DNA of 64,000 nucleotides, from positions 124,001 through 188,000 of the forward strand of contig NZ_BMHH01000006.1 in assembly GCF_014640615.1 (NCBI RefSeq), written 5' to 3'. A program made the translations under genes and the position numbers. The notes under the pieces are model-generated. The model searched no databases and had not been told where the DNA came from. It was given only the letters and a program-made list of their open reading frames with translations. The stretch comes from Paramesorhizobium endophyticum. GTDB taxonomy: Bacteria; Pseudomonadota; Alphaproteobacteria; Rhizobiales; Rhizobiaceae. Positions 1 to 64,000 of the stretch are shown here, piece by piece; the stretch's first letter is position 1; each line of letters opens with the position of its first letter.

Positions 1-3000
1 GTCGGAGGCGTTCTTCCGACTGGCAACGACGACGTGATGCTCAATGAGGCAAACGGCAATAGCACCTACATCCGGAGCGGCATAAAAACCGTCAATAGCC
101 TGAACATTGGTTCGACCGAATTTACAGCCGGCCAGTGGGATGGCACCCTTGAGGTTCAGGGCAACGGCGCCGGGCTGAATGTCAACGGTGACGTTTTGGT
201 TGGCCACGGTGGCGACGGCAGGATTCTGGTCGATCAAAACGCGCAGATGACGGTCGGCGGCAATCTGTCCCTGGGGCAGGGCACCAGTGGCGACGGCAAT
301 TTCGCGCAACTGACCGTCTCGAACCAGGGCGTCGTCACAGTGGACGGTTCGACTGTCATAGGGTCGGACAAGAACGGCATACTCCTCATCAATACCGGCG
401 GCACGTTGCAAAGCAACGGGTACGCGACTCTTGGCGAGCTTGCCGGATCGGAAGGCACCGCAACGGTAACCGGCGCAGGCTCGAACTGGACGGTCGGAGG
501 CAATTTGGCTGTCGGCGAGTATGGCAAAGGTTCTCTCGCCATCAGCGATAAAGGTTCCGTGAATGCAGGTGGATGGGTTTCGGTCGGCTGGCATGCCGGA
601 GGAACCGGTGAACTGGCCATCGAGAACGGCGGTACGTTGACATCCGTCGGTGGCTATATCGGTTCGGAAGGCGCAGGTAAGGCGACGGTGGACGGAGCCG
701 GCTCGTCATGGACTGTCGACGGCAAGCTTTCCGTCGGCGTGGCAGGTACCGGCACGCTTACGGTCGAGAACAGCGGCCTGGTCCAGGCCGGGAGCGTCGT
801 GGTTGGAGACGGCGCCGGTAGCGGCACGGTCACTCTCTGGACGAATGGCGTGCTGGCAACCGGATCGGTGCAGAAGGGCGCAGGCGCGGGTATCTTCAAT
901 CTCAACGGCGGCATCTTGCGCGCCACCGGGGATAGCACGAATTTCATCAGCGGCTTCACCGGCAATGAATTCTACATCGGCGGCGACAACGGGACGATCG
1001 ATACCCAAGCCTACGACGTAACGGCGTCCTCGCAGATCGTCGGCGCGGGCGCACTTATCAAGACAGGTTCCGGCACGCTGACGCTCACCGGCACAAATAG
1101 CTATGCCGGCGAGACACGGATCAATGCGGGCACGGTCAGCGTCTCGCGGGATGAAAATCTCGGCGGCGGCGGTATTGTCCTGAACGGCGGTACGCTCCAG
1201 AACACGGCGGCCTTCACGTCGGCGCGCGATGTTCGTGTGGACGCCAACAATGGCCGCTTCCAAACCGATGCCGGCCTCACGCTTACGGGAACGATCTCCG
1301 GCGTCGGCGGGATTTACAAGACCGGCGCGGGCAAGCTGACGCTCACCGGCACAAACTCCTATGGAAGCACTCCGGGCAGAGGCACGGATATCCAGGAAGG
1401 CACCGTTTCGGTATCGCGAGACGAGAATCTCGGTGCGGCAACGGGCGTCGTCGTGCTCAATGGCGGCACGCTGGAGAACACTGCGGCCTTCTCCTCGGCG
1501 CGCGGGGTTATCATCACCGGCAGGAACGGCACGCTCGACACCGATGCCAACCTGACGCTGACCGGCGTTGTTTCGGGCGCGGGCACGCTCACCAAGACCG
1601 GCAACGGCACGCTGACGCTCACCGGGGAAAACACCTATGCGGGCGGCACGAATATCAAAGTCGGCACCGTTTCGGTCTCGTCCGATGCCAACCTCGGCGA
1701 TGCAAAGGGTGGCGTCATCCTCGACAATGGCTGGCTGCAGAATACCGCTGCCTTCTCATCGGCGCGCAATATCCAGATCAGCGCCGACAATGGCGGTATC
1801 AGGACCGACGCCGACCTGACGCTTACGGGTGTGGTTTCCGGCGAGGGGTATCTCGTCAAGGACGGCATCGCCACGCTGACGCTTACCGGCGCCAACGCCT
1901 ATGCCGGCGGGACGAAGGTTCGTGGCGGCACGTTGCAGCTTGGCGATGGCGGCACGTCCGGCAGTGTTGCGGGCGATGTGGTCCTCGAGAATAGCTCGAC
2001 CAAGCTCGCTTTCAACCGCTCGGATGTTGTGACCTTCGGCAACGTCATCTCCGGCAGCGGCGGCGTCGATCAGGTCGGCTCCGGCACGACGGTCATTACC
2101 GGCGCCAACACCTATACCGGCGCGACCAATGTCAAGGCCGGCACGCTGGCGGCCGGCGCCGACAATGTGTTTAGCACCGGCTCGGCCTTCACGGTTGATG
2201 CCAACGGCACGCTTGATCTGGCCGGCTATGACCAGACGCTGGCGAGCCTTGCCAATGCCGGCGCCGTGCGCTTCGGCGAGACGGCTGGTACGACGCTGAC
2301 CATCAATGACGATTATGTGGGCAATGGCGGCACGATCTATCTCAATACCGCGCTGACCGACGACGCTTCCGCGACCGACCGCCTGCTCATCAATGGCAGC
2401 ACATCGGGCACGGGCACGCTTGCCGTTACCAATCGCGGCGGTCTTGGCGGCCTGACCAAGGAAGGCATCAAGATCGTTGATGTCGGCGGCGCTTCGGAGG
2501 GGCAGTTCGGGCTGCAGGGCGACTTTGCCTACCAGGGCAAGCAGGCGGTTGTCGGCGGCGCATATGCCTACCAGCTCTATCAGGGCAGCATCACCGACCC
2601 CACTGATGGCGACTGGTATCTGCGCACGGCATCGACCGCAGACGGCAAGCCGCTCTATAATCCTGGCGTTCCGGTCTACGAGTCGCTTGGCGGTGTCGCG
2701 CAGGAGCTCAACGGCGTGGGTACGCTTCGCCAGCGCGTCGGCAACCGTTACTGGGGCGGTGCCGCCAATCCGGTGATCGCGCAGGGCGATGGCCCGGGCA
2801 AGGCTGAAGACGCACCAGAAGCCGCCGCGGCAACCGAAACGGCCACCACTGTCTGGGGCCGCATCGAGGGTTCGCATGGCCGCTTCGAGCCGGAAACGAC
2901 CAGTGGGTCTTCGACGTACGACGTCGATACCTACAAAATGCAGGCTGGCGTCGACGGCAAGCTCTATGAGACCGAGGCCGGCAGCCTGATCGGCGGCGTG

Positions 3001-3681
3001 ACCGTGCATTACGGCAATGCCAAGGCTGATATCGAATCGGCATCAGGCAATGGCAGCGTCGATATTGACGGCTACGGCGTTGGCGGCACGCTGACGTGGT
3101 ATGGCGACAATGGCCTCTATGTCGACGGCGTGGCACAGGCGACCTGGTACAAGAGCGATTTGGGTTCCGACACGCTCGGCACTGCGCTTGTCGAGGACAA
3201 TGACGGCTTCGGTTATGCGCTCAGCGTCGAGACGGGCAAGCGTATCGCGATCGATCAGAACTGGACGATCACGCCGCAGGCGCAATTGTCCTGGTCGTCT
3301 GTCGACTTCGACAGCTTCACCGACCAGTTCGGCGTGGGCGTGTCGCAGGATGCCGACGAGAGCCTGAAGGGCCGTCTCGGCATTGCCGCCGAATATGGCA
3401 ATGGCTGGATGGGCGCGGATGGCAAAAAGGTGCAGACCAGCGTCTACGCCATCGCCAACCTCTATCATGAGTTCATGGATGGCTCAGTGGTTGACGTGGC
3501 CGGCGTGAGCTTCGCCAGCCAGAACGACCGTACCTGGGGCGGCATCGGCACCGGCGGCACCTATAGCTGGGCCGATGGCAAGTATGCGCTCTATGGCGAG
3601 GTCTCCGTCGACACGAGCCTCGAGAACTTCGCCGACAGCTACAAGCTCAACGGCAATCTCGGCCTGAAGGTCAAGTGGTAA
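1..3681 (+). CDS. Autotransporter (type Va), 5' end cut by window edge
   Basis: The reading frame is open from base 1, with no signal peptide visible, so the N-terminus lies outside the window; the GTG at 34 and ATG at 37 are internal. The first third of the passenger holds repeats of the type GSEGTATVTGAGS followed by W-T-V and glycine-rich strands. From about 1060 to 1940 come four longer units with the core LTLTGxNxYAGxT, the autotransporter-associated (PATR-like) beta-helix repeat, at 258, 276 and 264 bp spacing. The last ~280 residues (from about base 2845) form a beta-barrel domain beginning VWGRIEGSHGRF and ending in the aromatic LGLKVKW. It is therefore a secreted or surface-displayed beta-helix, resembling the monomeric autotransporters of Brucella. 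What it binds cannot be read from the sequence. Confidence 0.93.
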   Translation, partial: VGGVLPTGNDDVMLNEANGNSTYIRSGIKTVNSLNIGSTEFTAGQWDGTLEVQGNGAGLNVNGDVLVGHGGDGRILVDQNAQMTVGGNLSLGQGTSGDGNFAQLTVSNQGVVTVDGSTVIGSDKNGILLINTGGTLQSNGYATLGELAGSEGTATVTGAGSNWTVGGNLAVGEYGKGSLAISDKGSVNAGGWVSVGWHAGGTGELAIENGGTLTSVGGYIGSEGAGKATVDGAGSSWTVDGKLSVGVAGTGTLTVENSGLVQAGSVVVGDGAGSGTVTLWTNGVLATGSVQKGAGAGIFNLNGGILRATGDSTNFISGFTGNEFYIGGDNGTIDTQAYDVTASSQIVGAGALIKTGSGTLTLTGTNSYAGETRINAGTVSVSRDENLGGGGIVLNGGTLQNTAAFTSARDVRVDANNGRFQTDAGLTLTGTISGVGGIYKTGAGKLTLTGTNSYGSTPGRGTDIQEGTVSVSRDENLGAATGVVVLNGGTLENTAAFSSARGVIITGRNGTLDTDANLTLTGVVSGAGTLTKTGNGTLTLTGENTYAGGTNIKVGTVSVSSDANLGDAKGGVILDNGWLQNTAAFSSARNIQISADNGGIRTDADLTLTGVVSGEGYLVKDGIATLTLTGANAYAGGTKVRGGTLQLGDGGTSGSVAGDVVLENSSTKLAFNRSDVVTFGNVISGSGGVDQVGSGTTVITGANTYTGATNVKAGTLAAGADNVFSTGSAFTVDANGTLDLAGYDQTLASLANAGAVRFGETAGTTLTINDDYVGNGGTIYLNTALTDDASATDRLLINGSTSGTGTLAVTNRGGLGGLTKEGIKIVDVGGASEGQFGLQGDFAYQGKQAVVGGAYAYQLYQGSITDPTDGDWYLRTASTADGKPLYNPGVPVYESLGGVAQELNGVGTLRQRVGNRYWGGAANPVIAQGDGPGKAEDAPEAAAATETATTVWGRIEGSHGRFEPETTSGSSTYDVDTYKMQAGVDGKLYETEAGSLIGGVTVHYGNAKADIESASGNGSVDIDGYGVGGTLTWYGDNGLYVDGVAQATWYKSDLGSDTLGTALVEDNDGFGYALSVETGKRIAIDQNWTITPQAQLSWSSVDFDSFTDQFGVGVSQDADESLKGRLGIAAEYGNGWMGADGKKVQTSVYAIANLYHEFMDGSVVDVAGVSFASQNDRTWGGIGTGGTYSWADGKYALYGEVSVDTSLENFADSYKLNGNLGLKVKW

Positions 3682-3718
3682 GCCAAGCGCTGACAGCTGA
3701 CATAAGCGAGTGAAATGA

Positions 3719-3755
3719 GAGGCCCCGCTGTGGTGACACAGCGGGGCCTCTTGCT
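3719..3755 (+). terminator. Rho-independent terminator after first autotransporter
   Basis: A perfect 14 bp stem (3719-3732 with 3737-3750) closes a GTGA loop and is followed by a short T-containing tail. It sits 38 bp past the stop of the first autotransporter gene. Confidence 0.85.
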
Positions 3756-4099
3756 GTTGAAATATTGCATATGCGGCTTGGAAATAGCGCATTGGCCGCT
3801 TAAAGCGGCTCCTCCTGAACCGTCATTCCGAGGCTTGTCCCGCCGACAGGAAATTTCGCTTCTCCAGATTCGAACATCATGGATTTTCCGGGCAAGCTCG
3901 AGAGCATGGCCATAGACGAAGAGGGATATTCTTCTACTACTTCGAAATAGCTAGAAATTTATCCAAGAGAAACGGTTTTCCCAAAAAACTATATTCTAAT
4001 TTTAACTACATATAAATAAAACTGTCATAAATCATATGATGATTACTTGAAAATTCACCTGATCGCTGGTCGCGGCCTGCGATGGCCGGAGAATGTGTC
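3756..4099. other. Intergenic region upstream of second autotransporter
   Basis: About 340 bp without a supported gene. The first half has ordinary composition; 3940-4045 is strikingly AT-rich compared with the flanks and probably holds the promoter of the second autotransporter. I could not pick a convincing -35/-10 pair. Confidence 0.4.
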
Positions 4100-7000
4100 A
4101 TGGCGGCGCATGGAAGGGTGGGCGGACGGGAAGAGAACTCACGGGGAGACACGGTTGGCAGGGCGGTGGCCCCGCGCGGAGTGCTGGCTGGTGTCCTGAT
4201 CGCGGGTGGAGTGGTGCTGGGTGGGGGCGTCACGGAGGCGATGGCGCAGGTGGGAGGCTGCGCGGGCCAGATGCAGACTGCGAAATGCAGCGCCACCAAT
4301 GCCACCGTCACGATTACGCCTGACGGGGCGACCATTACTGTCGTGGGTGACGAGGCCGTTTTCGCCGATAACGGCCACATCACCGGCACGAACATTGGTA
4401 TCACGGCCACCGTATCCGGGCCCGGGCCCCAGGTTGGCGCGGTGTATATGCAACATAAAAGCTCAATCACGCTTACCGGCGGCTCCATTACCGTACATGG
4501 CGATAGTTTCTATGGCGTAATGTCAGGCGGCGATATTGACGGTAAAATCACACTTACGGATCTGACTGTCAGTACAGATGGCAGTAACTCTATAGGACTG
4601 TTTGCAAGCGGAAGCGCGTATAGCATAGGCGCGACCGGTGTAGATGTTACAACATCGGGCGACGGCGCCCATGGCGCGCAAGTTTCCAGCGAAGGCACGC
4701 TGGATTTCACCCACGCTTCCACCAAGGGCTCCATCAATACGACCGGCAGCGGCGCCCATGGCGCTTATGTATATAACAACGGCATCTTCACGCTGGCCGG
4801 GAGTTCCATCACGACCGGCGATCCGGCTGATGCATCCAAAGGCACAGGGTCTCATGGAATCTATGCCACGAGTTCCGGCGCAATCACGTTAAAGGCCGAT
4901 GCGCAGAGTAATCGGTCTGCCGTCAACGCCTGGGGCACCGGAGCTTATGGAGTCGCAACCGAGGACGCCGCGGGTGTCTCGATAGCTGATACCGATGTCA
5001 CATCGGCGCGATTGGCGGCGCTCTATATGGCAACTGATCTCGTTTCCACAACGCCCCAGGTCGCGACCATCAATAATTCGGTGCTTCAAGGCGTCACCGG
5101 GATTCTGACCTACTCCTCACCGGTATGGGTTTATCTGAGCGCACCACCGCCGCCGATCACCATCAATCTCAGCAATGGCTCGCAAATCAACGCCGATGGC
5201 GGCAATGGCAATGCGCTGCATGTGACGCGCGGCACCGGCAGTTCTACATTTTACACCAGTGGCGGCCTCGTGACCCTCAATGCCGACGCCACTGCAATCA
5301 AGGGCGACCTGATCGATACGGCGTCTAATGTGGCCCAGACCAACATTGCCCTCACCGGCACCAGTGTTCTAACCGGTGGCACCACCGCCATTTACAATTT
5401 CTCGCTAACCGACAGCACCTGGAATGTCACCCGAAGTTCAGACTATCGGGGCATGTTCACCAATAGCGGCGTCGTCAAATTTCTTGAGCGCACGGGCGAT
5501 CCGCAGATGGACAGCTCTTACAAGACGATCACCGGCGGAGCCTACACGACCGGCGGGCAGATACTGTTCAACAGTTTCCTCGGCGCCGGTTCGCATTCCG
5601 ATCTGCTCGCGGTCAAGGCCGTGCATCAAGGCAGCGCCGCCACCCATGTTTATGTGAAGGATTCGGATCCGCAGAATTCCGGCGGGATGACGACCGGGGA
5701 CGGCATCAAGCTTGTCGATGTCACCGGGCAAAGTCCAGTCACAGCTTTCGCCCTCGGCCAGCGTGTGGCTGCGGGCAGCTATGAGTATCAATTGGTTCAA
5801 GGCGGCGATCCGGCCAATGGCGGCAATCCCAATGACGGAAACTGGTATCTGCGGGTAGGCGGTCGTAACATTTGCCCACATGGCATGAAGGATTGTACTC
5901 TGCCGCCCCCTCCGCCGCCACCGCCACCGCCTATCTGCCCTGAGGGTATCAAGGATTGCATTCTTCCGCCACCGCCACCGCCACCCCCTCCGCCGGTATG
6001 CCCGGACGGCACCAAGGACTGCATTCTGCCCCCACCGCCACCGCCACCGCCGCCGTGCCCCAACGGCACGTGGGACTGTATCCTGCCACCTCCGCCGCCA
6101 CCTCCCCCGCCGCCATGCCCGGATGGCACCAGGAATTGCATCCTGCCGCCGCCTCCGCCCTATCGCGGCGAGGTGCCGCTCTATTGGGGCATACCCGGCC
6201 TGGCGCAGGAGATGGGACTTGCCCTGCTCGGCAATCTGCACGACCGCGTCGGCGACCGCGCCGATGAGCATGGCGAGCCAGCCACCGCGTGGCTGCGTGG
6301 CTTCGGGCGGACCGGGGCCATGAAGTCGGACGATTTCCTGATCGATGGACCCGGCTTCGATTACACCATCGCGGGCTTGCAGGCCGGGATCGATCTTTAT
6401 CGCCGGGAAGGCGATGACGGCTCTTCCGGGCAGGCGGGCGTCACTATCGGGATGAGCGAAGGCAATGCCGATGTCGAGCACATCGTTGGCGGTCCGTCCG
6501 GCTCGCTCCGCACAGATGCCTATGAACTCGGTGGCTATTGGACGCATTTCGGGACCAAGGGCTGGTATCTCGACATGGTCGTGCAGGGGGCCTGGTATCA
6601 GGATGTCGCGGCCAGCTCGCAATGGGGTGAGAATGTTCGCACTGACGGGTGGGGCGCCGTGGCCTCTGTCGAAGGCGGCTACCCGTTCCGGTTCGACAAT
6701 GGCTGGTCGATAGAACCACAGGCGCAACTGATCTATCAGCATATCGCGCTCAACGACGCGCGCGATCGCTATGCCCTTATCCACTTTGGCGAGACGAACC
6801 AATGGCATGGCCGCATCGGCGCCCGGGTGGTGAAGACCCATGTCATGGGCAAGGAGGACAAGCCGCGCACGGTCACCACCTGGGGACGGGTCAATCTCCT
6901 ACATGATTTCGGTAGTAGGTCCGACATGACGATCTCGAACCTTTACGGCCGCAATCCAGTGCATCTCGTCATCGACCGGGCGCAAAGCTGGGCTCAACTC

Positions 7001-7129
7001 GAGCTTGGCATCACCGGCCAGCTCACCGACCGCACATTCGCATACGCCTCCGGCGACTACAAGGCAGCGCTCGATGGGCCAGCCAGCTACAGTTATGGCG
7101 GTCGTCTCGGCTTGAAATATACGTGGTGA
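4100..7129 (+). CDS. Autotransporter with cysteine/polyproline repeat stalk
   Basis: The ATG at 4100 is preferred over the in-frame ATG at 4082 because GGAG at 4088-4091 is correctly spaced for it. A long signal peptide follows, with hydrophobic core VLAGVLIAGGVVLGGG and a likely cleavage after EAMA. The passenger (to about base 5860) is rich in G, S, T and N with beta-helix-like repeats. At 5873-6165 there are five tandem units of the pattern C-P-x-G-x-x-[DN]-C-x-L followed by a run of 10, 10, 9, 10 and 5 prolines. A beta-barrel of ~280 residues (from about base 6280, ATAWLRGFGRTG) ends in LGLKYTW. It lies tandem to another autotransporter but differs from it in passenger. The adhesin role is inferred from the family. 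Confidence 0.93.
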   Translation: MAAHGRVGGREENSRGDTVGRAVAPRGVLAGVLIAGGVVLGGGVTEAMAQVGGCAGQMQTAKCSATNATVTITPDGATITVVGDEAVFADNGHITGTNIGITATVSGPGPQVGAVYMQHKSSITLTGGSITVHGDSFYGVMSGGDIDGKITLTDLTVSTDGSNSIGLFASGSAYSIGATGVDVTTSGDGAHGAQVSSEGTLDFTHASTKGSINTTGSGAHGAYVYNNGIFTLAGSSITTGDPADASKGTGSHGIYATSSGAITLKADAQSNRSAVNAWGTGAYGVATEDAAGVSIADTDVTSARLAALYMATDLVSTTPQVATINNSVLQGVTGILTYSSPVWVYLSAPPPPITINLSNGSQINADGGNGNALHVTRGTGSSTFYTSGGLVTLNADATAIKGDLIDTASNVAQTNIALTGTSVLTGGTTAIYNFSLTDSTWNVTRSSDYRGMFTNSGVVKFLERTGDPQMDSSYKTITGGAYTTGGQILFNSFLGAGSHSDLLAVKAVHQGSAATHVYVKDSDPQNSGGMTTGDGIKLVDVTGQSPVTAFALGQRVAAGSYEYQLVQGGDPANGGNPNDGNWYLRVGGRNICPHGMKDCTLPPPPPPPPPPICPEGIKDCILPPPPPPPPPPVCPDGTKDCILPPPPPPPPPCPNGTWDCILPPPPPPPPPPCPDGTRNCILPPPPPYRGEVPLYWGIPGLAQEMGLALLGNLHDRVGDRADEHGEPATAWLRGFGRTGAMKSDDFLIDGPGFDYTIAGLQAGIDLYRREGDDGSSGQAGVTIGMSEGNADVEHIVGGPSGSLRTDAYELGGYWTHFGTKGWYLDMVVQGAWYQDVAASSQWGENVRTDGWGAVASVEGGYPFRFDNGWSIEPQAQLIYQHIALNDARDRYALIHFGETNQWHGRIGARVVKTHVMGKEDKPRTVTTWGRVNLLHDFGSRSDMTISNLYGRNPVHLVIDRAQSWAQLELGITGQLTDRTFAYASGDYKAALDGPASYSYGGRLGLKYTW
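5873..6165 (+). repeat. Five tandem Cys-Pro coding repeats (57-63 bp)
   Basis: The units begin at 5873, 5936, 5999, 6056 and 6116 with lengths 63, 63, 57 and 60 bp plus a shortened last unit. Each encodes C-P-x-G-x-x-[DN]-C, two more residues, then polyproline. The proline codons are mixed CCG/CCA/CCT/CCC, and the number of prolines varies between units, as expected from slippage or unequal recombination. Confidence 0.9.
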
Positions 7130-7146
7130 TCAGCGGATGGAAACAT

Positions 7147-7222
<76 letters not shown>

Positions 7223-7406
7223 GTCCACCGATGCGAGCGGCATTTAGAGGCGACAAAGGGGGGATGTCAAGGGAAAGTGAGCTTGGGAAAACATGTCCGG
7301 GAAGGAAAACGCAGAAGGGCGACATCATTCGGTAAGCCTGCCATCCGATTGATCTTGTTCTCGCATTCCGCAAAAGGTACAAGTCGGGGACTTGAAGGAG
7401 ATATCC

Positions 7407-7697
7407 ATGCTTGCGCTGCTTCGCACCATCGACCTCGCGCTCGACATCTTTACCTGGATCATCATCGCCTCGGCGGTGTTTTCCTGGCTCTATGCCTTCA
7501 ATGTCATCAATTCCAGCAACCGCTTCGTGGCCTCGGTCGGAGATTTCCTCTACCGGGTGACCGAGCCGGCGCTGCGCCCGATACGCCGCATCCTGCCCGA
7601 TCTGGGCGGGATCGATATTTCCCCGATCATCCTGCTTCTCATCATCTTCTTTATCCGCCAGCTGCTGTGGACGACCATCGCGCCCATGTTGCTGTGA
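7407..7697 (+). CDS. YggT family membrane protein
   Basis: A 96-residue protein starting [17 protein letters not shown]. The start at 7407 is chosen because AAGGAG at 7395-7400 precedes it by 6 bp; the longer frame starting at 7392 would contain that ribosome site. Two hydrophobic segments (about residues 8-30 and 70-92) flank the family signature [24 protein letters not shown]. YggT proteins are small inner-membrane proteins linked to osmotic protection and membrane assembly; the exact role is unsettled. The stop overlaps the next gene start by 4 bp (GTGA), the usual yggT-yggU pairing. Confidence 0.92.
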
Positions 7698-8017
7698 GCG
7701 ACGGCTTCTTTCGCCCGGAGAAGGACGGCGTTACGCTTTTCGTGCGGCTGACGCCGAAATCCTCAAAGGATGCGGTGGAGGGCGTGGGCGAGCAATCGGA
7801 CGGGCGGCGCTATCTCAACGCCCGTGTGCGCGCCGTGCCGGAAGATGGAAAAGCCAACAAGGCGCTGGTAAAGCTCCTGGCGAAGACGCTTGATGTCGCC
7901 GGCGCCGGCGTGGCGGTCGTCGCGGGCGCGACATCCCGGCTGAAGCAGATAAAGATAGAGGGCGATCCAGCGGTGCTGGCTGAAAAGCTTCAAGCTTTGG
8001 CTCTCGATAAAGCCTGA
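7694..8017 (+). CDS. DUF167 (YggU) family protein
   Basis: A 107-residue protein read from a GTG start that overlaps the yggT stop. A longer in-frame ORF begins at 7277, but that part overlaps yggT in another frame and has no family similarity. The body contains the DUF167 signature: [16 protein letters not shown] near the N-terminus, then [29 protein letters not shown]167 proteins are small alpha/beta proteins with no established biochemical function. Translational coupling to yggT suggests a shared regulation. Confidence 0.92.
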
Positions 8018-8024
8018 AAAGCAA

Positions 8025-8050
8025 AAAGCCCGTCGCTGGGGACGGGCTTT
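8025..8050. terminator. Bidirectional terminator between yggU and ppa
   Basis: A perfect 10 bp stem (8025-8034 with 8041-8050) with loop GCTGGG, flanked by A on the left and T on the right. It lies between the convergent yggU and pyrophosphatase genes, so it can serve both strands. Confidence 0.85.
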
Positions 8051-8072
8051 GTCAATTTCGGCTGATTTCCGA

Positions 8073-8612
8073 TCAGGCCGCCTTCACCTTCTTGGCGCGC
8101 TCAATCGCCTCGGTGATGAACTGGCGGGCATAGTCTTCATCGCCCCAGTCGCCGATCTTCACCCATTTGCCGGGCTCCAGATCCTTATAGTGCTCGAAGA
8201 AATGGGCGATCTGCTGGAGGGTGATTTCCGGCAGGTCGGTGTAGTTGTGCACCTTCTCATAGCGGCGCGTCAGGTGCGGCGAGGGGACGGCGATGATCTT
8301 CTCGTCCTTGCCGGAATTGTCTTCCATGATCAGCACGCCGATGGGGCGCACATTGATGACGCAGCCCGGCACCAGTTGGCGCGTATTGCAGACCAGAACG
8401 TCGATGGGATCGCCATCCTCGGAAAGCGTGTGCGGCACGAAGCCGTAATTTCCGGGATAGGTCATCGGCGTGTAGAGGAAACGGTCGACGATGAGCGCGC
8501 CCGCTTCCTTGTCCATCTCGTACTTGATCGGCTGACCGCCGACCGGCACTTCGACTATGACGTTGATATCTTCGGGGGGATTGGAGCCGATTGAGATAGC
8601 ATCGATATTCAT
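8073..8612 (-). CDS. ppa: Inorganic pyrophosphatase
   Basis: A 179-residue family I (soluble) inorganic pyrophosphatase, which hydrolyses PPi to two phosphates in the cytoplasm and so pulls biosynthetic reactions forward. The start is [16 protein letters not shown] at 8612; the 26 residues of open frame upstream have no family similarity. Family signatures are present: [19 protein letters not shown], then [23 protein letters not shown] with the metal-binding aspartates (DGDPID), and [15 protein letters not shown] near the C-terminus. Length is typical of bacterial enzymes (about 175). Monocistronic, convergent with yggU. Confidence 0.97.
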
Positions 8613-8715
8613 GGAGGCACCCTTTCGTTTCGCGCCCTGATAACGGGTTTCATAACGCGGCGCAACAAAAACGAAACGGTCGGGAAGCAAGGAAAGGCAG
8701 GAGGAGAATACGCCG

Positions 8716-9222
8716 TTAATTCCAGACGAAGGCGACCTTTTTCAGCGTCTTGCCTTCGAAGCATTCGATGCCTTCGGCGATATCGCGGCCTCCCGCACCG
8801 CGATAGAAGGAGAGGGCGAGCGTGTTGTCCTCCAGCGCCCAGACGACGGTGCCGTTGAGCCCGAGATCGGCAAGGCAGCGCCGCGCGGTGCGCAGCAGGC
8901 GTCCGCCAAGGCCTATGCCCTGATATTCCGGCTTGATGTAAAGCTCGTAGATCTCGCCCTTCTGTGCGAGCTGGCGGGCCCGGTTGGCGCCGAGGGTGGC
9001 ATAGCCGACGATATGCCCGCCCGCTTCGGCCACCAGTATCTGCGTGGAAAGCCGGATGGCGCGCGCCCACCATTCCGCGCGGCGGCGCTCCAGCATGGCG
9101 TTGAGCGCCCGCGCCGGAATGATCCCGGCATAAGCGCCTCGCCAGGCTTCATGGTGCACATCCGCGATCGCAGTCGCATCATCGAGGACGGCACGTCTTA
9201 TATCGATGGTCAGCGTCGTCAT
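8716..9222 (-). CDS. GNAT family N-acetyltransferase
   Basis: A 168-residue protein, [19 protein letters not shown]. The ATG at 9222 is taken as the start, being where similarity to GNAT proteins begins; the open frame runs 18 residues further up. It shows the GNAT fold: [17 protein letters not shown] (strand 4), [23 protein letters not shown] containing the acetyl-CoA-binding Q-x-x-G-x-G/A motif, and [12 protein letters not shown]. It transfers an acetyl group from acetyl-CoA to an amine, but the substrate cannot be told. It is downstream of typA on the same strand, with typA's terminator between them. Confidence 0.9.
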
Positions 9223-9332
9223 GAGGCCAAGCATGCCGCAGGAGGCGATTGGCGGCAAGTGGCGAGGAGAGGGCAATCCCCAGATGTGATGAAACCCGGA
9301 TTAAGATGAAAGGATGAATTGCCGGAAATAAA

Positions 9333-9354
9333 AACGGCGCCCGAGGGCGCCGTT
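9333..9354 (-). terminator. Terminator of typA
   Basis: A perfect 9 bp stem (9333-9341 with 9346-9354) with a four-base loop; the minus-strand side is followed by a T run (the AAATAAAA just left of the stem on the plus strand). It lies 15 bp past the typA stop. Confidence 0.8.
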
Positions 9355-9369
9355 GGATGGTTTCTGGCC

Positions 9370-11202
9370 TTATGCCGCGCCGGGGTTGCGGCTCTTCTCG
9401 AAGCGCTTGCGCTCGTTCGGGTCGAGATACATCTTGCGCAGGCGGATGGATTTCGGCGTCACTTCCATCAGCTCGTCGTCCTGAATCCAGGAAAGCGCGC
9501 GGTCGAGGGTCATGCGGATCGGCGGGGTCAGCTTCACGGCCTCGTCCTTGCCGGCGGCGCGGATGTTGGTGAGCTGCTTGCCCTTCAAAACATTCACTTC
9601 CAGATCGTTGTCACGCGAGTGAACGCCGATGATCATGCCCTGATAGACCTTGTCGCCCGGCTCGATGATCATGGGGCCACGGTCTTCCAGGTTGAACATG
9701 GCGTAGGCAACCGCTTCGCCAGCGCCATTGGAGAGCAGCACGCCGTTGATGCGCCCGCCGATCTGGCCCTTATAGGGCTGATAATCGTGGAACAGGCGGT
9801 TCATGATCGCCGTGCCGCGCGTATCGGTCAAAAGTTCCGACTGGTAGCCGATAAGGCCGCGCGTCGGAGCATAGAAGCGCAGGCGGACGCGATTGCCGCC
9901 GGAGGGGCGCAGTTCCACCATCTCGCCTTTGCGCTCGGACATCTTCTGCACGACGACGCCGGAATGTTCCTCGTCGACGTCGATCACGACCTCCTCGATC
10001 GGCTCCATCAGCGTGCCGTTCTCGTCCTTGTGCATGACGACGCGCGGACGCGAGACGGCGAGCTCGAAGCCTTCGCGGCGCATGGTCTCGATGAGAACAG
10101 CGAGCTGCAATTCGCCGCGGCCGGAGACGTAGAAGGAATCCTTGCCCTCGGCTTCCTCGATCTTGAGCGCGACATTGCCCTCGGCCTCCTTGAGCAGGCG
10201 GTCGCGGATGACGCGGCTCGTCACCTTGTCGCCTTCGGTGCCGGCAAGCGGGCTGTCATTGACGATGAAGGACATGGTGACCGTCGGCGGGTCGATGGGC
10301 TGGGCGTGCAGCGCTTCGGTGACGGAGGGATCGCAGAACGTATCGGCGACCGTACCCTTGGAAAGTCCGGCGATCGCGACGATATCGCCCGCGTGCGCTT
10401 CCTCGATAGGGGTGCGTTCGATGCCGCGGAAAGCCAGAATCTTGGAGATTCGGCCCTGCTCGATGAGCTTGCCGTCCTGGCCCAGCACCTTGACTGGCTG
10501 GTTCGGCTTGATCGAGCCGGAATGGATGCGGCCCGTGATGATGCGCCCTAGGAAGGGATTGGCTTCCAGGATGGTGCCGATCATGCGGAACGCGCCGTCT
10601 TCGTCGCCGACATCAGGCTCCGGAACATGTTTCAGGACGAGGTCCAGCAGCGGCGCGAGGCCCTGGTCCTTCGGCCCTTCCGGATTGAAATTCATCCAGC
10701 CGTCGCGGCCCGAGCCGTAGAGGATCGGGAAATCGAGCTGCTCGTCGGTGGCGTCGAGATTGGCGAAGAGGTCGAACACCTCGTTGATGACTTCCTCGTG
10801 CCGGCCATCCGGGCGGTCGATCTTGTTGATGGCGACGATTGGCTTGAGGCCGACCTTCAACGCCTTGCCGACCACGAATTTGGTCTGAGGCATCGGGCCT
10901 TCGGAGGCATCGACGAGCACGATGGCGCCATCCACCATCGAGAGGATACGCTCGACCTCGCCGCCGAAATCGGCGTGGCCCGGGGTATCGACGATGTTGA
11001 TGCGCACGCCCTTCCACTCGACCGAAGTGGCCTTGGCGAGAATGGTGATGCCGCGTTCCTTTTCCAGATCGTTCGAATCCATGACGCGCTCGGCAACGCG
11101 CTGGTTCTCGCGGAACGAGCCGGACTGTTTCAGAAGCTCATCGACGAGGGTGGTCTTCCCATGGTCGACGTGAGCGATGATCGCGATGTTGCGCAACTGC
11201 AT
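9370..11202 (-). CDS. typA: Translational GTPase TypA/BipA
   Basis: A 610-residue ribosome-associated GTPase of the EF-G superfamily that supports 50S assembly and growth at low temperature or under stress. The GTPase domain has G1 HVDHGKT (11-17), G2 RGITI (50-54), G3 DTPGH (72-76) and G4 NKID (126-129). These are followed by the EF-G-like domains II, III and V and the TypA-specific C-terminal domain ([30 protein letters not shown]). Length matches the family (about 605-615). It is transcribed away from the mosaic repeat at 11309 and has its own terminator. Confidence 0.98.
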
Positions 11203-11308
11203 GTGGGGTCACTTCTAATGATTGAAAGTTGAGACGCCCGCTTCGAGCGATCGCCGTTTGCGGCGGTGCATACAGGTTTTTCCGCGTTTGCGAAAGGGGG
11301 GACGCGCC

Positions 11309-11455
11309 TTTCCCTCCCCCTTGCGGGGAGGGTGGCCCGAAGGGTCGGGTGGGGGTGGTGACGGTTTCGCTTCAACGTGCAATCGCAGCGCGCTGCCTTT
11401 ACCACCCCCATCCGCCCGCTATGCGGGCACCTTCCCCGCAAGGGGGAAGGAGGGT
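11309..11455. repeat. RIME-like mosaic palindromic element R1
   Basis: An intergenic element with long complementary arms. The left arm begins CCCTCCCCCTTGCGGGGAGG and continues through a GGCCCGAAGGGTC hairpin to GGGTGGGGGTGGT; the right arm runs from ACCACCCCCAT through an inner CCCGC...GCGGG hairpin to CCCCGCAAGGGGG. The right half, reverse-complemented, is nearly identical over about 54 bp to the start of the element at 47761. It separates typA from mgtE and resembles Rhizobiales intergenic mosaic elements. Confidence 0.8.
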
Positions 11456-11458
11456 GCA

Positions 11459-12859
11459 CTACAATAGCGTGCCGGAGAGGATAACCATCGCTACTGAAAA
11501 ATAGATGACAAGCCCTGTGACATCCACCAGCGTGGCGACAAAAGGCGCCGATGCGCTCGCCGGGTCGAAGCCGAGCTTCTGGAGAATGAAGGGCAGCATC
11601 GAGCCCGCAAGGGAGCCGAAGGTGACGATGGCGACCAGGGCGGTGGCGACGGCGGCGGCGATCAGCATCCAGTGCGGTCCATAATCGTAGAAGCCGAGCT
11701 CTTGCCAGGCGGCGATGCGGATGAGGCAGATGACGCCCAGGAGCGCGCCGAGCGCGACGCCGGTGGGCAGTTCCCGCAGCGCCACCTTCCACCAGTCGCG
11801 CAATTTCACATCCTGCAGCGCCAGGGCGCGGATCAGGAGCGAAGTCGCCTGAGAGCCGGAATTGCCGCCCGAGCTCATCACCAGCGGGATGAACAGTGAC
11901 AGCACCACGGCCTTCGCGATCTCGCCCTCGAAATGCTGCATGGCGCTTGCCGTCAGCATTTCGCTGAGGAACAGGACCGAGAGCCAGCCGCCGCGCTTCT
12001 TGATCATCTCGCGGAAGCCGATTTCCATATAGGGCTTGTCGATGGCTTCGAGGCCGCCGAACTTATAGGCGTCCTCGGTCGCCTCGTGGGTCATGGCGTC
12101 GAGCACGTCATCGACGGTGACGATGCCGATGACGCGGTTGCCCTCGTCCACGACTGGCACGGCGAGAAGATCATGCTTGCGAAACAGCCGCGCCACGTCC
12201 TCGCGGTCGGTGAGCGGCGATATGGCGACCGGATTGCCGTCGCGGCTGATGGAGGCGATGGAGGCGTCCGGTTCGCTGGTGATGAGGCGGCGCAGGGTGA
12301 CGACATGCTCCAGCACTTTCGTGCGGGGATCGACCACATAGATGGCATAGATGGTTTCCCGCGAGCGCTCCACCTCGCGGACATATTGCAGCGTCCGCGA
12401 AACGGTCCAACTGGCGGGAACGGCGATGAACTCAGTGGTCATCAGGCTGCCGGCGGTATCGGGCGGGAAGCCCAGCAGCGTTTTCAGCGCGGCCCGGGTT
12501 TCCGGGGCCAGCACGGTGAAAAGTCGGGTGCGGAGGGGCTCGTCCAGTTCCTGGAAAATATCTGTGGCGCGGTCCGCTGACATGGCGTCGAGCAGGCTGC
12601 CCGCCTGGTTGAGCGGCAAATTCTCGAAAATCTCATCGGTCCGGCGCAATTCGGGCCGGTCGAGCAGATCCACGGCCTGCTCTGGCCGCATATGCTCGAT
12701 GGCGGCGATGGCGTCGTCGATATCGAGGTCATTCAGGACTTCGATCGCGTCGCCCGGGTTCATCCGGGCCAGATGCTGGGCGATCGCCACCGCCGGGAGA
12801 GCGGCAATATCAGGGATTTCCGGGGTGTTGACGTCCGGGGAGAAGCTCTTGGGGGTCAT
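11459..12859 (-). CDS. mgtE: Magnesium transporter MgtE
   Basis: A 466-residue Mg2+ channel/transporter of the inner membrane. The start MTPKSFSPDVNTPE at 12859 is preceded by AAAGG at proper spacing; an in-frame ATG ten codons upstream lacks one. The N-terminal helical MgtE_N domain (about residues 20-130) is followed by two CBS domains (about 135-260, including VIGIVTVDDVLDAMTHEATED), which sense cytosolic Mg2+. Five membrane helices fill the last 170 residues, with the conserved pore segment SSGGNSGSQATSLLIRAL. Length is standard. No M-box riboswitch was seen upstream. Confidence 0.96.
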   Translation of the reverse strand: MTPKSFSPDVNTPEIPDIAALPAVAIAQHLARMNPGDAIEVLNDLDIDDAIAAIEHMRPEQAVDLLDRPELRRTDEIFENLPLNQAGSLLDAMSADRATDIFQELDEPLRTRLFTVLAPETRAALKTLLGFPPDTAGSLMTTEFIAVPASWTVSRTLQYVREVERSRETIYAIYVVDPRTKVLEHVVTLRRLITSEPDASIASISRDGNPVAISPLTDREDVARLFRKHDLLAVPVVDEGNRVIGIVTVDDVLDAMTHEATEDAYKFGGLEAIDKPYMEIGFREMIKKRGGWLSVLFLSEMLTASAMQHFEGEIAKAVVLSLFIPLVMSSGGNSGSQATSLLIRALALQDVKLRDWWKVALRELPTGVALGALLGVICLIRIAAWQELGFYDYGPHWMLIAAAVATALVAIVTFGSLAGSMLPFILQKLGFDPASASAPFVATLVDVTGLVIYFSVAMVILSGTLL

Positions 12860-13147
12860 CGGTTCGCCTTTCCGTCGATCCGCCGTCATGGGCAGGATCG
12901 TGACAAACCGGTTTGCAAGCGGTCAGATCACGGCTGCCGATGACGGCTGGGACAATCGACTGTAACTGTCGCTTGGCATTGTGAGTTGAACTCCGTTACG
13001 AAACCGCCACTGCGGGAGAATGCAGCAACGCTGGCCATGATTTGCTGCCGCAGCCCGCAGAAGTCAAGGGCCGCTTCCCTTGTGCCTTTGCTTTCAGCGG
13101 CTTAGATAAAAGCACCCGCCTTACTCTACCCATTGGAGTCCCAGCCC

Positions 13148-15214
13148 ATGTCCAGCACGAAAGCCGCCGTCAATCCTGCCCTCACCGACTGGAAGGGGCC
13201 GCTCGGGCTTGCCGATTTCACCGCCTTTTCCGACGAGGATTTCGCCCCGGCCTTCGAGGCGGCATTGGCGCAGGACACGGCCGAGATCGAGGCGATCGCT
13301 TCAAACGGTGAGACGCCCGATATCGAGAATACGCTGAAGACGCTGCAACTGGCCGGCAAGGCATTGCAGCACGTCTCCGCCATTTTCTGGCTGCGGGCAG
13401 GCGCGCATACCAATGAAACAATCCAGAAGCTGGAGCGGGAGATCGCGCCGAAGCTATCGCGGCACTATTCGAAAATCATGATGGACGCTCGGCTGTTCGC
13501 TCGCATCGATGCGCTTTACGAGGCGCGCGATACGCTGGGTCTCGACGCCGAAACGCTGCGGGTGCTGGAAAAAAGCTGGAAGCGCTTCGTTCGCAGCGGC
13601 GCGAAACTGGACGAGAAGGGCAAGGCGCGGCTTGCCGATATCAACGAGAAGTTGGCGGCGCTGGGCGCTCAGTTCGGCCAGAACGTGCTGAAGGACGAGG
13701 CCGATTGGGCGCTCATCATCACCGATGAGGCGGATCTGGCGGGCTTGCCGGATTTCGTGCGTCAGGCTATGCGCGGCGCGGCGGAGGAGCGTGGGCATCC
13801 GGATGCCTGGGCGGTGACGCTGGCGCGGGCGGTGATCGAGCCATTCCTCTCCTTCTCGCAAAACCGCGCCCTGCGTGAAAAGGCGTTCCAAGCATGGGCA
13901 AAGCGCGGTGAGAATGGCGGCGCATCGGACAATTGCGCCATCGTGGCCGAAACGGTCGCCTTGCGCGCTGAAAAGGCGAAACTGCTCGGATATGAGAGCT
14001 TCGCCGCCTATAAGCTCGACGACACTATGGCCAAGACGCCGGAAGCGGTGATGGGGCTGCTCGAGCCCGTCTGGGACAAGGCGCGGGCGCGGGCGGCGGA
14101 AGAAGAGGCCGAGCTGCAAAGGTTGATCGCCGCGGAGGGCGGCAATCACAAGGTCGCGCCGTGGGACTGGCGCTATTATGCGGAGAAGCGCCGGGCGGAA
14201 TTGTTCGCTTTCGACGAGGTGGAGCTGAAGCCCTATCTGCAGTTGGAAAAGATCATCGAGGCGTGTTTTGCCGTCGCGACCCGGTTGTTCGGCCTGCAGT
14301 TCGAGGAGAAGAAGGGCGTTCCCACCTGGCACCCGGATGTGCGGGTATGGGAAGTGAAGAACCCGGATGGCAGCCGTCGCGGTCTGTTTCTGGGCGATTA
14401 TTTCGCCCGTCAATCGAAGCGGTCGGGCGCGTGGATGAGTGCGCTGCAATCGCAGCACAAGCTGAGTGATAGTCAAGATGGGGGCGGCGCGGAGCCGATC
14501 ATCTACAACGTGATGAATTTCGCCAAGCCGCCCAAGGGCGAGCCGGCGCTGCTCTCGGTCGACGGCGCGCGTACCCTGTTCCACGAATTCGGCCACGCGC
14601 TGCATGGGCTGCTTTCCGATGTGACATGGCCGTCGGTTGCCGGCACCGCCGTGTCGCGCGATTTCGTCGAGCTGCCATCGCAGCTTTACGAGCATTGGCT
14701 GACCGTGCCGGAAGTGCTGGAAAAATATGCGCTGCATTATGCTACCAACGAGCCGATGCCGAAGGCGCTGCTCGACAAGATGCTGGCGGCGAAGACGTTC
14801 AATGCCGGGTTCGACACGGTGGAGTTCACCGCTTCGGCGCTGGTGGACATGGCGTTCCACGCCAGCGGCGAGCCGGTTGCCGACCCGCTCGCCTTCGAGG
14901 CGGAGACGCTGAAGAAGCTCAATATGCCCGACGCCATCATCATGCGTCACCGCACGCCGCATTTCACCCATGTGTTCTCGGGCGATGGCTATTCGGCCGG
15001 GTATTATTCCTACATGTGGTCGGAAGTGCTCGACGCCGACGCCTTCAGCGCCTTCGAGGAAACGGGCGATGCGTTCAACCCGGAACTCGCAGCGCGGCTG
15101 AAGCAATATATCTATTCCGCAGGCGGCTCGCGCGATCCGGAAGAGCTTTACAAGGCCTTCCGCGGGAAGATGCCGACGCCGGATGCGATGATTGCGAAAA
15201 GAGGGTTGGGGTGA
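13148..15214 (+). CDS. M3 family oligopeptidase (Dcp/PrlC type)
   Basis: A 688-residue zinc metallopeptidase that degrades short peptides in the cytoplasm. The ATG at 13148 is preferred to the in-frame TTG at 13133, since GGAG at 13135-13138 serves as its ribosome site. The thimet-oligopeptidase zinc motif FHEFGHALHG is at residues 478-487 (HEFGH 479-483), with the third ligand in the following E-x-x-S region (SRDFVELPSQLYEHW). The C-terminal GYSAGYYSYMWSEVLDADAF stretch is typical of peptidyl-dipeptidase Dcp and oligopeptidase A. Which of the two activities it has cannot be decided. ada follows after 58 bp on the same strand. Confidence 0.93.
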   Translation: MSSTKAAVNPALTDWKGPLGLADFTAFSDEDFAPAFEAALAQDTAEIEAIASNGETPDIENTLKTLQLAGKALQHVSAIFWLRAGAHTNETIQKLEREIAPKLSRHYSKIMMDARLFARIDALYEARDTLGLDAETLRVLEKSWKRFVRSGAKLDEKGKARLADINEKLAALGAQFGQNVLKDEADWALIITDEADLAGLPDFVRQAMRGAAEERGHPDAWAVTLARAVIEPFLSFSQNRALREKAFQAWAKRGENGGASDNCAIVAETVALRAEKAKLLGYESFAAYKLDDTMAKTPEAVMGLLEPVWDKARARAAEEEAELQRLIAAEGGNHKVAPWDWRYYAEKRRAELFAFDEVELKPYLQLEKIIEACFAVATRLFGLQFEEKKGVPTWHPDVRVWEVKNPDGSRRGLFLGDYFARQSKRSGAWMSALQSQHKLSDSQDGGGAEPIIYNVMNFAKPPKGEPALLSVDGARTLFHEFGHALHGLLSDVTWPSVAGTAVSRDFVELPSQLYEHWLTVPEVLEKYALHYATNEPMPKALLDKMLAAKTFNAGFDTVEFTASALVDMAFHASGEPVADPLAFEAETLKKLNMPDAIIMRHRTPHFTHVFSGDGYSAGYYSYMWSEVLDADAFSAFEETGDAFNPELAARLKQYIYSAGGSRDPEELYKAFRGKMPTPDAMIAKRGLG

Positions 15215-15272
15215 GTTAATAACTGCCCGATTTCCGGCTGTAATTTCCGGCTCAGCCGCTAAGAATAGCGGC

Positions 15273-16322
15273 ATGCTGTTCACGTTCCCTGATCCAGATA
15301 CACTTTACGACGCGCTTCTCGCCCGTGGTGGCTCCTATGAGGGCCGGGCTTATGTCGGCGTTACCTCCACCGGCATTTTCTGCCGACTGACCTGCCCGGC
15401 GCGGAAGCCGAAGCGCGAGAATTGCCGCTTCTTCGCGACGGTGGCCGAATGCATGGCCGCGGGGTTCCGCGCTTGCAAGAGATGCCATCCGCTCCAGCCC
15501 GCCGCTGAAGCCGACCCTGCCGTGAAGAAACTGCTCGACGCGCTCGAAGCCGATCCGGTCAGGCGCTGGAGCGAGGACGCCGTTGCGCGCATGGGGCTCG
15601 ATCCCTCGACCGTCCGCCGCAGCTTCCGCCGCCATTTCGGCATGACCTTTCTGGAAATGGCGCGGCAGGAGCGGCTGCGCCACGGCTTTCAGGCGCTGGC
15701 CGATGGCGCGCGGGTTATCGACGCGCAGATCGATGCGGGCTTCGAATCGCCCGAAGCCTTCCGCAACGCCTTCGCCCGCATTCTCGGCCTGCCGCCCGCG
15801 CAGCTTCGCAAGGGCAGCCTGCTGCGCGCCGACTGGATCAGGACGCCGCTCGGCACCATGATCGCTGTCTGCGATGCGAATAGCCTGCACCTGCTGGAGT
15901 TCGCCGACCGCAAGGCGCTGCCGGCGGAACTGAAAAAACTCCACGCCGCCTGCCGGGGCGATATCGGCATCGGCCGTTTTGCGACCCATGATCTGGTTGA
16001 GAACCAGTTGAACGAGTTCTTCACCGGTCGCTCCGCCGCGTTTGATCTGCCGCTCACCATGCATGGCACCGCGTTCACGCAAGGCGTATGGCGGGAATTG
16101 CAACGGATCGGCGCAGGGGAAACACGCAGCTACAGCGAAATCGCCCAAACCATCGGCAAGCCGCTGGCAGTGCGCGCGGTGGCAAGGGCCAATGGCTCGA
16201 ACCAGATCGCCATCATCATTCCCTGCCATCGCGTCATCGGCGCGGACGGCTCGCTGACAGGTTATGGCGGTGGCCTCTGGCGCAAGCAGAAGCTGATCGA
16301 GATCGAAGCGCAGTATAGATAA
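15273..16322 (+). CDS. ada: Bifunctional DNA repair protein/regulator Ada
   Basis: A 349-residue Ada protein: methylphosphotriester and O6-methylguanine repair plus transcriptional activator. The N-terminal zinc domain has cysteines at 37, 41, 68 and 71, matching E. coli C38/C42/C69/C72, where the first is the methyl acceptor. An AraC-type helix-turn-helix follows (about 85-180, RQERLRHGFQALADGARVIDAQIDAGF split over two helices). The C-terminal methyltransferase domain ends with PCHRV, with acceptor Cys318 (E. coli Cys321). Start MLFTFPDPDTLYDALLARGG; the upstream open frame has no similarity. It is probably self-activated on methylation, as in the family; no Ada box was identified. Confidence 0.96.
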   Translation: MLFTFPDPDTLYDALLARGGSYEGRAYVGVTSTGIFCRLTCPARKPKRENCRFFATVAECMAAGFRACKRCHPLQPAAEADPAVKKLLDALEADPVRRWSEDAVARMGLDPSTVRRSFRRHFGMTFLEMARQERLRHGFQALADGARVIDAQIDAGFESPEAFRNAFARILGLPPAQLRKGSLLRADWIRTPLGTMIAVCDANSLHLLEFADRKALPAELKKLHAACRGDIGIGRFATHDLVENQLNEFFTGRSAAFDLPLTMHGTAFTQGVWRELQRIGAGETRSYSEIAQTIGKPLAVRAVARANGSNQIAIIIPCHRVIGADGSLTGYGGGLWRKQKLIEIEAQYR

Positions 16323-16341
16323 ACAGGGATTCAAAAGGAAA

Positions 16342-16368
16342 ACGCCGCCCCTTTGGAGCGGCGTCTTT
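16342..16368. terminator. Terminator between ada and MHS transporter
   Basis: The stem ACGCCGC (16342-16348) pairs with GCGGCGT (16358-16364) and is followed by CTTTGT on the plus strand and preceded by A-rich sequence on the other side. It lies between two convergent genes. Confidence 0.65.
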
Positions 16369-16386
16369 GTATGGGAGAGGCGGCGA

Positions 16387-18276
16387 TCAATCCACCTTGT
16401 GCAAATCCACATTCTTGGTGTCACGCACGAAGATGATGCCGACGATGAAGCTCATCGCGGCGATGATGATCGGGTACCAGAGGCCGTAATAGATATCGCC
16501 CTGGGCGGCACTGAGGGCGAATACCGTCGCCGGAAGCAGGCCGCCGAACCAGCCATTGCCGATATGGTAGGGCAGCGACATGCCGGTGTAGCGGATGCGA
16601 GTCGGGAACATCTCCACGAGAATGGCGGCGATGGGTCCGTAGACCATGGTGACGTAGATCACGAGGATCGTCAGGATGGCGATGGTCAGCGGCCAGTTGA
16701 TGGCGTCAGGGTCGGCGACCATCTTGAACGCGCCGCCATTCGGGATGGTGTAGACCGCCTGGTCCGCATTGCCGGCCGCTTCGGCTTCCGCCGGAGTGAG
16801 TAGTTTGCTCTTGACCAGGTCCGCCGCCGGCACCATCGCCTTTTCACCGGCGCGGACGGCATTGACGTCAAGGTTCAGTTCCGGATTGGCGGCCGCGAAG
16901 GCGTCGAGCTTGGAATCCGGCACCTTGGCTGCATCGCGCACCAGCGGGAAGCCGGCTTTCTGCAGGGCCAGATTCATGTCGTGGCCGAACTTGGCCGCCG
17001 CGCCCGCCGTCCCTGCGCCGGACGTCGCCGCGTCATAGGACGTGACGGTCGCATCGCCGATCTTGACGGTTGCGGGCGAACCTGCCGGCCCCGGCACGAT
17101 TTCGTAAGGCACAGAGGATTTCGACAGGAACGCCGTGGCGATGTCGCACGAATTGGTGAACTTCGAAGTGCCGGTCGGATTGAACTGGAAGGTGCAATCC
17201 CCCGGAGCCGCCGTCACCGACGCCTTGATCGTCTGCTCGGCCTGGGCCAGTGCCGGATTCGCGGCGTAAGTCAGCGCCTTGAACAGCGGGAAATAGGTCA
17301 GCGCTGCCAGCAGCAGGCCCGCCATGATGATCGGCTTGCGGCCGATCTTGTCCGACAGCCAGCCGAAGAAGACGAAGAAGCCGGTGCCGAGGAGAAGCGA
17401 GATCGCGACCATGATATTGGCCGACTCGTTCTCCACCTTCAGCACGTTCTGCAGGAAGAACAGGGCGTAGAACTGGCCGCAATACCACACCACGGCCTGG
17501 CCGGCGGTGAGGCCGAAAAGCGCGATCAGCGCGATCTTGGCGTTCTTCCACTGGCCGAAGGCTTCCGACAGCGGCGCCTTGGAGCCCTTGCCCTCCTCCT
17601 TCATGCGCTTGAAGGCGGGCGATTCGTTCATCTGCAGGCGGATCCAGACGGATATGCCGAGCAGCAGCACCGAGACGAGGAACGGAATGCGCCAGCCCCA
17701 ATCGGCAAAGGCTTCCTTGCTCATGCTGTTCTGGATGATGAGGATGACAATCAGCGACAGGAACAGGCCGAGCGTTGCCGTGGTCTGGATCCAGGATGTG
17801 AAGAAGCCGCGCCGGTTGTTGGGCGCGTGTTCCGCCACGTAAGTTGCCGCGCCGCCATATTCGCCGCCGAGCGCCAGGCCCTGCAGCATGCGCAGGACGA
17901 TCAGGATGATCGGCGCGAGAATGCCCAGCGTCGCCGAGCCGGGCAGAAGGCCGACCAGGAAGGTCGATGCGCCCATGATGACGATGGTGACGAGGAAGGT
18001 GTACTTACGCCCGACGAGATCGCCGAGCCGCCCGAACACCAGCGCGCCGAAGGGACGCACGAGAAAGCCCGCCGCGAAGGCAAGCAGCACGAAGATGTTG
18101 CGCGTCGTTTCAGGATATTGGCTGAAGAAGGCCGCGCCGATGAAGCTGGCGAGCGTGCCGTAGAGATAGAAATCGTACCATTCGAAAACGGTGCCGAGCG
18201 ACGAGGCGAAAATAACTTTCTTCTCCTCGCGCGTCATTTTCTGCGCGCCGACATCGGCGCTTGCGGTCATAGTCAT
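16387..18276 (-). CDS. MHS-family MFS transporter with large periplasmic insert
   Basis: A 629-residue metabolite:H+ symporter; ordinary MHS members (ProP, KgtP, ShiA) have about 430-550. Start MTMTASADVGAQK at 18276, preceded by GGGAGGA. The family signature is clear: FEWYDFYLYG (31-40), the GRLGDLVGRK loop (82-91), LRMLQGLALGGEYGGA (128-143) and GWLSDKIGRKP (305-315). Between TM9 (about 315-337) and TM10 (about 528-552) sits a hydrophilic insert of roughly 190 residues (337-527), predicted periplasmic by the inside position of the GRKP loop, with only two cysteines (361 and 377). The substrate is unknown. The insert may be a substrate-capture or partner-binding domain (inference). Divergent from asd. 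Confidence 0.9.
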   Translation of the reverse strand: MTMTASADVGAQKMTREEKKVIFASSLGTVFEWYDFYLYGTLASFIGAAFFSQYPETTRNIFVLLAFAAGFLVRPFGALVFGRLGDLVGRKYTFLVTIVIMGASTFLVGLLPGSATLGILAPIILIVLRMLQGLALGGEYGGAATYVAEHAPNNRRGFFTSWIQTTATLGLFLSLIVILIIQNSMSKEAFADWGWRIPFLVSVLLLGISVWIRLQMNESPAFKRMKEEGKGSKAPLSEAFGQWKNAKIALIALFGLTAGQAVVWYCGQFYALFFLQNVLKVENESANIMVAISLLLGTGFFVFFGWLSDKIGRKPIIMAGLLLAALTYFPLFKALTYAANPALAQAEQTIKASVTAAPGDCTFQFNPTGTSKFTNSCDIATAFLSKSSVPYEIVPGPAGSPATVKIGDATVTSYDAATSGAGTAGAAAKFGHDMNLALQKAGFPLVRDAAKVPDSKLDAFAAANPELNLDVNAVRAGEKAMVPAADLVKSKLLTPAEAEAAGNADQAVYTIPNGGAFKMVADPDAINWPLTIAILTILVIYVTMVYGPIAAILVEMFPTRIRYTGMSLPYHIGNGWFGGLLPATVFALSAAQGDIYYGLWYPIIIAAMSFIVGIIFVRDTKNVDLHKVD

Positions 18277-18716
18277 GATGTGTCCTCCCAGACAGCATGA
18301 ACAGCGAAAACACGCGAGGCATCTGGATCCTCCAGCCGAACGCTTCGCGATATACGTGCGCATCATGCCTGCAAACGCGCTGTTGGGGCAGTATTCTTTA
18401 GTCTAAGAAAGCGTTTAGATTTGCAGGCTCCGGCAATTGACTCTTAATTAAAACGGGATAGAACCATTGCCGGACAAGGAGAACCCCCTCGTGCTTCGGC
18501 TCTCAGCAGCGCCAGCTAAGTCTCATCGTTCCGGCTTTTTCGCCGGATGCGGGCGCTTGTTCTCCCTCTCCACCATGGCCAAAACGATGAAAACGACCAC
18601 GAAAACGGTCTGATTTCCCTTGGCCTGCTCACCCTCTCCCGGGTCCGGCCCGGGGAGGAAAACCCGAATGGCCGCCGGGTTTCTTCAAGAGAAGCGGAGA
18701 GGGACAGGAGAAAACA
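18277..18716. other. Intergenic region between MHS transporter and asd
   Basis: 440 bp between divergent genes. It has an AT-rich centre (18400-18465) suited to promoters, and a stretch near 18550-18660 with a GC-rich inverted motif (CCCGGGTCCGGCCCGGGGAGG broken by one base) that looks like eroded mosaic repeat. No gene is supported here. A good ribosome site (AGGAG) immediately precedes asd. Confidence 0.4.
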
Positions 18717-19751
18717 ATGGGTTTCAAGATTGCTGTTGTCGGCGCCACGGGCAATGTGGGCCGCGAAATGCTCAATATCCTCGAAGAACGCGGCTTTCCC
18801 GCCGATGAGGTGGTGGCGCTCGCCTCGCGCCGCAGCCAGGGCACGGAAGTGTCTTATGGCGACCGGACGCTGAAGGTTCAGGCGCTCGACAATTACGATT
18901 TCTCCGACACGGATATCTGCCTGATGTCGGCGGGGGGCACGGTTTCCAAGGAATGGTCGCCGAAGATCGGCGCGCAGGGCTGCGTCGTCATCGACAATTC
19001 CTCGGCCTGGCGCTACGATTCCGACGTGCCGTTGATCGTGCCGGAAGTGAACCCCGACGCCATCGACGGCTTCCGCAAGCGCAACATCATCGCCAATCCC
19101 AATTGCTCGACGGCGCAGCTCGTCGTGGCGTTGAAGCCGCTGCACGATGCGGCCACCATCAAGCGCGTCGTCGTCGCGACTTACCAGTCGGTTTCCGGCG
19201 CGGGCAAGGAAGGCATGGACGAGCTTTTCGAGCAGTCGCGCGCTGTCTTCGTCGCCGATCCCATCACCACGAAGAAGTTCACCAAGCGCATCGCCTTCAA
19301 CGTCATCCCGCATATCGATGTCTTCATGGAAGACGGCTACACCAAGGAAGAATGGAAGATGGTGGCCGAAACCAAGAAGATCCTTGATCCCAAGATCAAG
19401 CTGACCGCCACCGCCGTGCGCGTCCCCGTCTTCATCGGCCATTCCGAGGCGGTCAACATTGAGTTCGAAAAGCCGATCACGGCGGACGAGGCCCGCGACA
19501 TCCTGCGCGAGGCGCCCGGTTGCCAAGTCATCGACAAGCTGGAGAATGGCGGTTACGTCACCCCCTATGAGGCCGCCGGCGAAGACGCCACCTATATCTC
19601 CCGCATCCGCGAGGACATCACGGTGGAAAACGGCCTCGCCATGTGGGTGGTCTCGGACAATCTGCGCAAGGGCGCAGCCCTCAACGCCATCCAGATCGCG
19701 GAACTGCTGGTCACGCGCGGCCTGGTGAAGCCGAAGGCGCTGGCGGTCTGA
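18717..19751 (+). CDS. asd: Aspartate-semialdehyde dehydrogenase
   Basis: A 344-residue NADPH-dependent enzyme converting aspartyl-4-phosphate to aspartate-4-semialdehyde, the branch point to lysine/diaminopimelate, methionine and threonine. The nucleotide-binding motif GATGNVG is at residues 9-15, the catalytic cysteine is Cys130 in NPNCSTAQ, and the segment GRxSVSGAGKEGMDEL-like TYQSVSGAGKEG follows. Length is typical. It works in the same pathway as dapF at 56.8-57.7 kb. Followed by a strong terminator. Confidence 0.97.
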   Translation: MGFKIAVVGATGNVGREMLNILEERGFPADEVVALASRRSQGTEVSYGDRTLKVQALDNYDFSDTDICLMSAGGTVSKEWSPKIGAQGCVVIDNSSAWRYDSDVPLIVPEVNPDAIDGFRKRNIIANPNCSTAQLVVALKPLHDAATIKRVVVATYQSVSGAGKEGMDELFEQSRAVFVADPITTKKFTKRIAFNVIPHIDVFMEDGYTKEEWKMVAETKKILDPKIKLTATAVRVPVFIGHSEAVNIEFEKPITADEARDILREAPGCQVIDKLENGGYVTPYEAAGEDATYISRIREDITVENGLAMWVVSDNLRKGAALNAIQIAELLVTRGLVKPKALAV

Positions 19752-19778
19752 GTAAAAATATTCATTCTATAAAAGCGC

Positions 19779-19815
19779 CGGCGGGACAGAGGGGGCGCTG
19801 TCCCGCCGCGTTTCA
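19779..19815 (+). terminator. Terminator of asd
   Basis: An 11 bp perfect stem (19779-19789 with 19798-19808) with loop AGGGGGCG and a following CGTTTCATTT tail, 28 bp past the asd stop. Confidence 0.8.
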
Positions 19816-19832
19816 TTTACTTAGAAACCCGC

Positions 19833-20255
19833 CTACTCCGCGCTCGCCTCGATCTGCTCCATATCGTCGTCCGACAGCCCGAAATGATGGCCGATTTCGT
19901 GAATCAGCACGTGGGAAACGATATCGCCCAGCGTTTCCTCATTCTCCGCCCAGTAGTCGAGAATGGCGCGGCGGTAGAGGGTGATCCGGTTCGGCCCCTC
20001 GCCGGTCGCCACCGAAAAGCGCTCGCCGATGCCGCGCCCTTCGAAAAGGCCCAGAAGGTCGAAAGGCGTCTCCAGCCCCATATCGTCAACGATCTGGTCA
20101 TCAGGGAAATCGGCGACCTGGATGATGATATCGCCGCATAGCTCACGGAAGGGCGCCGGCAGATGCGCATAAGCTTCGATCGCCAGCGACTCCATTTCAT
20201 CGAGCGAAGGCGAAAACCGTGTAGCCCAATCGCCGGTCAGGTCGGTTCGGGCCAT
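19833..20255 (-). CDS. Zincin-like metallopeptidase family protein (PF06262 type)
   Basis: A 140-residue protein, MARTDLTGDWATRFSPSLDE. The start at 20255 has AAAGGAAAG upstream; the longer open frame would overlap leuD. The C-terminus carries HEIGHHFGLSDDD, a zinc-binding HExxH with an adjacent His and a following acidic cluster, characteristic of the minimal metallopeptidase-like family common in alphaproteobacteria and actinobacteria. The family's proteolytic activity and substrates are not established. It lies 41 bp downstream of leuD on the same strand and may be cotranscribed. Confidence 0.88.
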   Translation of the reverse strand: MARTDLTGDWATRFSPSLDEMESLAIEAYAHLPAPFRELCGDIIIQVADFPDDQIVDDMGLETPFDLLGLFEGRGIGERFSVATGEGPNRITLYRRAILDYWAENEETLGDIVSHVLIHEIGHHFGLSDDDMEQIEASAE

Positions 20256-20296
20256 GCTCTTTCCTTTACCACTCAGCGCCTGCGGATGGCCTAGAC

Positions 20297-20902
20297 TCAG
20301 GCCCAAGGACGGACTTCGGCGTTTTTCGCCTCGAAGCTGGCAATGCTCGGAGCCTTCTCCATGGTGAGGCCGATATCGTCGAGCCCGTTGAGCAGGCAAT
20401 GCCGCTTGAAGTCGTCGAGGTCGAACTTGATCGCACCGCCATCCGGCCCGTGAATTTCCTTGGCTTCCAGATCGACCGTCAGCGTCGCATTGGCGCCGCG
20501 CGAGGCGTCGTCCATCAGCTTGTCCAGATCTTCCTGGGAGACCGTGATCGGCAGGATGCCGTTCTTGAAGCAGTTATTGTAGAAAATGTCGGCGAACGAG
20601 GTCGAGATCACACAGCGGATGCCGAAATCGAGCAGCGCCCAGGGCGCATGTTCGCGCGAGGAGCCGCAGCCGAAATTGTCGCCCGCGACAAGAATCTGCG
20701 CGTTGCGATAGGCCGGCTTGTTGAGCACGAAATCGGGATTTTCCGACCCGTCCTCGCGATAGCGCATCTCGGCGAATAGCCCGGTACCGAGCCCCGTGCG
20801 CTTGATCGTCTTCAGATAATCCTTCGGAATGATCATATCCGTGTCGACATTGATGATCGGCAGCGGAGCGGCAACGCCGGTGAGCTTGGTAAACTTGTCC
20901 AT
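20297..20902 (-). CDS. leuD: 3-isopropylmalate dehydratase small subunit
   Basis: A 201-residue swivel-domain subunit which, with LeuC (not in this window), isomerises 2-isopropylmalate to 3-isopropylmalate in leucine synthesis. Start [14 protein letters not shown] at 20902 with GGAAAGGTGG upstream. Signatures: [15 protein letters not shown] (substrate specificity region), [18 protein letters not shown], and [17 protein letters not shown]. Length is standard. leuB is about 500 bp upstream on the same strand, separated by a small plus-strand gene. Confidence 0.97.
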
Positions 20903-21003
20903 AGGGTTTCCACCTTTCCTTCCCAACCGCAACGCTTTACACCAGCTTGGCGCGGAGTGAAAGCCGGAAAGAACACCCGCGCCTGACCCAAGGGATATGA
21001 GAC

Positions 21004-21210
21004 ATGAAACTCTACCGCTTCATCACCGGGCCCGACGACGCCCAGTTCTGCCACCGCGTCACCGCCGCCTTGAACAAGGGCTGGCAGCTCCACGGCTCCC
21101 CCACCTACGCCTTCAACGCCGCCACAGGCGTCATGCATTGCGGCCAGCCGGTGGTGAAGGAAGTGGAGGGCGTGGAATATACGCCTGACATCAAGCTGGG
21201 TGAATATTGA
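21004..21210 (+). CDS. DUF1737 domain protein
   Basis: A 68-residue protein: [19 protein letters not shown], then [16 protein letters not shown], a pattern typical of DUF1737, a short alpha/beta domain of unknown function. It is encoded opposite to, and between, leuD and leuB, so it breaks the leu pair. A GGGATATGAGAC region precedes the ATG; the ribosome site is weak. Coding support comes from the family pattern and from strand-appropriate third-position GC. Confidence 0.85.
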
Positions 21211-21405
21211 CAAACAGAAGGTTTTTCCAGGGGCGGTAGCCAGCTTTTCCTCGCCGCTGCGTCCGCACCTGGGGCATGATTCCAGTGGCAAGAATTAGGG
21301 CTACCGCAATTTTCCCCTTCACCCTCCTGGTGCATCTCTTCAGTCTGTCGAAGGGTGCTTGGAACCACGAGGGCGAGGGGCGCGCTTCCTCAAATCGAAA
21401 GCGCC

Positions 21406-22518
21406 TTAAACCGAAAGCGCCTTGAACTTCGCCAGGATCGCGTCGCCCATTTCCGTGGTGCCGATCTTCTTCGTGCCTTCGGTCCAGATGTCAGCCGTGC
21501 GCAGGCCGTCGTCAAGAACGCCTGACATGGCCGCTTCGAGACGGTCGGCCTCAGCGATCAGGTTGAAGGAATAGCGCAGGCACATGGCGAGCGAGGCGAT
21601 CATGGCGATGGGGTTGGCGACGCCTTTGCCGGCGATATCAGGCGCGGAGCCGTGCACCGGCTCGTAAAGCGCCTTGCGGGAGCCTGTTTTGGCGTCGGGC
21701 GCGCCGAGCGATGCCGAGGGCAACATGCCGAGCGAGCCGGTCAGCATCGCCGCGACGTCCGACAGCATGTCGCCAAAGAGATTGTCCGTGACGATGACAT
21801 CGAACTGCTTCGGCCAGCGCACGAGCTGCATGCCGCCGGCATCGGCCAGCATGTGCTCAAGCTGCACGTCGGAATATTTCGCCTTGTGCGTCGCGGTCAC
21901 CACTTCGTTCCAGAGCACGCCGGACTTCATGACGTTGCGCTTTTCCATCGAGGTGACCTTATTGCCGCGCGTCCGGGCCAGCTCGAAGGCAACCCCGGCG
22001 ATGCGCTCGATCTCGAAGGTGTCGTAAACCTGCGTGTCGATGCCGCGCTTCTGGCCGTTGCCGAGATCGATGATTTCCTTCGGCTCGCCGAAATAGACGC
22101 CGCCGGTGAGCTCGCGGACGATGAGGATGTCGAGGCCTTCGACGACTTCGGGCTTCAGCGAAGATGAGCTCGCCAGCGCAGGGTAGCAGATCGCGGGGCG
22201 CAGATTGGCGAACAGCTCCATATCCTTGCGCAGGCGCAGTAGGCCGGCTTCGGGGCGCACATCATAGGGCACGCCGTCCCATTTCGGCCCGCCGACCGCG
22301 CCGAACAGCACGGCATCGGCGGCTAGCGCCTTCTGCATGTCCTCTTCCGAAATCGCCCTGCCATGGGCATCAAAGGCCGCGCCGCCGACCAGCCCCTCGT
22401 CGAGTTCGAAGCCCAAGCCAAAATCCTCATTGAGAGAGGCAATGATCTTGCGGACTTCGGCCATCGCTTCCGGGCCGATCCCGTCGCCGGGGAGGAGGAG
22501 GAGTTTTCTGGATGCCAT
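21406..22518 (-). CDS. leuB: 3-isopropylmalate dehydrogenase
   Basis: A 370-residue NAD+-dependent enzyme that oxidatively decarboxylates 3-isopropylmalate to 4-methyl-2-oxopentanoate in leucine synthesis. The N-terminus [16 protein letters not shown] is the family start; the [14 protein letters not shown] segment carries substrate arginines, and the signature [27 protein letters not shown] near residue 240 holds the metal-binding aspartates. [16 protein letters not shown] is also conserved. Length is standard. A good GGGGAGGAGG-like stretch lies inside the N-terminus, but the ATG at 22518 is the only reasonable start. Confidence 0.97.
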
Positions 22519-22603
22519 GATGCCACGCCTTCGCTGGAAATGATGGCTTGTGTCTTAGACAAGCGGCGAGGGCATTTCAACTATGGTGCGGGGGAGGGAA
22601 TTA

Positions 22604-22656
22604 GGGGAATAAGAGAGTAAGGGAAATATGTTTTCCTTCCCTACTCCCTTATCCCC
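22604..22656 (-). terminator. Possible terminator of the Trm112-like gene
   Basis: An imperfect inverted repeat, GGGGAATAAGAGAG...AAGGGAA against TTCCCTACTCCCTTATCCCC, just past the stop of the gene at 22656. The stem is interrupted, so the assignment is weak. Confidence 0.4.
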
Positions 22657-22850
22657 TACTCACTTATCGTTCGGGCTTCCGAAGGCAGCATGATGGGAAT
22701 GCCGTCGCGCACGGGGTAGGCGAGGCCGGCCTTCTCGGAAATCAGCTCCTCATGCTCCGCATCATAGACAAGCCTGCTCTTGGTCAGCGGGCAGACGAGG
22801 AGTTCCAGTAGCTTCGGGTCGATGGCGGGTGGCTTTCTCTCTTCGCTCAT
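22656..22850 (-). CDS. Trm112 family (UPF0434) protein
   Basis: A 64-residue protein with the family pattern [18 protein letters not shown] and [19 protein letters not shown]. In other organisms Trm112 proteins are zinc-binding activators of methyltransferases, with cysteine pairs. Only one of the usual cysteines (VCPLT) is visible here, as in many bacterial UPF0434 members, so zinc binding is doubtful. The stop of the Lon-N gene lies 15 bp upstream on the same strand, suggesting an operon with it. Confidence 0.9.
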
Positions 22851-22865
22851 GGCAGCGCCTTTCGA

Positions 22866-23543
22866 TTATTGCAGGCTGGAGCCGAAATCGTCCCGTTCCT
22901 TGGCGAGCGCGATTTCGGTGATGGCGATCAGGGTTTCGGCGCGCGCCTTGAGGTCTGGAGCTTCAAGGAGAGCCTGTTTCTCGGCGGGGCCGAAGGGCGA
23001 CATCATCGAAAGCGCGTTCACCAGCGTCTCATTGCCTGCCCGCGAGATGCTGTCCCAATCCGCAGTGAGATTATTGGCTTCGAGATAATCGCGGAACGCC
23101 TTGAGCAGCGCCTGGCGGTCGATTTCCATCGTGCCGGCGGCTTCGTCCAGATCGGCGAGGAAAGGCGCGACGCGGCACTGACGGAAGGGCAGGCGGCTGG
23201 CGATTTCCTCCAGGACGCGGAAGCGGCAGATGCCCTGGAGCGTGATCAGGATGCGCCCGTCGCCGGTTTCGGCATAGGTGGTGACGCGGCCCATGCAGCC
23301 GACCTCGCAGAGATCGGGAACCGTGCGCGCGGTGGCGCTCGCATCGCCATCGAGGCAGGGCTGGATCATGCCGATGATGCGCCTGCCCGCCATGGCGGCA
23401 TCCAGCATTTCGATATAGCGCGGCTCGAAGATGTTGAGCGGCAGCTGCCCGTTCGGCAAAAGCAGCGCAGCCTTCAGGGGGAAAACCGGAATGACATCCG
23501 GAACGTCCTTTATGGTGCGGTAATGCGCGTTGCCCGCCTGCAT
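22866..23543 (-). CDS. LON peptidase substrate-binding-domain protein
   Basis: A 225-residue protein consisting of the Lon N-terminal (PUA-like) domain without ATPase or protease domains. Signatures: VIPVFPLKAALLLPNGQLPLNIFEPRYIEML, IGMIQP, then GCMGRVTTYAETGDGRILITLQGICRFRV. Free-standing Lon-N proteins are common in alphaproteobacteria; their role is unknown (possibly adaptor or substrate recognition). It sits between the thioredoxin-like gene (57 bp upstream) and the Trm112-like gene (15 bp downstream), all on one strand. Confidence 0.92.
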   Translation of the reverse strand: MQAGNAHYRTIKDVPDVIPVFPLKAALLLPNGQLPLNIFEPRYIEMLDAAMAGRRIIGMIQPCLDGDASATARTVPDLCEVGCMGRVTTYAETGDGRILITLQGICRFRVLEEIASRLPFRQCRVAPFLADLDEAAGTMEIDRQALLKAFRDYLEANNLTADWDSISRAGNETLVNALSMMSPFGPAEKQALLEAPDLKARAETLIAITEIALAKERDDFGSSLQ

Positions 23544-23600
23544 CGAAAAACTCTCTTCCTGCCCGTTTGCGGCAGTTGTTGATTCGTCCTCTTTCGCTCC

Positions 23601-24548
23601 TTAGGAGAAAAGCAGCGAGGACAGTTTGCGCCGCGCTGCGAGCGTTGCCGCGTCAGCCGGTCCCCATGCCTCGAACAGCTGCAGCAATTCCTTGCGCGCG
23701 CCGTCGTCGTTCCAGCTGCGGTCGGCCCGCATGATCGCCAGAAGCTCGTCAGCGGCTTCCATGCGTCGGCCTTGCGCATTGTGGATCATGGCGAGATCGA
23801 AACGCGCCTGATAGTCCTTTGGATCCCTGGCAATTCTCGCTTCTAGCTCTTTCGGGTCGCCAAGCTTCGCGGCCTGTTTCGCCAGCGCCAGCCGGGCCTC
23901 CACGGCGCGGATGGCCGCGTCGTTCTTCTTGTCGTCAGGCACATCGTCGAGCACCTTGCGCGCCCGTTCCCTGTCGCCCATCTCGAGCAGGCAGTTCGCG
24001 AGGCCCGCAATTGCCGTGATATTGCCGGGCGCTTCCTGCAGGATCGCCGAATAGAGTTGAGCGGCCTCGTCATAATCCGCATGGGTGACCAATTCGGCAG
24101 CAGCGGCCAGCGCTTCATCGATCGCCGCGTCCTTGCCGCCGGGACCGCCGACCTTGTCGATGAATTCCTTCACCTTCGATTCGGGCAGCGCGCCCATGAA
24201 GCCGTCGACCGGCTGGCCGTCCACAAAGGCGATGACGGCGGGGATCGACTGGATGCCGAGCTGACCGGCGATGGCCGGATGATCGTCGATATTCATCTTG
24301 ACCAGCTTGACGCTGCCGCCCGCTTCCTTGACGGCCTTTTCCAGAACCGGTGTCAGCTGCTTGCAGGGTCCGCACCAGGGTGCCCAGAAATCGACCAGCA
24401 CCGGTTGCTTGCGCGATTCGGCGATGACATCGGCGGAGAATGCGGCAGTGGTGGTTTCCTTGATGAGCGCGCCGGCATTCGCAGCGCCATTTGCGGGCTT
24501 CGGTTGCATGGAGATGTCCGCGCCTGTCTGGCTGCTATCGGTGCTCAT
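23601..24548 (-). CDS. Thioredoxin-TPR co-chaperone, YbbN/CnoX type
   Basis: A 315-residue fusion: an unstructured N-terminus, a thioredoxin domain (about 32-140, FWAPWCGPCKQLTPVLEKA with Cys59 and Cys62) and a C-terminal TPR-like helical region (about 150-315). The E. coli homologue YbbN/CnoX binds client proteins under bleach stress and hands them to DnaK and GroEL. E. coli CnoX lacks the first redox cysteine, whereas this protein keeps a full CGPC and may therefore be redox-active, as reported for some alphaproteobacterial members. Likely first gene of a three-gene run (with Lon-N and Trm112-like). Confidence 0.92.
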   Translation of the reverse strand: MSTDSSQTGADISMQPKPANGAANAGALIKETTTAAFSADVIAESRKQPVLVDFWAPWCGPCKQLTPVLEKAVKEAGGSVKLVKMNIDDHPAIAGQLGIQSIPAVIAFVDGQPVDGFMGALPESKVKEFIDKVGGPGGKDAAIDEALAAAAELVTHADYDEAAQLYSAILQEAPGNITAIAGLANCLLEMGDRERARKVLDDVPDDKKNDAAIRAVEARLALAKQAAKLGDPKELEARIARDPKDYQARFDLAMIHNAQGRRMEAADELLAIMRADRSWNDDGARKELLQLFEAWGPADAATLAARRKLSSLLFS

Positions 24549-24631
24549 GATCCGTCCTTGTTACGCTGCATTTCTCGGTTTATGGTCAGTTTGTGTCTTG
24601 GAACGGGTGTTTCAAGACCTGTCCGGCAGCT

Positions 24632-25150
24632 TTATTCCGCGGTCGCGTCCGGCGATGTCGCCACGGGCAAAATCTCCGGCTCGTGATCAGTGGCACGCAG
24701 GAAGCGCACGAGATCGTCCCGTCCGATGGATGTGGTCGCCTCATTGGTGAGCGGATGCGCATTGATGACGTCATGCCGCATGAGGTTCTCGTCGAGAATG
24801 ATCTTCACGCGGTTCCCGGTGTCGTTGATCGTGCCGAGCGCACTGACCGAGCCGGGCAGGAGGCCCAGATATTCCATCAGTTTTTCCGGCTTGCCGAAGG
24901 AGACGCGGCTGGCCGCGCCGATCAGCGTATGCACCGATTTCAGGTCCACCACCGCATCTTCCTCCACGGTGAGAAGGAAGAAATTGTCCTTCTTGTCCTT
25001 GAGGAAAAGGTTCTTGGTATGCCCGCCGGGGATCTCGCCGCGAAGCGATTGCGAATCGGCGACTGTGAAGAGCGGCGGATGGATCACCGTTTTCACGCTG
25101 ATTCCCAATTCGTCGAGGAAGGCAAAAAGCTCGTCAGGGGTTTTCGGCAT
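24632..25150 (-). CDS. YbaK/ProXp-family prolyl-tRNA editing protein
   Basis: A 172-residue trans-editing domain: MPKTPDELFAFLDELGISVKT, TVADSQSLRGEIPGGHTKNLFLKDKKDNFFLLTV, then VSFGKPEKLMEYLGLLPGSVSALGTIND. The G-x-H-x-K-N-L-F-L-K motif and the S-V-S-A-L-G stretch match PrdX/ProXp-ala proteins, which hydrolyse Ala-tRNA(Pro) mischarged by prolyl-tRNA synthetase. Substrate choice (Ala or Cys) is inferred from the motif pattern, not proven. Monocistronic. Confidence 0.9.
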   Translation of the reverse strand: MPKTPDELFAFLDELGISVKTVIHPPLFTVADSQSLRGEIPGGHTKNLFLKDKKDNFFLLTVEEDAVVDLKSVHTLIGAASRVSFGKPEKLMEYLGLLPGSVSALGTINDTGNRVKIILDENLMRHDVINAHPLTNEATTSIGRDDLVRFLRATDHEPEILPVATSPDATAE

Positions 25151-25388
25151 GGCAAATCGTTCGGGTCTCGTACAAATTTCCGGATAGAAATGGTCTACCG
25201 CACCTTAAGCCGAACGGAAACATTTTCCGGCTTTCCATCTCACTGTGCGCCTCGCCTGGTTTTCCACCGACCAGAAGCCCGGAATTCCACAGGCCAAAAA
25301 CAATTGAAAAATTTCCATCGATTTCCTGTTGCATTCCTCATTCGGTTGGGCCATATAGCCCTCGTCTTCAGCGACGCGCTGGCAGCGA

Positions 25389-25463
25389 GCGGGTGTAGCT
25401 CAGGGGTAGAGCACAACCTTGCCAAGGTTGGGGTCGAGGGTTCGAATCCCTTCGCCCGCTCCA
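25389..25463 (+). tRNA. tRNA-Gly (anticodon GCC), island integration site
   Basis: Acceptor GCGGGTG pairs with CGCCCGC; the anticodon stem CAACC/GGTTG encloses TTGCCAA, giving anticodon GCC; T-arm GAGGG TTCGAAT CCCTT; CCA is encoded at 25461-25463. The last 46 bases, from within the anticodon stem, form the left copy of a 50 bp direct repeat, so the integrated element restores an intact tRNA at this end. Confidence 0.97.
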
Positions 25464-25467
25464 GTTT
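25418..25467 (+). repeat. attL-type direct repeat (tRNA-Gly copy)
   Basis: A 50 bp stretch identical to 34851-34900, beginning CTTGCCAAGGTTGGGG in the anticodon arm and ending CTCCAGTTT just past the CCA. Identity stops sharply on both sides (AAC against TCG upstream, TCT against CTC downstream). Confidence 0.95.
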
Positions 25468-25642
25468 TCTAGTTTCCAAAAGTCCCGTTTACGGGGCTTT
25501 TTGCTTATTCAGGCCTCGGTTTCCTAGCATTCGGAATGGCGCTTTAAGGACACGGGTTACCGCGCGGTTACACGTTATCCGATGCCATGGTTTCTGAAAT
25601 CGCCCTGATGTGGGATTACAATATTGTTCTCAGGAATTGGGC

Positions 25643-25879
25643 TTAGTCCGCCCCTTCGGCCTTCTGCATAAGTGCATAGGGATCAACCGGTATCGCCCGG
25701 CAAGCCTCGATAAATTCGGCTGCATCAAGGCGGCGCTCTCCCAACTCGATCTTGGAAATGAATGTTTGGCGTTGACCCAGCCGCTTACCCAACTCCACTT
25801 GGGTCACGCCAGCGTCCTTTCGAGCCTGCACAAGAAGCTCGATCATCCTATGATAAAGGTCTGAACGGATGGAGGTCAC
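25643..25879 (-). CDS. XRE-family transcriptional regulator
   Basis: A 78-residue single-domain HTH_XRE protein: [38 protein letters not shown] is the five-helix Cro/C1 DNA-binding pattern (Q-V-E-L-G-K-R-L as helix 2, Q-T-F-I-S-K-I-E as the recognition helix). It is probably the repressor controlling the divergent gene at 25989 or the element's own activation; a short inverted repeat at 25931-25947 could be its operator. First gene inside the left end of the island. Confidence 0.88.
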
Positions 25880-25930
25880 GATAAAGCGCCGATATTGAGA
25901 TCAGCGCTCTGTAGAAACCCGATTTTCGAG

Positions 25931-25947
25931 TACCCCAAATCAGGGTA
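25931..25947. promoter_or_regulatory. Candidate operator between XRE gene and divergent gene
   Basis: Inverted repeat TACCC-7 bp-GGGTA in the 109 bp gap between the XRE regulator and the gene at 25989, just upstream of an AT-rich stretch (TATCTTTATATGC) that could be a -10 region. Dyad symmetry next to a divergent regulator is typical of autoregulation; function is inferred. Confidence 0.4.
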
Positions 25948-25988
25948 TCTTTATATGCTGCCTCCTATTGGGTGATTCGGGGGCAGTT

Positions 25989-26717
25989 GTGAAACATCAA
26001 TACGTTGGGGACATAAACGATTATCGCAAGTACGCGCTGCTTCGGGCATTGTCGGCTGGCGGCGTTAACTCCATCGGCGTTTGCTGGATGTTGACCCCAG
26101 CAGACGGACGAGCGGACGGAAACAAGCTCAACTATCTAAAACAGCCGGAGACGTTTCGGCATCTCGATCCAAAACTCTTCGACATTCTCGCGCATGTGGC
26201 TGGTGAGCCGAATCGTCGCCGTTTGCAGGTAATTGAAAACAGTGGCGCGATTCAGCAGGCTACATATTTCAATGAGCTTTTGCCGGATGATATTTCCGGG
26301 CGACAGGCTTTCATGGACCGTTGCTCAGATGCATTTCGTGTTGCCGATCTCGTCTTCTTCGATCCTGACAATGGGCTGGAAGTGTCGCTGCCGAAAGGCC
26401 GGAAGAATTCGTGCAAATATCTTTATCTGGACGAGGCGGCTGCGTTTTACGGTGCGGGCAAGTCGCTCCTAATATACCAGCATTTTCCACGTATCGAACG
26501 GAAGGCATTTATCGCACAGCGTTCGGAGCAACTACGTGCTTTCGCACCCGATTGTTCACTCTGGACGTTCACCACAGCCCATGTGGTGTTCTTTTTGGTT
26601 CTGAATCCGAAAAGTCCTGAACGTTTGCGAACCGCCGCCGAGGCTGCGGCGCATCGTTCGGAACACCGCTTCATCAAAGCCGAATATCTGAAAGCCGAAG
26701 CGCTGTCGGTCGGATAA
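25989..26717 (+). CDS. Unassigned island protein with FDPDNG motif
   Basis: A 242-residue protein read from a GTG start at 25989 (GGGGG upstream); an in-frame TTG at 25968 is less likely. I do not recognise the family with certainty. Visible features: a conserved-looking N-terminus KHQYVGDINDYRKYALLRAL, a central ADLVFFDPDNGLEV (FDPDNG at 124-129) that could be an acidic catalytic or metal site at the end of a beta strand, as in Rossmann-like methyltransferases, and GKSLLIYQHFPR. The general layout recalls the TcmP-like partner proteins of mobile elements, but that link is only an impression. Cargo near the left end of the island, divergent from the XRE gene. Confidence 0.8.
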   Translation: MKHQYVGDINDYRKYALLRALSAGGVNSIGVCWMLTPADGRADGNKLNYLKQPETFRHLDPKLFDILAHVAGEPNRRRLQVIENSGAIQQATYFNELLPDDISGRQAFMDRCSDAFRVADLVFFDPDNGLEVSLPKGRKNSCKYLYLDEAAAFYGAGKSLLIYQHFPRIERKAFIAQRSEQLRAFAPDCSLWTFTTAHVVFFLVLNPKSPERLRTAAEAAAHRSEHRFIKAEYLKAEALSVG

Positions 26718-26781
26718 TTGACGGTGATTTTTCGGCGTGGTTTTTGAAATATTTTGTCTCAAAGGCTTGGGAGATAGTCTA

Positions 26782-27342
26782 ATGCCACTACTTAGAATGT
26801 TGCGACCAGCGCTTGTCTTATCAACGCTGACACTTACAGCCTGCGCCCCGGTGGAAACCAAAACGTCACTCGTAACGCCCGTGACTGGAGGCGTTATGTC
26901 GGCAGGTCCGGGCGATACCGTGCTGAACTTTCGATCGCAGCGGGCTTTGCCAAACGCATTCGGGAAAGCAGACCTCTTTGGTCGAACGACGAATGCTGGG
27001 GGCACGACCGTACGATTTGTTGGCAGCCGAGGCGGTCAGGCCGTGTTTGAGCGGATGGACGTTGAGATAACGAGCAATGCGACCACAATGTCGGAAACGC
27101 CGCTTATCCTTCCACACACGACACGAACCAATATCGACGGATCAATCGGACGGATGCCCGTTTCGGGCACGGCGACCTCAACATCCTATCAGTTTGTTCC
27201 GGCGCGGGGATCGTCGTCTTATGCCACTGCTTCTCACCCCATCCAGTTCAACCTCGGCAAAGGCCAGAGCGTAAAAATTGCCGGAAAGACATTGCGTGTA
27301 ATCCGTGTGGGCGCTGCATCGGTCGAATACCGCATCCAATAG
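26782..27342 (+). CDS. Putative lipoprotein of the island
   Basis: A 186-residue protein beginning MPLLRMLRPALVLSTLTLTAC. A lipobox LTAC at residues 18-21 predicts signal peptidase II processing and lipidation on the Cys. GGGAGA at 26769-26774 precedes the ATG by 7 bp; the longer frame starting at 26737 is not supported. The mature part is rich in G, S, T, R and predicted beta strands (TTVRFVGSRGGQAVFERMDVEI; GQSVKIAGKTLRVIRVG); no family recognised. It lies 64 bp after the FDPDNG gene and may be cotranscribed. Lipoproteins on such elements can alter the cell surface, for example for phage exclusion, but that is speculation. Confidence 0.75.
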   Translation: MPLLRMLRPALVLSTLTLTACAPVETKTSLVTPVTGGVMSAGPGDTVLNFRSQRALPNAFGKADLFGRTTNAGGTTVRFVGSRGGQAVFERMDVEITSNATTMSETPLILPHTTRTNIDGSIGRMPVSGTATSTSYQFVPARGSSSYATASHPIQFNLGKGQSVKIAGKTLRVIRVGAASVEYRIQ

Positions 27343-27715
27343 ATTCGTACATACCCGCGTATGCCTTTGCGACTATTCGCGAGGGCAACGCGGGTCCCGT
27401 TGCTACTGTCGATAATATTGGTGGTGGGGGGAGGCGCGAACAATCCCGTCCGGAAGCGACCGTACATAGGGGCGCTGCTACAGTGCGCCACAGGCATGTA
27501 CGCCCCGCCACGGGAAGGCATACGCCGTGGCCGCAGCCAGTAGGCCAGCTACACATATAGCGGGCAGGGGATAGCGGCAGTCCGTAGCCCATGCCTGCGC
27601 CTAGCAGTTCGATGCGGTAAAGCTACAATAATCTCCTAACATTTTGATTTTACTTAAATAATTGCGCGCTGGCTTTCACCGTGTTTTCCTTTTTGGAAAG
27701 ACACAGGAAAGCACA
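27343..27715. other. Structured GC-rich noncoding segment in the island
   Basis: 373 bp without a convincing gene. From 27380 to 27620 it is more GC-rich than the surrounding island and holds several short perfect inverted repeats: GCCACGG/CCGTGGC (27507-27513 with 27525-27531), CGTACAT/ATGTACG (27461-27467 with 27496-27502) and GGGGCG/CGCCCC (27469-27474 with 27501-27506). The last two overlap, so they would be alternative folds. It could be a structured RNA or an origin-like region; nothing proves either. A 60-codon ORF at 27361 lacks a ribosome site. Confidence 0.35.
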
Positions 27716-27877
27716 ATGCACATCTTGGTAAGAGACAAGCGGAACGGCGTGGAAGAATGGTTTCCCTTGGAACAGGCTGCTGTACTGATGGGGATCGCTG
27801 CCGACGAAATCGACTGCAGGCTCGAAGAATTGGGCGAATGCGAGTGCGCCGACTACATCGCTCTTCAGCCGGAATAA
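27716..27877 (+). CDS. Small unassigned island protein (53 aa)
   Basis: MHILVRDKRNGVEEWFPLEQ starts at 27716 with AGGAAAG about 7 bp upstream; an earlier in-frame start at 27662 has no such site. It is acidic toward the C-terminus (DEIDCRLEELGECECADY) with three cysteines. No family recognised. Strong ribosome site, its own downstream terminator and a location next to the integrase favour a real gene; small proteins at this position are often excision or anti-repressor factors, but there is no sequence evidence for that here. Confidence 0.6.
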   Translation: MHILVRDKRNGVEEWFPLEQAAVLMGIAADEIDCRLEELGECECADYIALQPE

Positions 27878-27900
27878 GCAGCCATAAATGGGGCAAACGA

Positions 27901-27930
27901 GCGGGCGTCGGTTTGCTGACGCCCGCTTTG
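27901..27930. terminator. Terminator between 53-aa gene and integrase
   Basis: A perfect 9 bp stem GCGGGCGTC/GACGCCCGC (27901-27909 with 27918-27926), followed by TTTG; it lies between convergent genes and can serve both. Confidence 0.8.
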
Positions 27931-27932
27931 TC

Positions 27933-29171
27933 TTATCCTGCGTAAGCGCGATCCAGCGCGTCGATAGCCACATCGGCATTGCGAACGGCTTGTGTGTAAT
28001 GGCCGAGCGTCACTGTCGGATTCGCATGACCGGCGATCTGGGCTACCAGCCCAATTTCGATCCCCTGTGCTTGCAGCGTCGAGATGAAAGAATGCCTCGC
28101 GCTGTGCGGGGTAACGTAGGGCAGCCCGATCCTTTTGAAAGCAGGTTGCCAATAACGCTTACGGAAGTTTTGATAAAGGAGTGGTCCGCCGCCGCCAATC
28201 CGTGGCTGCGGCCATTCTTGTAGCCGCCCCGGTCCCGGAAAAACGCGGTGCAATTCCTTGCCTTTGCGCGGGCAACGGAGACGCCATGCGAGAAGCATTT
28301 CACGTAATACGCTGCTCATGGGAATATCGCGGGTTCCGGCCTCCGTCTTGGTCATTTCGGTCAGTGAACCGTCGCGTTCTTGGATACGACGTATGCGGAT
28401 GATATTTTTATCGAAGTCCACTTCTGACCAGAGTAGCCCCAGTTGTTCGGATGGGCGCGTACCGGCGAGAAAGGCGAAGGCGTAATAGACGCCGTGTTCC
28501 GGGTCATCCTTTGCGGCATTGATCAGCTTTGTAATGTGCGCCGAGGTCAGGATGGCCTTTTTGGCCTTATGCCGGGATCGTGCCAACCCAGTCGGCATTG
28601 AAGGGGCACGAATGCCAAAGTCCTCCTCCGCCATCGCCAGAATGGACTTAAGATGGGACTTTGCCCTATTGGCGGTATAGGCACCGCATTGGTCCACGAT
28701 TGCTCGATGCCAAATGCGGATCGTCGCGGTCGTAAGGTCCGTCAGCTTAATATCGCCGAGCAGCTTGATGAACCGGGCATTCTTTGGTGCAATGCCGCTT
28801 TCGGTATAGTCCGCTCGCTCCTGTTTGGTGCCGACCAATAGAGGGCCACGGAGCGCGCCGTTTGCCACCACCTTGTACCCCTTCAATGTGGAGGATTTGA
28901 CCTTATCCTCTTTGTCCGCCAACCAATGATCAATGGCTTGCCCGACTGTTGGAGCAGTCCGAGCATCGACATAATTGCCGTCAGCAAATTTCAGAAGAAG
29001 TTCGAGCTTGTAGGCTTCGGCGTCCTTTTTACGTTCCTTGGCGCGGCGAATTCGTTTGCCAGTCTTGGGGTCGCGGAAATTTACGTACCATTGTGGGTAC
29101 GAGGCAATGGTGCCATCCTGCAATTTACGACGGCGTGTTGTGCTCGTGATGGATATCTTGAAGTCGTTCAT
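27933..29171 (-). CDS. Tyrosine recombinase (integrase) of the island
   Basis: A 412-residue integrase. The N-terminus has an arm-binding-like segment (TIASYPQWYVNFRDPKTGKRIRRAKERK), followed by the core-binding SAM-like domain (about 72-180) and the catalytic domain. Catalytic residues visible: Arg239 (GTRPSEQLGLLW), Lys275 (TKTEAGTRDIP), His356 and Arg359 (PHSARHSF), His382 (GHANP) and the nucleophile Tyr392 (LGHYTQ). All are present, so it should be active. Start MNDFKISITS at 29171; a longer frame to 29228 cannot be excluded. It presumably recombines the tRNA-Gly repeat, although it lies 2.5 kb from the left att copy and 5.7 kb from the right one. Confidence 0.95.
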   Translation of the reverse strand: MNDFKISITSTTRRRKLQDGTIASYPQWYVNFRDPKTGKRIRRAKERKKDAEAYKLELLLKFADGNYVDARTAPTVGQAIDHWLADKEDKVKSSTLKGYKVVANGALRGPLLVGTKQERADYTESGIAPKNARFIKLLGDIKLTDLTTATIRIWHRAIVDQCGAYTANRAKSHLKSILAMAEEDFGIRAPSMPTGLARSRHKAKKAILTSAHITKLINAAKDDPEHGVYYAFAFLAGTRPSEQLGLLWSEVDFDKNIIRIRRIQERDGSLTEMTKTEAGTRDIPMSSVLREMLLAWRLRCPRKGKELHRVFPGPGRLQEWPQPRIGGGGPLLYQNFRKRYWQPAFKRIGLPYVTPHSARHSFISTLQAQGIEIGLVAQIAGHANPTVTLGHYTQAVRNADVAIDALDRAYAG

Positions 29172-29460
29172 TTCATTGCTCGCGTCAGAGAAAAAATGGC
29201 GAGAAAAACACGGCAAAGTAACCGGCACAATTAATCGTCAATTGTTCCAGAAGAACTTCGTAGCGGTTCAAATTGTAACCACGCGCGTAACCTCAGCCGT
29301 TCTGAAGGGACGAGACCGCGTACAAACGCGGCCTTGAATATCTTGGATTCCGCCCTCACTGAGGTTGAAATCGTTCAATGTGACGCCGTGGTGCTGGTGA
29401 CGGCAGCACAGAGGTTCAGCCTCATATCCTAGGGGGGAGTACCCCTTATGGGGTTCGGTT

Positions 29461-31674
29461 TCAGAATCGACGCGGTTTTTCTGCACCTTCTAGGGCTTCG
29501 GAGGTGATGCGAACTTTTCGGCCTCTCCGATCTTTTTCGAGGAACTCCACGCTTATTCCCGCCTTTGCCATCGCTGGTCGAAGCCGCGTGAGATGAGATG
29601 ACAGGTGGGCAGGCGTTTTGGGAAGGTTCGGATCGTTTGCCGCATCTATCTCCGCAAAAAGATCACCAATATATCCCTCAAATGGCTGATTGGATGTGAG
29701 CTGGCGAAGTTTAATAACGAGGCTGTCGTTGTTTATACGGTCAACGAATACATCGTCCTGTGCATCAACAATGGCTTGTACCAATGTACCGGGTGAAAGC
29801 TTTAAAGCTGGTTCAGCAGCCATTAGCCATTGGGCGGCATCAGCCATCCGAAGATTTCTGGGTGGCTCTGTATTTGCCAAATTGTTCAGCGCAGATGATA
29901 CGGCGTCATAGAGAACCCCCAGAACTTCGGGCATAATATCCTTCAGTTCAGCAAGCAGTTCGCCTTCGGTTTTCCTGCTGGTATGGCCCATCGGTTGAAG
30001 CCGGATAGGAATACCACGCTCCAACAAGTCGGGTCTGTTCGCATACCCAGAGATACCGTTGATGACAAAAGGTCGGGCGAACGACATTACATGAAGTTCA
30101 CCGTCGGTATAAAGCTTACGCACAGCAATCCCACCGCCAGTTGCCAAGACACACAGGGCGTCCGACATGTCCGCCTTCATTCCAGAGGCATTGTCAAAAT
30201 TGAGAAGCCAAAATTCTTTGGCGTGAATCATCAAATCACGATCGTTATCTGGAAGGCGCAATCGCGAAGCTCTGTTCGGATCAATCATCATTTTTACAAT
30301 GTGAGCGAACAAGCTTTTACCCGAACCCTGCTCTCCCTCGATCAGAAGGATGAAATATGGTCCCGTTGGGCGTAAGGCATTGAGCAAGAAGCCGAGCAGT
30401 AGATAAAATCCTTGCTCGTCGAGGCCCAGCAATCTCTGTAATCGGTAGATATCACCCCCGCGTGTCGCTGCGGGGACCACTGAAAATCCACTACCTCGTA
30501 TAAACTTGAAAGTACTGGTATGGGTAAAATGCCAACCCTCACCCGTGATGGAGACGATTCCCTCGTCCGACACACCTCTATCAATCTCGATGCGAATGTG
30601 ATCACCCGCAACACGGCTATACACTGTCTTTAATGGACCGTCATAAATGGCAAGCGTCTCAAGCGTTGCTATGGCTTCATACAATGGCCCCGTTCCGACA
30701 GGCTTCTCCAGTTGTTTAAATGCCTCTCCCCGCAGCCACGACCCAAACCGACTTGACTTTACTGGAAGGGTTTCTGCAACGGCATCGTTGGAAAATGTCG
30801 CAAAAGCTGTTCCGTCCCTGTCATGAAACAGTTCCACTTTGCGTCGTGCGAGTGATACCAGACGTGACGCGATAGTTTCATTTTGGTTCTGCTGGGCTGA
30901 CGTTTCGAATCCATTTTTACGAGCCGATGCTAGCCATTCAGGCAACTCTTTAAGTGAATTCCCTTCATAGTTAGCAGGCAGTAATCCCGCAAAAATCGAC
31001 TGAACTTCGTCATCGGTAGCACCTGATCGTACGAGGATGGCTGCAAGTGAAACCCCTGCATCGTGTGTCGCCGTACCGGAGATCAAGGTCACTGCGTGTT
31101 CCGAGCCAATAGCCGCTTTCAGGATATTGATGTCTCGTTCCGTGAGGCGCGGCAAGGTTTCCAAATCGACATCAAGTATAGAAACGCCCGCAATCGTATA
31201 TGGTTGATCAGTCTCTGGATGTATTGATGGTGGCATGACCGTCATCTTGCCTGCAGCAAGAAAGTCGATATTTCCAAGCCCGCCACCGCCTTTAAGAACG
31301 GTCGATTTCAGATCGTGCGGTGCAAGCGCAAATATCGTCTTACCTTTCTTCCCGCTTTTACCCGAAAGAACTGCACGACAAATTTCAGGGTTCAAACCAA
31401 GATAGTGCAATGCCAGATTAATGTGGCGATCATCGTCAAGGTCTAATGCTACAAGAACCCAATCAGGGTTCACCCTATGCCCCAAAAGCAAGCCAATACC
31501 GTGGTCGGCATACTTGGCCAGCCACTCTTTACGCTTTAAATCGTTGGGAAGCGCAGATAGATTCCCCTGCCATCCCTCCATAGGGGGGCGCTTTGTTCGG
31601 AACTTAATTGGAACAACAGAGAAGCCCCTTTCCCAGAACTTATTGGCCTCATTGGCGAAAATGTTCTTTCTCAT
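29461..31674 (-). CDS. Prim-pol / SF3-like ATPase replication protein
   Basis: A 737-residue replication protein. The N-terminal bifunctional primase-polymerase (archaeo-eukaryotic primase type) domain, about 1-170, has the acidic motif VALDLDDD (75-82) and NIDFLAAGKMTVMPPSIHP (135-153). A central linker is followed by a P-loop ATPase/helicase domain with Walker A GEQGSGKS (447-454), a Walker B-like LLNFDN after EFW and an arginine finger region. Such fusions initiate replication of satellites and plasmids. Its ATG overlaps the stop of the upstream HTH gene by 4 bp (ATGA), so the two are translationally coupled. Codon usage is noticeably more AT-rich than chromosomal neighbours. Confidence 0.88.
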   Translation of the reverse strand: MRKNIFANEANKFWERGFSVVPIKFRTKRPPMEGWQGNLSALPNDLKRKEWLAKYADHGIGLLLGHRVNPDWVLVALDLDDDRHINLALHYLGLNPEICRAVLSGKSGKKGKTIFALAPHDLKSTVLKGGGGLGNIDFLAAGKMTVMPPSIHPETDQPYTIAGVSILDVDLETLPRLTERDINILKAAIGSEHAVTLISGTATHDAGVSLAAILVRSGATDDEVQSIFAGLLPANYEGNSLKELPEWLASARKNGFETSAQQNQNETIASRLVSLARRKVELFHDRDGTAFATFSNDAVAETLPVKSSRFGSWLRGEAFKQLEKPVGTGPLYEAIATLETLAIYDGPLKTVYSRVAGDHIRIEIDRGVSDEGIVSITGEGWHFTHTSTFKFIRGSGFSVVPAATRGGDIYRLQRLLGLDEQGFYLLLGFLLNALRPTGPYFILLIEGEQGSGKSLFAHIVKMMIDPNRASRLRLPDNDRDLMIHAKEFWLLNFDNASGMKADMSDALCVLATGGGIAVRKLYTDGELHVMSFARPFVINGISGYANRPDLLERGIPIRLQPMGHTSRKTEGELLAELKDIMPEVLGVLYDAVSSALNNLANTEPPRNLRMADAAQWLMAAEPALKLSPGTLVQAIVDAQDDVFVDRINNDSLVIKLRQLTSNQPFEGYIGDLFAEIDAANDPNLPKTPAHLSSHLTRLRPAMAKAGISVEFLEKDRRGRKVRITSEALEGAEKPRRF

Positions 31675-31907
31675 CGTGCGCTCCCCGTTTTGGAAGCATC
31701 AATGGCTGCAACAACTTCTGACAGGCGCACCAAAATACGGCTGTTGAATGGGGTATATGCTGGGATCGCGCCATTTTTAATGGCGCGTCTTAAAGCCCAC
31801 GTATGCACACCGAGGGCTGCGGCAGCGGTGGCAACGGTGAGGAACTTTTCGGCAGGAATTCCATTGATCCCCTTACCGATGTTTGGGGATGAAGTTTGAT
31901 TTGTCAT
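31671..31907 (-). CDS. Small HTH protein, AlpA/excisionase-like
   Basis: A 78-residue protein with EKFLTVATAAAALGVHTWALRRAIKNGAIPAYTPFNSRILVRLSEVVAAI: a winged/MerR-like helix-turn-helix (excisionase or AlpA DNA-binding type) in which a helix-turn-helix is followed by N-S-R-I-L-V-R-L-S-E. It is coupled to the prim-pol gene by an ATGA overlap. In satellites and small integrative elements this position is usually taken by a regulator of replication/excision; the role here is inferred. Confidence 0.82.
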   Translation of the reverse strand: MTNQTSSPNIGKGINGIPAEKFLTVATAAAALGVHTWALRRAIKNGAIPAYTPFNSRILVRLSEVVAAIDASKTGSAR

Positions 31908-31994
31908 ATCAACGCACCTGATTTTTGAGTTTCAGTGTGCCGACGGCCATCGACGCGCAACGTATCGCGCAATTCAGTTTCCGTGACTTCCCCC

Positions 31995-32774
31995 TTACCT
32001 TAGGGGTACCGGTAAATTGAGATCAAGCGGCGGAATATCGCCGGGGTCTTGTAAAATTAGCCGCCTCATTTCAGCTAATGGAAAATCACGCTCACGATAA
32101 ACCATGCGCAGCCCGGCATAATTTTGGTCGGCCTCTTTCCTGAAATCCAAGAAGTGTTCGAACCACTCCAAATCCCAGTCCACGGGTACCGTGCGGTTGA
32201 TGATGCCTTTGATAAGTTGTTCGACTGCAAATTCTGCTTTTCCACGTCCTCCTCTCCCCTCGTAGAAGCGCAGCAAGTAATGAGCCAGCCAACGCTTATG
32301 GTCTCCGCTCCGCTTACGGACCTTATCCCCGCCAGCTTTAGCCGATCTTTTGCGGCCTACATCTGAGGTCTGGAAGTACAAAAATTCGACGGTTCCCGCC
32401 GCACTGCAAAATGACCCCCACATTTTCATGAATGCGGGTGTCAAAATTCGATTCTCAAAATAATGGGTTAAATCTGGGATAAGGCGCTTTGCTCGCTGGA
32501 TACGATCATTTATTTCGTCTTGATCGAGCGCATCAACGTAAGGGAGTAAGTTCCAAGCTCGAACAACTTGGCCAACATCCTCATCTTCCCATCTGGGCGA
32601 TTTGTCTCGCCATTGTCCGTTGCTTAGCTTTTCCCCAATCGCCTCTTCTTCAGTTTCAAGCCGCATGGTTTCAACGAAATCACGCAGATGGTGGAAGCGG
32701 TCTGTCAACTCGCCCCATAACGCTACATTGTCTTGTTGTTTTTTCGGAAGCGCATCGTTTTCATCAATCTGCAT
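31995..32774 (-). CDS. Unassigned island protein (259 aa)
   Basis: MQIDENDALPKKQQDNVALW begins a mostly helical, charged protein with no signal peptide or membrane segment. Tryptophan-rich patches (SNGQWRDKSPRWEDEDVGQ; PVDWDLEWFEHFLDFRKEAD) and a basic stretch (VGRKRSAKAGGDKVRKRSGDHKRW) suggest nucleic-acid or protein binding, but no family is recognised. It lies 87 bp upstream of the HTH gene on the same strand and probably belongs to the replication transcript. It is divergent from the TIR cassette. Confidence 0.75.
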   Translation of the reverse strand: MQIDENDALPKKQQDNVALWGELTDRFHHLRDFVETMRLETEEEAIGEKLSNGQWRDKSPRWEDEDVGQVVRAWNLLPYVDALDQDEINDRIQRAKRLIPDLTHYFENRILTPAFMKMWGSFCSAAGTVEFLYFQTSDVGRKRSAKAGGDKVRKRSGDHKRWLAHYLLRFYEGRGGRGKAEFAVEQLIKGIINRTVPVDWDLEWFEHFLDFRKEADQNYAGLRMVYRERDFPLAEMRRLILQDPGDIPPLDLNLPVPLR

Positions 32775-33146
32775 ATTGGATTCTCGTGCGATTAATGTTT
32801 TGAAGGGACCATATTATCAATGCCAGTCCCTCCCCTCGCGCCGCGTGGGGCTGCTCCCCGGTCGTCGTCACAGGCGTCACAGCGCCACATGCTAGCTGGA
32901 TTGGCCGACTTAGTCACGCGGCCCCATGCCCGCGTGGCCACCGCCGCCACACAAAAGAAGGCAAGTCGCAACGGTCGGGAACGGAAGCATATGACGGTAG
33001 TCAAGCCCGCTTGGTGCAGTCACCTCCAAAGCAGATATCTAAGGGCTTGAAGCTGTATATTCATTTTCGAATCTGACATTACGATATCGGGGAATGCCCT
33101 TAACAGATAAAACTAAAACCCACATTGCTTCGGGCAAGGAGGATAA
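32775..33146. other. Divergent intergenic region before the TIR cassette
   Basis: 372 bp between the 259-aa gene and the TIR gene. It contains a GC-rich block at 32820-32960 unlike the AT-rich surroundings, with a perfect stem CACGCGG/CCGCGTG (32915-32921 with 32930-32936). The last 90 bp are AT-rich and end in the strong ribosome site AAGGAGG before the TIR start. Short ORFs here (76 and 70 codons) have no support. It presumably holds promoters for both directions. Confidence 0.4.
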
Positions 33147-34109
33147 ATGCCGAGCGTCTTCTTTTCATATTCGCATGCGGACGAAGGGCTTAGAGATCAG
33201 CTCGAAAAACAGCTATCGATGCTCAAGCGACAAGGCGTAATCGAAACTTGGCACGACCGGCGCATCGGAGCCGGACAGGAAATAGGCCTGGCGATTGACG
33301 ACCATATTAATACCGACGACATTATCCTCCTTCTCATCAGTGCTGATTTCATCGACTCGGACTACTGCTACGACATCGAAATGCAGCGTGCGATGGAGCG
33401 TCATGAAAAGGGGGAGGCCATTGTGGTCCCGGTTATCCTCCGAGCCAGCGATTGGCATCATGCTCCGTTCGGGAAACTAAAGGCGGTGCCTTTGGATGGA
33501 AAACCGATCACGCAGTGGCCGGACATCGATGAAGCTTTTCTGCAGGTAGCGAAAGCAGTCCGAGAAGCGGCTGAACGCATGGGCGGCACGGTTACAGCTT
33601 CGTTAAGGCCGGTCAGCGCGGCCTCTATTTCAGTGGTTTCTCAGGTCGTCGGCGCGCGGTCGAGTAATCTACGGATGACTAAGGCATTTACCCAGAGAGA
33701 CAAAGATCAGTTCAAACACGACACGTTTGAATATATCGCCCGCTTCTTCGATAATTCGCTCAGGGAACTCGGCGCGCGCAATCCCGGTTTCGAGGGTGTC
33801 TTTCGGCAGGTGGATGCCAACAGGTTCTTCGCTACGATATATCGTGACGGAAAGGATGTGGCACGGGGCACCGTCTACATGGGAGGAGAAGGGTTGGGAA
33901 GGGGGATCAACTACGTTCACGGGGAGACGACTTCGAGTAACTCTATGAACGAGTCCCTAAACGTCGAGGCTGATGATCAGGCGCTCTATCTGACAAGTTT
34001 AGGCATGGCTTCGTATGGGCAGGACCGTTTTCGGAAGCTATCACAGGAAGGAGCCGCTGAACTGCTTTGGGGCGTTCTGATTCGGCCATTACAGGGTTCC
34101 AACTATTAG
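33147..34109 (+). CDS. TIR-domain protein with unassigned C-terminal domain
   Basis: A 320-residue protein, start at 33147 with AAGGAGG at perfect spacing. Residues 1-150 are a bacterial TIR domain: VFFSYSHADEGLRDQLEKQL, KRQGVIETWHDRRIGAGQEI, DDIILLLISADFIDSDYCYDIEMQRAMERHE, and VVPVILRASDW. Glu78 in YDIEM is in the position of the NAD-cleaving glutamate of catalytic TIRs. Residues about 180-320 (DTFEYIARFFDNSLRELG; FFATIYRDGKDVARGTVYMGG; LLWGVLIRPL) form a separate, probably alpha/beta domain I cannot name. TIR proteins of bacteria act in anti-phage defence by depleting NAD+ or making signal nucleotides. Upstream gene of a two-gene cassette at the right end of the island. Confidence 0.9.
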   Translation: MPSVFFSYSHADEGLRDQLEKQLSMLKRQGVIETWHDRRIGAGQEIGLAIDDHINTDDIILLLISADFIDSDYCYDIEMQRAMERHEKGEAIVVPVILRASDWHHAPFGKLKAVPLDGKPITQWPDIDEAFLQVAKAVREAAERMGGTVTASLRPVSAASISVVSQVVGARSSNLRMTKAFTQRDKDQFKHDTFEYIARFFDNSLRELGARNPGFEGVFRQVDANRFFATIYRDGKDVARGTVYMGGEGLGRGINYVHGETTSSNSMNESLNVEADDQALYLTSLGMASYGQDRFRKLSQEGAAELLWGVLIRPLQGSNY

Positions 34110-34117
34110 GAGAACGC

Positions 34118-34582
34118 ATGCTATCACCAAATGAGTTTACTGTTGGCACATTTGCGAGCGCCACGCCCTTAAGTCTAATTCTGCCCCGTGTAAAATACGA
34201 GGAAACCGTATTGGTCGGCCATATCGATAGCGTGGCGATGGCGGTATTTCTATCAGGATCATATGCCTTCGATTTCTTCGAAAGCGCGAATGAAAACTGG
34301 GGTGGTCTTATTATCCCGAATGTTCGGATTGAGGTGGATGAAACCGACCTTTTTAATCCGGATCAAACCGGGGCTTCCTTGGGAACTGTCATCCGAAAAG
34401 ATACACGGTTAATTATACGGGCGAGGCGCGAGCGTTTTTCCGGCCCATCAACCGAGATTACACTTCACGATGGCCTCGCGTCAGCTGAAGAGCTTCGGGC
34501 GGGTTTCAATAAATGGCAGGTGGTCATCGGCGAAGGGCTATCCAAACGTGTGCTTTGGCGAACACCGGAAAACCTAACATAG
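34118..34582 (+). CDS. Unassigned partner of the TIR protein
   Basis: A 154-residue protein, MLSPNEFTVGTFASATPLSL, starting 8 bp after the TIR stop with AGGAGA in the gap: clearly the second gene of an operon. It is soluble and beta-rich (LILPRVKYEETVLVGHID; IIPNVRIEVDETDLF; TRLIIRARRERF; KWQVVIGEGLSKRVLW). No signal peptide, membrane helix or enzyme motif seen, and no family recognised. It could be an inhibitor, sensor or specificity factor of the TIR enzyme (inference from pairing only). Last gene before the right att copy. Confidence 0.82.
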   Translation: MLSPNEFTVGTFASATPLSLILPRVKYEETVLVGHIDSVAMAVFLSGSYAFDFFESANENWGGLIIPNVRIEVDETDLFNPDQTGASLGTVIRKDTRLIIRARRERFSGPSTEITLHDGLASAEELRAGFNKWQVVIGEGLSKRVLWRTPENLT

Positions 34583-34850
34583 CAGTCAAAAGCTTCGGCG
34601 GCGTTCGTGTGTTCTTTGGAGCCTCATCCAGCAAATGCGTCGCTACGCGCAGTCCCGTTGGCGCGTGAGAATTTTACGGGTCACCTCGCGGTTGCGCATC
34701 TTGGATTCATCGCCAGAATACATTAGTTCCCTACCGTGTCGTGCAGAACGAAACCTGCCTATTTTACAAGAACAGGGGAACCGGGACTCTGGCGCATTGA
34801 CTGGTTCTGTGATGAATTCTTCTGAACCACATTGACGACGCAATTTCTCG
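34583..34850. other. Right-end noncoding segment of the island
   Basis: 268 bp between the TIR partner and the right att repeat. No ribosome site or family supports the short ORFs that cross it. No strong terminator or long inverted repeat seen. Confidence 0.35.
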
Positions 34851-34900
34851 CTTGCCAAGGTTGGGGTCGAGGGTTCGAATCCCTTCGCCCGCTCCAGTTT
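34851..34900 (+). repeat. attR-type direct repeat (tRNA-Gly 3' fragment)
   Basis: A perfect copy of 25418-25467. It holds the anticodon loop, variable region, T-arm and acceptor 3' strand of tRNA-Gly but no 5' half, so it is not a functional tRNA; it marks the right boundary of the integrated element. Confidence 0.95.
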
Positions 34901-34972
34901 CTCTCAAATTTCAATGTGATAATCAGCACCCTCCGGGTGCCGTTCTTACGCGCCATCCGGTCGGGGCCTTGC

Positions 34973-35563
34973 ATGTCACTCCAGAACCGCATTCGCATTC
35001 GCGACGTCACGACGCTGTCGGACGATTGGTATGTGCTTAAGAAGACGACCTTCGATTGGCTGCGCTCCGATGGCAGTTGGCAGACGATGAGTCGCGAGAC
35101 CTATGATCGCGGCAATGGCGCGACGCTGCTTCCCTACGATCCTGCGCGCGGAACAGTGTTGCTGACACGGCAATTCCGCTTTCCCGCTTATGTCAACGGC
35201 CATGACGACCTGCTGATCGAGGCGGCGGCGGGCTTGCTCGATGAGGCTTCTCCCGAGGAGCGCATCCGCAAGGAGGTCGAGGAGGAACTCGGCCTCGTCC
35301 TTGGCGAGACACGGAAGATCTTCAGCTGTTTCATGAGCCCCGGCTCGGTCACCGAGCGCCTGCATTTCTTCGTTGCCGAATATGACCCCACCATGCGCAA
35401 AGGCGATGGCGGCGGCATTGCCGGCGAGGGCGAGGATATCGAGGTGCTCGAACTGAAGATCGATGAGGCGCTGGCGATGATCGAATCAGGCGCGATCCAG
35501 GACGCCAAGACCATCATGCTGCTGCAATATGCGGCGCTGAACCTGATGCCGCTGCGGAGATAG
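34973..35563 (+). CDS. nudK: NUDIX hydrolase, GDP-mannose pyrophosphatase type
   Basis: A 196-residue NUDIX protein, MSLQNRIRIRDVTTLSDDWY. The NUDIX box is at GLLDEASPEERIRKEVEEELGL (G-x5-E-x7-REUxEExGU pattern, with L in place of the first G-x contexts), preceded by LTRQFRFPAY and DDLLIEAAAG, which match NudK/GDP-mannose pyrophosphatases. It hydrolyses nucleoside-diphosphate sugars to NMP and sugar phosphate. The open frame extends upstream into the att repeat, but the tRNA-derived part is not coding. First chromosomal gene after the island; GNAT gene follows after 6 bp. Confidence 0.9.
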   Translation: MSLQNRIRIRDVTTLSDDWYVLKKTTFDWLRSDGSWQTMSRETYDRGNGATLLPYDPARGTVLLTRQFRFPAYVNGHDDLLIEAAAGLLDEASPEERIRKEVEEELGLVLGETRKIFSCFMSPGSVTERLHFFVAEYDPTMRKGDGGGIAGEGEDIEVLELKIDEALAMIESGAIQDAKTIMLLQYAALNLMPLRR

Positions 35564-35569
35564 CGGGCG

Positions 35570-36013
35570 ATGTTCAGGCTGCGCACGTCCCGAGCGGAGG
35601 ATGTCGCGCGGCTTATCGAAATCTGGCGCAAGGCCGTCGATGCCACGCATCATTTCCTGAGCCAGGCGGACCGTATCGCCATCGAGCAGGAAGTGTCGGC
35701 GTTCCTCCCGCAGGTGGAGTTGACGCTTGCCGTTGATGCCACGGACCGCCCCATCGGCTTCATGTTTCTTCATGAGGGTCATATGGAGGCGCTTTTTATC
35801 GAGCCTGACCATCATGGAAAGGGAGTCGGCAAGGCGCTTGTCCGCTGCGCGCTTCAACTGCATTCCCGGCTGACAACCGATGTCAACGAGCAAAACGAAC
35901 AGGCGATGGCGTTTTATGAGCGCATCGGGTTCGAGCGTATCGGGCGATCCGCGCTCGACGGCCAGGGGCGGCTCTATCCGCTCATACATTTACGTTTCCG
36001 CTCGGCGGCCTGA
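35570..36013 (+). CDS. GNAT acetyltransferase, YjaB-like
   Basis: A 147-residue GNAT: MFRLRTSRAEDVARLIEIWRKAVDATHHFL, then IGFMFLHEGHMEALFIEPDHHGKGVGKALVRCAL with the acetyl-CoA motif H-x-G-K-G-V-G-K-A-L, and VNEQNEQAMAFYERIGFERIGRS. This architecture matches E. coli YjaB-type acetyltransferases; substrate unknown. Six base pairs separate it from the nudK-like gene, so they are probably cotranscribed. Confidence 0.9.
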   Translation: MFRLRTSRAEDVARLIEIWRKAVDATHHFLSQADRIAIEQEVSAFLPQVELTLAVDATDRPIGFMFLHEGHMEALFIEPDHHGKGVGKALVRCALQLHSRLTTDVNEQNEQAMAFYERIGFERIGRSALDGQGRLYPLIHLRFRSAA

Positions 36014-36046
36014 ACTGGCCGGCCTGGCGCGCTGGATCGGGTTTCC

Positions 36047-36124
36047 TAAAGCGCGGTGCGTTTGATCGCACCCGTGCAACGCGCTTTAAGCATGTCTTTG
36101 CCCAAAACCGGAGAGACATGCTTT
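36047..36124. repeat. Double palindromic intergenic element (P4)
   Basis: Two adjacent hairpins: TAAAGCGC...GCGCTTTA (36047-36088) and AAGCATGTCT...AGACATGCTT (36087-36124). The second has CCAAAACCGG in its loop and matches the element at 49228-49271 in reverse orientation. It lies between convergent genes and may double as terminator. Confidence 0.75.
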
Positions 36125-36521
36125 AGAAAGGCTTGATGACGACGAGCAGCACGATTGCGCACAGAATGGCGAGCATAAGCGGAAGCATAATTCGCGCGTC
36201 CATTCCAGGAATTGCGTCGTCGGTGGTGGCTGCGCGGCGAAGCCGGGCGGAGAGGACGGCATGGATTGCGGAAAGCGCCAGCACGAAGGCGAGCTTCGAC
36301 ATCATCCATCGGCTTGCGAACCACCCGGCCCATGCCGCCATGGCCAGTCCCAGCGCCCAGGATGCGAACATGGCCGGGGTGGCGATGCGCCGGTCCCACT
36401 CCCGGATCGGCGCGGCCATGCTGCTGTCGCGTGCGAGCAGAAGCGTCGCCATGATCATGCCGCCGAACCAGACGGTGATGGCGACGATATGGGCCGCCTT
36501 CAGGAGTTCGTAAGCCAGCAT
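36123..36521 (-). CDS. CopD-like membrane protein
   Basis: A 132-residue protein with four hydrophobic segments: MLAYELLKAAHIVAITVWFGGMIMATLLLARD, MFASWALGLAMAAWAGW, KLAFVLALSAIHAVL and MLPLMLAILCAIVLLVVIKPF. The AAHIVAITVWFGGM start with His and Trp resembles the CopD/HemJ-like superfamily of small haem- or copper-linked membrane proteins. Function not established. Last gene of a four-gene overlapping operon (1 bp overlap with the DUF3817 gene). Confidence 0.75.
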   Translation of the reverse strand: MLAYELLKAAHIVAITVWFGGMIMATLLLARDSSMAAPIREWDRRIATPAMFASWALGLAMAAWAGWFASRWMMSKLAFVLALSAIHAVLSARLRRAATTDDAIPGMDARIMLPLMLAILCAIVLLVVIKPF

Positions 36522-36817
36522 CAGGCCGCCCTTTCGGCGAGTTTACCTCTTAGCCAGCGCTCATTGACGATCCCGCCGAAAGGCAGGCAGGCGCCGATGA
36601 ACAGGCGCACGGCGTCGCGGCCTACGATCAGCCCCTCCGACAAGGAGCGGATGGTTGCCCATGAAAAGGCGAGAAACATCAGCCCATGGATCGGCCCCAT
36701 GACGCGGGTTGCTTCAGGCATGCCGGCCAGATGCTTGAGGGGGACGGCGACGAAGAGAAGAATCAGCAGCGTCACCGCTTCAGCCAATGCAAGAGTGCGA
36801 AGCATTCGTCCCGGCAT
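36521..36817 (-). CDS. DUF3817 membrane protein
   Basis: A 98-residue protein matching DUF3817: LRTLALAEAVTLLILLFVAVPLKHLAGMPEATRVMGPIHGLMFLAF and PFGGIVNERWLRGKL. Two to three membrane segments. The conserved P-I-H-G-L-M-F motif is present; biochemical role unknown. It overlaps both neighbours by one base (ATGA/TAATG-type junctions), so is translationally coupled. Confidence 0.88.
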   Translation of the reverse strand: MPGRMLRTLALAEAVTLLILLFVAVPLKHLAGMPEATRVMGPIHGLMFLAFSWATIRSLSEGLIVGRDAVRLFIGACLPFGGIVNERWLRGKLAERAA

Positions 36818-37047
36818 TATTCGACCTCCCGTAGAAGCTTCTCTACCGATCCAACGCGCTTGGTGAGATTCTCGATTTGCTGGCGCAGGGCGTCGAGCGC
36901 TCCGTCCGCGGTGGTTTGACGGCGCGTTTCCAGCCGGGCCCGATAGGCTGCTGCCGCATATTTCATGGCAAAGACGGCGGCGATCAGCACGAAGGCCATG
37001 ATGGAAAGGGTGAAAAAGTAGGGGGCGTTAGTCACTGCTGGCTCCAT
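36817..37047 (-). CDS. Single-pass membrane protein with C-terminal coiled coil
   Basis: A 76-residue protein: N-terminal membrane segment YFFTLSIMAFVLIAAVFAM, a basic stop-transfer region (YRARLETRRQ), and a heptad-like tail ALDALRQQIENLTKRVGSVEKLLREVE. The shape resembles PspB, but no clear family match is asserted. Its first 20 bases overlap the end of the ArsR-type gene, so the regulator and this protein are expressed together. Confidence 0.78.
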   Translation of the reverse strand: MEPAVTNAPYFFTLSIMAFVLIAAVFAMKYAAAAYRARLETRRQTTADGALDALRQQIENLTKRVGSVEKLLREVE

Positions 37048-37363
37048 CGGTTGAAATGTCGCCGGGCCTGGGGTGCGGTCCGGCGAGAACGATGCTTTGG
37101 GGATCGAGCGGAATCGCGAATGGGGCGATCTGGTAAAAATTAGCCGCCTTGCCGCTTTGCGCGGTTTCGAAGGCGCTGATGACGAGCCCGGCCGTTTCGA
37201 GCTTGCGCAGATGCATTTTCATCAGCGGGCGGCTGATACCTGCTTCTCGGGCAAGCTGCGTGACGAAGGCGCGGCGTCCATCGGCGAGGTAAGCGACAAT
37301 CCATAGCCGCGCCGGGTGCGCCAGGGCCTGGATCTGCGCGAGCAGCCGTTCGGATTCGGTCAA
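37028..37363 (-). CDS. ArsR-type winged-helix regulator
   Basis: A 111-residue regulator: LLAQIQALAHPARLWIVAYLADGRRAFVTQLAREAGISRPLMKMHLRKLETAGLVIS is a complete winged helix of the ArsR/HTH_20 type. No CxC metal-binding motif in the recognition helix, so it is not an obvious metal sensor. The C-terminal tail is Pro-rich. It is the promoter-proximal gene of an operon with three small membrane proteins and probably regulates it. Confidence 0.87.
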   Translation of the reverse strand: MTESERLLAQIQALAHPARLWIVAYLADGRRAFVTQLAREAGISRPLMKMHLRKLETAGLVISAFETAQSGKAANFYQIAPFAIPLDPQSIVLAGPHPRPGDISTDGASSD

Positions 37364-37443
37364 TGGTCACTTCCTGATTGCGTCAGGAAATTGTTACGCG
37401 AAAGTTTTTAATTACGCAATGGAGCTGAATTCTAAAAATCTGA

Positions 37444-37478
37444 AAGCCGCGCCGTTTTGGTGGCGCGGCTTGTCTTCA
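37444..37478 (-). terminator. Terminator of the alcohol dehydrogenase gene
   Basis: A perfect 10 bp stem AAGCCGCGCC/GGCGCGGCTT (37444-37453 with 37462-37471), with loop GTTTTGGT; the minus-strand product ends in an A-rich/T-rich context (37430-37445). Confidence 0.8.
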
Positions 37479-37483
37479 TTGCC

Positions 37484-38542
37484 TCATGCTGTCTCAAGCG
37501 CCGGCAGCGAGGCCATGTCGATGACGAAACGGTAGCGCACATCCGCCTTTTCCATGCGCTTGAACGCATCGTTGATTTCGTCCATGCGGATCATCTCGAT
37601 ATCGGGCAGAATGTTCTTCCGGGCGCAGAAATCGAGCATTTCCTGCGTCTCGCGGATGCCGCCTATCATGGAACCGGCAACGCGCCGCCTGCCCATGACG
37701 AACGGAACGGTGTTCGTCCCGGCCATCGGGCCCACCTGTCCGACGATGGCAAGGGTGCCGTCGACGTCCAGCAGCGGCATATAGGGCGTGATGTCATGAT
37801 CCACCGGCACCGTGTCGATGATGAGGTCGAAGCTCGATGCAGCCTTTTCCATGGCGGCGGGATCGGTGGAGAGGAGCAGACGGTCGGCGCCGAGAGCCCT
37901 CGCATCGGCTTCCTTGTCCTTCGTGCGGCTGATCACCGTCACTTCGGCGCCCATGGCAGCGGCAAGCTTGACCGCCATGTGGCCGAGGCCGCCGAGCCCG
38001 ATCACGCCGACCCGGCTGCCGGGGCCGACATTCCAGGTGCGCAGCGGCGACCAGGTGGTGATGCCGGCGCAGAGCAGAGGCGCGGCGCGGGAAATATCCA
38101 GCCCTTCCGGCACACGCAGCGCGAATTCCTCGCGAACGGTCAGGTGCTTGGAATAGCCGCCATAGGTCTGCTCGCCGGTGATGCGGTCGATGCCGCCATA
38201 GGTGCCGGTCATGCCTTCGCGGCAATATTGCTCCTCGCCCTTGCGGCACTGGTCGCATTGCTGGCAGCTATCGACCATGCAGCCGACGGCGACATGGTCG
38301 CCCACCTTGTAGCGCGTCACCTGCGAGCCGGTTTCGATGACGCGTCCGATGATCTCATGGCCGGGAATAGCGGGAAAAACCGTCCAGCCCCAATCGTTCC
38401 GCGACCAATGAAGGTCCGAATGGCAGACGCCGCAATAGAGAATCTCCATTACAATGTCGTTGGGGCGCGGCGCGCGCCGCTCGAAAACCATGCTGGCCAG
38501 CGGCTCATCGACCGCCGTGCAGGCAAATCCAATTGTTTTCAT
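37484..38542 (-). CDS. Zinc-dependent NAD(P) alcohol dehydrogenase (CAD-like)
   Basis: A 352-residue medium-chain dehydrogenase. Start MKTIGFACTAVDEPL at 38542, with AAGGA upstream; a long open extension to 38809 is not coding. The catalytic zinc site is GVCHSDLH and the GHEIIGRV motif; the structural zinc site is the four cysteines in CQQCDQCRKGEEQYC. The cofactor domain has GLGGLGHMAVKLAAAMGAEV. Cinnamyl-alcohol-dehydrogenase-like (YahK/AdhA-type) enzymes reduce a wide range of aldehydes with NADPH; the substrate here is unknown. Confidence 0.93.
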   Translation of the reverse strand: MKTIGFACTAVDEPLASMVFERRAPRPNDIVMEILYCGVCHSDLHWSRNDWGWTVFPAIPGHEIIGRVIETGSQVTRYKVGDHVAVGCMVDSCQQCDQCRKGEEQYCREGMTGTYGGIDRITGEQTYGGYSKHLTVREEFALRVPEGLDISRAAPLLCAGITTWSPLRTWNVGPGSRVGVIGLGGLGHMAVKLAAAMGAEVTVISRTKDKEADARALGADRLLLSTDPAAMEKAASSFDLIIDTVPVDHDITPYMPLLDVDGTLAIVGQVGPMAGTNTVPFVMGRRRVAGSMIGGIRETQEMLDFCARKNILPDIEMIRMDEINDAFKRMEKADVRYRFVIDMASLPALETA

Positions 38543-38865
38543 GTCATGTTCCTTAAGGCTGCCAGAGCGCCGGCTGGTGGACAGGCATTGGTCCCGGGGA
38601 AACGATCCGAAAGGCCTGCCGATTGTCGGGGATGGCGATTTGAAAAGGCATTCGAACCGAGCCATGCGACTGACTGGGCGGTGCGGATGGCTTGGGTGGC
38701 TGGACTTTAACAGGGCCTTCCTGTCAGGATTACCCGCTTCAATCCGCATGGGGCTATATTGATAATTCATGAATGTGATGGATTGCCGAGGCGAAACTGC
38801 CCGACGCAATCAATTGTAAAGTAGCTTTGCTTCATGATGCTTCGCGGTATTTCTGGAGCAAGAGC
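38543..38865. other. Intergenic region between adh and CPBP gene
   Basis: 323 bp between divergent genes. The part near 38760-38850 is AT-richer and probably carries promoters. No repeat, RNA gene or ORF that I can support. Confidence 0.35.
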
Positions 38866-39681
38866 ATGGCTTTGAAAATAAGAATTCTCATTCATGCTGC
38901 CTTGTTCTCGCTAGCGTATAGTTACGTCTATCCGTTTCTCAAGCATTTTCTCCCGGAGTGGCGTTTTCCGGCGTTCGATTATCTCAATGAACTGACGGGC
39001 TTTCCGCCGCTGGAGAGCCGGATCCTTCATTTTCTTTTTGCGGTGGTGCTCTATGCGCTTTTCGCCGTCCTATGGGAGCGGGAGAACTGGAAGGACGCAT
39101 TCTTTCTGCGGGATTCGCCGAAGGGCTTATTGAAGGGCGCGGCATTTGCCCTACTGCTCGCCCTCGGTGCGCTGGCGCTGTATCAACTGGCGGGGCTGCT
39201 CGACATCGAGGGTATCATACCGGATCATCAAAAAACGGCTGCGCTCATTCTGGCGTGGTTCGTTGCGCAAGCTTTCAACGCTGTGCAGGAGGAGCTTGTC
39301 TTCCGCGGCTATCTGCTGCGGCACTTGGCGGGACATTTCAACAAGCATGCGAGCGTCGCGCTTGTCTCGCTTATATTCGGCATGGGGCACATCGCCCAAT
39401 ATGATTGGACGGGCTTCATATTCGCCACCGTCGGTGGGGCCATATTTGGATATGTCTATCTTTTTTACAGGAATATCTATGTTCCCATCGGGATGCATGG
39501 CGTCTGGGACATCTGCTCCCATACCTTGGTGAACACCAAGATCCTGCTCGCCCAGCCGGGTCCATTAATGGAGCGCCTCGGCGACAGCGCCGGCAACAAT
39601 GCGCTCTTCCTAACTGTGGTAGGGGTGCATGTTCTCTTCCTGGCCGCGTTCTTCATCTGGAAGCGATTGTGGCGGTTGTAG
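38866..39681 (+). CDS. CPBP family intramembrane metalloprotease
   Basis: A 271-residue polytopic membrane protein. The CAAX-protease/bacteriocin-processing signature is clear: QEELVFRGYLLRHL (EExxxR), then FGMGHIAQYDW with the first histidine and IGMHGVWDICSH with the second. Six to eight membrane segments. Start MALKIRILIH at 38866 with GGAGC upstream. CPBP proteins cleave membrane peptides or act in bacteriocin self-immunity; the substrate is unknown. An acyltransferase gene follows after 87 bp on the same strand. Confidence 0.92.
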   Translation: MALKIRILIHAALFSLAYSYVYPFLKHFLPEWRFPAFDYLNELTGFPPLESRILHFLFAVVLYALFAVLWERENWKDAFFLRDSPKGLLKGAAFALLLALGALALYQLAGLLDIEGIIPDHQKTAALILAWFVAQAFNAVQEELVFRGYLLRHLAGHFNKHASVALVSLIFGMGHIAQYDWTGFIFATVGGAIFGYVYLFYRNIYVPIGMHGVWDICSHTLVNTKILLAQPGPLMERLGDSAGNNALFLTVVGVHVLFLAAFFIWKRLWRL

Positions 39682-39768
39682 GACAACATCGCGGCCAGCC
39701 GTTTCATCTCGACTTTTTCAGAAAAACCGCTAGCACGTAGCAGTGAAAAAAGCGCGTGATGAGAGAAT

Positions 39769-40893
39769 ATGCAAAGAATCCCCGATTTCGACGGCTTGCG
39801 TTTTGTCTTGTGCCTGGGGATGGCATTTTTTCATTATTCTTTCCGCGTTCCGGTCGAAAACGAATATTTGCAGCACCTCATTCTCCGTTTTTCCTATTTT
39901 ACGGATGTGTTTTTCATCCTGTCCGGCCTATTCTTGGCGCGTGGGCGGGATCCGGTCTGGTCCGGGCGGAGCTATGCGGCTTTCGTGGCGAAACGGCTGG
40001 CGCGGATTTATCCGCTGCATGCCGCCATCTTCTCCTGCTTCGGCCTCCTGTCGATCCTGACAGCCACGGGGTTCATGCATCCCCATGCCCAACCCGACAT
40101 GGACTGGCGCAACGCGCTGGCGCAGCTGTTTCTCGTGCACAGCTGGGGCGTGGCGGGGAAGAGCTTTTCCTACAATTATGTCAGCTGGTCGCTGAGCGCC
40201 CTGCTTGCGATGTATCTCTGCTTTCCTGGTTTCGACGTGCTTTGCCGGCGCTATGGCGGGCGGGCGATCTTTTTCGTCGTAGCGGCCCTGATCGGGTGCG
40301 AGCTCCTGGCGCGAGCCTGGGACGCTCCTTCCATAACGCGCGCCCAATATGCCGATATCGGGATATTGCGCGTCCTGCCCTCTTTCCTGTTCGGCATGTG
40401 GCTTGCCCGCCAGCGGCCCGGCGATTTGCCCAAACCGCTGATCCGCTTCGCCCTGGCCGCCTGCGTTCTGGTGTTCCTGTTCCACGAGCCGGCTTATCTT
40501 GGAGGTGAAGGCGCCACGCTGGAAGGGCTGGCGCGGCTCATATTCCTCTATATTTCCACCTTCGTCCTCTATGCGGCGAGCATGCAGGGCATTCCTACGC
40601 CGTTGCGCTGGCGAGGGTTCGTGGGGCCGTCCCGCTACAGCTTCGGCATCTTCATCCTGCATCCGCTGGTGGGGTTAGTCTTTTTCAACATGCTTCCTGA
40701 GACATGGGGGAAGAGCGTTGCCGGCGCGCTGCTGCTGATTTCCGCCGGTGTGCTGCTCAGCGTCCTTGCGGCGGTCGTGGCCTGGCGGCTGTTCGAAAAT
40801 CCGGTTCACCGCTGGCTGGTGGGCAGGATCGATGCCTGGGCCGCGCGGCGATCGGATGCTAAACCTGAACTCACATCATCCGCGTCGTCCTGA
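39769..40893 (+). CDS. Acyltransferase 3 family (OafA/YrhL-like) protein
   Basis: A 374-residue inner-membrane acyltransferase: RIPDFDGLRFVLCLGMAFFHYS is the family opening (with the catalytic-type His after A-x-F-F), TDVFFILSGLFLARGRD and AKRLARIYPLHA follow, and about ten membrane helices run to residue 350. Such enzymes O-acetylate or otherwise acylate sugars of polysaccharides, LPS or peptidoglycan on the periplasmic face. It is next to a polysaccharide flippase and a CelD-like GNAT on the other strand, suggesting a shared surface-glycan role (inference). Confidence 0.93.
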   Translation: MQRIPDFDGLRFVLCLGMAFFHYSFRVPVENEYLQHLILRFSYFTDVFFILSGLFLARGRDPVWSGRSYAAFVAKRLARIYPLHAAIFSCFGLLSILTATGFMHPHAQPDMDWRNALAQLFLVHSWGVAGKSFSYNYVSWSLSALLAMYLCFPGFDVLCRRYGGRAIFFVVAALIGCELLARAWDAPSITRAQYADIGILRVLPSFLFGMWLARQRPGDLPKPLIRFALAACVLVFLFHEPAYLGGEGATLEGLARLIFLYISTFVLYAASMQGIPTPLRWRGFVGPSRYSFGIFILHPLVGLVFFNMLPETWGKSVAGALLLISAGVLLSVLAAVVAWRLFENPVHRWLVGRIDAWAARRSDAKPELTSSASS

Positions 40894-40897
40894 AGGC

Positions 40898-42184
40898 CTA
40901 ATGCCTCCCTGTCAGCGAGCGCAGGCGGTTGCGGACCTGCCGGGCGAAGTCGCGGGTGCGGCGGTAGAGGTGAATCTGCGAGGCGGCCTGCTGGGTGGCG
41001 CGGGTTGCGCCGGGATTGAGGCCGATGACCAGCGTTTCGATCGTCTCCCGCTCGCTGAACAGGCGCGACATGACCGGATGGTCGGGGACCGCGCAGGAAT
41101 CGGTGCGGGCGATGTTGGGATCTTCGAGATGGTTCTTCACCACTTCGATCATCAGCAATGTGCCGGGGGAGTAGGCACTTAAGGATTCGTCATAGGCGGT
41201 TTTCCACGTCCAGGCCTCGCCCGATTCGACGAAGACGATGAGGATGGCGATGACGCGGCCGTCGAGTTCGAGCGTATGGATGCGGGTCAAGTCGCGCTCC
41301 GCCAGCCGGTTGACCGCCTCACGGGCAAAGGCGGCGCGGTAGCGGTCGACGGCCATGGCGCTGCCGCGCCTGCCTTTCCAGCCGCTGGCTTCCAAAGCGA
41401 GAAAATCCTCGCAACGGCGACGGACTTCCTCGGGGCTGCGGGCGACGCTGTAGGTCAGGGTGCCTTGCCCGGCGAGCTTGCGCCACAGCCGCGCATAATC
41501 CCGGCGATGGTGCGAGCCGATGGCGTGGCGCAGGTAAGCGTCGCCCTCCATCTGGCTTTCCAGGAACGGGCGCTCGGCGCGCTCGATGGAGACAAGCGGC
41601 AAATTGCGACCGAGCGCGATGGTGCGAATCAACTGCGCGACCGGGCCATTGGCGCGCATATCGGGCAGGACGAGCACCTCGGGCATCTTCAGATGCTTGC
41701 GCGACAGGATGTCGAACAGATCTTCGAGTACGCCGACCGGATCGTCGCGGTCGATGAGGGGCGTACCCTGCGGGCCGAAAGGCGTCGCCCAGGCGCGGAT
41801 GATCGGCGCGGAAACGGCAAGGCCGGGGCGCTCGATCGTATAGGGCATGAGGAACCGCAGCCGGCTGCGCGTCTCGTTCTCGTCGCGCATCACCATGAAG
41901 CGCACCTGACGGTCGTCCAGGCGCGGCATGGCGGGCGCGAGGAAGCGCGGATTGACGAAGATGTTTGGCTCGATGGAGCGGAAGGTCAGATGATCCAGTT
42001 CTTCAAGGAGCTCGAAGCCCGCCGCCGCGCCATAGATCGCGAGCTTCCGGGGAATGTCGCGATGCCCGAGGCTCTCTTCCAGCTTCTTGGCGACATCCTC
42101 CATCGCATCGGTTTCGGCGATCTCCGAGACGACGCGCGTAGCGGATCCTCCCGCGGCTTCTTCGAGAAGGGGAATGGCGACCAT
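40898..42184 (-). CDS. BcsL/CelD-like GNAT acetyltransferase
   Basis: A 428-residue protein with the Acetyltransf_6 (CelD/BcsL) architecture: the C-terminal half has LTYSVARSPEEVRRRCEDFLALEASGWKGRRGSAMAVDRYRAAF, then HTLELDGRVIAILIVF, AWTWKTAYDESLSAYSPGTLLMIEVV. CelD/BcsL proteins accompany polysaccharide synthesis in alphaproteobacteria. The N-terminal half (residues 1-200) is less conserved. The start overlaps the flippase stop by one base (TGATG), so the two are one operon. Confidence 0.88.
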   Translation of the reverse strand: MVAIPLLEEAAGGSATRVVSEIAETDAMEDVAKKLEESLGHRDIPRKLAIYGAAAGFELLEELDHLTFRSIEPNIFVNPRFLAPAMPRLDDRQVRFMVMRDENETRSRLRFLMPYTIERPGLAVSAPIIRAWATPFGPQGTPLIDRDDPVGVLEDLFDILSRKHLKMPEVLVLPDMRANGPVAQLIRTIALGRNLPLVSIERAERPFLESQMEGDAYLRHAIGSHHRRDYARLWRKLAGQGTLTYSVARSPEEVRRRCEDFLALEASGWKGRRGSAMAVDRYRAAFAREAVNRLAERDLTRIHTLELDGRVIAILIVFVESGEAWTWKTAYDESLSAYSPGTLLMIEVVKNHLEDPNIARTDSCAVPDHPVMSRLFSERETIETLVIGLNPGATRATQQAASQIHLYRRTRDFARQVRNRLRSLTGRH

Positions 42185-43626
42185 CAGTATTGCTCCTCCG
42201 GACGGGAGAATTTCGCTTGCGGGGCGAGGATGAACATGGGGATGCCGAGGCGGCGATAGACCATCAGCGACAGCGAAGAGGCCTCGAAAACCATGGCGAC
42301 TGCGGTGGCGATGGCCGCGCCCAGGAGGCCGAAGCGCGGGATGAGCAGGATATTCAAGGCCACATTGATGCAGAGCGCGACGGCATAAAGCGCGGCGCAG
42401 ATATTCTGGTTGCCCGACATGTTGAGGAGGCTTTCCGTCGGGCCGACGCTGGCGCGGGCGATGACGCCTATTATCAGGATGAAGAGCAGCGGATAGCCTT
42501 GCGTGAAGGAGGGGCCGAAGAGCGAGAGCAGCGGCTGGCCCAGCAATAGCAGGACGAGGCCGAGCGCCAGCGTCGGCCAGAAGGTCCAGCGCGTCGAGGC
42601 GCCAACGAAGCTGGCGAAGCGCTCACGGTCGCCGCTGTGCAAAAGCTGCGCATAACGCTGTGCGACGCCGGCCTTGACGGCGAAATAGACGAAATGGGCG
42701 AGCGCCAGGATCTTCACCGTGGCGAAGTAGATGGCCACATGGTCCGGGTCCATGAAATGGCCGACCATCAGCACATCGACATTGATTAGCAGGAAGAAGA
42801 AGCCTTCGACGAGGAAGATCGGCACGGAGACCGCGAACCATTCGCGCAAATGGAGATTGCGTGGTCCCGCGGGGATGATGCGGGCGAGGCTGCCCCGGAT
42901 GCGGAACAATTGGCTCAGGGTCGTCACATAGGTGGCGAGGATCGCGGCCATGAGACCGGTCACGGCCGTTGGTTCGAAGCCAACCAGCACGGCCGCGATC
43001 ATGAATAGGAGCGCGAGAAGGGGGCGGGCGATGTAGGTCGGCGTCAGCGCCGTCACCACCCATGAGCGCGAGCGCGCTGTGCCGTCGAGCATGTCGCCGA
43101 GCGCGATCATGGGGACGCAGACGAGCCCGAGATAGAAAGGCAGGATGTAATAGTTTTCGATGTGCCCGGCGAAGAGATGGACGCCGATACCGGCCAGAAT
43201 GGCGACAAAAGTGGAGGCAAGGATGCCGAACAGCCATCCGGTGCGCAGGAGCCCACGAATTTCATTCAATTCATTGCGCTCGAAATATTCGGGCACATAG
43301 CGGATGATGGTCGTGTGGAAGCCGAGGCAGGAGAGATTGCCCACGATGATGGCGCTGATCCACACCAGCACATAGATGCCGTACTCGAACCCGCCCATCC
43401 AGCGCGCCAGGACGATCTGCGAGACGAGCGCGATGGCGGCGCTGATGATGCGGATGGCGAAGGCGGCGAGCGAGGAGCGCTGCGCTCCGGCCTGCGGATT
43501 GGAGGCGGTCAGCAGCGTATCGATGCGCTCCGTCAGCGGACGAAGGCGCAACGAAAATCTTTCCGGCAGAAGCCGGTCCGCTGCTGTGGCCGCTGAAAAA
43601 CGCAAAACCGATTCTCCACCTGTCAA
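42184..43626 (-). CDS. Polysaccharide flippase (Wzx/MATE-like)
   Basis: A 480-residue membrane protein with 12-14 predicted helices and the polysaccharide-biosynthesis (MOP) pattern SLAAFAIRIISAAIALVSQIVLARWMGGFEYGIYVLVW, then NVDVLMVGHF and GPTESLLNMSGNQN. It should flip lipid-linked sugar units across the inner membrane. The first codon in the open frame is TTG; a GGTGGAG stretch inside the apparent N-terminus suggests a possible start a few codons later (TTG near 43605), so the exact start is uncertain. Operon with the CelD-like gene. Confidence 0.9.
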   Translation of the reverse strand: MTGGESVLRFSAATAADRLLPERFSLRLRPLTERIDTLLTASNPQAGAQRSSLAAFAIRIISAAIALVSQIVLARWMGGFEYGIYVLVWISAIIVGNLSCLGFHTTIIRYVPEYFERNELNEIRGLLRTGWLFGILASTFVAILAGIGVHLFAGHIENYYILPFYLGLVCVPMIALGDMLDGTARSRSWVVTALTPTYIARPLLALLFMIAAVLVGFEPTAVTGLMAAILATYVTTLSQLFRIRGSLARIIPAGPRNLHLREWFAVSVPIFLVEGFFFLLINVDVLMVGHFMDPDHVAIYFATVKILALAHFVYFAVKAGVAQRYAQLLHSGDRERFASFVGASTRWTFWPTLALGLVLLLLGQPLLSLFGPSFTQGYPLLFILIIGVIARASVGPTESLLNMSGNQNICAALYAVALCINVALNILLIPRFGLLGAAIATAVAMVFEASSLSLMVYRRLGIPMFILAPQAKFSRPEEQY

Positions 43627-43701
43627 CCCAGGGCGCTAAAATAGGGCAGAATTTTAAAAAAAGCGTTCGCCCGCCTTCATTACCGCCCCGCGCAATAATG
43701 A

Positions 43702-43732
43702 AAAAGCCGCGCAACCCATGCGCGGCTTTTGT
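43702..43732 (-). terminator. Terminator of secA
   Basis: A 12 bp perfect stem AAAAGCCGCGCA/TGCGCGGCTTTT (43702-43713 with 43719-43730); on the minus strand the stem runs into TTTT. It lies 38 bp past the secA stop and upstream of the flippase gene. Confidence 0.85.
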
Positions 43733-43767
43733 GTCAGTGCAATGGCGTTTTATACAACGGCTCGTGA

Positions 43768-46494
<2,727 letters not shown>

Positions 46495-46839
46495 CACTGG
46501 TCCTTTCTTATCCGTTCAGCCGGTGATCCGGCGCTATCATAGGCTTTATTTATTCTCATAGAAACATTTGCAAGAAAAGTCGCCTCATTGGTTCTCCCGA
46601 ACCATGCGTACTTGTTCCGGCAAGCTCTGGACGCAAAGCCGAAGGACAGATAAGAGGGGTGCTGATTGATGTCAACGCTGGAGCATGGTGGAATTCCCTC
46701 CTAACTTGTATGTATTGCGTTCTGCAATGAAAAGTTGTTAGCGTGGCGCCGTAAAATGCGCTGTCATTTCAGATGCAAATACATTAGCAAAATTCCGCCG
46801 TATTCATGAAGCCGTAAGGCCCTCAAAGGAGTGACCCCA
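46495..46839. other. Divergent intergenic region secA / parvulin
   Basis: 345 bp shared by two divergent export-related genes. It is moderately AT-rich with stretches such as TTGTATGTATTGCG near 46707 that could be promoter parts. No RNA gene, hairpin of note or ORF supported. The parvulin gene has AAGGAG at 46826-46831. Confidence 0.35.
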
Positions 46840-47742
46840 ATGACATATTATAAGAAAGTCTTTTCCGCTCTCGCCGCGACCGCATTGATCGCATCCGTGA
46901 CCTATGGCGCGTCGGCGCAGGAAAAGGCGCCCGCTTCGGACCCGGCCAAGGTGCTCGCCACCGTCGACGGCCAGAAGATCACGCAGGGCGAGGTGGACCA
47001 GGCGTCGAGCGATCTCGACCCGCAATTCTCGCGCCTGCCGGAAGAGCAGCGTCGCCTTGCCGCGCTTGCCGCGCTCATCGACATCAAGGCGCTCGCCACG
47101 CAGGCCAAGGCTGCCAAGCTCGACCAGACCAAGGAATTCGCGCAGCGCATGGATTTCCTCAGGGACCGGGCGCTTCATAACGAATATTTCGAGAAGGAAA
47201 TCGTCAACAAGATTTCCGATGCCGATATCCGCGCCCGCTATGACAAGGAAATCGCCGCGACGCCGCCGCAGAACGAAGTGCGCGCCCGCCATATTTTGGT
47301 GAAGACCAAGGAAGAGGCTGAGGCGATCATCAAGAAGCTCGAGGGTGGCGCGAAGTTCGAGGACCTGGCGAAGGAAAGCTCCACCGATGGTTCGGCACAG
47401 AATGGCGGCGACCTCGGCTATTTCGCGCAAGGCCAGATGGTGCCTGAGTTCGAGAAGGCCGCCTTCGCGCTGGAGCCGGGCGCCTACACCAAGGAACCGG
47501 TGCAGACGCAGTTCGGCTTCCATGTGATCAAGCTGGAAGACAAGCGCGCCCAGCAGCCGCCGGCATTCGACCAGGTCAAGGAACAGGTGCGCTCGATCCT
47601 CATGCGCGAGCGCTATGTCGATCTCATGAAGAAGCTGCGCAGCGATATGAAGGTCAGCTATGCCGATCCTGATATCGAGAAGGCCATGAAGCAGGCGAGC
47701 GGCGAGCAACCGGCCCCGGCTGCGGAAACGCCGAAGAAGTAA
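46840..47742 (+). CDS. Periplasmic parvulin-type peptidyl-prolyl isomerase
   Basis: A 300-residue exported foldase. Start [27 protein letters not shown] at 46840 (ribosome site AAGGAG), giving a Sec signal peptide cleaved after ASA. A SurA/PrsA-like N-terminal helical region (about 30-135) is followed by the rotamase domain (about 140-240): [51 protein letters not shown], and [13 protein letters not shown], with the conserved parvulin histidines. The tail is Ala/Pro/Lys-rich. It assists folding of secreted or outer-membrane proteins and may act on the autotransporters of the same genome (inference). Confidence 0.95.
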
Positions 47743-47760
47743 TTTTGAGGTCGGTTCGCG

Positions 47761-47946
47761 CCCTCCTTCCCCCTTGCGGGGAAGGTGCCCGCGTTAGCGG
47801 GCGGATGGGGGTGGTAACGTTTGCGCTTGCTTCGAAGATCCTAGCGCAAACGTCACCACCCCCACCCGACCCTTCGGGCCACTTGCCGGGGCCGAGCCAC
47901 GGGTCTCGACCCGTCCTTCGGACCCCCGCAAGGGGGAGGGAGGGGG
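47761..47946. repeat. RIME-like mosaic palindromic element R2
   Basis: The same family as the element at 11309-11455 in inverted orientation: the left 54 bp are nearly identical to the reverse complement of that element's right half. The right arm shares GGCCCGAAGGGTC-type and GGGTGGGGGTGGT cores but carries an extra ~33 bp containing the GGGTCTCGACCC palindrome. It fills most of the gap between the parvulin gene and argJ. Confidence 0.8.
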
Positions 47947-47984
47947 CGAGCTGGAACAAACGCTTCACTATCCGAGGGGACCCC

Positions 47985-49226
47985 ATGTCGGCATCCGTTT
48001 CTCCACTTGCTCCGAAACATTATCCCGCGATGCCTGTCATCGAGGGAGTGCGTATCGCCACCGCCGGGGCTGGGATCAAATATAAGGGGCGCACGGATGT
48101 GCTGCTCCTCGTCTTCGACAGGGAAGCGGAGGCGGCGGGCGTGTTCACCCGCTCGAAATGCTCATCCGCGCCAGTCGATTTCTGCCGGCGGAACCTGCCG
48201 GGCGGCAAGGCGCGCGCGGTTGTCATCAATTCGGGCAATGCCAACGCCTTCACCGGGCGGAAGGGCCGTGACGCGACGGAGATGACCGCCGCTGCGGCTT
48301 CCGCGGCCGTCGGCTGCACGTCGGCAGAGGTTTTCCTTGCCTCGACGGGCGTGATCGGCGAGCCGCTCGACGCGGGCAAGTTTTCGCATCTCCTCGCCGG
48401 CATGGCGCGTGACGCGCAGGCCGACCGTTGGCTCGATGCGGCGAAAGCCATCATGACCACCGACACCTATCCGAAAGTGGCGACCGAGACGGTGCTGTTT
48501 GGCGGCGTGCCTGTCACGATCAATGGCATCGCCAAGGGAGCGGGCATGATCGCGCCCGACATGGCGACCATGCTCTCCTTCGTGGTGACCGACGCGCCGA
48601 TCAAGGCTCCCGTTCTGCAGGCGCTGCTGGAGCGTAGCGTGGGCGGAACGTTCAACTCTGTGACGGTCGATAGCGACACCTCGACCTCCGACACGCTGAT
48701 GCTGTTCTCGACCGGCAGCGCGGCTGAGCGCGGCGCGCCTGCCGTCACCGGGCTCGACGACGAGCGCCTTCCTGATTTCGCCAAAGCGCTCGGCCACGTG
48801 CTCCAATCGCTGGCCTTGCAGGTGGTGCGCGACGGCGAAGGCGCACGCAAGATGATTGAGGTTCGCGTGACGGGCGCCGAATCGGCAGCTTCCGCCAAGC
48901 GCGTCGCGCTTTCCATCGCCAATTCGCCGCTGGTGAAGACGGCGGTGGCGGGCGAGGACGCCAATTGGGGCCGCGTCGTCATGGCCGTGGGCAAGGCCGG
49001 GGAACCCGCCGACCGTGACCGGCTTTCGATCTGGTTCGGCGATATCCGCGTTGCGCATCAGGGCGAGCGCGATCCGGCCTATTCGGAAGCCGAGACCTCA
49101 GCCTATATGAAGCAAGAGGACATTGTCATCCGCGCCGATCTGGGCTTGGGCGAGGGCGAGGCGACGGTGTGGACCTGCGACCTCACCAAGGAATATGTGG
49201 CGATCAATGGCGATTACCGAAGCTGA
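47985..49226 (+). CDS. argJ: Bifunctional glutamate N-acetyltransferase / amino-acid acetyltransferase
   Basis: A 413-residue ArgJ that regenerates N-acetylglutamate by transfer from N-acetylornithine, and may make it from acetyl-CoA, in arginine synthesis. Start [17 protein letters not shown] at 47985 with GAGGGGA; the open frame upstream crosses the mosaic repeat and is not coding. The self-cleavage site is in PDMATMLSF, with nucleophilic Thr195 following Ala194; [14 protein letters not shown] is the family signature. The C-terminus [18 protein letters not shown] is typical. The proenzyme splits into alpha and beta chains. Confidence 0.97.
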
Positions 49227-49227
49227 G

Positions 49228-49271
49228 GCATGTCTCCCAGAAGCGGAGACCGGTTTTGGGAAAAAGACATG
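49228..49271. repeat. Palindromic element P5 overlapping a gene start
   Basis: Arms GCATGTCT (49228-49235) and AGACATG (49265-49271) around a CCGGTTTTGGG core; same family, reverse orientation, as the right hairpin at 36087-36124. The start codon of the following gene (49269) is inside the right arm. Confidence 0.65.
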
Positions 49272-50027
49272 ATGCCCGGGCTTGCGACTGTCCGGCAGGT
49301 CGAGGCGGTCGGCTTTCGCGCGTGGCCCGCAGCCAATGTGCATTATGACGGCACCTGGGCAATCCGGGTGACGCCGGGGTTCCCTTCCCGGCGGCTGAAC
49401 TCCGTCAACGCTCTCGATCCCGCCGATATCAGCGACATTCCCGCCCGCGTCGCGCGCGCCTCGCAGCATTTGCGGGAGCATGGCAGGCGTCCGGCCTTCC
49501 GGCAGACGCCGCTGACCCCGCCGGAGCTTATCAATTATCTCGACGCCAAGGGCTGGGCATCCGGCAACGAGACATCGGTGATGATCGCTGATCTCTCGGC
49601 GATGAATCTTGAAGGAGCAATCGACCAACTGCCTTTGCGCGATATCGGGCGCTATGCCGACGCCTCGCTGAAAATCCATTGTCGCGAGGATGATCTACAG
49701 CCAGGATTTTTGCAGGTTCTGGGCGGTATCAAGCCGAACCGGGGCATGTTCGTGATCGAGGAGGAGGGCAGCCCGCTTGCCACCGCGCTTTGCGTGCAGG
49801 ATGGGGCGATGGCGGGCATCTTCGACGTGGCCACCGCCGAGGCAAGCCGCCGGCGCGGCCATGCGCGCGCCATTGTCGCCTCCGCGTTCAAATGGGCGCG
49901 CAAGAACGGCGCCAAGACCGCCTGGCTGCAGGTCGAGGCGGACAATGCTCCTGGGCGTGCGCTCTATGAAGGCTTCGGCTTCAGGGAAATCTATCGCTAC
50001 ATTTATCGTGAAAGCCCGGAAGCATGA
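49269..50027 (+). CDS. GNAT family acetyltransferase next to mutT
   Basis: A 252-residue protein with a C-terminal GNAT domain: GMFVIEEEGSPLATALCVQDGAMAGIFDVATAEASRRRGHARAIVASAFKWARKNGAKTAWLQVEADN, containing the acetyl-CoA motif R-R-R-G-H-A, then ALYEGFGFREIYRYIYR. The N-terminal half (to residue 130) is a second, weaker GNAT-like half. ATG at 49269 or 49272. Substrate unknown. It overlaps mutT by 4 bp (ATGA). Confidence 0.88.
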   Translation: MMPGLATVRQVEAVGFRAWPAANVHYDGTWAIRVTPGFPSRRLNSVNALDPADISDIPARVARASQHLREHGRRPAFRQTPLTPPELINYLDAKGWASGNETSVMIADLSAMNLEGAIDQLPLRDIGRYADASLKIHCREDDLQPGFLQVLGGIKPNRGMFVIEEEGSPLATALCVQDGAMAGIFDVATAEASRRRGHARAIVASAFKWARKNGAKTAWLQVEADNAPGRALYEGFGFREIYRYIYRESPEA

Positions 50028-50443
50028 AGGAAGAGAACCCCACACGCCCGATTCTCCTCGTTGCCGCCTGCGCGCTCATCGATACCGATGGCCGGGTGCT
50101 TCTGACGCAGCGCCCAGAGGGCAAGCCGCTTGCCGGGCTCTGGGAATTTCCGGGCGGCAAGGTGGAGCCGGGCGAGACGCCCGAGGAAACGCTGATCCGA
50201 GAGCTTGCGGAAGAGATTGGCATCGTGACCAAGCCCACCTGCCTCGCCCCGCTCACCTTCGCGAGCCATGCTTACGAGAATTTCCATCTGCTGATGCCGC
50301 TCTATGTCTGCCGCCGTTATGAGGGAATCGCGCGTCCTCTCGAAGGCCAGCAGCTGAAATGGGTTCGCCCGGTGAACCTGCGCGACTATCCGATGCCGCC
50401 GGCGGACGAGCCGCTCATTCCCTTTCTCATCGACCTTTTATGA
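50024..50443 (+). CDS. mutT: 8-oxo-dGTP diphosphatase MutT
   Basis: A 139-residue NUDIX enzyme that removes 8-oxo-dGTP from the nucleotide pool. Start MKEENPTRPILLVAACALI; RPEGKPLAGLWEFPGGKVEPGETPEETLIRELAEEIGI holds the full NUDIX box GGKVEPGETPEETLIRELAEEIGI (shown here in two parts only: G-x5-E, then R-E-L-x-E-E-x-G-I) and the MutT-specific K-P-L-x-G-x-W-E-F-P-G-G-K lead-in. Length fits MutT. Translationally coupled to the upstream GNAT. Confidence 0.93.
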   Translation: MKEENPTRPILLVAACALIDTDGRVLLTQRPEGKPLAGLWEFPGGKVEPGETPEETLIRELAEEIGIVTKPTCLAPLTFASHAYENFHLLMPLYVCRRYEGIARPLEGQQLKWVRPVNLRDYPMPPADEPLIPFLIDLL

Positions 50444-50520
50444 TGCGTTAACCCAACGGTTTAAACGATCCTTCACCTCGATCTGGCAAATCTGGAACCG
50501 GGCGGGACCGGAGTTTTCAG

Positions 50521-50847
50521 ATGAGTTTTGACGATCGTTCCTTCAAAAAGAATTATAGCGGCTATTATTCCAAGCCCATGGCGGAAGCGCGTTCGGGCGC
50601 ATTGCGGGTTGCGCTGCTGTTCGGTTCGGCGGTGATCGCGCTGGCGCTGATCCTGGTGCCGGTCCTCAACAACCGCCCCAACAATGATGTCGTGACGCAA
50701 TCGCTGTTTCCGACTGGGGTCGATACGATGGCGACCGGATCGATCCGCAATTCGCAGGGCTACACCGTGCGCAGAAGCGTGCTCCAGCCGACGCCCGATG
50801 CGGTGTGCATCATTCATCAGGACGGAACGAAGAAGGGCGCTTGCTAG
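50521..50847 (+). CDS. Conserved single-pass membrane protein
   Basis: A 108-residue protein: MSFDDRSFKKNYSGYYSKPM (basic, cytosolic), a membrane segment ALRVALLFGSAVIALALILVPVL (about 27-49), then a periplasmic tail with two cysteines (VCIIHQDGTKKGAC). Looks like a Rhizobiales-specific small membrane protein; no function known to me. The start follows a run without a clear Shine-Dalgarno (GGAGTTTTCAG at 50510-50520 is plausible). Confidence 0.82.
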   Translation: MSFDDRSFKKNYSGYYSKPMAEARSGALRVALLFGSAVIALALILVPVLNNRPNNDVVTQSLFPTGVDTMATGSIRNSQGYTVRRSVLQPTPDAVCIIHQDGTKKGAC

Positions 50848-51728
50848 GACTTGTTCTCCGCCGCTTTCAGCGCCTCGGCCAGTGAGGCCTTGGCGGAGCC
50901 GGGCTTCAAGGGCTGCTGCTGCGAGGCGTGCGGAGCCCAGCCGGACATCCAGATCAATGAGAAGGTGGCGCGGATGCGGCCGTCGGGGTCGCTGAAGCGT
51001 TCGGCATAGATCTCAGCCGCGCGGGCGAAGAAGCGGCGGGTGAGCGGCTTGCGCGAGCGTCCGGCGAGGCTGTTTTGCATCCCCATGGCTCGCAAATCCC
51101 TTATCAGCGCGAACATGTGATCGTAGCGCACAGTGAAGCTTTCGACATCGGTGACGGGCAGCGCAAAACCCGCCCGTTGCAGGAGCGCGCCCACATCGCG
51201 CACATCGGCAAAGGGCGCGACGCGGGGCGATGCGCCGCCGGTCAGTTCCGCTTCCGCCGCCAGCAAGCTTTCGCGCAATTCGCCCAGCGTGCCGCCGCCC
51301 GCCATCGCACCGAGGAAAAGCCCGTCCGGCTTCAGCGCATGGCGAATCTGGAAAAGGGCGCCGGGCGTGTCGTTGGTAAGTTGTAGCGACAGGAGCGAGA
51401 CGATCAGGTCGGCGCTGGCGGGGCCGAGCGGCAGCGCTTCGTCATCGGCGATGATGCCAGGGTGGGACGTGCGCAGAAAGGTTCGATCCTGCTCGATGCG
51501 GAGGATCGTTTCAGCCTTGCCGGAGCGCTCGATGGCTTCGGCGCCAAGACCGGTATGGCCGCCGAGGTCGATAGCCACGGGAAATCTGCGTTCCACTGTG
51601 GTCAGACGGTCTTCGAGATCGTCCGCCGCCCGCGCCAGCAGGAAATCATCGCCCGGCGCGAATTTCGCCATGGCGCGCTTGCGGTGCGTCTGGATGAGCT
51701 TGCGGTCGAACAGGCCGTTTTCCTGCAT
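50844..51728 (-). CDS. SAM-dependent methyltransferase, NDUFAF5/BioC-like
   Basis: A 294-residue methyltransferase: MQENGLFDRKLIQTHRKRAMAKFAPGDDFLLARAADDLEDRL is the family opening, AIDLGGHTGLGAEAI is motif I (SAM binding), SADLIVSLLSLQLTNDTPGALFQIRHALKPDGLFLGAMAGGGTLGELRESL covers motifs II-III. The opening and the G-G-G-T-L-x-E-L-R stretch match mitochondrial NDUFAF5 and its alphaproteobacterial relatives; substrate here not proven. Convergent end overlap of 4 bp with the membrane-protein gene. Confidence 0.88.
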   Translation of the reverse strand: MQENGLFDRKLIQTHRKRAMAKFAPGDDFLLARAADDLEDRLTTVERRFPVAIDLGGHTGLGAEAIERSGKAETILRIEQDRTFLRTSHPGIIADDEALPLGPASADLIVSLLSLQLTNDTPGALFQIRHALKPDGLFLGAMAGGGTLGELRESLLAAEAELTGGASPRVAPFADVRDVGALLQRAGFALPVTDVESFTVRYDHMFALIRDLRAMGMQNSLAGRSRKPLTRRFFARAAEIYAERFSDPDGRIRATFSLIWMSGWAPHASQQQPLKPGSAKASLAEALKAAENKS

Positions 51729-51810
51729 GGATCGCGCCTTTTCCTTCCCTGCCTGTTCCGGCATGATATGCTTTGCGAAGCCTAAATGCGTCCGAACGGG
51801 GGCAATTGCA

Positions 51811-52578
51811 ATGGATGAAAAGGGGCAAAGCCGTGCAGCCGGGATGCGCGCGATCACAAATTGGGTGGTTCAGACGACGGCGAGCGTGCTCTTTCCTGCG
51901 CAATGCGCCGGTTGCGGGCGGGCAGTAGCCAATCCCGGCACGCTGTGCGGGCGGTGCTGGCCGCGTTTGCGCTTCATCGAGCGACCATATTGCGCGGTGA
52001 TGGGGACGCCCTTTTCGCACGATCTGGGCGATAATTTCCTTTCAGCCGAGGCCATTGCTGATCCGCCGCCTTTCCGAAGGGCGCGGGCCGCGGTTATGCA
52101 TGACGGCGTTCCGCAACGGATGGTCGTCGGCCTCAAATATCATGACCAGACAAATCTTGCGCCCTGGATGGCGCGGTGGATGCTACGGGCCGGAAGCGAG
52201 CTTTTCGCGGATTGCGATGTTGTCATACCGGTTCCCCTCCATCGCTACCGCCTGTGGTCGCGGCGCTTCAACCAGGCGGCGGAGCTCGCTCGCGCGCTTG
52301 CGCGAGAGTCTGGCAAGCCATTCGAGCCGGAAGCGCTACGCCGCGTCAAGCGTACCCGCCAGCAGGTGGGTCTTCCCGCTACCGAGCGCCAACGCAATGT
52401 GAGCGGCGCATTCCGCGTGCCGCCGGAGCATGAAATCAAGGTGCGAGGTCGAAACGTCCTGCTGATCGATGATGTATACACCACCGGCGCCACTGTGAAG
52501 GCGGCAACGCGAGCGCTGCTGCGCGCCGATGCGGCGGCGGTGGATGTGCTGACGTTTAGCCGGGTATTAAATGAGTGA
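51811..52578 (+). CDS. ComF family phosphoribosyltransferase-like protein
   Basis: A 255-residue ComF protein: an N-terminal zinc-finger-like double CxxC (CAGCGR at about 31-36; CGRCWPRL at about 45-52), then a phosphoribosyltransferase fold ending in VLLIDDVYTTGATVKAATRAL, the PRPP-binding signature. In naturally competent bacteria ComF helps process incoming DNA; in others its role is unclear. Start MDEKGQSRAAGMRAITNW at 51811; a much longer open frame upstream is antisense to the methyltransferase gene. The two genes are divergent. Confidence 0.92.
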   Translation: MDEKGQSRAAGMRAITNWVVQTTASVLFPAQCAGCGRAVANPGTLCGRCWPRLRFIERPYCAVMGTPFSHDLGDNFLSAEAIADPPPFRRARAAVMHDGVPQRMVVGLKYHDQTNLAPWMARWMLRAGSELFADCDVVIPVPLHRYRLWSRRFNQAAELARALARESGKPFEPEALRRVKRTRQQVGLPATERQRNVSGAFRVPPEHEIKVRGRNVLLIDDVYTTGATVKAATRALLRADAAAVDVLTFSRVLNE

Positions 52579-52682
52579 GTGGATGGGAACGAACACTCGT
52601 CGTCCTCGTCCTTGTGGTGAGGATGCCATCACTGCAAAGCCGCGCCAGAATAAGACATGTCGTTGAATCGCACCCGCAGTAG

Positions 52683-52705
52683 ATCCTCGCCACGAGGGCG
52701 AGGAT
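52683..52705 (-). terminator. Possible terminator of the dapF-gloB operon
   Basis: Perfect 9 bp stem ATCCTCGCC/GGCGAGGAT (52683-52691 with 52697-52705), 18 bp past the gloB stop; no T tract, so it may be only a repeat remnant. Confidence 0.4.
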
Positions 52706-52722
52706 GACGGAGAGGCAGGATC

Positions 52723-53508
52723 TCAGAAATGATCCTTCCGCTTGCGGATTTCCGCAAAGATCTCCTCATTACTGGCATTCTGCATCCCCAGCCTTACGCG
52801 GATTCCCTGATCGTGCCAGCGCAGGAAGGGGTTGGTGGCCATTTCGAGGGCGATGGTGGTGGGAAGGGTCGGCTTGCCGGCTTCGCGCAGGCGGGTGATT
52901 TCCTTTGCGCGCTCCTTCAGCGCCGGGTTTTCCGGATCGATGGTGAGGGCGAAGCGGGCGTTGCTCTCGGTATATTCATGGCCGCAATAAACCGCCGTCT
53001 CGCCAGGCAGCGCCACGAGACGGGAGAGTGAGCGGAACATGGTCGCCGGGGTGCCTTCGAAAAGCCGGCCGCAGCCCAGCGCGAACAGCGTGTCGCCCGT
53101 GAAGACCACCTTGGCCTGTGGGAGATAATAGGAAACCTCGCCCGCCGTATGACCGGGGGTTTCGATCACCTCCACGTCGAAGCGGCCGAACTGGAAACGG
53201 TCGCCATGGGAAACGGTGCGGTCGATGCCGGGAATCTTGTCCTTCTCCGCTTCCGGACCGGTGATCGTCAGGCCGAACTTGGCTTTGAGGGCCAGGTTGG
53301 CTTCGACATGGTCGATGTGGTGGTGGGTGGTGTAGATCTCGTCCAGCGTCCAGCCGCGCCGTTTCAGGGCAGCCAGAACAGCCGTTTCTTCCGGCGCGTC
53401 GATGGCGGCGGTGAGGCCGCTTTCGGGGTCGTGGATCAGCACGCCGAAATTGTCGCTGCGGCAGCTGAATTGCTCGATTTCGAGTGGCGGTAGTGGAGCT
53501 ATGGGCAT
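52723..53508 (-). CDS. gloB: Hydroxyacylglutathione hydrolase (glyoxalase II)
   Basis: A 261-residue metallo-beta-lactamase-fold enzyme that hydrolyses S-lactoylglutathione in methylglyoxal detoxification. The metal site is THHHIDH (about 60-66, the HxHxDH motif), with ETPGHTAGEV, FTGDTLFALGCGRLFEGTP and YCGHEYTESNARFAL; these last two are diagnostic of GloB. The C-terminal glutathione-binding part NPFLRWHDQGIRVRL is present. Length is standard. It overlaps yciB by one base (TAATG) as the last gene of the operon. Confidence 0.96.
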   Translation of the reverse strand: MPIAPLPPLEIEQFSCRSDNFGVLIHDPESGLTAAIDAPEETAVLAALKRRGWTLDEIYTTHHHIDHVEANLALKAKFGLTITGPEAEKDKIPGIDRTVSHGDRFQFGRFDVEVIETPGHTAGEVSYYLPQAKVVFTGDTLFALGCGRLFEGTPATMFRSLSRLVALPGETAVYCGHEYTESNARFALTIDPENPALKERAKEITRLREAGKPTLPTTIALEMATNPFLRWHDQGIRVRLGMQNASNEEIFAEIRKRKDHF

Positions 53509-54176
53509 TATTTCTTCTCCGGGGCAGCTTCTAGAGAATGTTTCATGATGAGCGGCATCTGGGAAAGCGTGAAAATCACGGTGATGGGCATGATGCCCCA
53601 GACCTTGAAGGCAACCCAGGTATCGGTGGAAAAATTGCGCCACACCACCTCGTTGAGGACGGCGAGCAGCAGGAAGAACAGGCCCCAGCGGAAGGTGAGC
53701 TTGCGCCAGCCTTCCGCGTCGAGCTTGAAAGCCTGATCGAAGACATAGCCGAGCAGGGATTTGCCGAAGACGAGGCCGCCCAGGAGCACGACGCCGAAGA
53801 GGCCGTTGATGATGGTCGGCTTCATCTTGATGAAGGTGTCGTTGTGGAGCCACAGCGTCAGCGTGCCGAAGACGAGGACGACGACGCCCGATACGAGCGG
53901 CATGATCGGCAGGGTGCGCGTCATCGCCCATGAGACGGTGAGCGCGATCACCGTCGCGGCCATGAAGAGAGCAGTGGCGAGAAAGATCGGCCCGCCGAAA
54001 AGCCCAAGGGACGGAAAGCGCTCAAGCAGCCATTCCCCGCGCGAATTGGCGAAGAAGAAGACGAGCAGCGGACCAAGCTCCAGCGCCAGTTTCAGGAGCG
54101 GCGGCACTTCCTTGCGAATAGGGTCCGACGCGGCTGCCGGGTCGGAGGGATCGCGTTCGAAAATCGGATGTTCCAT
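53508..54176 (-). CDS. yciB: Inner-membrane septation-type protein YciB/IspZ
   Basis: A 222-residue integral membrane protein: [78 protein letters not shown], then [40 protein letters not shown]. The motif [12 protein letters not shown] is the family hallmark. Five or six membrane segments. Associated with cell envelope and septation in other bacteria. Immediately abuts ftsY (no gap). Confidence 0.95.
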
Positions 54177-55487
54177 TCATGCCACTCCTGCGATTGCGCG
54201 GGCGAAATCATTCGCGGCGAAGGGTTCGAGGTCGTCGATGCCCTCGCCGACGCCGATGAAATAGACCGGCAGCTTGTGGCGGGCTGCGATGGCGACAAGG
54301 ATGCCGCCGCGCGCCGTGCCGTCGAGCTTGGTCATGACGAGGCCGTTGACGCCAGCGATATTCTTGAAAATCTCCACCTGGTTCATGGCGTTCTGCCCGG
54401 TGGTGGCGTCGAGGGTCTGAAGCACCGTATGCGGCGCTTCCGGGTCGTTCTTACCGAGAACGCGGACGATCTTGGCAAGTTCATCCATCAGTTCGGTCTT
54501 GTTCTGCAAGCGCCCGGCGGTGTCGATGATGAGCACATCGCTGCCCGCGGCCTTCGCCTTTTCCCATGCATCATAGGCAAGGCCGGCGGCATCGGCGCCG
54601 AGCCTGGAGGAGACGACCGGCGCGCCGGTGCGCTCGCCCCAGATGTGGAGCTGCTCGATCGCGGCGGCGCGGAAGGTGTCGCCCGCCGCCAGCATCACTT
54701 TGAGCCCGCCCGCTGTGAGCTTTGCCGCCAGCTTGCCGATGGTGGTGGTCTTGCCGGTGCCGTTGACGCCGACGACCAGAATTACATGGGGCTTGTGGGA
54801 GAGGTCGAGTTCCAGGGGCTTCGCGACCGGGGCCAGCACCTTCTCGATCTCCGCGCTCATGATGGCGCGCACTTCGTCCGTGGCGATGTCCTTGCCGTAG
54901 CGTCCGGAAGCCAACGCGTCGGTGATGCGCGTCGCGGTCTCTAAGCCAAGGTCGGCCTGGATCAGTACGTCTTCCAGATCCTGCAGCGTATCTTCGTCCA
55001 GCTTGCGCTTGGTGAAGATGCCGCCGATGGAATCGCCCAATTGCTGCGAGGAGCGCGACAGGCCCTTGCGCAGGCGCTGAACCCAAGTGCCCTTCTTTTC
55101 CGGCTCGGGGGCGGGGGCTTCTTCCTCGTCGCGTGCTTCGACCGCCTTGCCGACCGCGACCTTTTTCGGTTGCGGCTTTTGCGGGGCGGGCTCGAGGATG
55201 AATTCTTCCCCGGTGGACGGCGTTTCCGGTAGAGGCGCGGCAGGGGACGGCTCGACGGCAGGGGGCGCGTCGATGGTGATTTCGAATTCGGTGACCGGCG
55301 CTTCTTCAGCCTCGGCGAGAGGCTGTTGAGCCTCCTCCTCGAAGGCTTCTTGCGGCGCTATTTCCTCGGCAGCCTGCGCCGCCGCGACCTCTTCAGGCGC
55401 ATCCGCGTTCGGCGCCTCTTCGACCGGCGTTTCCTCGACCTTTTTTTTGCCGAAGGAAAAGATCTTCTTGATGAATCCGATAGCCAT
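54177..55487 (-). CDS. ftsY: Signal recognition particle receptor FtsY
   Basis: A 436-residue SRP receptor GTPase at the inner membrane. The N-terminus MAIGFIKKIFSFGKKK is a membrane-binding amphipathic stretch, followed by a long acidic/proline-rich domain (about 17-140). The NG domain has VVGVNGTGKTTTIGKLAAKLT (G1), ADTFRAAAIEQL-type AGDTFRAAAIEQL, IDTAGRLQNKTELMDEL (G3), and TKLDGTARGG (G4 region). With the SRP54 protein (not in window) it targets ribosomes to the membrane. Third gene of the dapF-mtaB-ftsY-yciB-gloB operon. Confidence 0.98.
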   Translation of the reverse strand: MAIGFIKKIFSFGKKKVEETPVEEAPNADAPEEVAAAQAAEEIAPQEAFEEEAQQPLAEAEEAPVTEFEITIDAPPAVEPSPAAPLPETPSTGEEFILEPAPQKPQPKKVAVGKAVEARDEEEAPAPEPEKKGTWVQRLRKGLSRSSQQLGDSIGGIFTKRKLDEDTLQDLEDVLIQADLGLETATRITDALASGRYGKDIATDEVRAIMSAEIEKVLAPVAKPLELDLSHKPHVILVVGVNGTGKTTTIGKLAAKLTAGGLKVMLAAGDTFRAAAIEQLHIWGERTGAPVVSSRLGADAAGLAYDAWEKAKAAGSDVLIIDTAGRLQNKTELMDELAKIVRVLGKNDPEAPHTVLQTLDATTGQNAMNQVEIFKNIAGVNGLVMTKLDGTARGGILVAIAARHKLPVYFIGVGEGIDDLEPFAANDFARAIAGVA

Positions 55488-55512
55488 CTAGGGTTAGGAC
55501 CTGTTCAATCTA

Positions 55513-56796
55513 TCAAGCTGCCTGGGCGTTTGCAGGCTTAGCGATCAGTTTCTCGCCGTCATGTCCGGTGATGCGGCGTTCGATGATGGTGCCCGGCTCG
55601 CCGCCGTCGAGCGCGGTGAGAGTAAACCCGTCGGTGCGGCCCAGCCCTTCGCGCTCCACCAATATTTTCTGCACGGTGCCCTGAAGCTTATCGAGGTGCG
55701 CGGCATAGGCGCGGTCGCCTTCTGCGCGCAGCCGCGCGGCGCGTTCCTTCACCGTCTGGCGCGCCACCTGCGGCATCCGCGCGGCGGGGGTGCCCTCGCG
55801 GGGCGAGAAGGGGAAGACGTGCAGATGCGTCAGCCCGCATTCTTCCACGATATCAAGCGAGTTCTGGAACATCTCCTCGGTTTCGGTCGGGAAACCGGCG
55901 ATGATGTCGGCGCCGAAGACGATGTCGGGGCGGATCTGCCGTACCGTCTCGCAGAAGCGGATGGAATCGTCGCGCAGGTGCCGGCGCTTCATGCGCTTGA
56001 GGATCATGTTGTCGCCCGATTGCAGCGACAGATGCAGATGCGGCATCAGGCGCTTCTCACTCGCCAGCGCCTCCATCAGGTCGTCATCGGCCTCGATGGA
56101 ATCGATGGAGGAAAGGCGCAGGCGCTGGAGGTCCGGCACCTGGGAGAGGATGGTCTTGATAAGCTTGCCAAGGCGAGGAGTGCCCGGCAGATCGGGACCG
56201 TAGCTGGTCATATCGACGCCGGTCAGCACCACCTCCAGATAGCCATTGCCGACGAGGCGCTTCACCTGCTCCACCACCGCGCCCATCGGCACGGAGCGGG
56301 AATTGCCGCGGCCATAGGGGATGATGCAGAAGGTGCAGCGATGGTCGCAGCCATTCTGAACCTGCACGAAGGCGCGGGCGCGGCCCTCTATGGCGTCTAC
56401 CATGTGGCTCGCGGTCTCGCGCACTTCCATGATGTCGTTGACGCGGACCTTTTCGAACTGGTTCACTCCGAAATCCGGCAGCATGCGGTAGGAGTTGGCT
56501 TTCAGCTTTTCTTCATTGCCGAGAACGAGGTCGACCTCATCCATGGATGCGAAATCGTCCGCGCCGGTCTGCGCGGCGCAGCCGGTGACGATGATGCGCG
56601 CCTTGGGGTTCTCGCGTCGTGCCTTGCGGATCGCCTGCCGCGCCTGCCGTACGGCCTCGCTGGTGACGGCGCAGGTGTTGAAGACGATGGCGCCGCCTTC
56701 GACCTGCCCCAGACCCGCTGCGTCGGCCTCCCGCTTCATCACCTCGGATTCGTAGGTGTTGAGGCGGCAGCCGAAGGTGACGATCTCGACGGCCAT
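55513..56796 (-). CDS. mtaB: tRNA t6A37 methylthiotransferase MtaB
   Basis: A 427-residue radical-SAM enzyme that adds a methylthio group to t6A37 of ANN-decoding tRNAs. The N-terminal UPF0004 domain holds three cysteines (TFGCRLN; NTCAVTS; GCAAQTG). The radical-SAM cluster is the CxxxCxxC in CDHRCTFCIIPYGRG, with the R-S-V-P after it. A C-terminal TRAM domain (about 360-420, VQKILVEREGLGRTDGFTLTAL) binds RNA. The short family (about 420-430 aa) and the GCRLN opening distinguish it from MiaB. Overlaps dapF by one base. Confidence 0.95.
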   Translation of the reverse strand: MAVEIVTFGCRLNTYESEVMKREADAAGLGQVEGGAIVFNTCAVTSEAVRQARQAIRKARRENPKARIIVTGCAAQTGADDFASMDEVDLVLGNEEKLKANSYRMLPDFGVNQFEKVRVNDIMEVRETASHMVDAIEGRARAFVQVQNGCDHRCTFCIIPYGRGNSRSVPMGAVVEQVKRLVGNGYLEVVLTGVDMTSYGPDLPGTPRLGKLIKTILSQVPDLQRLRLSSIDSIEADDDLMEALASEKRLMPHLHLSLQSGDNMILKRMKRRHLRDDSIRFCETVRQIRPDIVFGADIIAGFPTETEEMFQNSLDIVEECGLTHLHVFPFSPREGTPAARMPQVARQTVKERAARLRAEGDRAYAAHLDKLQGTVQKILVEREGLGRTDGFTLTALDGGEPGTIIERRITGHDGEKLIAKPANAQAA

Positions 56797-57695
56797 TATG
56801 CGCTACCCCGCTCGGCCATCTGGAGGGGGACGTTGGAACTCCATTCGCCCGTGGCGGGGTCGAAACGTCCGGAGAATTCAAACTCCGCCGGGCCGGTCAT
56901 CAGCACATGATCATCCTTGCGCCATTCGATCTCCAGCGAGCCGCCGGGAACGGTAACGGTGACGCTGCGGCTGGTCCGCCCGGTGCGCGCAGCGCTGACG
57001 GCGGCGGCGCAGGCGGCGGAACCACAGGCGCGGGTGAGGCCCGCGCTGCGCTCCCAGGTGCGCAAGGTCAGCGCATCGTTCGCCGTGACCTCAGCAATGG
57101 AGATATTGGCGCGCTCGGGGAAGATCGGGTGGTTTTCCAGGAGCGGGCCGAATTTTTCGAGTTCATAGGACCAGACGTCGCGCTCGACCCAGAAAATCGC
57201 GTGCGGATTGCCCATGGAGGCGACGGAAGGCGAATGCAGCACGGGCGCGTCGATGGGACCGACCTGCAATTCGATCCGGCGCGTATCGGCGAATTCCTCG
57301 GCAAGCGGGATTTCCTGCCAGCCGAAACGCGGCTTGCCCATATCTACGGTGATGAGCCCATCGGAGCGTTCTTCAGCTGTCAGGATTCCTGCCAGGGTCT
57401 CGAAGGTGAAGCGGTCGTGCCCGGTTTCAGCGCCAAGCGCCTGCACGACGCAGCGCATGCCATTGCCGCAGGCCTGGGCGAGCGTGCCGTCGCAATTGAT
57501 GATCTCGATATAGTAATTGGTATCCGGTGTGCGCGGATCGTGAATGGCCATGATCTGGTCGAACTTCGTCGCCGGGTGACGCGCGAGCGCTATGGCCGCC
57601 GCCGGAGCGATACGGTCGCCGCGCCCGCGCATGTCGGCAACGATGATCTCGTTGCCCAGTCCGTTCATCCTGGCAAAAGCCGCCTGTACGCCCAT
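56796..57695 (-). CDS. dapF: Diaminopimelate epimerase
   Basis: A 299-residue cofactor-free epimerase converting LL- to meso-diaminopimelate for peptidoglycan and lysine. The two catalytic cysteines are in [16 protein letters not shown] (first, in A-C-G-N-G) and [14 protein letters not shown] (second). [18 protein letters not shown] is the family start. The enzyme acts downstream of the asd product (asd at 18.7 kb). First gene of the operon running to gloB. Start [12 protein letters not shown] at 57695. Confidence 0.97.
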
Positions 57696-57797
57696 GGCTC
57701 TTCGCTATGGTCCCATATTGTTGCGAATAATGGGACTATATGGCGGAATTGGCGGCCAATTGCCAGACTCTCATTCCGGACATGGTTTCAGGCGCCA

Positions 57798-57962
57798 TCA
57801 CCGGGGGATGAAGCCGCCGAAGAGGACCGCGAGCAGGAGCAGGATAAGGCCGACGAAAATCAGCAGCCTGACGCCGGTCGCGGCGACTCCGGCAATGCCG
57901 TGAAAACCCAAAAAGCTGGCGATGACCGCCACGACGAAAAGAACGATAATCCAATGCAGCAT
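57798..57962 (-). CDS. DUF1328 (UPF0391) small membrane protein
   Basis: A 54-residue gene: MLHWIIVLFVVAVIASFLGF, then GIAGVAATGVRLLIFVGLIL and LLLLAVLFGGFIPR. Both halves are membrane-spanning, with the H-W-I and G-I-A-G motifs of the DUF1328/UPF0391 family, which is common in Proteobacteria and often stress-induced. AAGGGG lies 9 bp before the ATG. It stands alone between dapF (same strand) and omp19 (opposite strand); function unknown. Confidence 0.88.
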   Translation of the reverse strand: MLHWIIVLFVVAVIASFLGFHGIAGVAATGVRLLIFVGLILLLLAVLFGGFIPR

Positions 57963-58300
57963 AATTCAGTCCCCTTCCAGCGGTTTTAATCGGTAGTACA
58001 GTTCTTCAATGATTGAAGTCCGTTCCGGTTCCGCTTTGCTGGCTCACGGCAGAGGAAGGGTGTGACATCCTTGCCCCAGTCATGGAGTTTTTTCGGCTGA
58101 AATGCGGGGCCGGGGAGGCCATGGCGGCGAAAAACTGCACGCGTGGTTGCATTTTCGACAACATCGCCATTTTATCACCATGGCTTTAGTCGCATGGTCT
58201 TTTCCGAAAAGTCTCCAACTTTTCGGGACATGCTCTGGAATATTGATTGACCAAAGGCAGTGCCGGGAATACGAGGCCCGCCTGCGCAGAGGAGATAGTG
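57963..58300. other. Intergenic region upstream of omp19
   Basis: 338 bp between divergent genes. It contains the palindrome at 58192-58233. The remainder is moderately GC-rich, without ORF or RNA gene that I can support. A good ribosome site (AGGAGA) precedes the omp19 start. Confidence 0.35.
58192..58233. repeat. Palindromic element, GCATGATC family (P1)
   Basis: Arms GCATGGTC...CCGAAAAGT and ACTTTTCGGGACATGC with a short centre. Nearly identical elements occur at 58920-58962 and 61584-61627, so it is a dispersed repeat. Confidence 0.8.
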
Positions 58301-58864
58301 ATGGAGATTTCAAGAACGAGGGGAATTTCGAAGGCGGGGCTGATGAGCCTTGCGGCGGTCGCCATTCTTGCTACTGGCTGCCAGAGCGAGCGGATGGGCA
58401 ATCTCGACACCGTTTCGCCGCCCCCTCCGCCGCCGCCCTTGCGGGCCGCGCCCACCGGCAATGTGCAGCAGAGCGCTCTGCCTGCGCCGGGCGCCTCGCA
58501 ATTTCCGGCTCCGCCCTCCGGCCCGCAGGGCGCGGCTCCCGGCGAAGGCACGCAGATGGCCAGCCTGCCGCCCGAAACAGCGCCGGAACTGACGCCCGGC
58601 AAGGTTGCCGGCGTCTGGACGGCTTCGATTGCGGGGCAGACCTGCAAGATCGCGACGCCACAGACGAAATTCGGCCAAGGCTATCGCGCCGGTCCGCTGA
58701 AATGCCCGGCGGAACTGGCCAGTCTCGGTTCCTGGATGGTCAACGGCAAGCAGCTCGCCCTCTATGACAAATCCGGCGGTACGGTGGCGACGCTCTATTC
58801 GTCCAGCGACGGCCGTTTCGACGGGCAGACCTCCAGCGGCCAAGCTATCAGCCTCTCGCGTTAG
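58301..58864 (+). CDS. omp19: Outer-membrane lipoprotein Omp19 (protease-inhibitor fold)
   Basis: A 187-residue homologue of Brucella Omp19. The signal peptide MEISRTRGISKAGLMSLAAV ends in a lipobox ATGC with lipidated Cys27. Then comes a proline-rich linker (VSPPPPPPPLRAAP) and a C-terminal beta-barrel of the alkaline-proteinase-inhibitor (Inh/AprI) type: LTPGKVAGVWTASIAGQTCKIATPQTK, GQGYRAGPLKCP, LYDKSGGTVATLYSS, with the Cys pair C-K-I and K-C-P. In Brucella Omp19 inhibits host proteases. The N-terminal linker differs from the Brucella protein, but the fold is clearly shared. Start at 58301 with AGGAGA. Confidence 0.94.
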   Translation: MEISRTRGISKAGLMSLAAVAILATGCQSERMGNLDTVSPPPPPPPLRAAPTGNVQQSALPAPGASQFPAPPSGPQGAAPGEGTQMASLPPETAPELTPGKVAGVWTASIAGQTCKIATPQTKFGQGYRAGPLKCPAELASLGSWMVNGKQLALYDKSGGTVATLYSSSDGRFDGQTSSGQAISLSR

Positions 58865-58919
58865 AGCGCTATTCGCTCCGATGGTATCAGAGCGGCAATC
58901 TAACTATTCGTTTTAGGCC

Positions 58920-58962
58920 GCATGATCTTATCCGAAAAGTCTGCAACTTTTCGGGATCATGC
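58920..58962. repeat. Palindromic element, GCATGATC family (P2)
   Basis: Arms GCATGATCTTATCCGAAAAG and CTTTTCGGGATCATGC around TCTGCAA; same family as 58192-58233 and 61584-61627. Sits 25 bp before the zapE start. Confidence 0.85.
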
Positions 58963-58987
58963 TCTAATCAATATCGGCGGAACGGAA

Positions 58988-60175
58988 ATGTCTTTTGACC
59001 AGAAGCTGAAGGCGTTTCCGTCTGTCCGCGAGCGTTATGATGCGCTGGCCTCCGCCGGGGAAATCGATCCGGATGCGGCCCAGCGGGCGCTGGCGGGCCG
59101 ATTCGACCGGCTGATCGAGGAGATCGGCGAAAAGCGCCTCTCCAAGAAGACGAGCGCGCTTGGCTGGCTGTTCGCGCGCAAGGCGGCGAACCGTGAGCCA
59201 GTCAAAGGCCTCTATGTCTATGGCGAGGTCGGGCGCGGCAAGACCATGCTCATGGACATGTTCTACGGGCTGGTGCCGGTGAAGCGGAAGCGCCGCGCGC
59301 ATTTCAACGATTTTCTAGCCGATGTGCACGAGCGCATCCATGCCCACCGGCAGGCGTTCAAGCGCGGCGAGACGAAGCAGGAAGACCCGATCCCGCCGGT
59401 CGCCGATGCCTTGGCGGAAGCGGCATGGGTGCTCTGTTTCGACGAGTTCACGGTGACCGATATCGCCGATGCGATGATCCTGTCGCGGCTCTTCAGCGCG
59501 CTGTTCGAGCGCGGCGTGGTGCTGGTGGCGACGTCGAATGTCGCGCCCGATAATCTCTATCGCGACGGGCTTAACCGCCAGCTCTTCCTGTCTTTCATCG
59601 ATTTGCTGAAGACCCATGTGGATGTCGTCAATCTCGACGCCCGCACGGATTACCGGCTGGAAAAGCTCAACCGCCAGCCGGTCTATGTGACGCCGCTGGG
59701 AGATGAGGCGAAGCGCCAGGTGGACGCGGCGTGGGCTGTGGCCACTGACGGCGCGAAGGAGCATTCTGACGTTCTGGTCGTGAAAGGGCATGAGGTGGCA
59801 GTGCCGCGCGCGGCGGGAAGCGCGGCGCGTTTCTCCTTCGGCGACCTCTGCACCAAACCGCTCGGCGCGTCGGACTACATAGCGGTGGTCAGGCGCTATC
59901 ACACGATCTTTATCGATGATGTGCCGGTGCTCGATTATTCGCGCCGCAATGAGGCGAAGCGGTTTATTCTGCTGATCGATACGCTCTACGACCATCACGC
60001 CCGGCTGGTAATCTCGGCGGAAGCGATGCCGGACAAGCTCTATTCCGCGCCATCGGGCACCGAAGTCTTCGAGTTCGACCGCACTGCGTCACGCTTGTTT
60101 GAGATGCAGAGCGAGGAGTATTTGCGGGACGCGGAGGTGGGGGATCCGCGGGTGGTTGCCGAGGGTGCGGCTTGA
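58988..60175 (+). CDS. zapE: ZapE/AFG1-family ATPase
   Basis: A 395-residue AAA-type ATPase. Start MSFDQKLKAFPSVRERYDAL at 58988. Walker A GEVGRGKT at 79-86, Walker B LCFDEFTVTDIADAMIL, sensor/motif VLVATSNVAPDNLYRDGLNRQLFLSFI, and C-terminal LISAEAMPDKLY-type VISAEAMPDKLYSA, all of the AFG1/ZapE family. In E. coli ZapE modulates FtsZ; in mitochondria AFG1 relates to respiratory-complex turnover. It lies between omp19 and mdh as in Brucella relatives (from memory). Confidence 0.95.
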   Translation: MSFDQKLKAFPSVRERYDALASAGEIDPDAAQRALAGRFDRLIEEIGEKRLSKKTSALGWLFARKAANREPVKGLYVYGEVGRGKTMLMDMFYGLVPVKRKRRAHFNDFLADVHERIHAHRQAFKRGETKQEDPIPPVADALAEAAWVLCFDEFTVTDIADAMILSRLFSALFERGVVLVATSNVAPDNLYRDGLNRQLFLSFIDLLKTHVDVVNLDARTDYRLEKLNRQPVYVTPLGDEAKRQVDAAWAVATDGAKEHSDVLVVKGHEVAVPRAAGSAARFSFGDLCTKPLGASDYIAVVRRYHTIFIDDVPVLDYSRRNEAKRFILLIDTLYDHHARLVISAEAMPDKLYSAPSGTEVFEFDRTASRLFEMQSEEYLRDAEVGDPRVVAEGAA

Positions 60176-61511
<1,336 letters not shown>

Positions 61512-61517
61512 AAATTC

Positions 61518-61549
61518 AACCGATCGTGATCTTACCATCACGATCGGTT
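61518..61549 (+). terminator. Hairpin after mdh (terminator or attenuator)
   Basis: A perfect 13 bp stem (61518-61530 with 61537-61549) with loop CTTACC, 7 bp past the mdh stop. No T tract follows, so termination may be partial and sucC may be read through. Confidence 0.55.
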
Positions 61550-61583
61550 CACCATCATCTGGATATGTTCCGCGTGTTTTATC

Positions 61584-61627
61584 GCATGATCTTATCCGAG
61601 AAAGTCTGCAACTTTTCGGGATCATGC
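61584..61627. repeat. Palindromic element, GCATGATC family (P3)
   Basis: Arms GCATGATCTTATCCGAGAAA and CTTTTCGGGATCATGC; one extra base in the left arm compared with the element at 58920. Lies between mdh and sucC. Confidence 0.85.
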
Positions 61628-61664
61628 CGAAGCCCGCGCCAGCCATCCGACAAAGGACATCCGT

Positions 61665-62861
<1,197 letters not shown>

Positions 62862-62865
62862 TCCC

Positions 62866-63237
62866 ATGCCACCCCGGAAAATCAATCTGCTCGAGGCGGC
62901 GGACAATAGCATCGACAAGGTGTTCGATCCTCATGTCGCCGGCGACGTGAATGATTCCCAGGTGAAGGTCGCAAAATTTGGCGAGGTTTTCGATTGGCAT
63001 GCGCACGAAAACGAGGATGAAGGCTTCCTCGTGCTTCGTGGGCGGATCGCGATCGATTTCCGGGATGGTTCCGTCGAGCTCGGTGAGGGCGAATTCCTTG
63101 TCGTGCCAAAAGCGGTTGAACACCGTCCGCGTTCGCTGACCAATGAACCCGTGGTCCTGATGTTCGAGCCGGCCACGACCCTTAATACAGGCAACGCCAA
63201 GAGTGACCTTACCGTCACCGAGCTGAAGCGGCTGTAG
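62866..63237 (+). CDS. Cupin-domain protein between sucC and sucD
   Basis: A 123-residue single-domain cupin: [27 protein letters not shown] (motif 1 with H-x-H and E ligands) and [20 protein letters not shown] (motif 2 with the last His). It starts 4 bp after the sucC stop with GGAGGC, so it is certainly part of the suc transcript. Metal-binding residues (H, H, E, H) are all present. Cupins of this kind span many functions (isomerases, dioxygenases, sensors); none can be assigned. sucD follows 9 bp downstream. Confidence 0.9.
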
Positions 63238-63246
63238 GAGATAGAA

Positions 63247-64000
63247 TTGTCAATACTCGTCAACAAGGACACCAAGGTCCTCGTGCAGGGCCTCACCGGC
63301 AAGACCGGCACCTTCCACACCGAACAGGCGCTGGCCTATTACGGCACGCAGATGGTCGGCGGCATCAATCCGAAGAAGGGTGGCGAAACCTGGACCGGGT
63401 CGAAGGGCGAAAGCCTGCCGATCTTCGCGACCGTTGCGGAAGGCAAGGAAGCGACCGGCGCGAATGCATCGGTCATCTATGTGCCGCCCGCAGGCGCGGC
63501 GGCCGCGATCATCGAGGCGATCGAGGCGGAAATTCCGCTGATCGTCTGCATCACCGAGGGCATCCCTGTCATGGACATGGTGCAGGTGAAAGCGAAGCTC
63601 GACAAGTCGAAGTCGCGCCTTCTCGGGCCGAACTGCCCCGGCGTCCTGACCCCGGAAGAGTGCAAGATCGGCATCATGCCGGGCAATATCTTCAAGAAGG
63701 GCTCGGTGGGTGTTGTTTCTCGCTCCGGCACCCTTACCTATGAGGCAGTGTTCCAGACGTCGAACGAAGGCCTCGGCCAGACGACGGCGGTGGGCATTGG
63801 CGGCGACCCGGTCAAGGGCACGGAATTCATCGACATCCTCGAGATGTTCCTGGCCGATGACGAAACCAAGTCGATCGTGATGATCGGCGAAATCGGCGGC
63901 TCGGCGGAAGAAGACGCGGCGCAGTTCCTCAAGGACGAGGCCAAGCGCGGACGGAAGAAGCCGATGGTCGGCTTCATCGCCGGACGCACCGCCCCTCCGG
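63247..64000 (+). CDS. sucD: Succinyl-CoA ligase (ADP-forming) alpha subunit, 3' end off window
   Basis: About 251 residues of a ~300-residue protein are visible, read from a TTG at 63247 with GGAG 6 bp upstream, giving [33 protein letters not shown]. The CoA-binding domain has [32 protein letters not shown]; the ligase domain has [37 protein letters not shown] and [14 protein letters not shown]. The active-site His region (about residue 250) lies at or beyond the right edge. Frame is open to the last base. Confidence 0.97.

Follow-up and report, generated by a model that had tools for sequence, protein, structure and literature searches.

The gene pair and its integrated element

The window, i.e., the whole 64,000-nucleotide stretch of Paramesorhizobium endophyticum DNA that was analysed, carries two adjacent forward-strand genes, both starting with ATG. 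The first (33147..34109, +) encodes a TIR-domain protein of 320 aa and is preceded by the ribosome-binding site AAGGAGG (33136..33142, +); the second (34118..34582, +) encodes a protein of 154 aa, all-beta and without a known family, hereafter called the partner. The genes are separated by 8 bp (34110-34117), and the ribosome-binding site of the partner gene, TAGGAGA (34107..34113, +), overlaps the TIR stop codon. The ORF coordinates confirmed the two reading frames and the spacing given in the original prediction, and the strong ribosome sites that it claimed for both genes are present. The annotated start of the partner is backed by its M1, which was common to the 21 rows of its alignment; the alignment leaves out the broken homologues of loci L009 and L040.

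The pair occupies the right end of a 9.4-kb integrase-bearing element, as its final two genes. The integration target is an intact tRNA-Gly(gcc) gene (25389..25463, +), found by ARAGORN and Rfam. One copy of a perfect 50-bp direct repeat (att) lies within the tRNA 3' end (25418..25467, +), and the other lies 268 bp past the partner stop codon (34851..34900, +). The reverse strand of the element encodes a tyrosine integrase (27933..29228, -; Pfam Phage_integrase, 2.6e-18), a 737-aa Prim-Pol primase/replication protein (29461..31674, -; Pfam Prim-Pol, 2.2e-16), an HTH_17 regulator (31671..31907, -; Pfam HTH_17, 1.7e-6), which we take to be AlpA-like by role, and, divergent from the TIR gene, a 259-aa protein (ORF 31995..32774, -) to which no function was assigned and for which no family scored above the cut-off in Pfam, PADLOC and a further family scan. 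The G+C content was 0.49-0.56 within the element vs 0.59-0.63 outside. The repeat, the G+C step and the integrase, Prim-Pol and HTH_17 genes bear out the earlier description of the pair as terminal cargo of a tRNA-inserted element. Rfam detected only the tRNA in the element, and promoter and terminator scans yielded no more hits than in shuffles.

No empty integration site was found among three congeners; both flanks were present in one of them alone (G001). In that congener, about 9.1 kb of other DNA lies between the same tRNA-Gly gene and the right flank (L196, 7590-16680), which gives the tRNA-Gly site the look of a hot spot for integration.

Domains and family of the TIR protein

The TIR protein is present as a single gene copy in its own genome. 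Residues 4-118 matched Pfam TIR_2 (E 2.6e-14). The TIR domain covers approximately residues 1-146 and contains Glu78; a low-confidence linker (residues 149-166) leads to a predicted C-terminal alpha/beta domain (approximately residues 172-320) composed of a helix, six strands and a helix. Glu78 is aligned with the Glu that follows the W/Y-C motif of solved TIRs. We take that Glu to be the catalytic residue of TIRs, hence Glu78 is the candidate here. All 53 aligned proteins, the window protein among them, have this residue; near-duplicate, truncated and frameshifted sequences had been excluded beforehand (L014, L023, L026, L034, L041, L047, L050, L058 and L059). The TIR fold and the conserved Glu expected of a TIR NADase are present in the window protein, so the predicted TIR domain with Glu78 held up, and loss of the glutamate was not seen in the alignment.

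The PADLOC model of ThsB, a Thoeris protein (PDLC00420, 1-316 of 319), matched residues 1-316 of the 320 in the TIR protein with 463 bits (E 9.6e-140), and a full-length match was obtained for all 53 aligned TIR proteins. Because the match runs end to end, the TIR protein belongs to a known, defence-labelled family with its C-terminal domain included, which refutes the earlier statement that this domain is unassigned. A profile of the C-terminal domain found no match among PDB sequences, and the structural-neighbour (VIA) list for the TIR model covers residues 1-146; what is said here of the C-terminal domain is therefore limited to predicted strands and helices.

The partner protein

The AlphaFold model of the partner is all-beta, with a pLDDT of 94 and a pTM of 0.88. 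Searches of Pfam, PADLOC and NCBIfam gave no significant family match; in PHROGs the E values were 0.14 or worse, a tail fibre family being among these (E 0.41); and the PDB, searched by sequence and by structure, gave no significant match and no clear structural relative. The partner was also rejected as a known phage protein: tblastn found 0 matches in 50,697 phage records, none was confirmed in IMG/VR, and no BFVD fold match was significant. The original view of the partner as belonging to no recognised family agrees with these family, PDB and AlphaFold-based fold searches. The TIR protein likewise had no match in the 50,697 phage records, and IMG/VR contigs contained four TIR relatives, of which two are full length and 46% identical.

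The suggestion of a new TIR system is partly supported: the partner is a small protein for which no described family was found, and none of the usual TIR companions was seen, whereas the TIR half is already catalogued with Thoeris, in PADLOC as ThsB.

Pairing of the two genes across genomes

From a genome collection of which 80 loci were kept, 59 relatives were counted (L002-L060), the TIR-domain-only relatives L061-L081 being excluded. In 22 of these 59, the TIR gene was immediately followed by a partner homologue. A profile search of ORFs of at least 60 aa in the fetched loci recovered the same 22 and none further at E < 1e-5. The hosts of the pair include Rhizobiaceae, Phyllobacteriaceae, Caulobacteraceae, Sphingomonadaceae, Erythrobacteraceae, Lysobacteraceae and a Verrucomicrobiota MAG. 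After the partner, the next largest clusters of neighbouring genes comprised 5 loci, and no other neighbour was widely conserved.

Genome-wise profile searches, in which the best nine candidates at most were scored per genome, detected the partner in 10 of 394 same-family genomes, while a TIR match of at least 300 model positions was found in 15. Eight of these 10 genomes, the own one counted, have the TIR gene adjacent to the partner, a count that is not independent of the locus count since the two sets overlap and several genomes look shared. The other two, both without TIR, carry a partner fragment (G050) and a divergent orphan (G743; profile E 5e-17). In a class scan of 385 genomes, the partner was found in one, the own genome, again among the best nine candidates at most, and PDLC00420 matched in 16.

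Plasmids gave the same arrangement. The TIR gene was upstream of the partner in 5 of 6 partner-bearing plasmid records, pNGR234a included (three opened, two judged by coordinates); the sixth, an Ensifer plasmid (L163), holds a remnant without TIR. The TIR records on plasmids numbered 34, of which 15 were opened, one of them naming only a 'hypothetical protein'. In a Sulfitobacter plasmid record the gap between TIR and partner was about 240 bp, and a second record showed the same spacing by coordinates. The Sulfitobacter locus (L161, 4817-10769) places a distant TIR (34% identical) before a partner 54% identical to that of the window, followed with a 4-bp overlap by a 1438-aa protein whose start appears NTPase-like by eye; the arrangement reads as module shuffling.

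The TIR gene and the partner are a two-gene unit, conserved in order, carried on mobile DNA in many bacteria, and the unit is probably a phage-defence module. The satellite-like element might instead serve general stress or mobile-element maintenance, with the pair as a passenger, and the place of the pair as terminal cargo of an integrase element would suit this; however, the pair recurs in varied settings, on plasmids and in genomes with different neighbours, which makes such a function highly improbable. A role outside defence has also been weighed, with the TIR protein as an effector directed at eukaryotic hosts. Many carriers are rhizobia, and PumA of P. aeruginosa is reported to target TLR adaptors and UBAP1 (PMC5494471). 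Against this, marine, sediment and cyanobacterial genomes also contain relatives, as do plasmids, and some of these relatives have defence genes beside them; the pair is also cargo of an integrase element. We consider a host-directed effector very unlikely.

One-sided dependence and apparent loss of the partner

A TIR tree of 53 rows was built by a quick method and rooted at the midpoint; 22 of its rows carry the partner and 31 lack it. The partner label changed 5 times on this tree vs about 17 times in shuffles. A gammaproteobacterial branch of ten rows lies inside the partner clade and lacks the partner except at one Pseudoxanthomonas locus; this absence looks like partner loss, though the branch was drawn open. 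Glu78 is kept in the TIR proteins without a partner. The co-occurrence that had been predicted therefore stood as a conserved adjacent unit, but not as an obligatory one, with the TIR gene alone in the 31 rows.

The partner was frameshifted or cut short beside an intact TIR gene at four loci (L002, L009, L040 and L146), and the opposite case, a broken TIR frame beside an intact partner, was seen once (L059). At three loci, traces of the partner were found with no TIR gene: G050 (L145) and the Ensifer plasmid have the fragments mentioned above, and G743 (L144) has the divergent orphan. The last of these homologues (L144, 6641-7105) adjoins a ribonucleotide-reductase-like gene, named by eye. The dependence between the two genes is one-sided: the TIR gene is often alone, and the partner is seldom found without it.

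These observations bear on the idea, raised originally as an immunity factor, that the partner is an inhibitor that would hold the TIR NADase off until phage disturbs it, in the manner of a toxin-antitoxin pair. The tight operon with its overlapping ribosome site, the conserved adjacency, the broken TIR frame of L059 and the three TIR-less traces are all in keeping with such a protein. However, a toxin-antitoxin pair should show the partner wherever the toxin is kept, and more than half of the tree rows keep an intact Glu78 with no partner. Moreover, the TIR gene is intact at all four loci with a broken partner, whereas an antitoxin that is needed should not be the first to decay; draft-assembly errors may explain part of these cases, and with such small numbers the immunity-factor idea loses some ground only. 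We rate an inhibitor as unlikely. Dispensability of the partner could equally reflect a minor or decaying function.

Divergence of the two proteins was compared at 20 of the 23 paired loci, the window included and L009, L040 and L059 left out. Mean pairwise identity fell from 76% in the TIR domain to 66% in the C-terminal domain and 41% in the partner. Pairwise distances of the partner and of the TIR protein were correlated (Mantel r 0.87, a value reached in 0 of 2000 shuffles); taken separately, the C-terminal domain gave 0.85 and the TIR domain 0.79. The rapid change of the partner is what a component facing phage proteins might show; plain co-inheritance also predicts such a correlation between TIR and partner distances.

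Search for ThsA and the genomic neighbourhood

No ThsA was found among the element proteins with Pfam (7 proteins) or PADLOC (4 proteins), and the same scans of element proteins gave neither a SAVED match nor a cyclase. The window gave no match for a SAVED, Ago or retron companion, and these were rejected; the original remark that no ThsA, cyclase, SAVED or Ago partner is visible was borne out for the element proteins scanned. The ThsA model PDLC00407 had no match in the own genome (a search for SIR2-type ThsA whose control was recovered in 2 of 14 genomes). Among 23 genomes, the own and 22 with the partner, 8 had matches to it at E <= 0.001, all partial and none extending past model position 240 of 478. 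STALD was found neither in the own genome nor in any of 50 genomes, and these searches were uninformative because the control likewise rang nowhere.

At the 22 paired loci, 111 neighbouring proteins of at least 180 aa were scanned and the 25 commonest of 113 families considered. Two proteins matched the ThsA model weakly (best 6.3e-12), two matched SIR2_2 and two matched Dsr1; we infer that these are the same proteins. The commonest families also include PDC-S04, AbiE, Dsr1 and reverse-transcriptase defence models, with no background count for comparison. For the partner-less loci (L014, L034, L050, L058, L082 and L083 excluded), 122 of 131 neighbours of at least 200 aa were scanned, nine large ones being out; the 25 commonest of 285 families include type I restriction and Mads genes, again with no background count, and because only these were considered a ThsA at one or two such loci could be hidden.

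Other small genes accompany the TIR gene in other branches, none matching the partner profile. A family of 101-103 aa lies directly upstream of TIR relatives (L046, 9690-9998; L052) or about 51 bp downstream (L048, L050) and is a candidate for another small partner. A protein of 72-82 aa with a similar shared C-terminal ending lies downstream of the TIR gene in L043, L045, L053 and L055. In three related Devosia-type loci (L032, L034 and L038), an ORF that appears NAD+ synthetase-like by eye starts about 65 bp after the TIR gene; its position may be due to chance or may be NAD-related.

The ThsA searches bear on a Thoeris-like mechanism, in which the TIR protein would make a cyclic ADP-ribose signal to which the partner or a distant effector responds. 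The PADLOC label of the family is ThsB, and ThsB proteins make signalling nucleotides that activate ThsA (PMC11204291). The ThsA model, however, was without a match in the own genome, no neighbour other than the partner was conserved beyond 5 loci, and the partner is small and all-beta with no enzyme family match. On balance such Thoeris-like signalling appears improbable, if still worth weighing.

Proposed mode of action

The most economical reading is a self-contained sensor-NADase with an added accessory partner; it accommodates the conserved pairing and gene order, the one-sided dependence, the invariant Glu78, the mobile setting and the failure of the searches to find ThsA. On this reading, which we favour tentatively and put just short of an even chance, the TIR protein would be a ThsB-family defence protein that acts without ThsA. 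Its C-terminal domain would sense a phage cue or serve as an assembly platform, and the N-terminal TIR domain would then consume NAD+ via Glu78, stopping the infection. In one lineage, mainly of Alphaproteobacteria, the TIR gene would have gained an operon partner, the fast-diverging small beta protein, which would most likely be an accessory sensor or adaptor in physical contact with the C-terminal domain, widening or tuning the trigger.

A bolder version of this reading is possible but doubtful: the pair would be a distinct two-gene immune system in which a small, rapidly evolving beta protein of new fold gates the C-terminal domain of the TIR protein and recognises phage products directly, as a receptor subunit that can be detached and replaced. 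Related TIRs would, in this equally doubtful extension, dispense with the partner, replace it or lie behind a retron. If the partner of the favoured reading is indeed a receptor or adaptor, the pair on pNGR234a (Sinorhizobium fredii NGR234, NGR_RS31315/31310) and the single TIR genes of Pseudomonas, among others, offer a ready comparison for phage sensing.

Comparison with known systems

The pair was found undescribed in the accessible parts of a mainly open-access literature on Thoeris, two-gene TIR systems, PumA, type VI retrons and NGR234 (including PMC8565338, PMC13142454 and PMC5494471). It resembles Thoeris in that its TIR protein belongs to the ThsB family by a full-length match, and differs in that the window has no adjacent ThsA, none was found in the own genome, and a 154-aa beta protein stands in its place; a classical Thoeris system was rejected on this account. 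Glu78 is thus kept in a TIR family listed as ThsB although no ThsA was detected, and one lineage of this family travels with a partner that diverges much faster than the enzyme. This suggests that a ThsB model match is not enough by itself to call a Thoeris system.

Single-protein TIR defence of the SpbK type (PMC12847820) offers another likeness, a TIR NADase that works by itself and does its own sensing; by analogy, this is likely the working mode of the partner-less relatives. Unlike SpbK, the window protein did not have the PADLOC spbK model among its matches up to E 1. The TIR part also scored against the SAVED_TIR model of CBASS TIR-SAVED systems, but over residues 3-133 only, and neither SAVED nor a cyclase is among the element proteins scanned.

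Type VI retrons provide the remaining comparison. The window itself has no relative of the RT or HTH genes (tblastn, E 1e-3), whereas on Pseudosulfitobacter, Celeribacter and Microvirga plasmids a full-length TIR relative begins 19-79 bp after HTH and RT genes (L175, 2789-4966; L176, 2789-4966; L183, 2724-4960), the first two operons being near-identical. The Pseudosulfitobacter and Microvirga RTs match RT_VI, and the Pseudosulfitobacter HTH protein matches HTH_VI; five other HTH-RT operons, opened from among 67 plasmid RT records, are without TIR. The TIR relative is possibly the effector of some type VI retrons, with two independent cases at hand, and together with the other small genes that accompany the TIR gene in other branches these cases suggest a TIR module that keeps exchangeable company.
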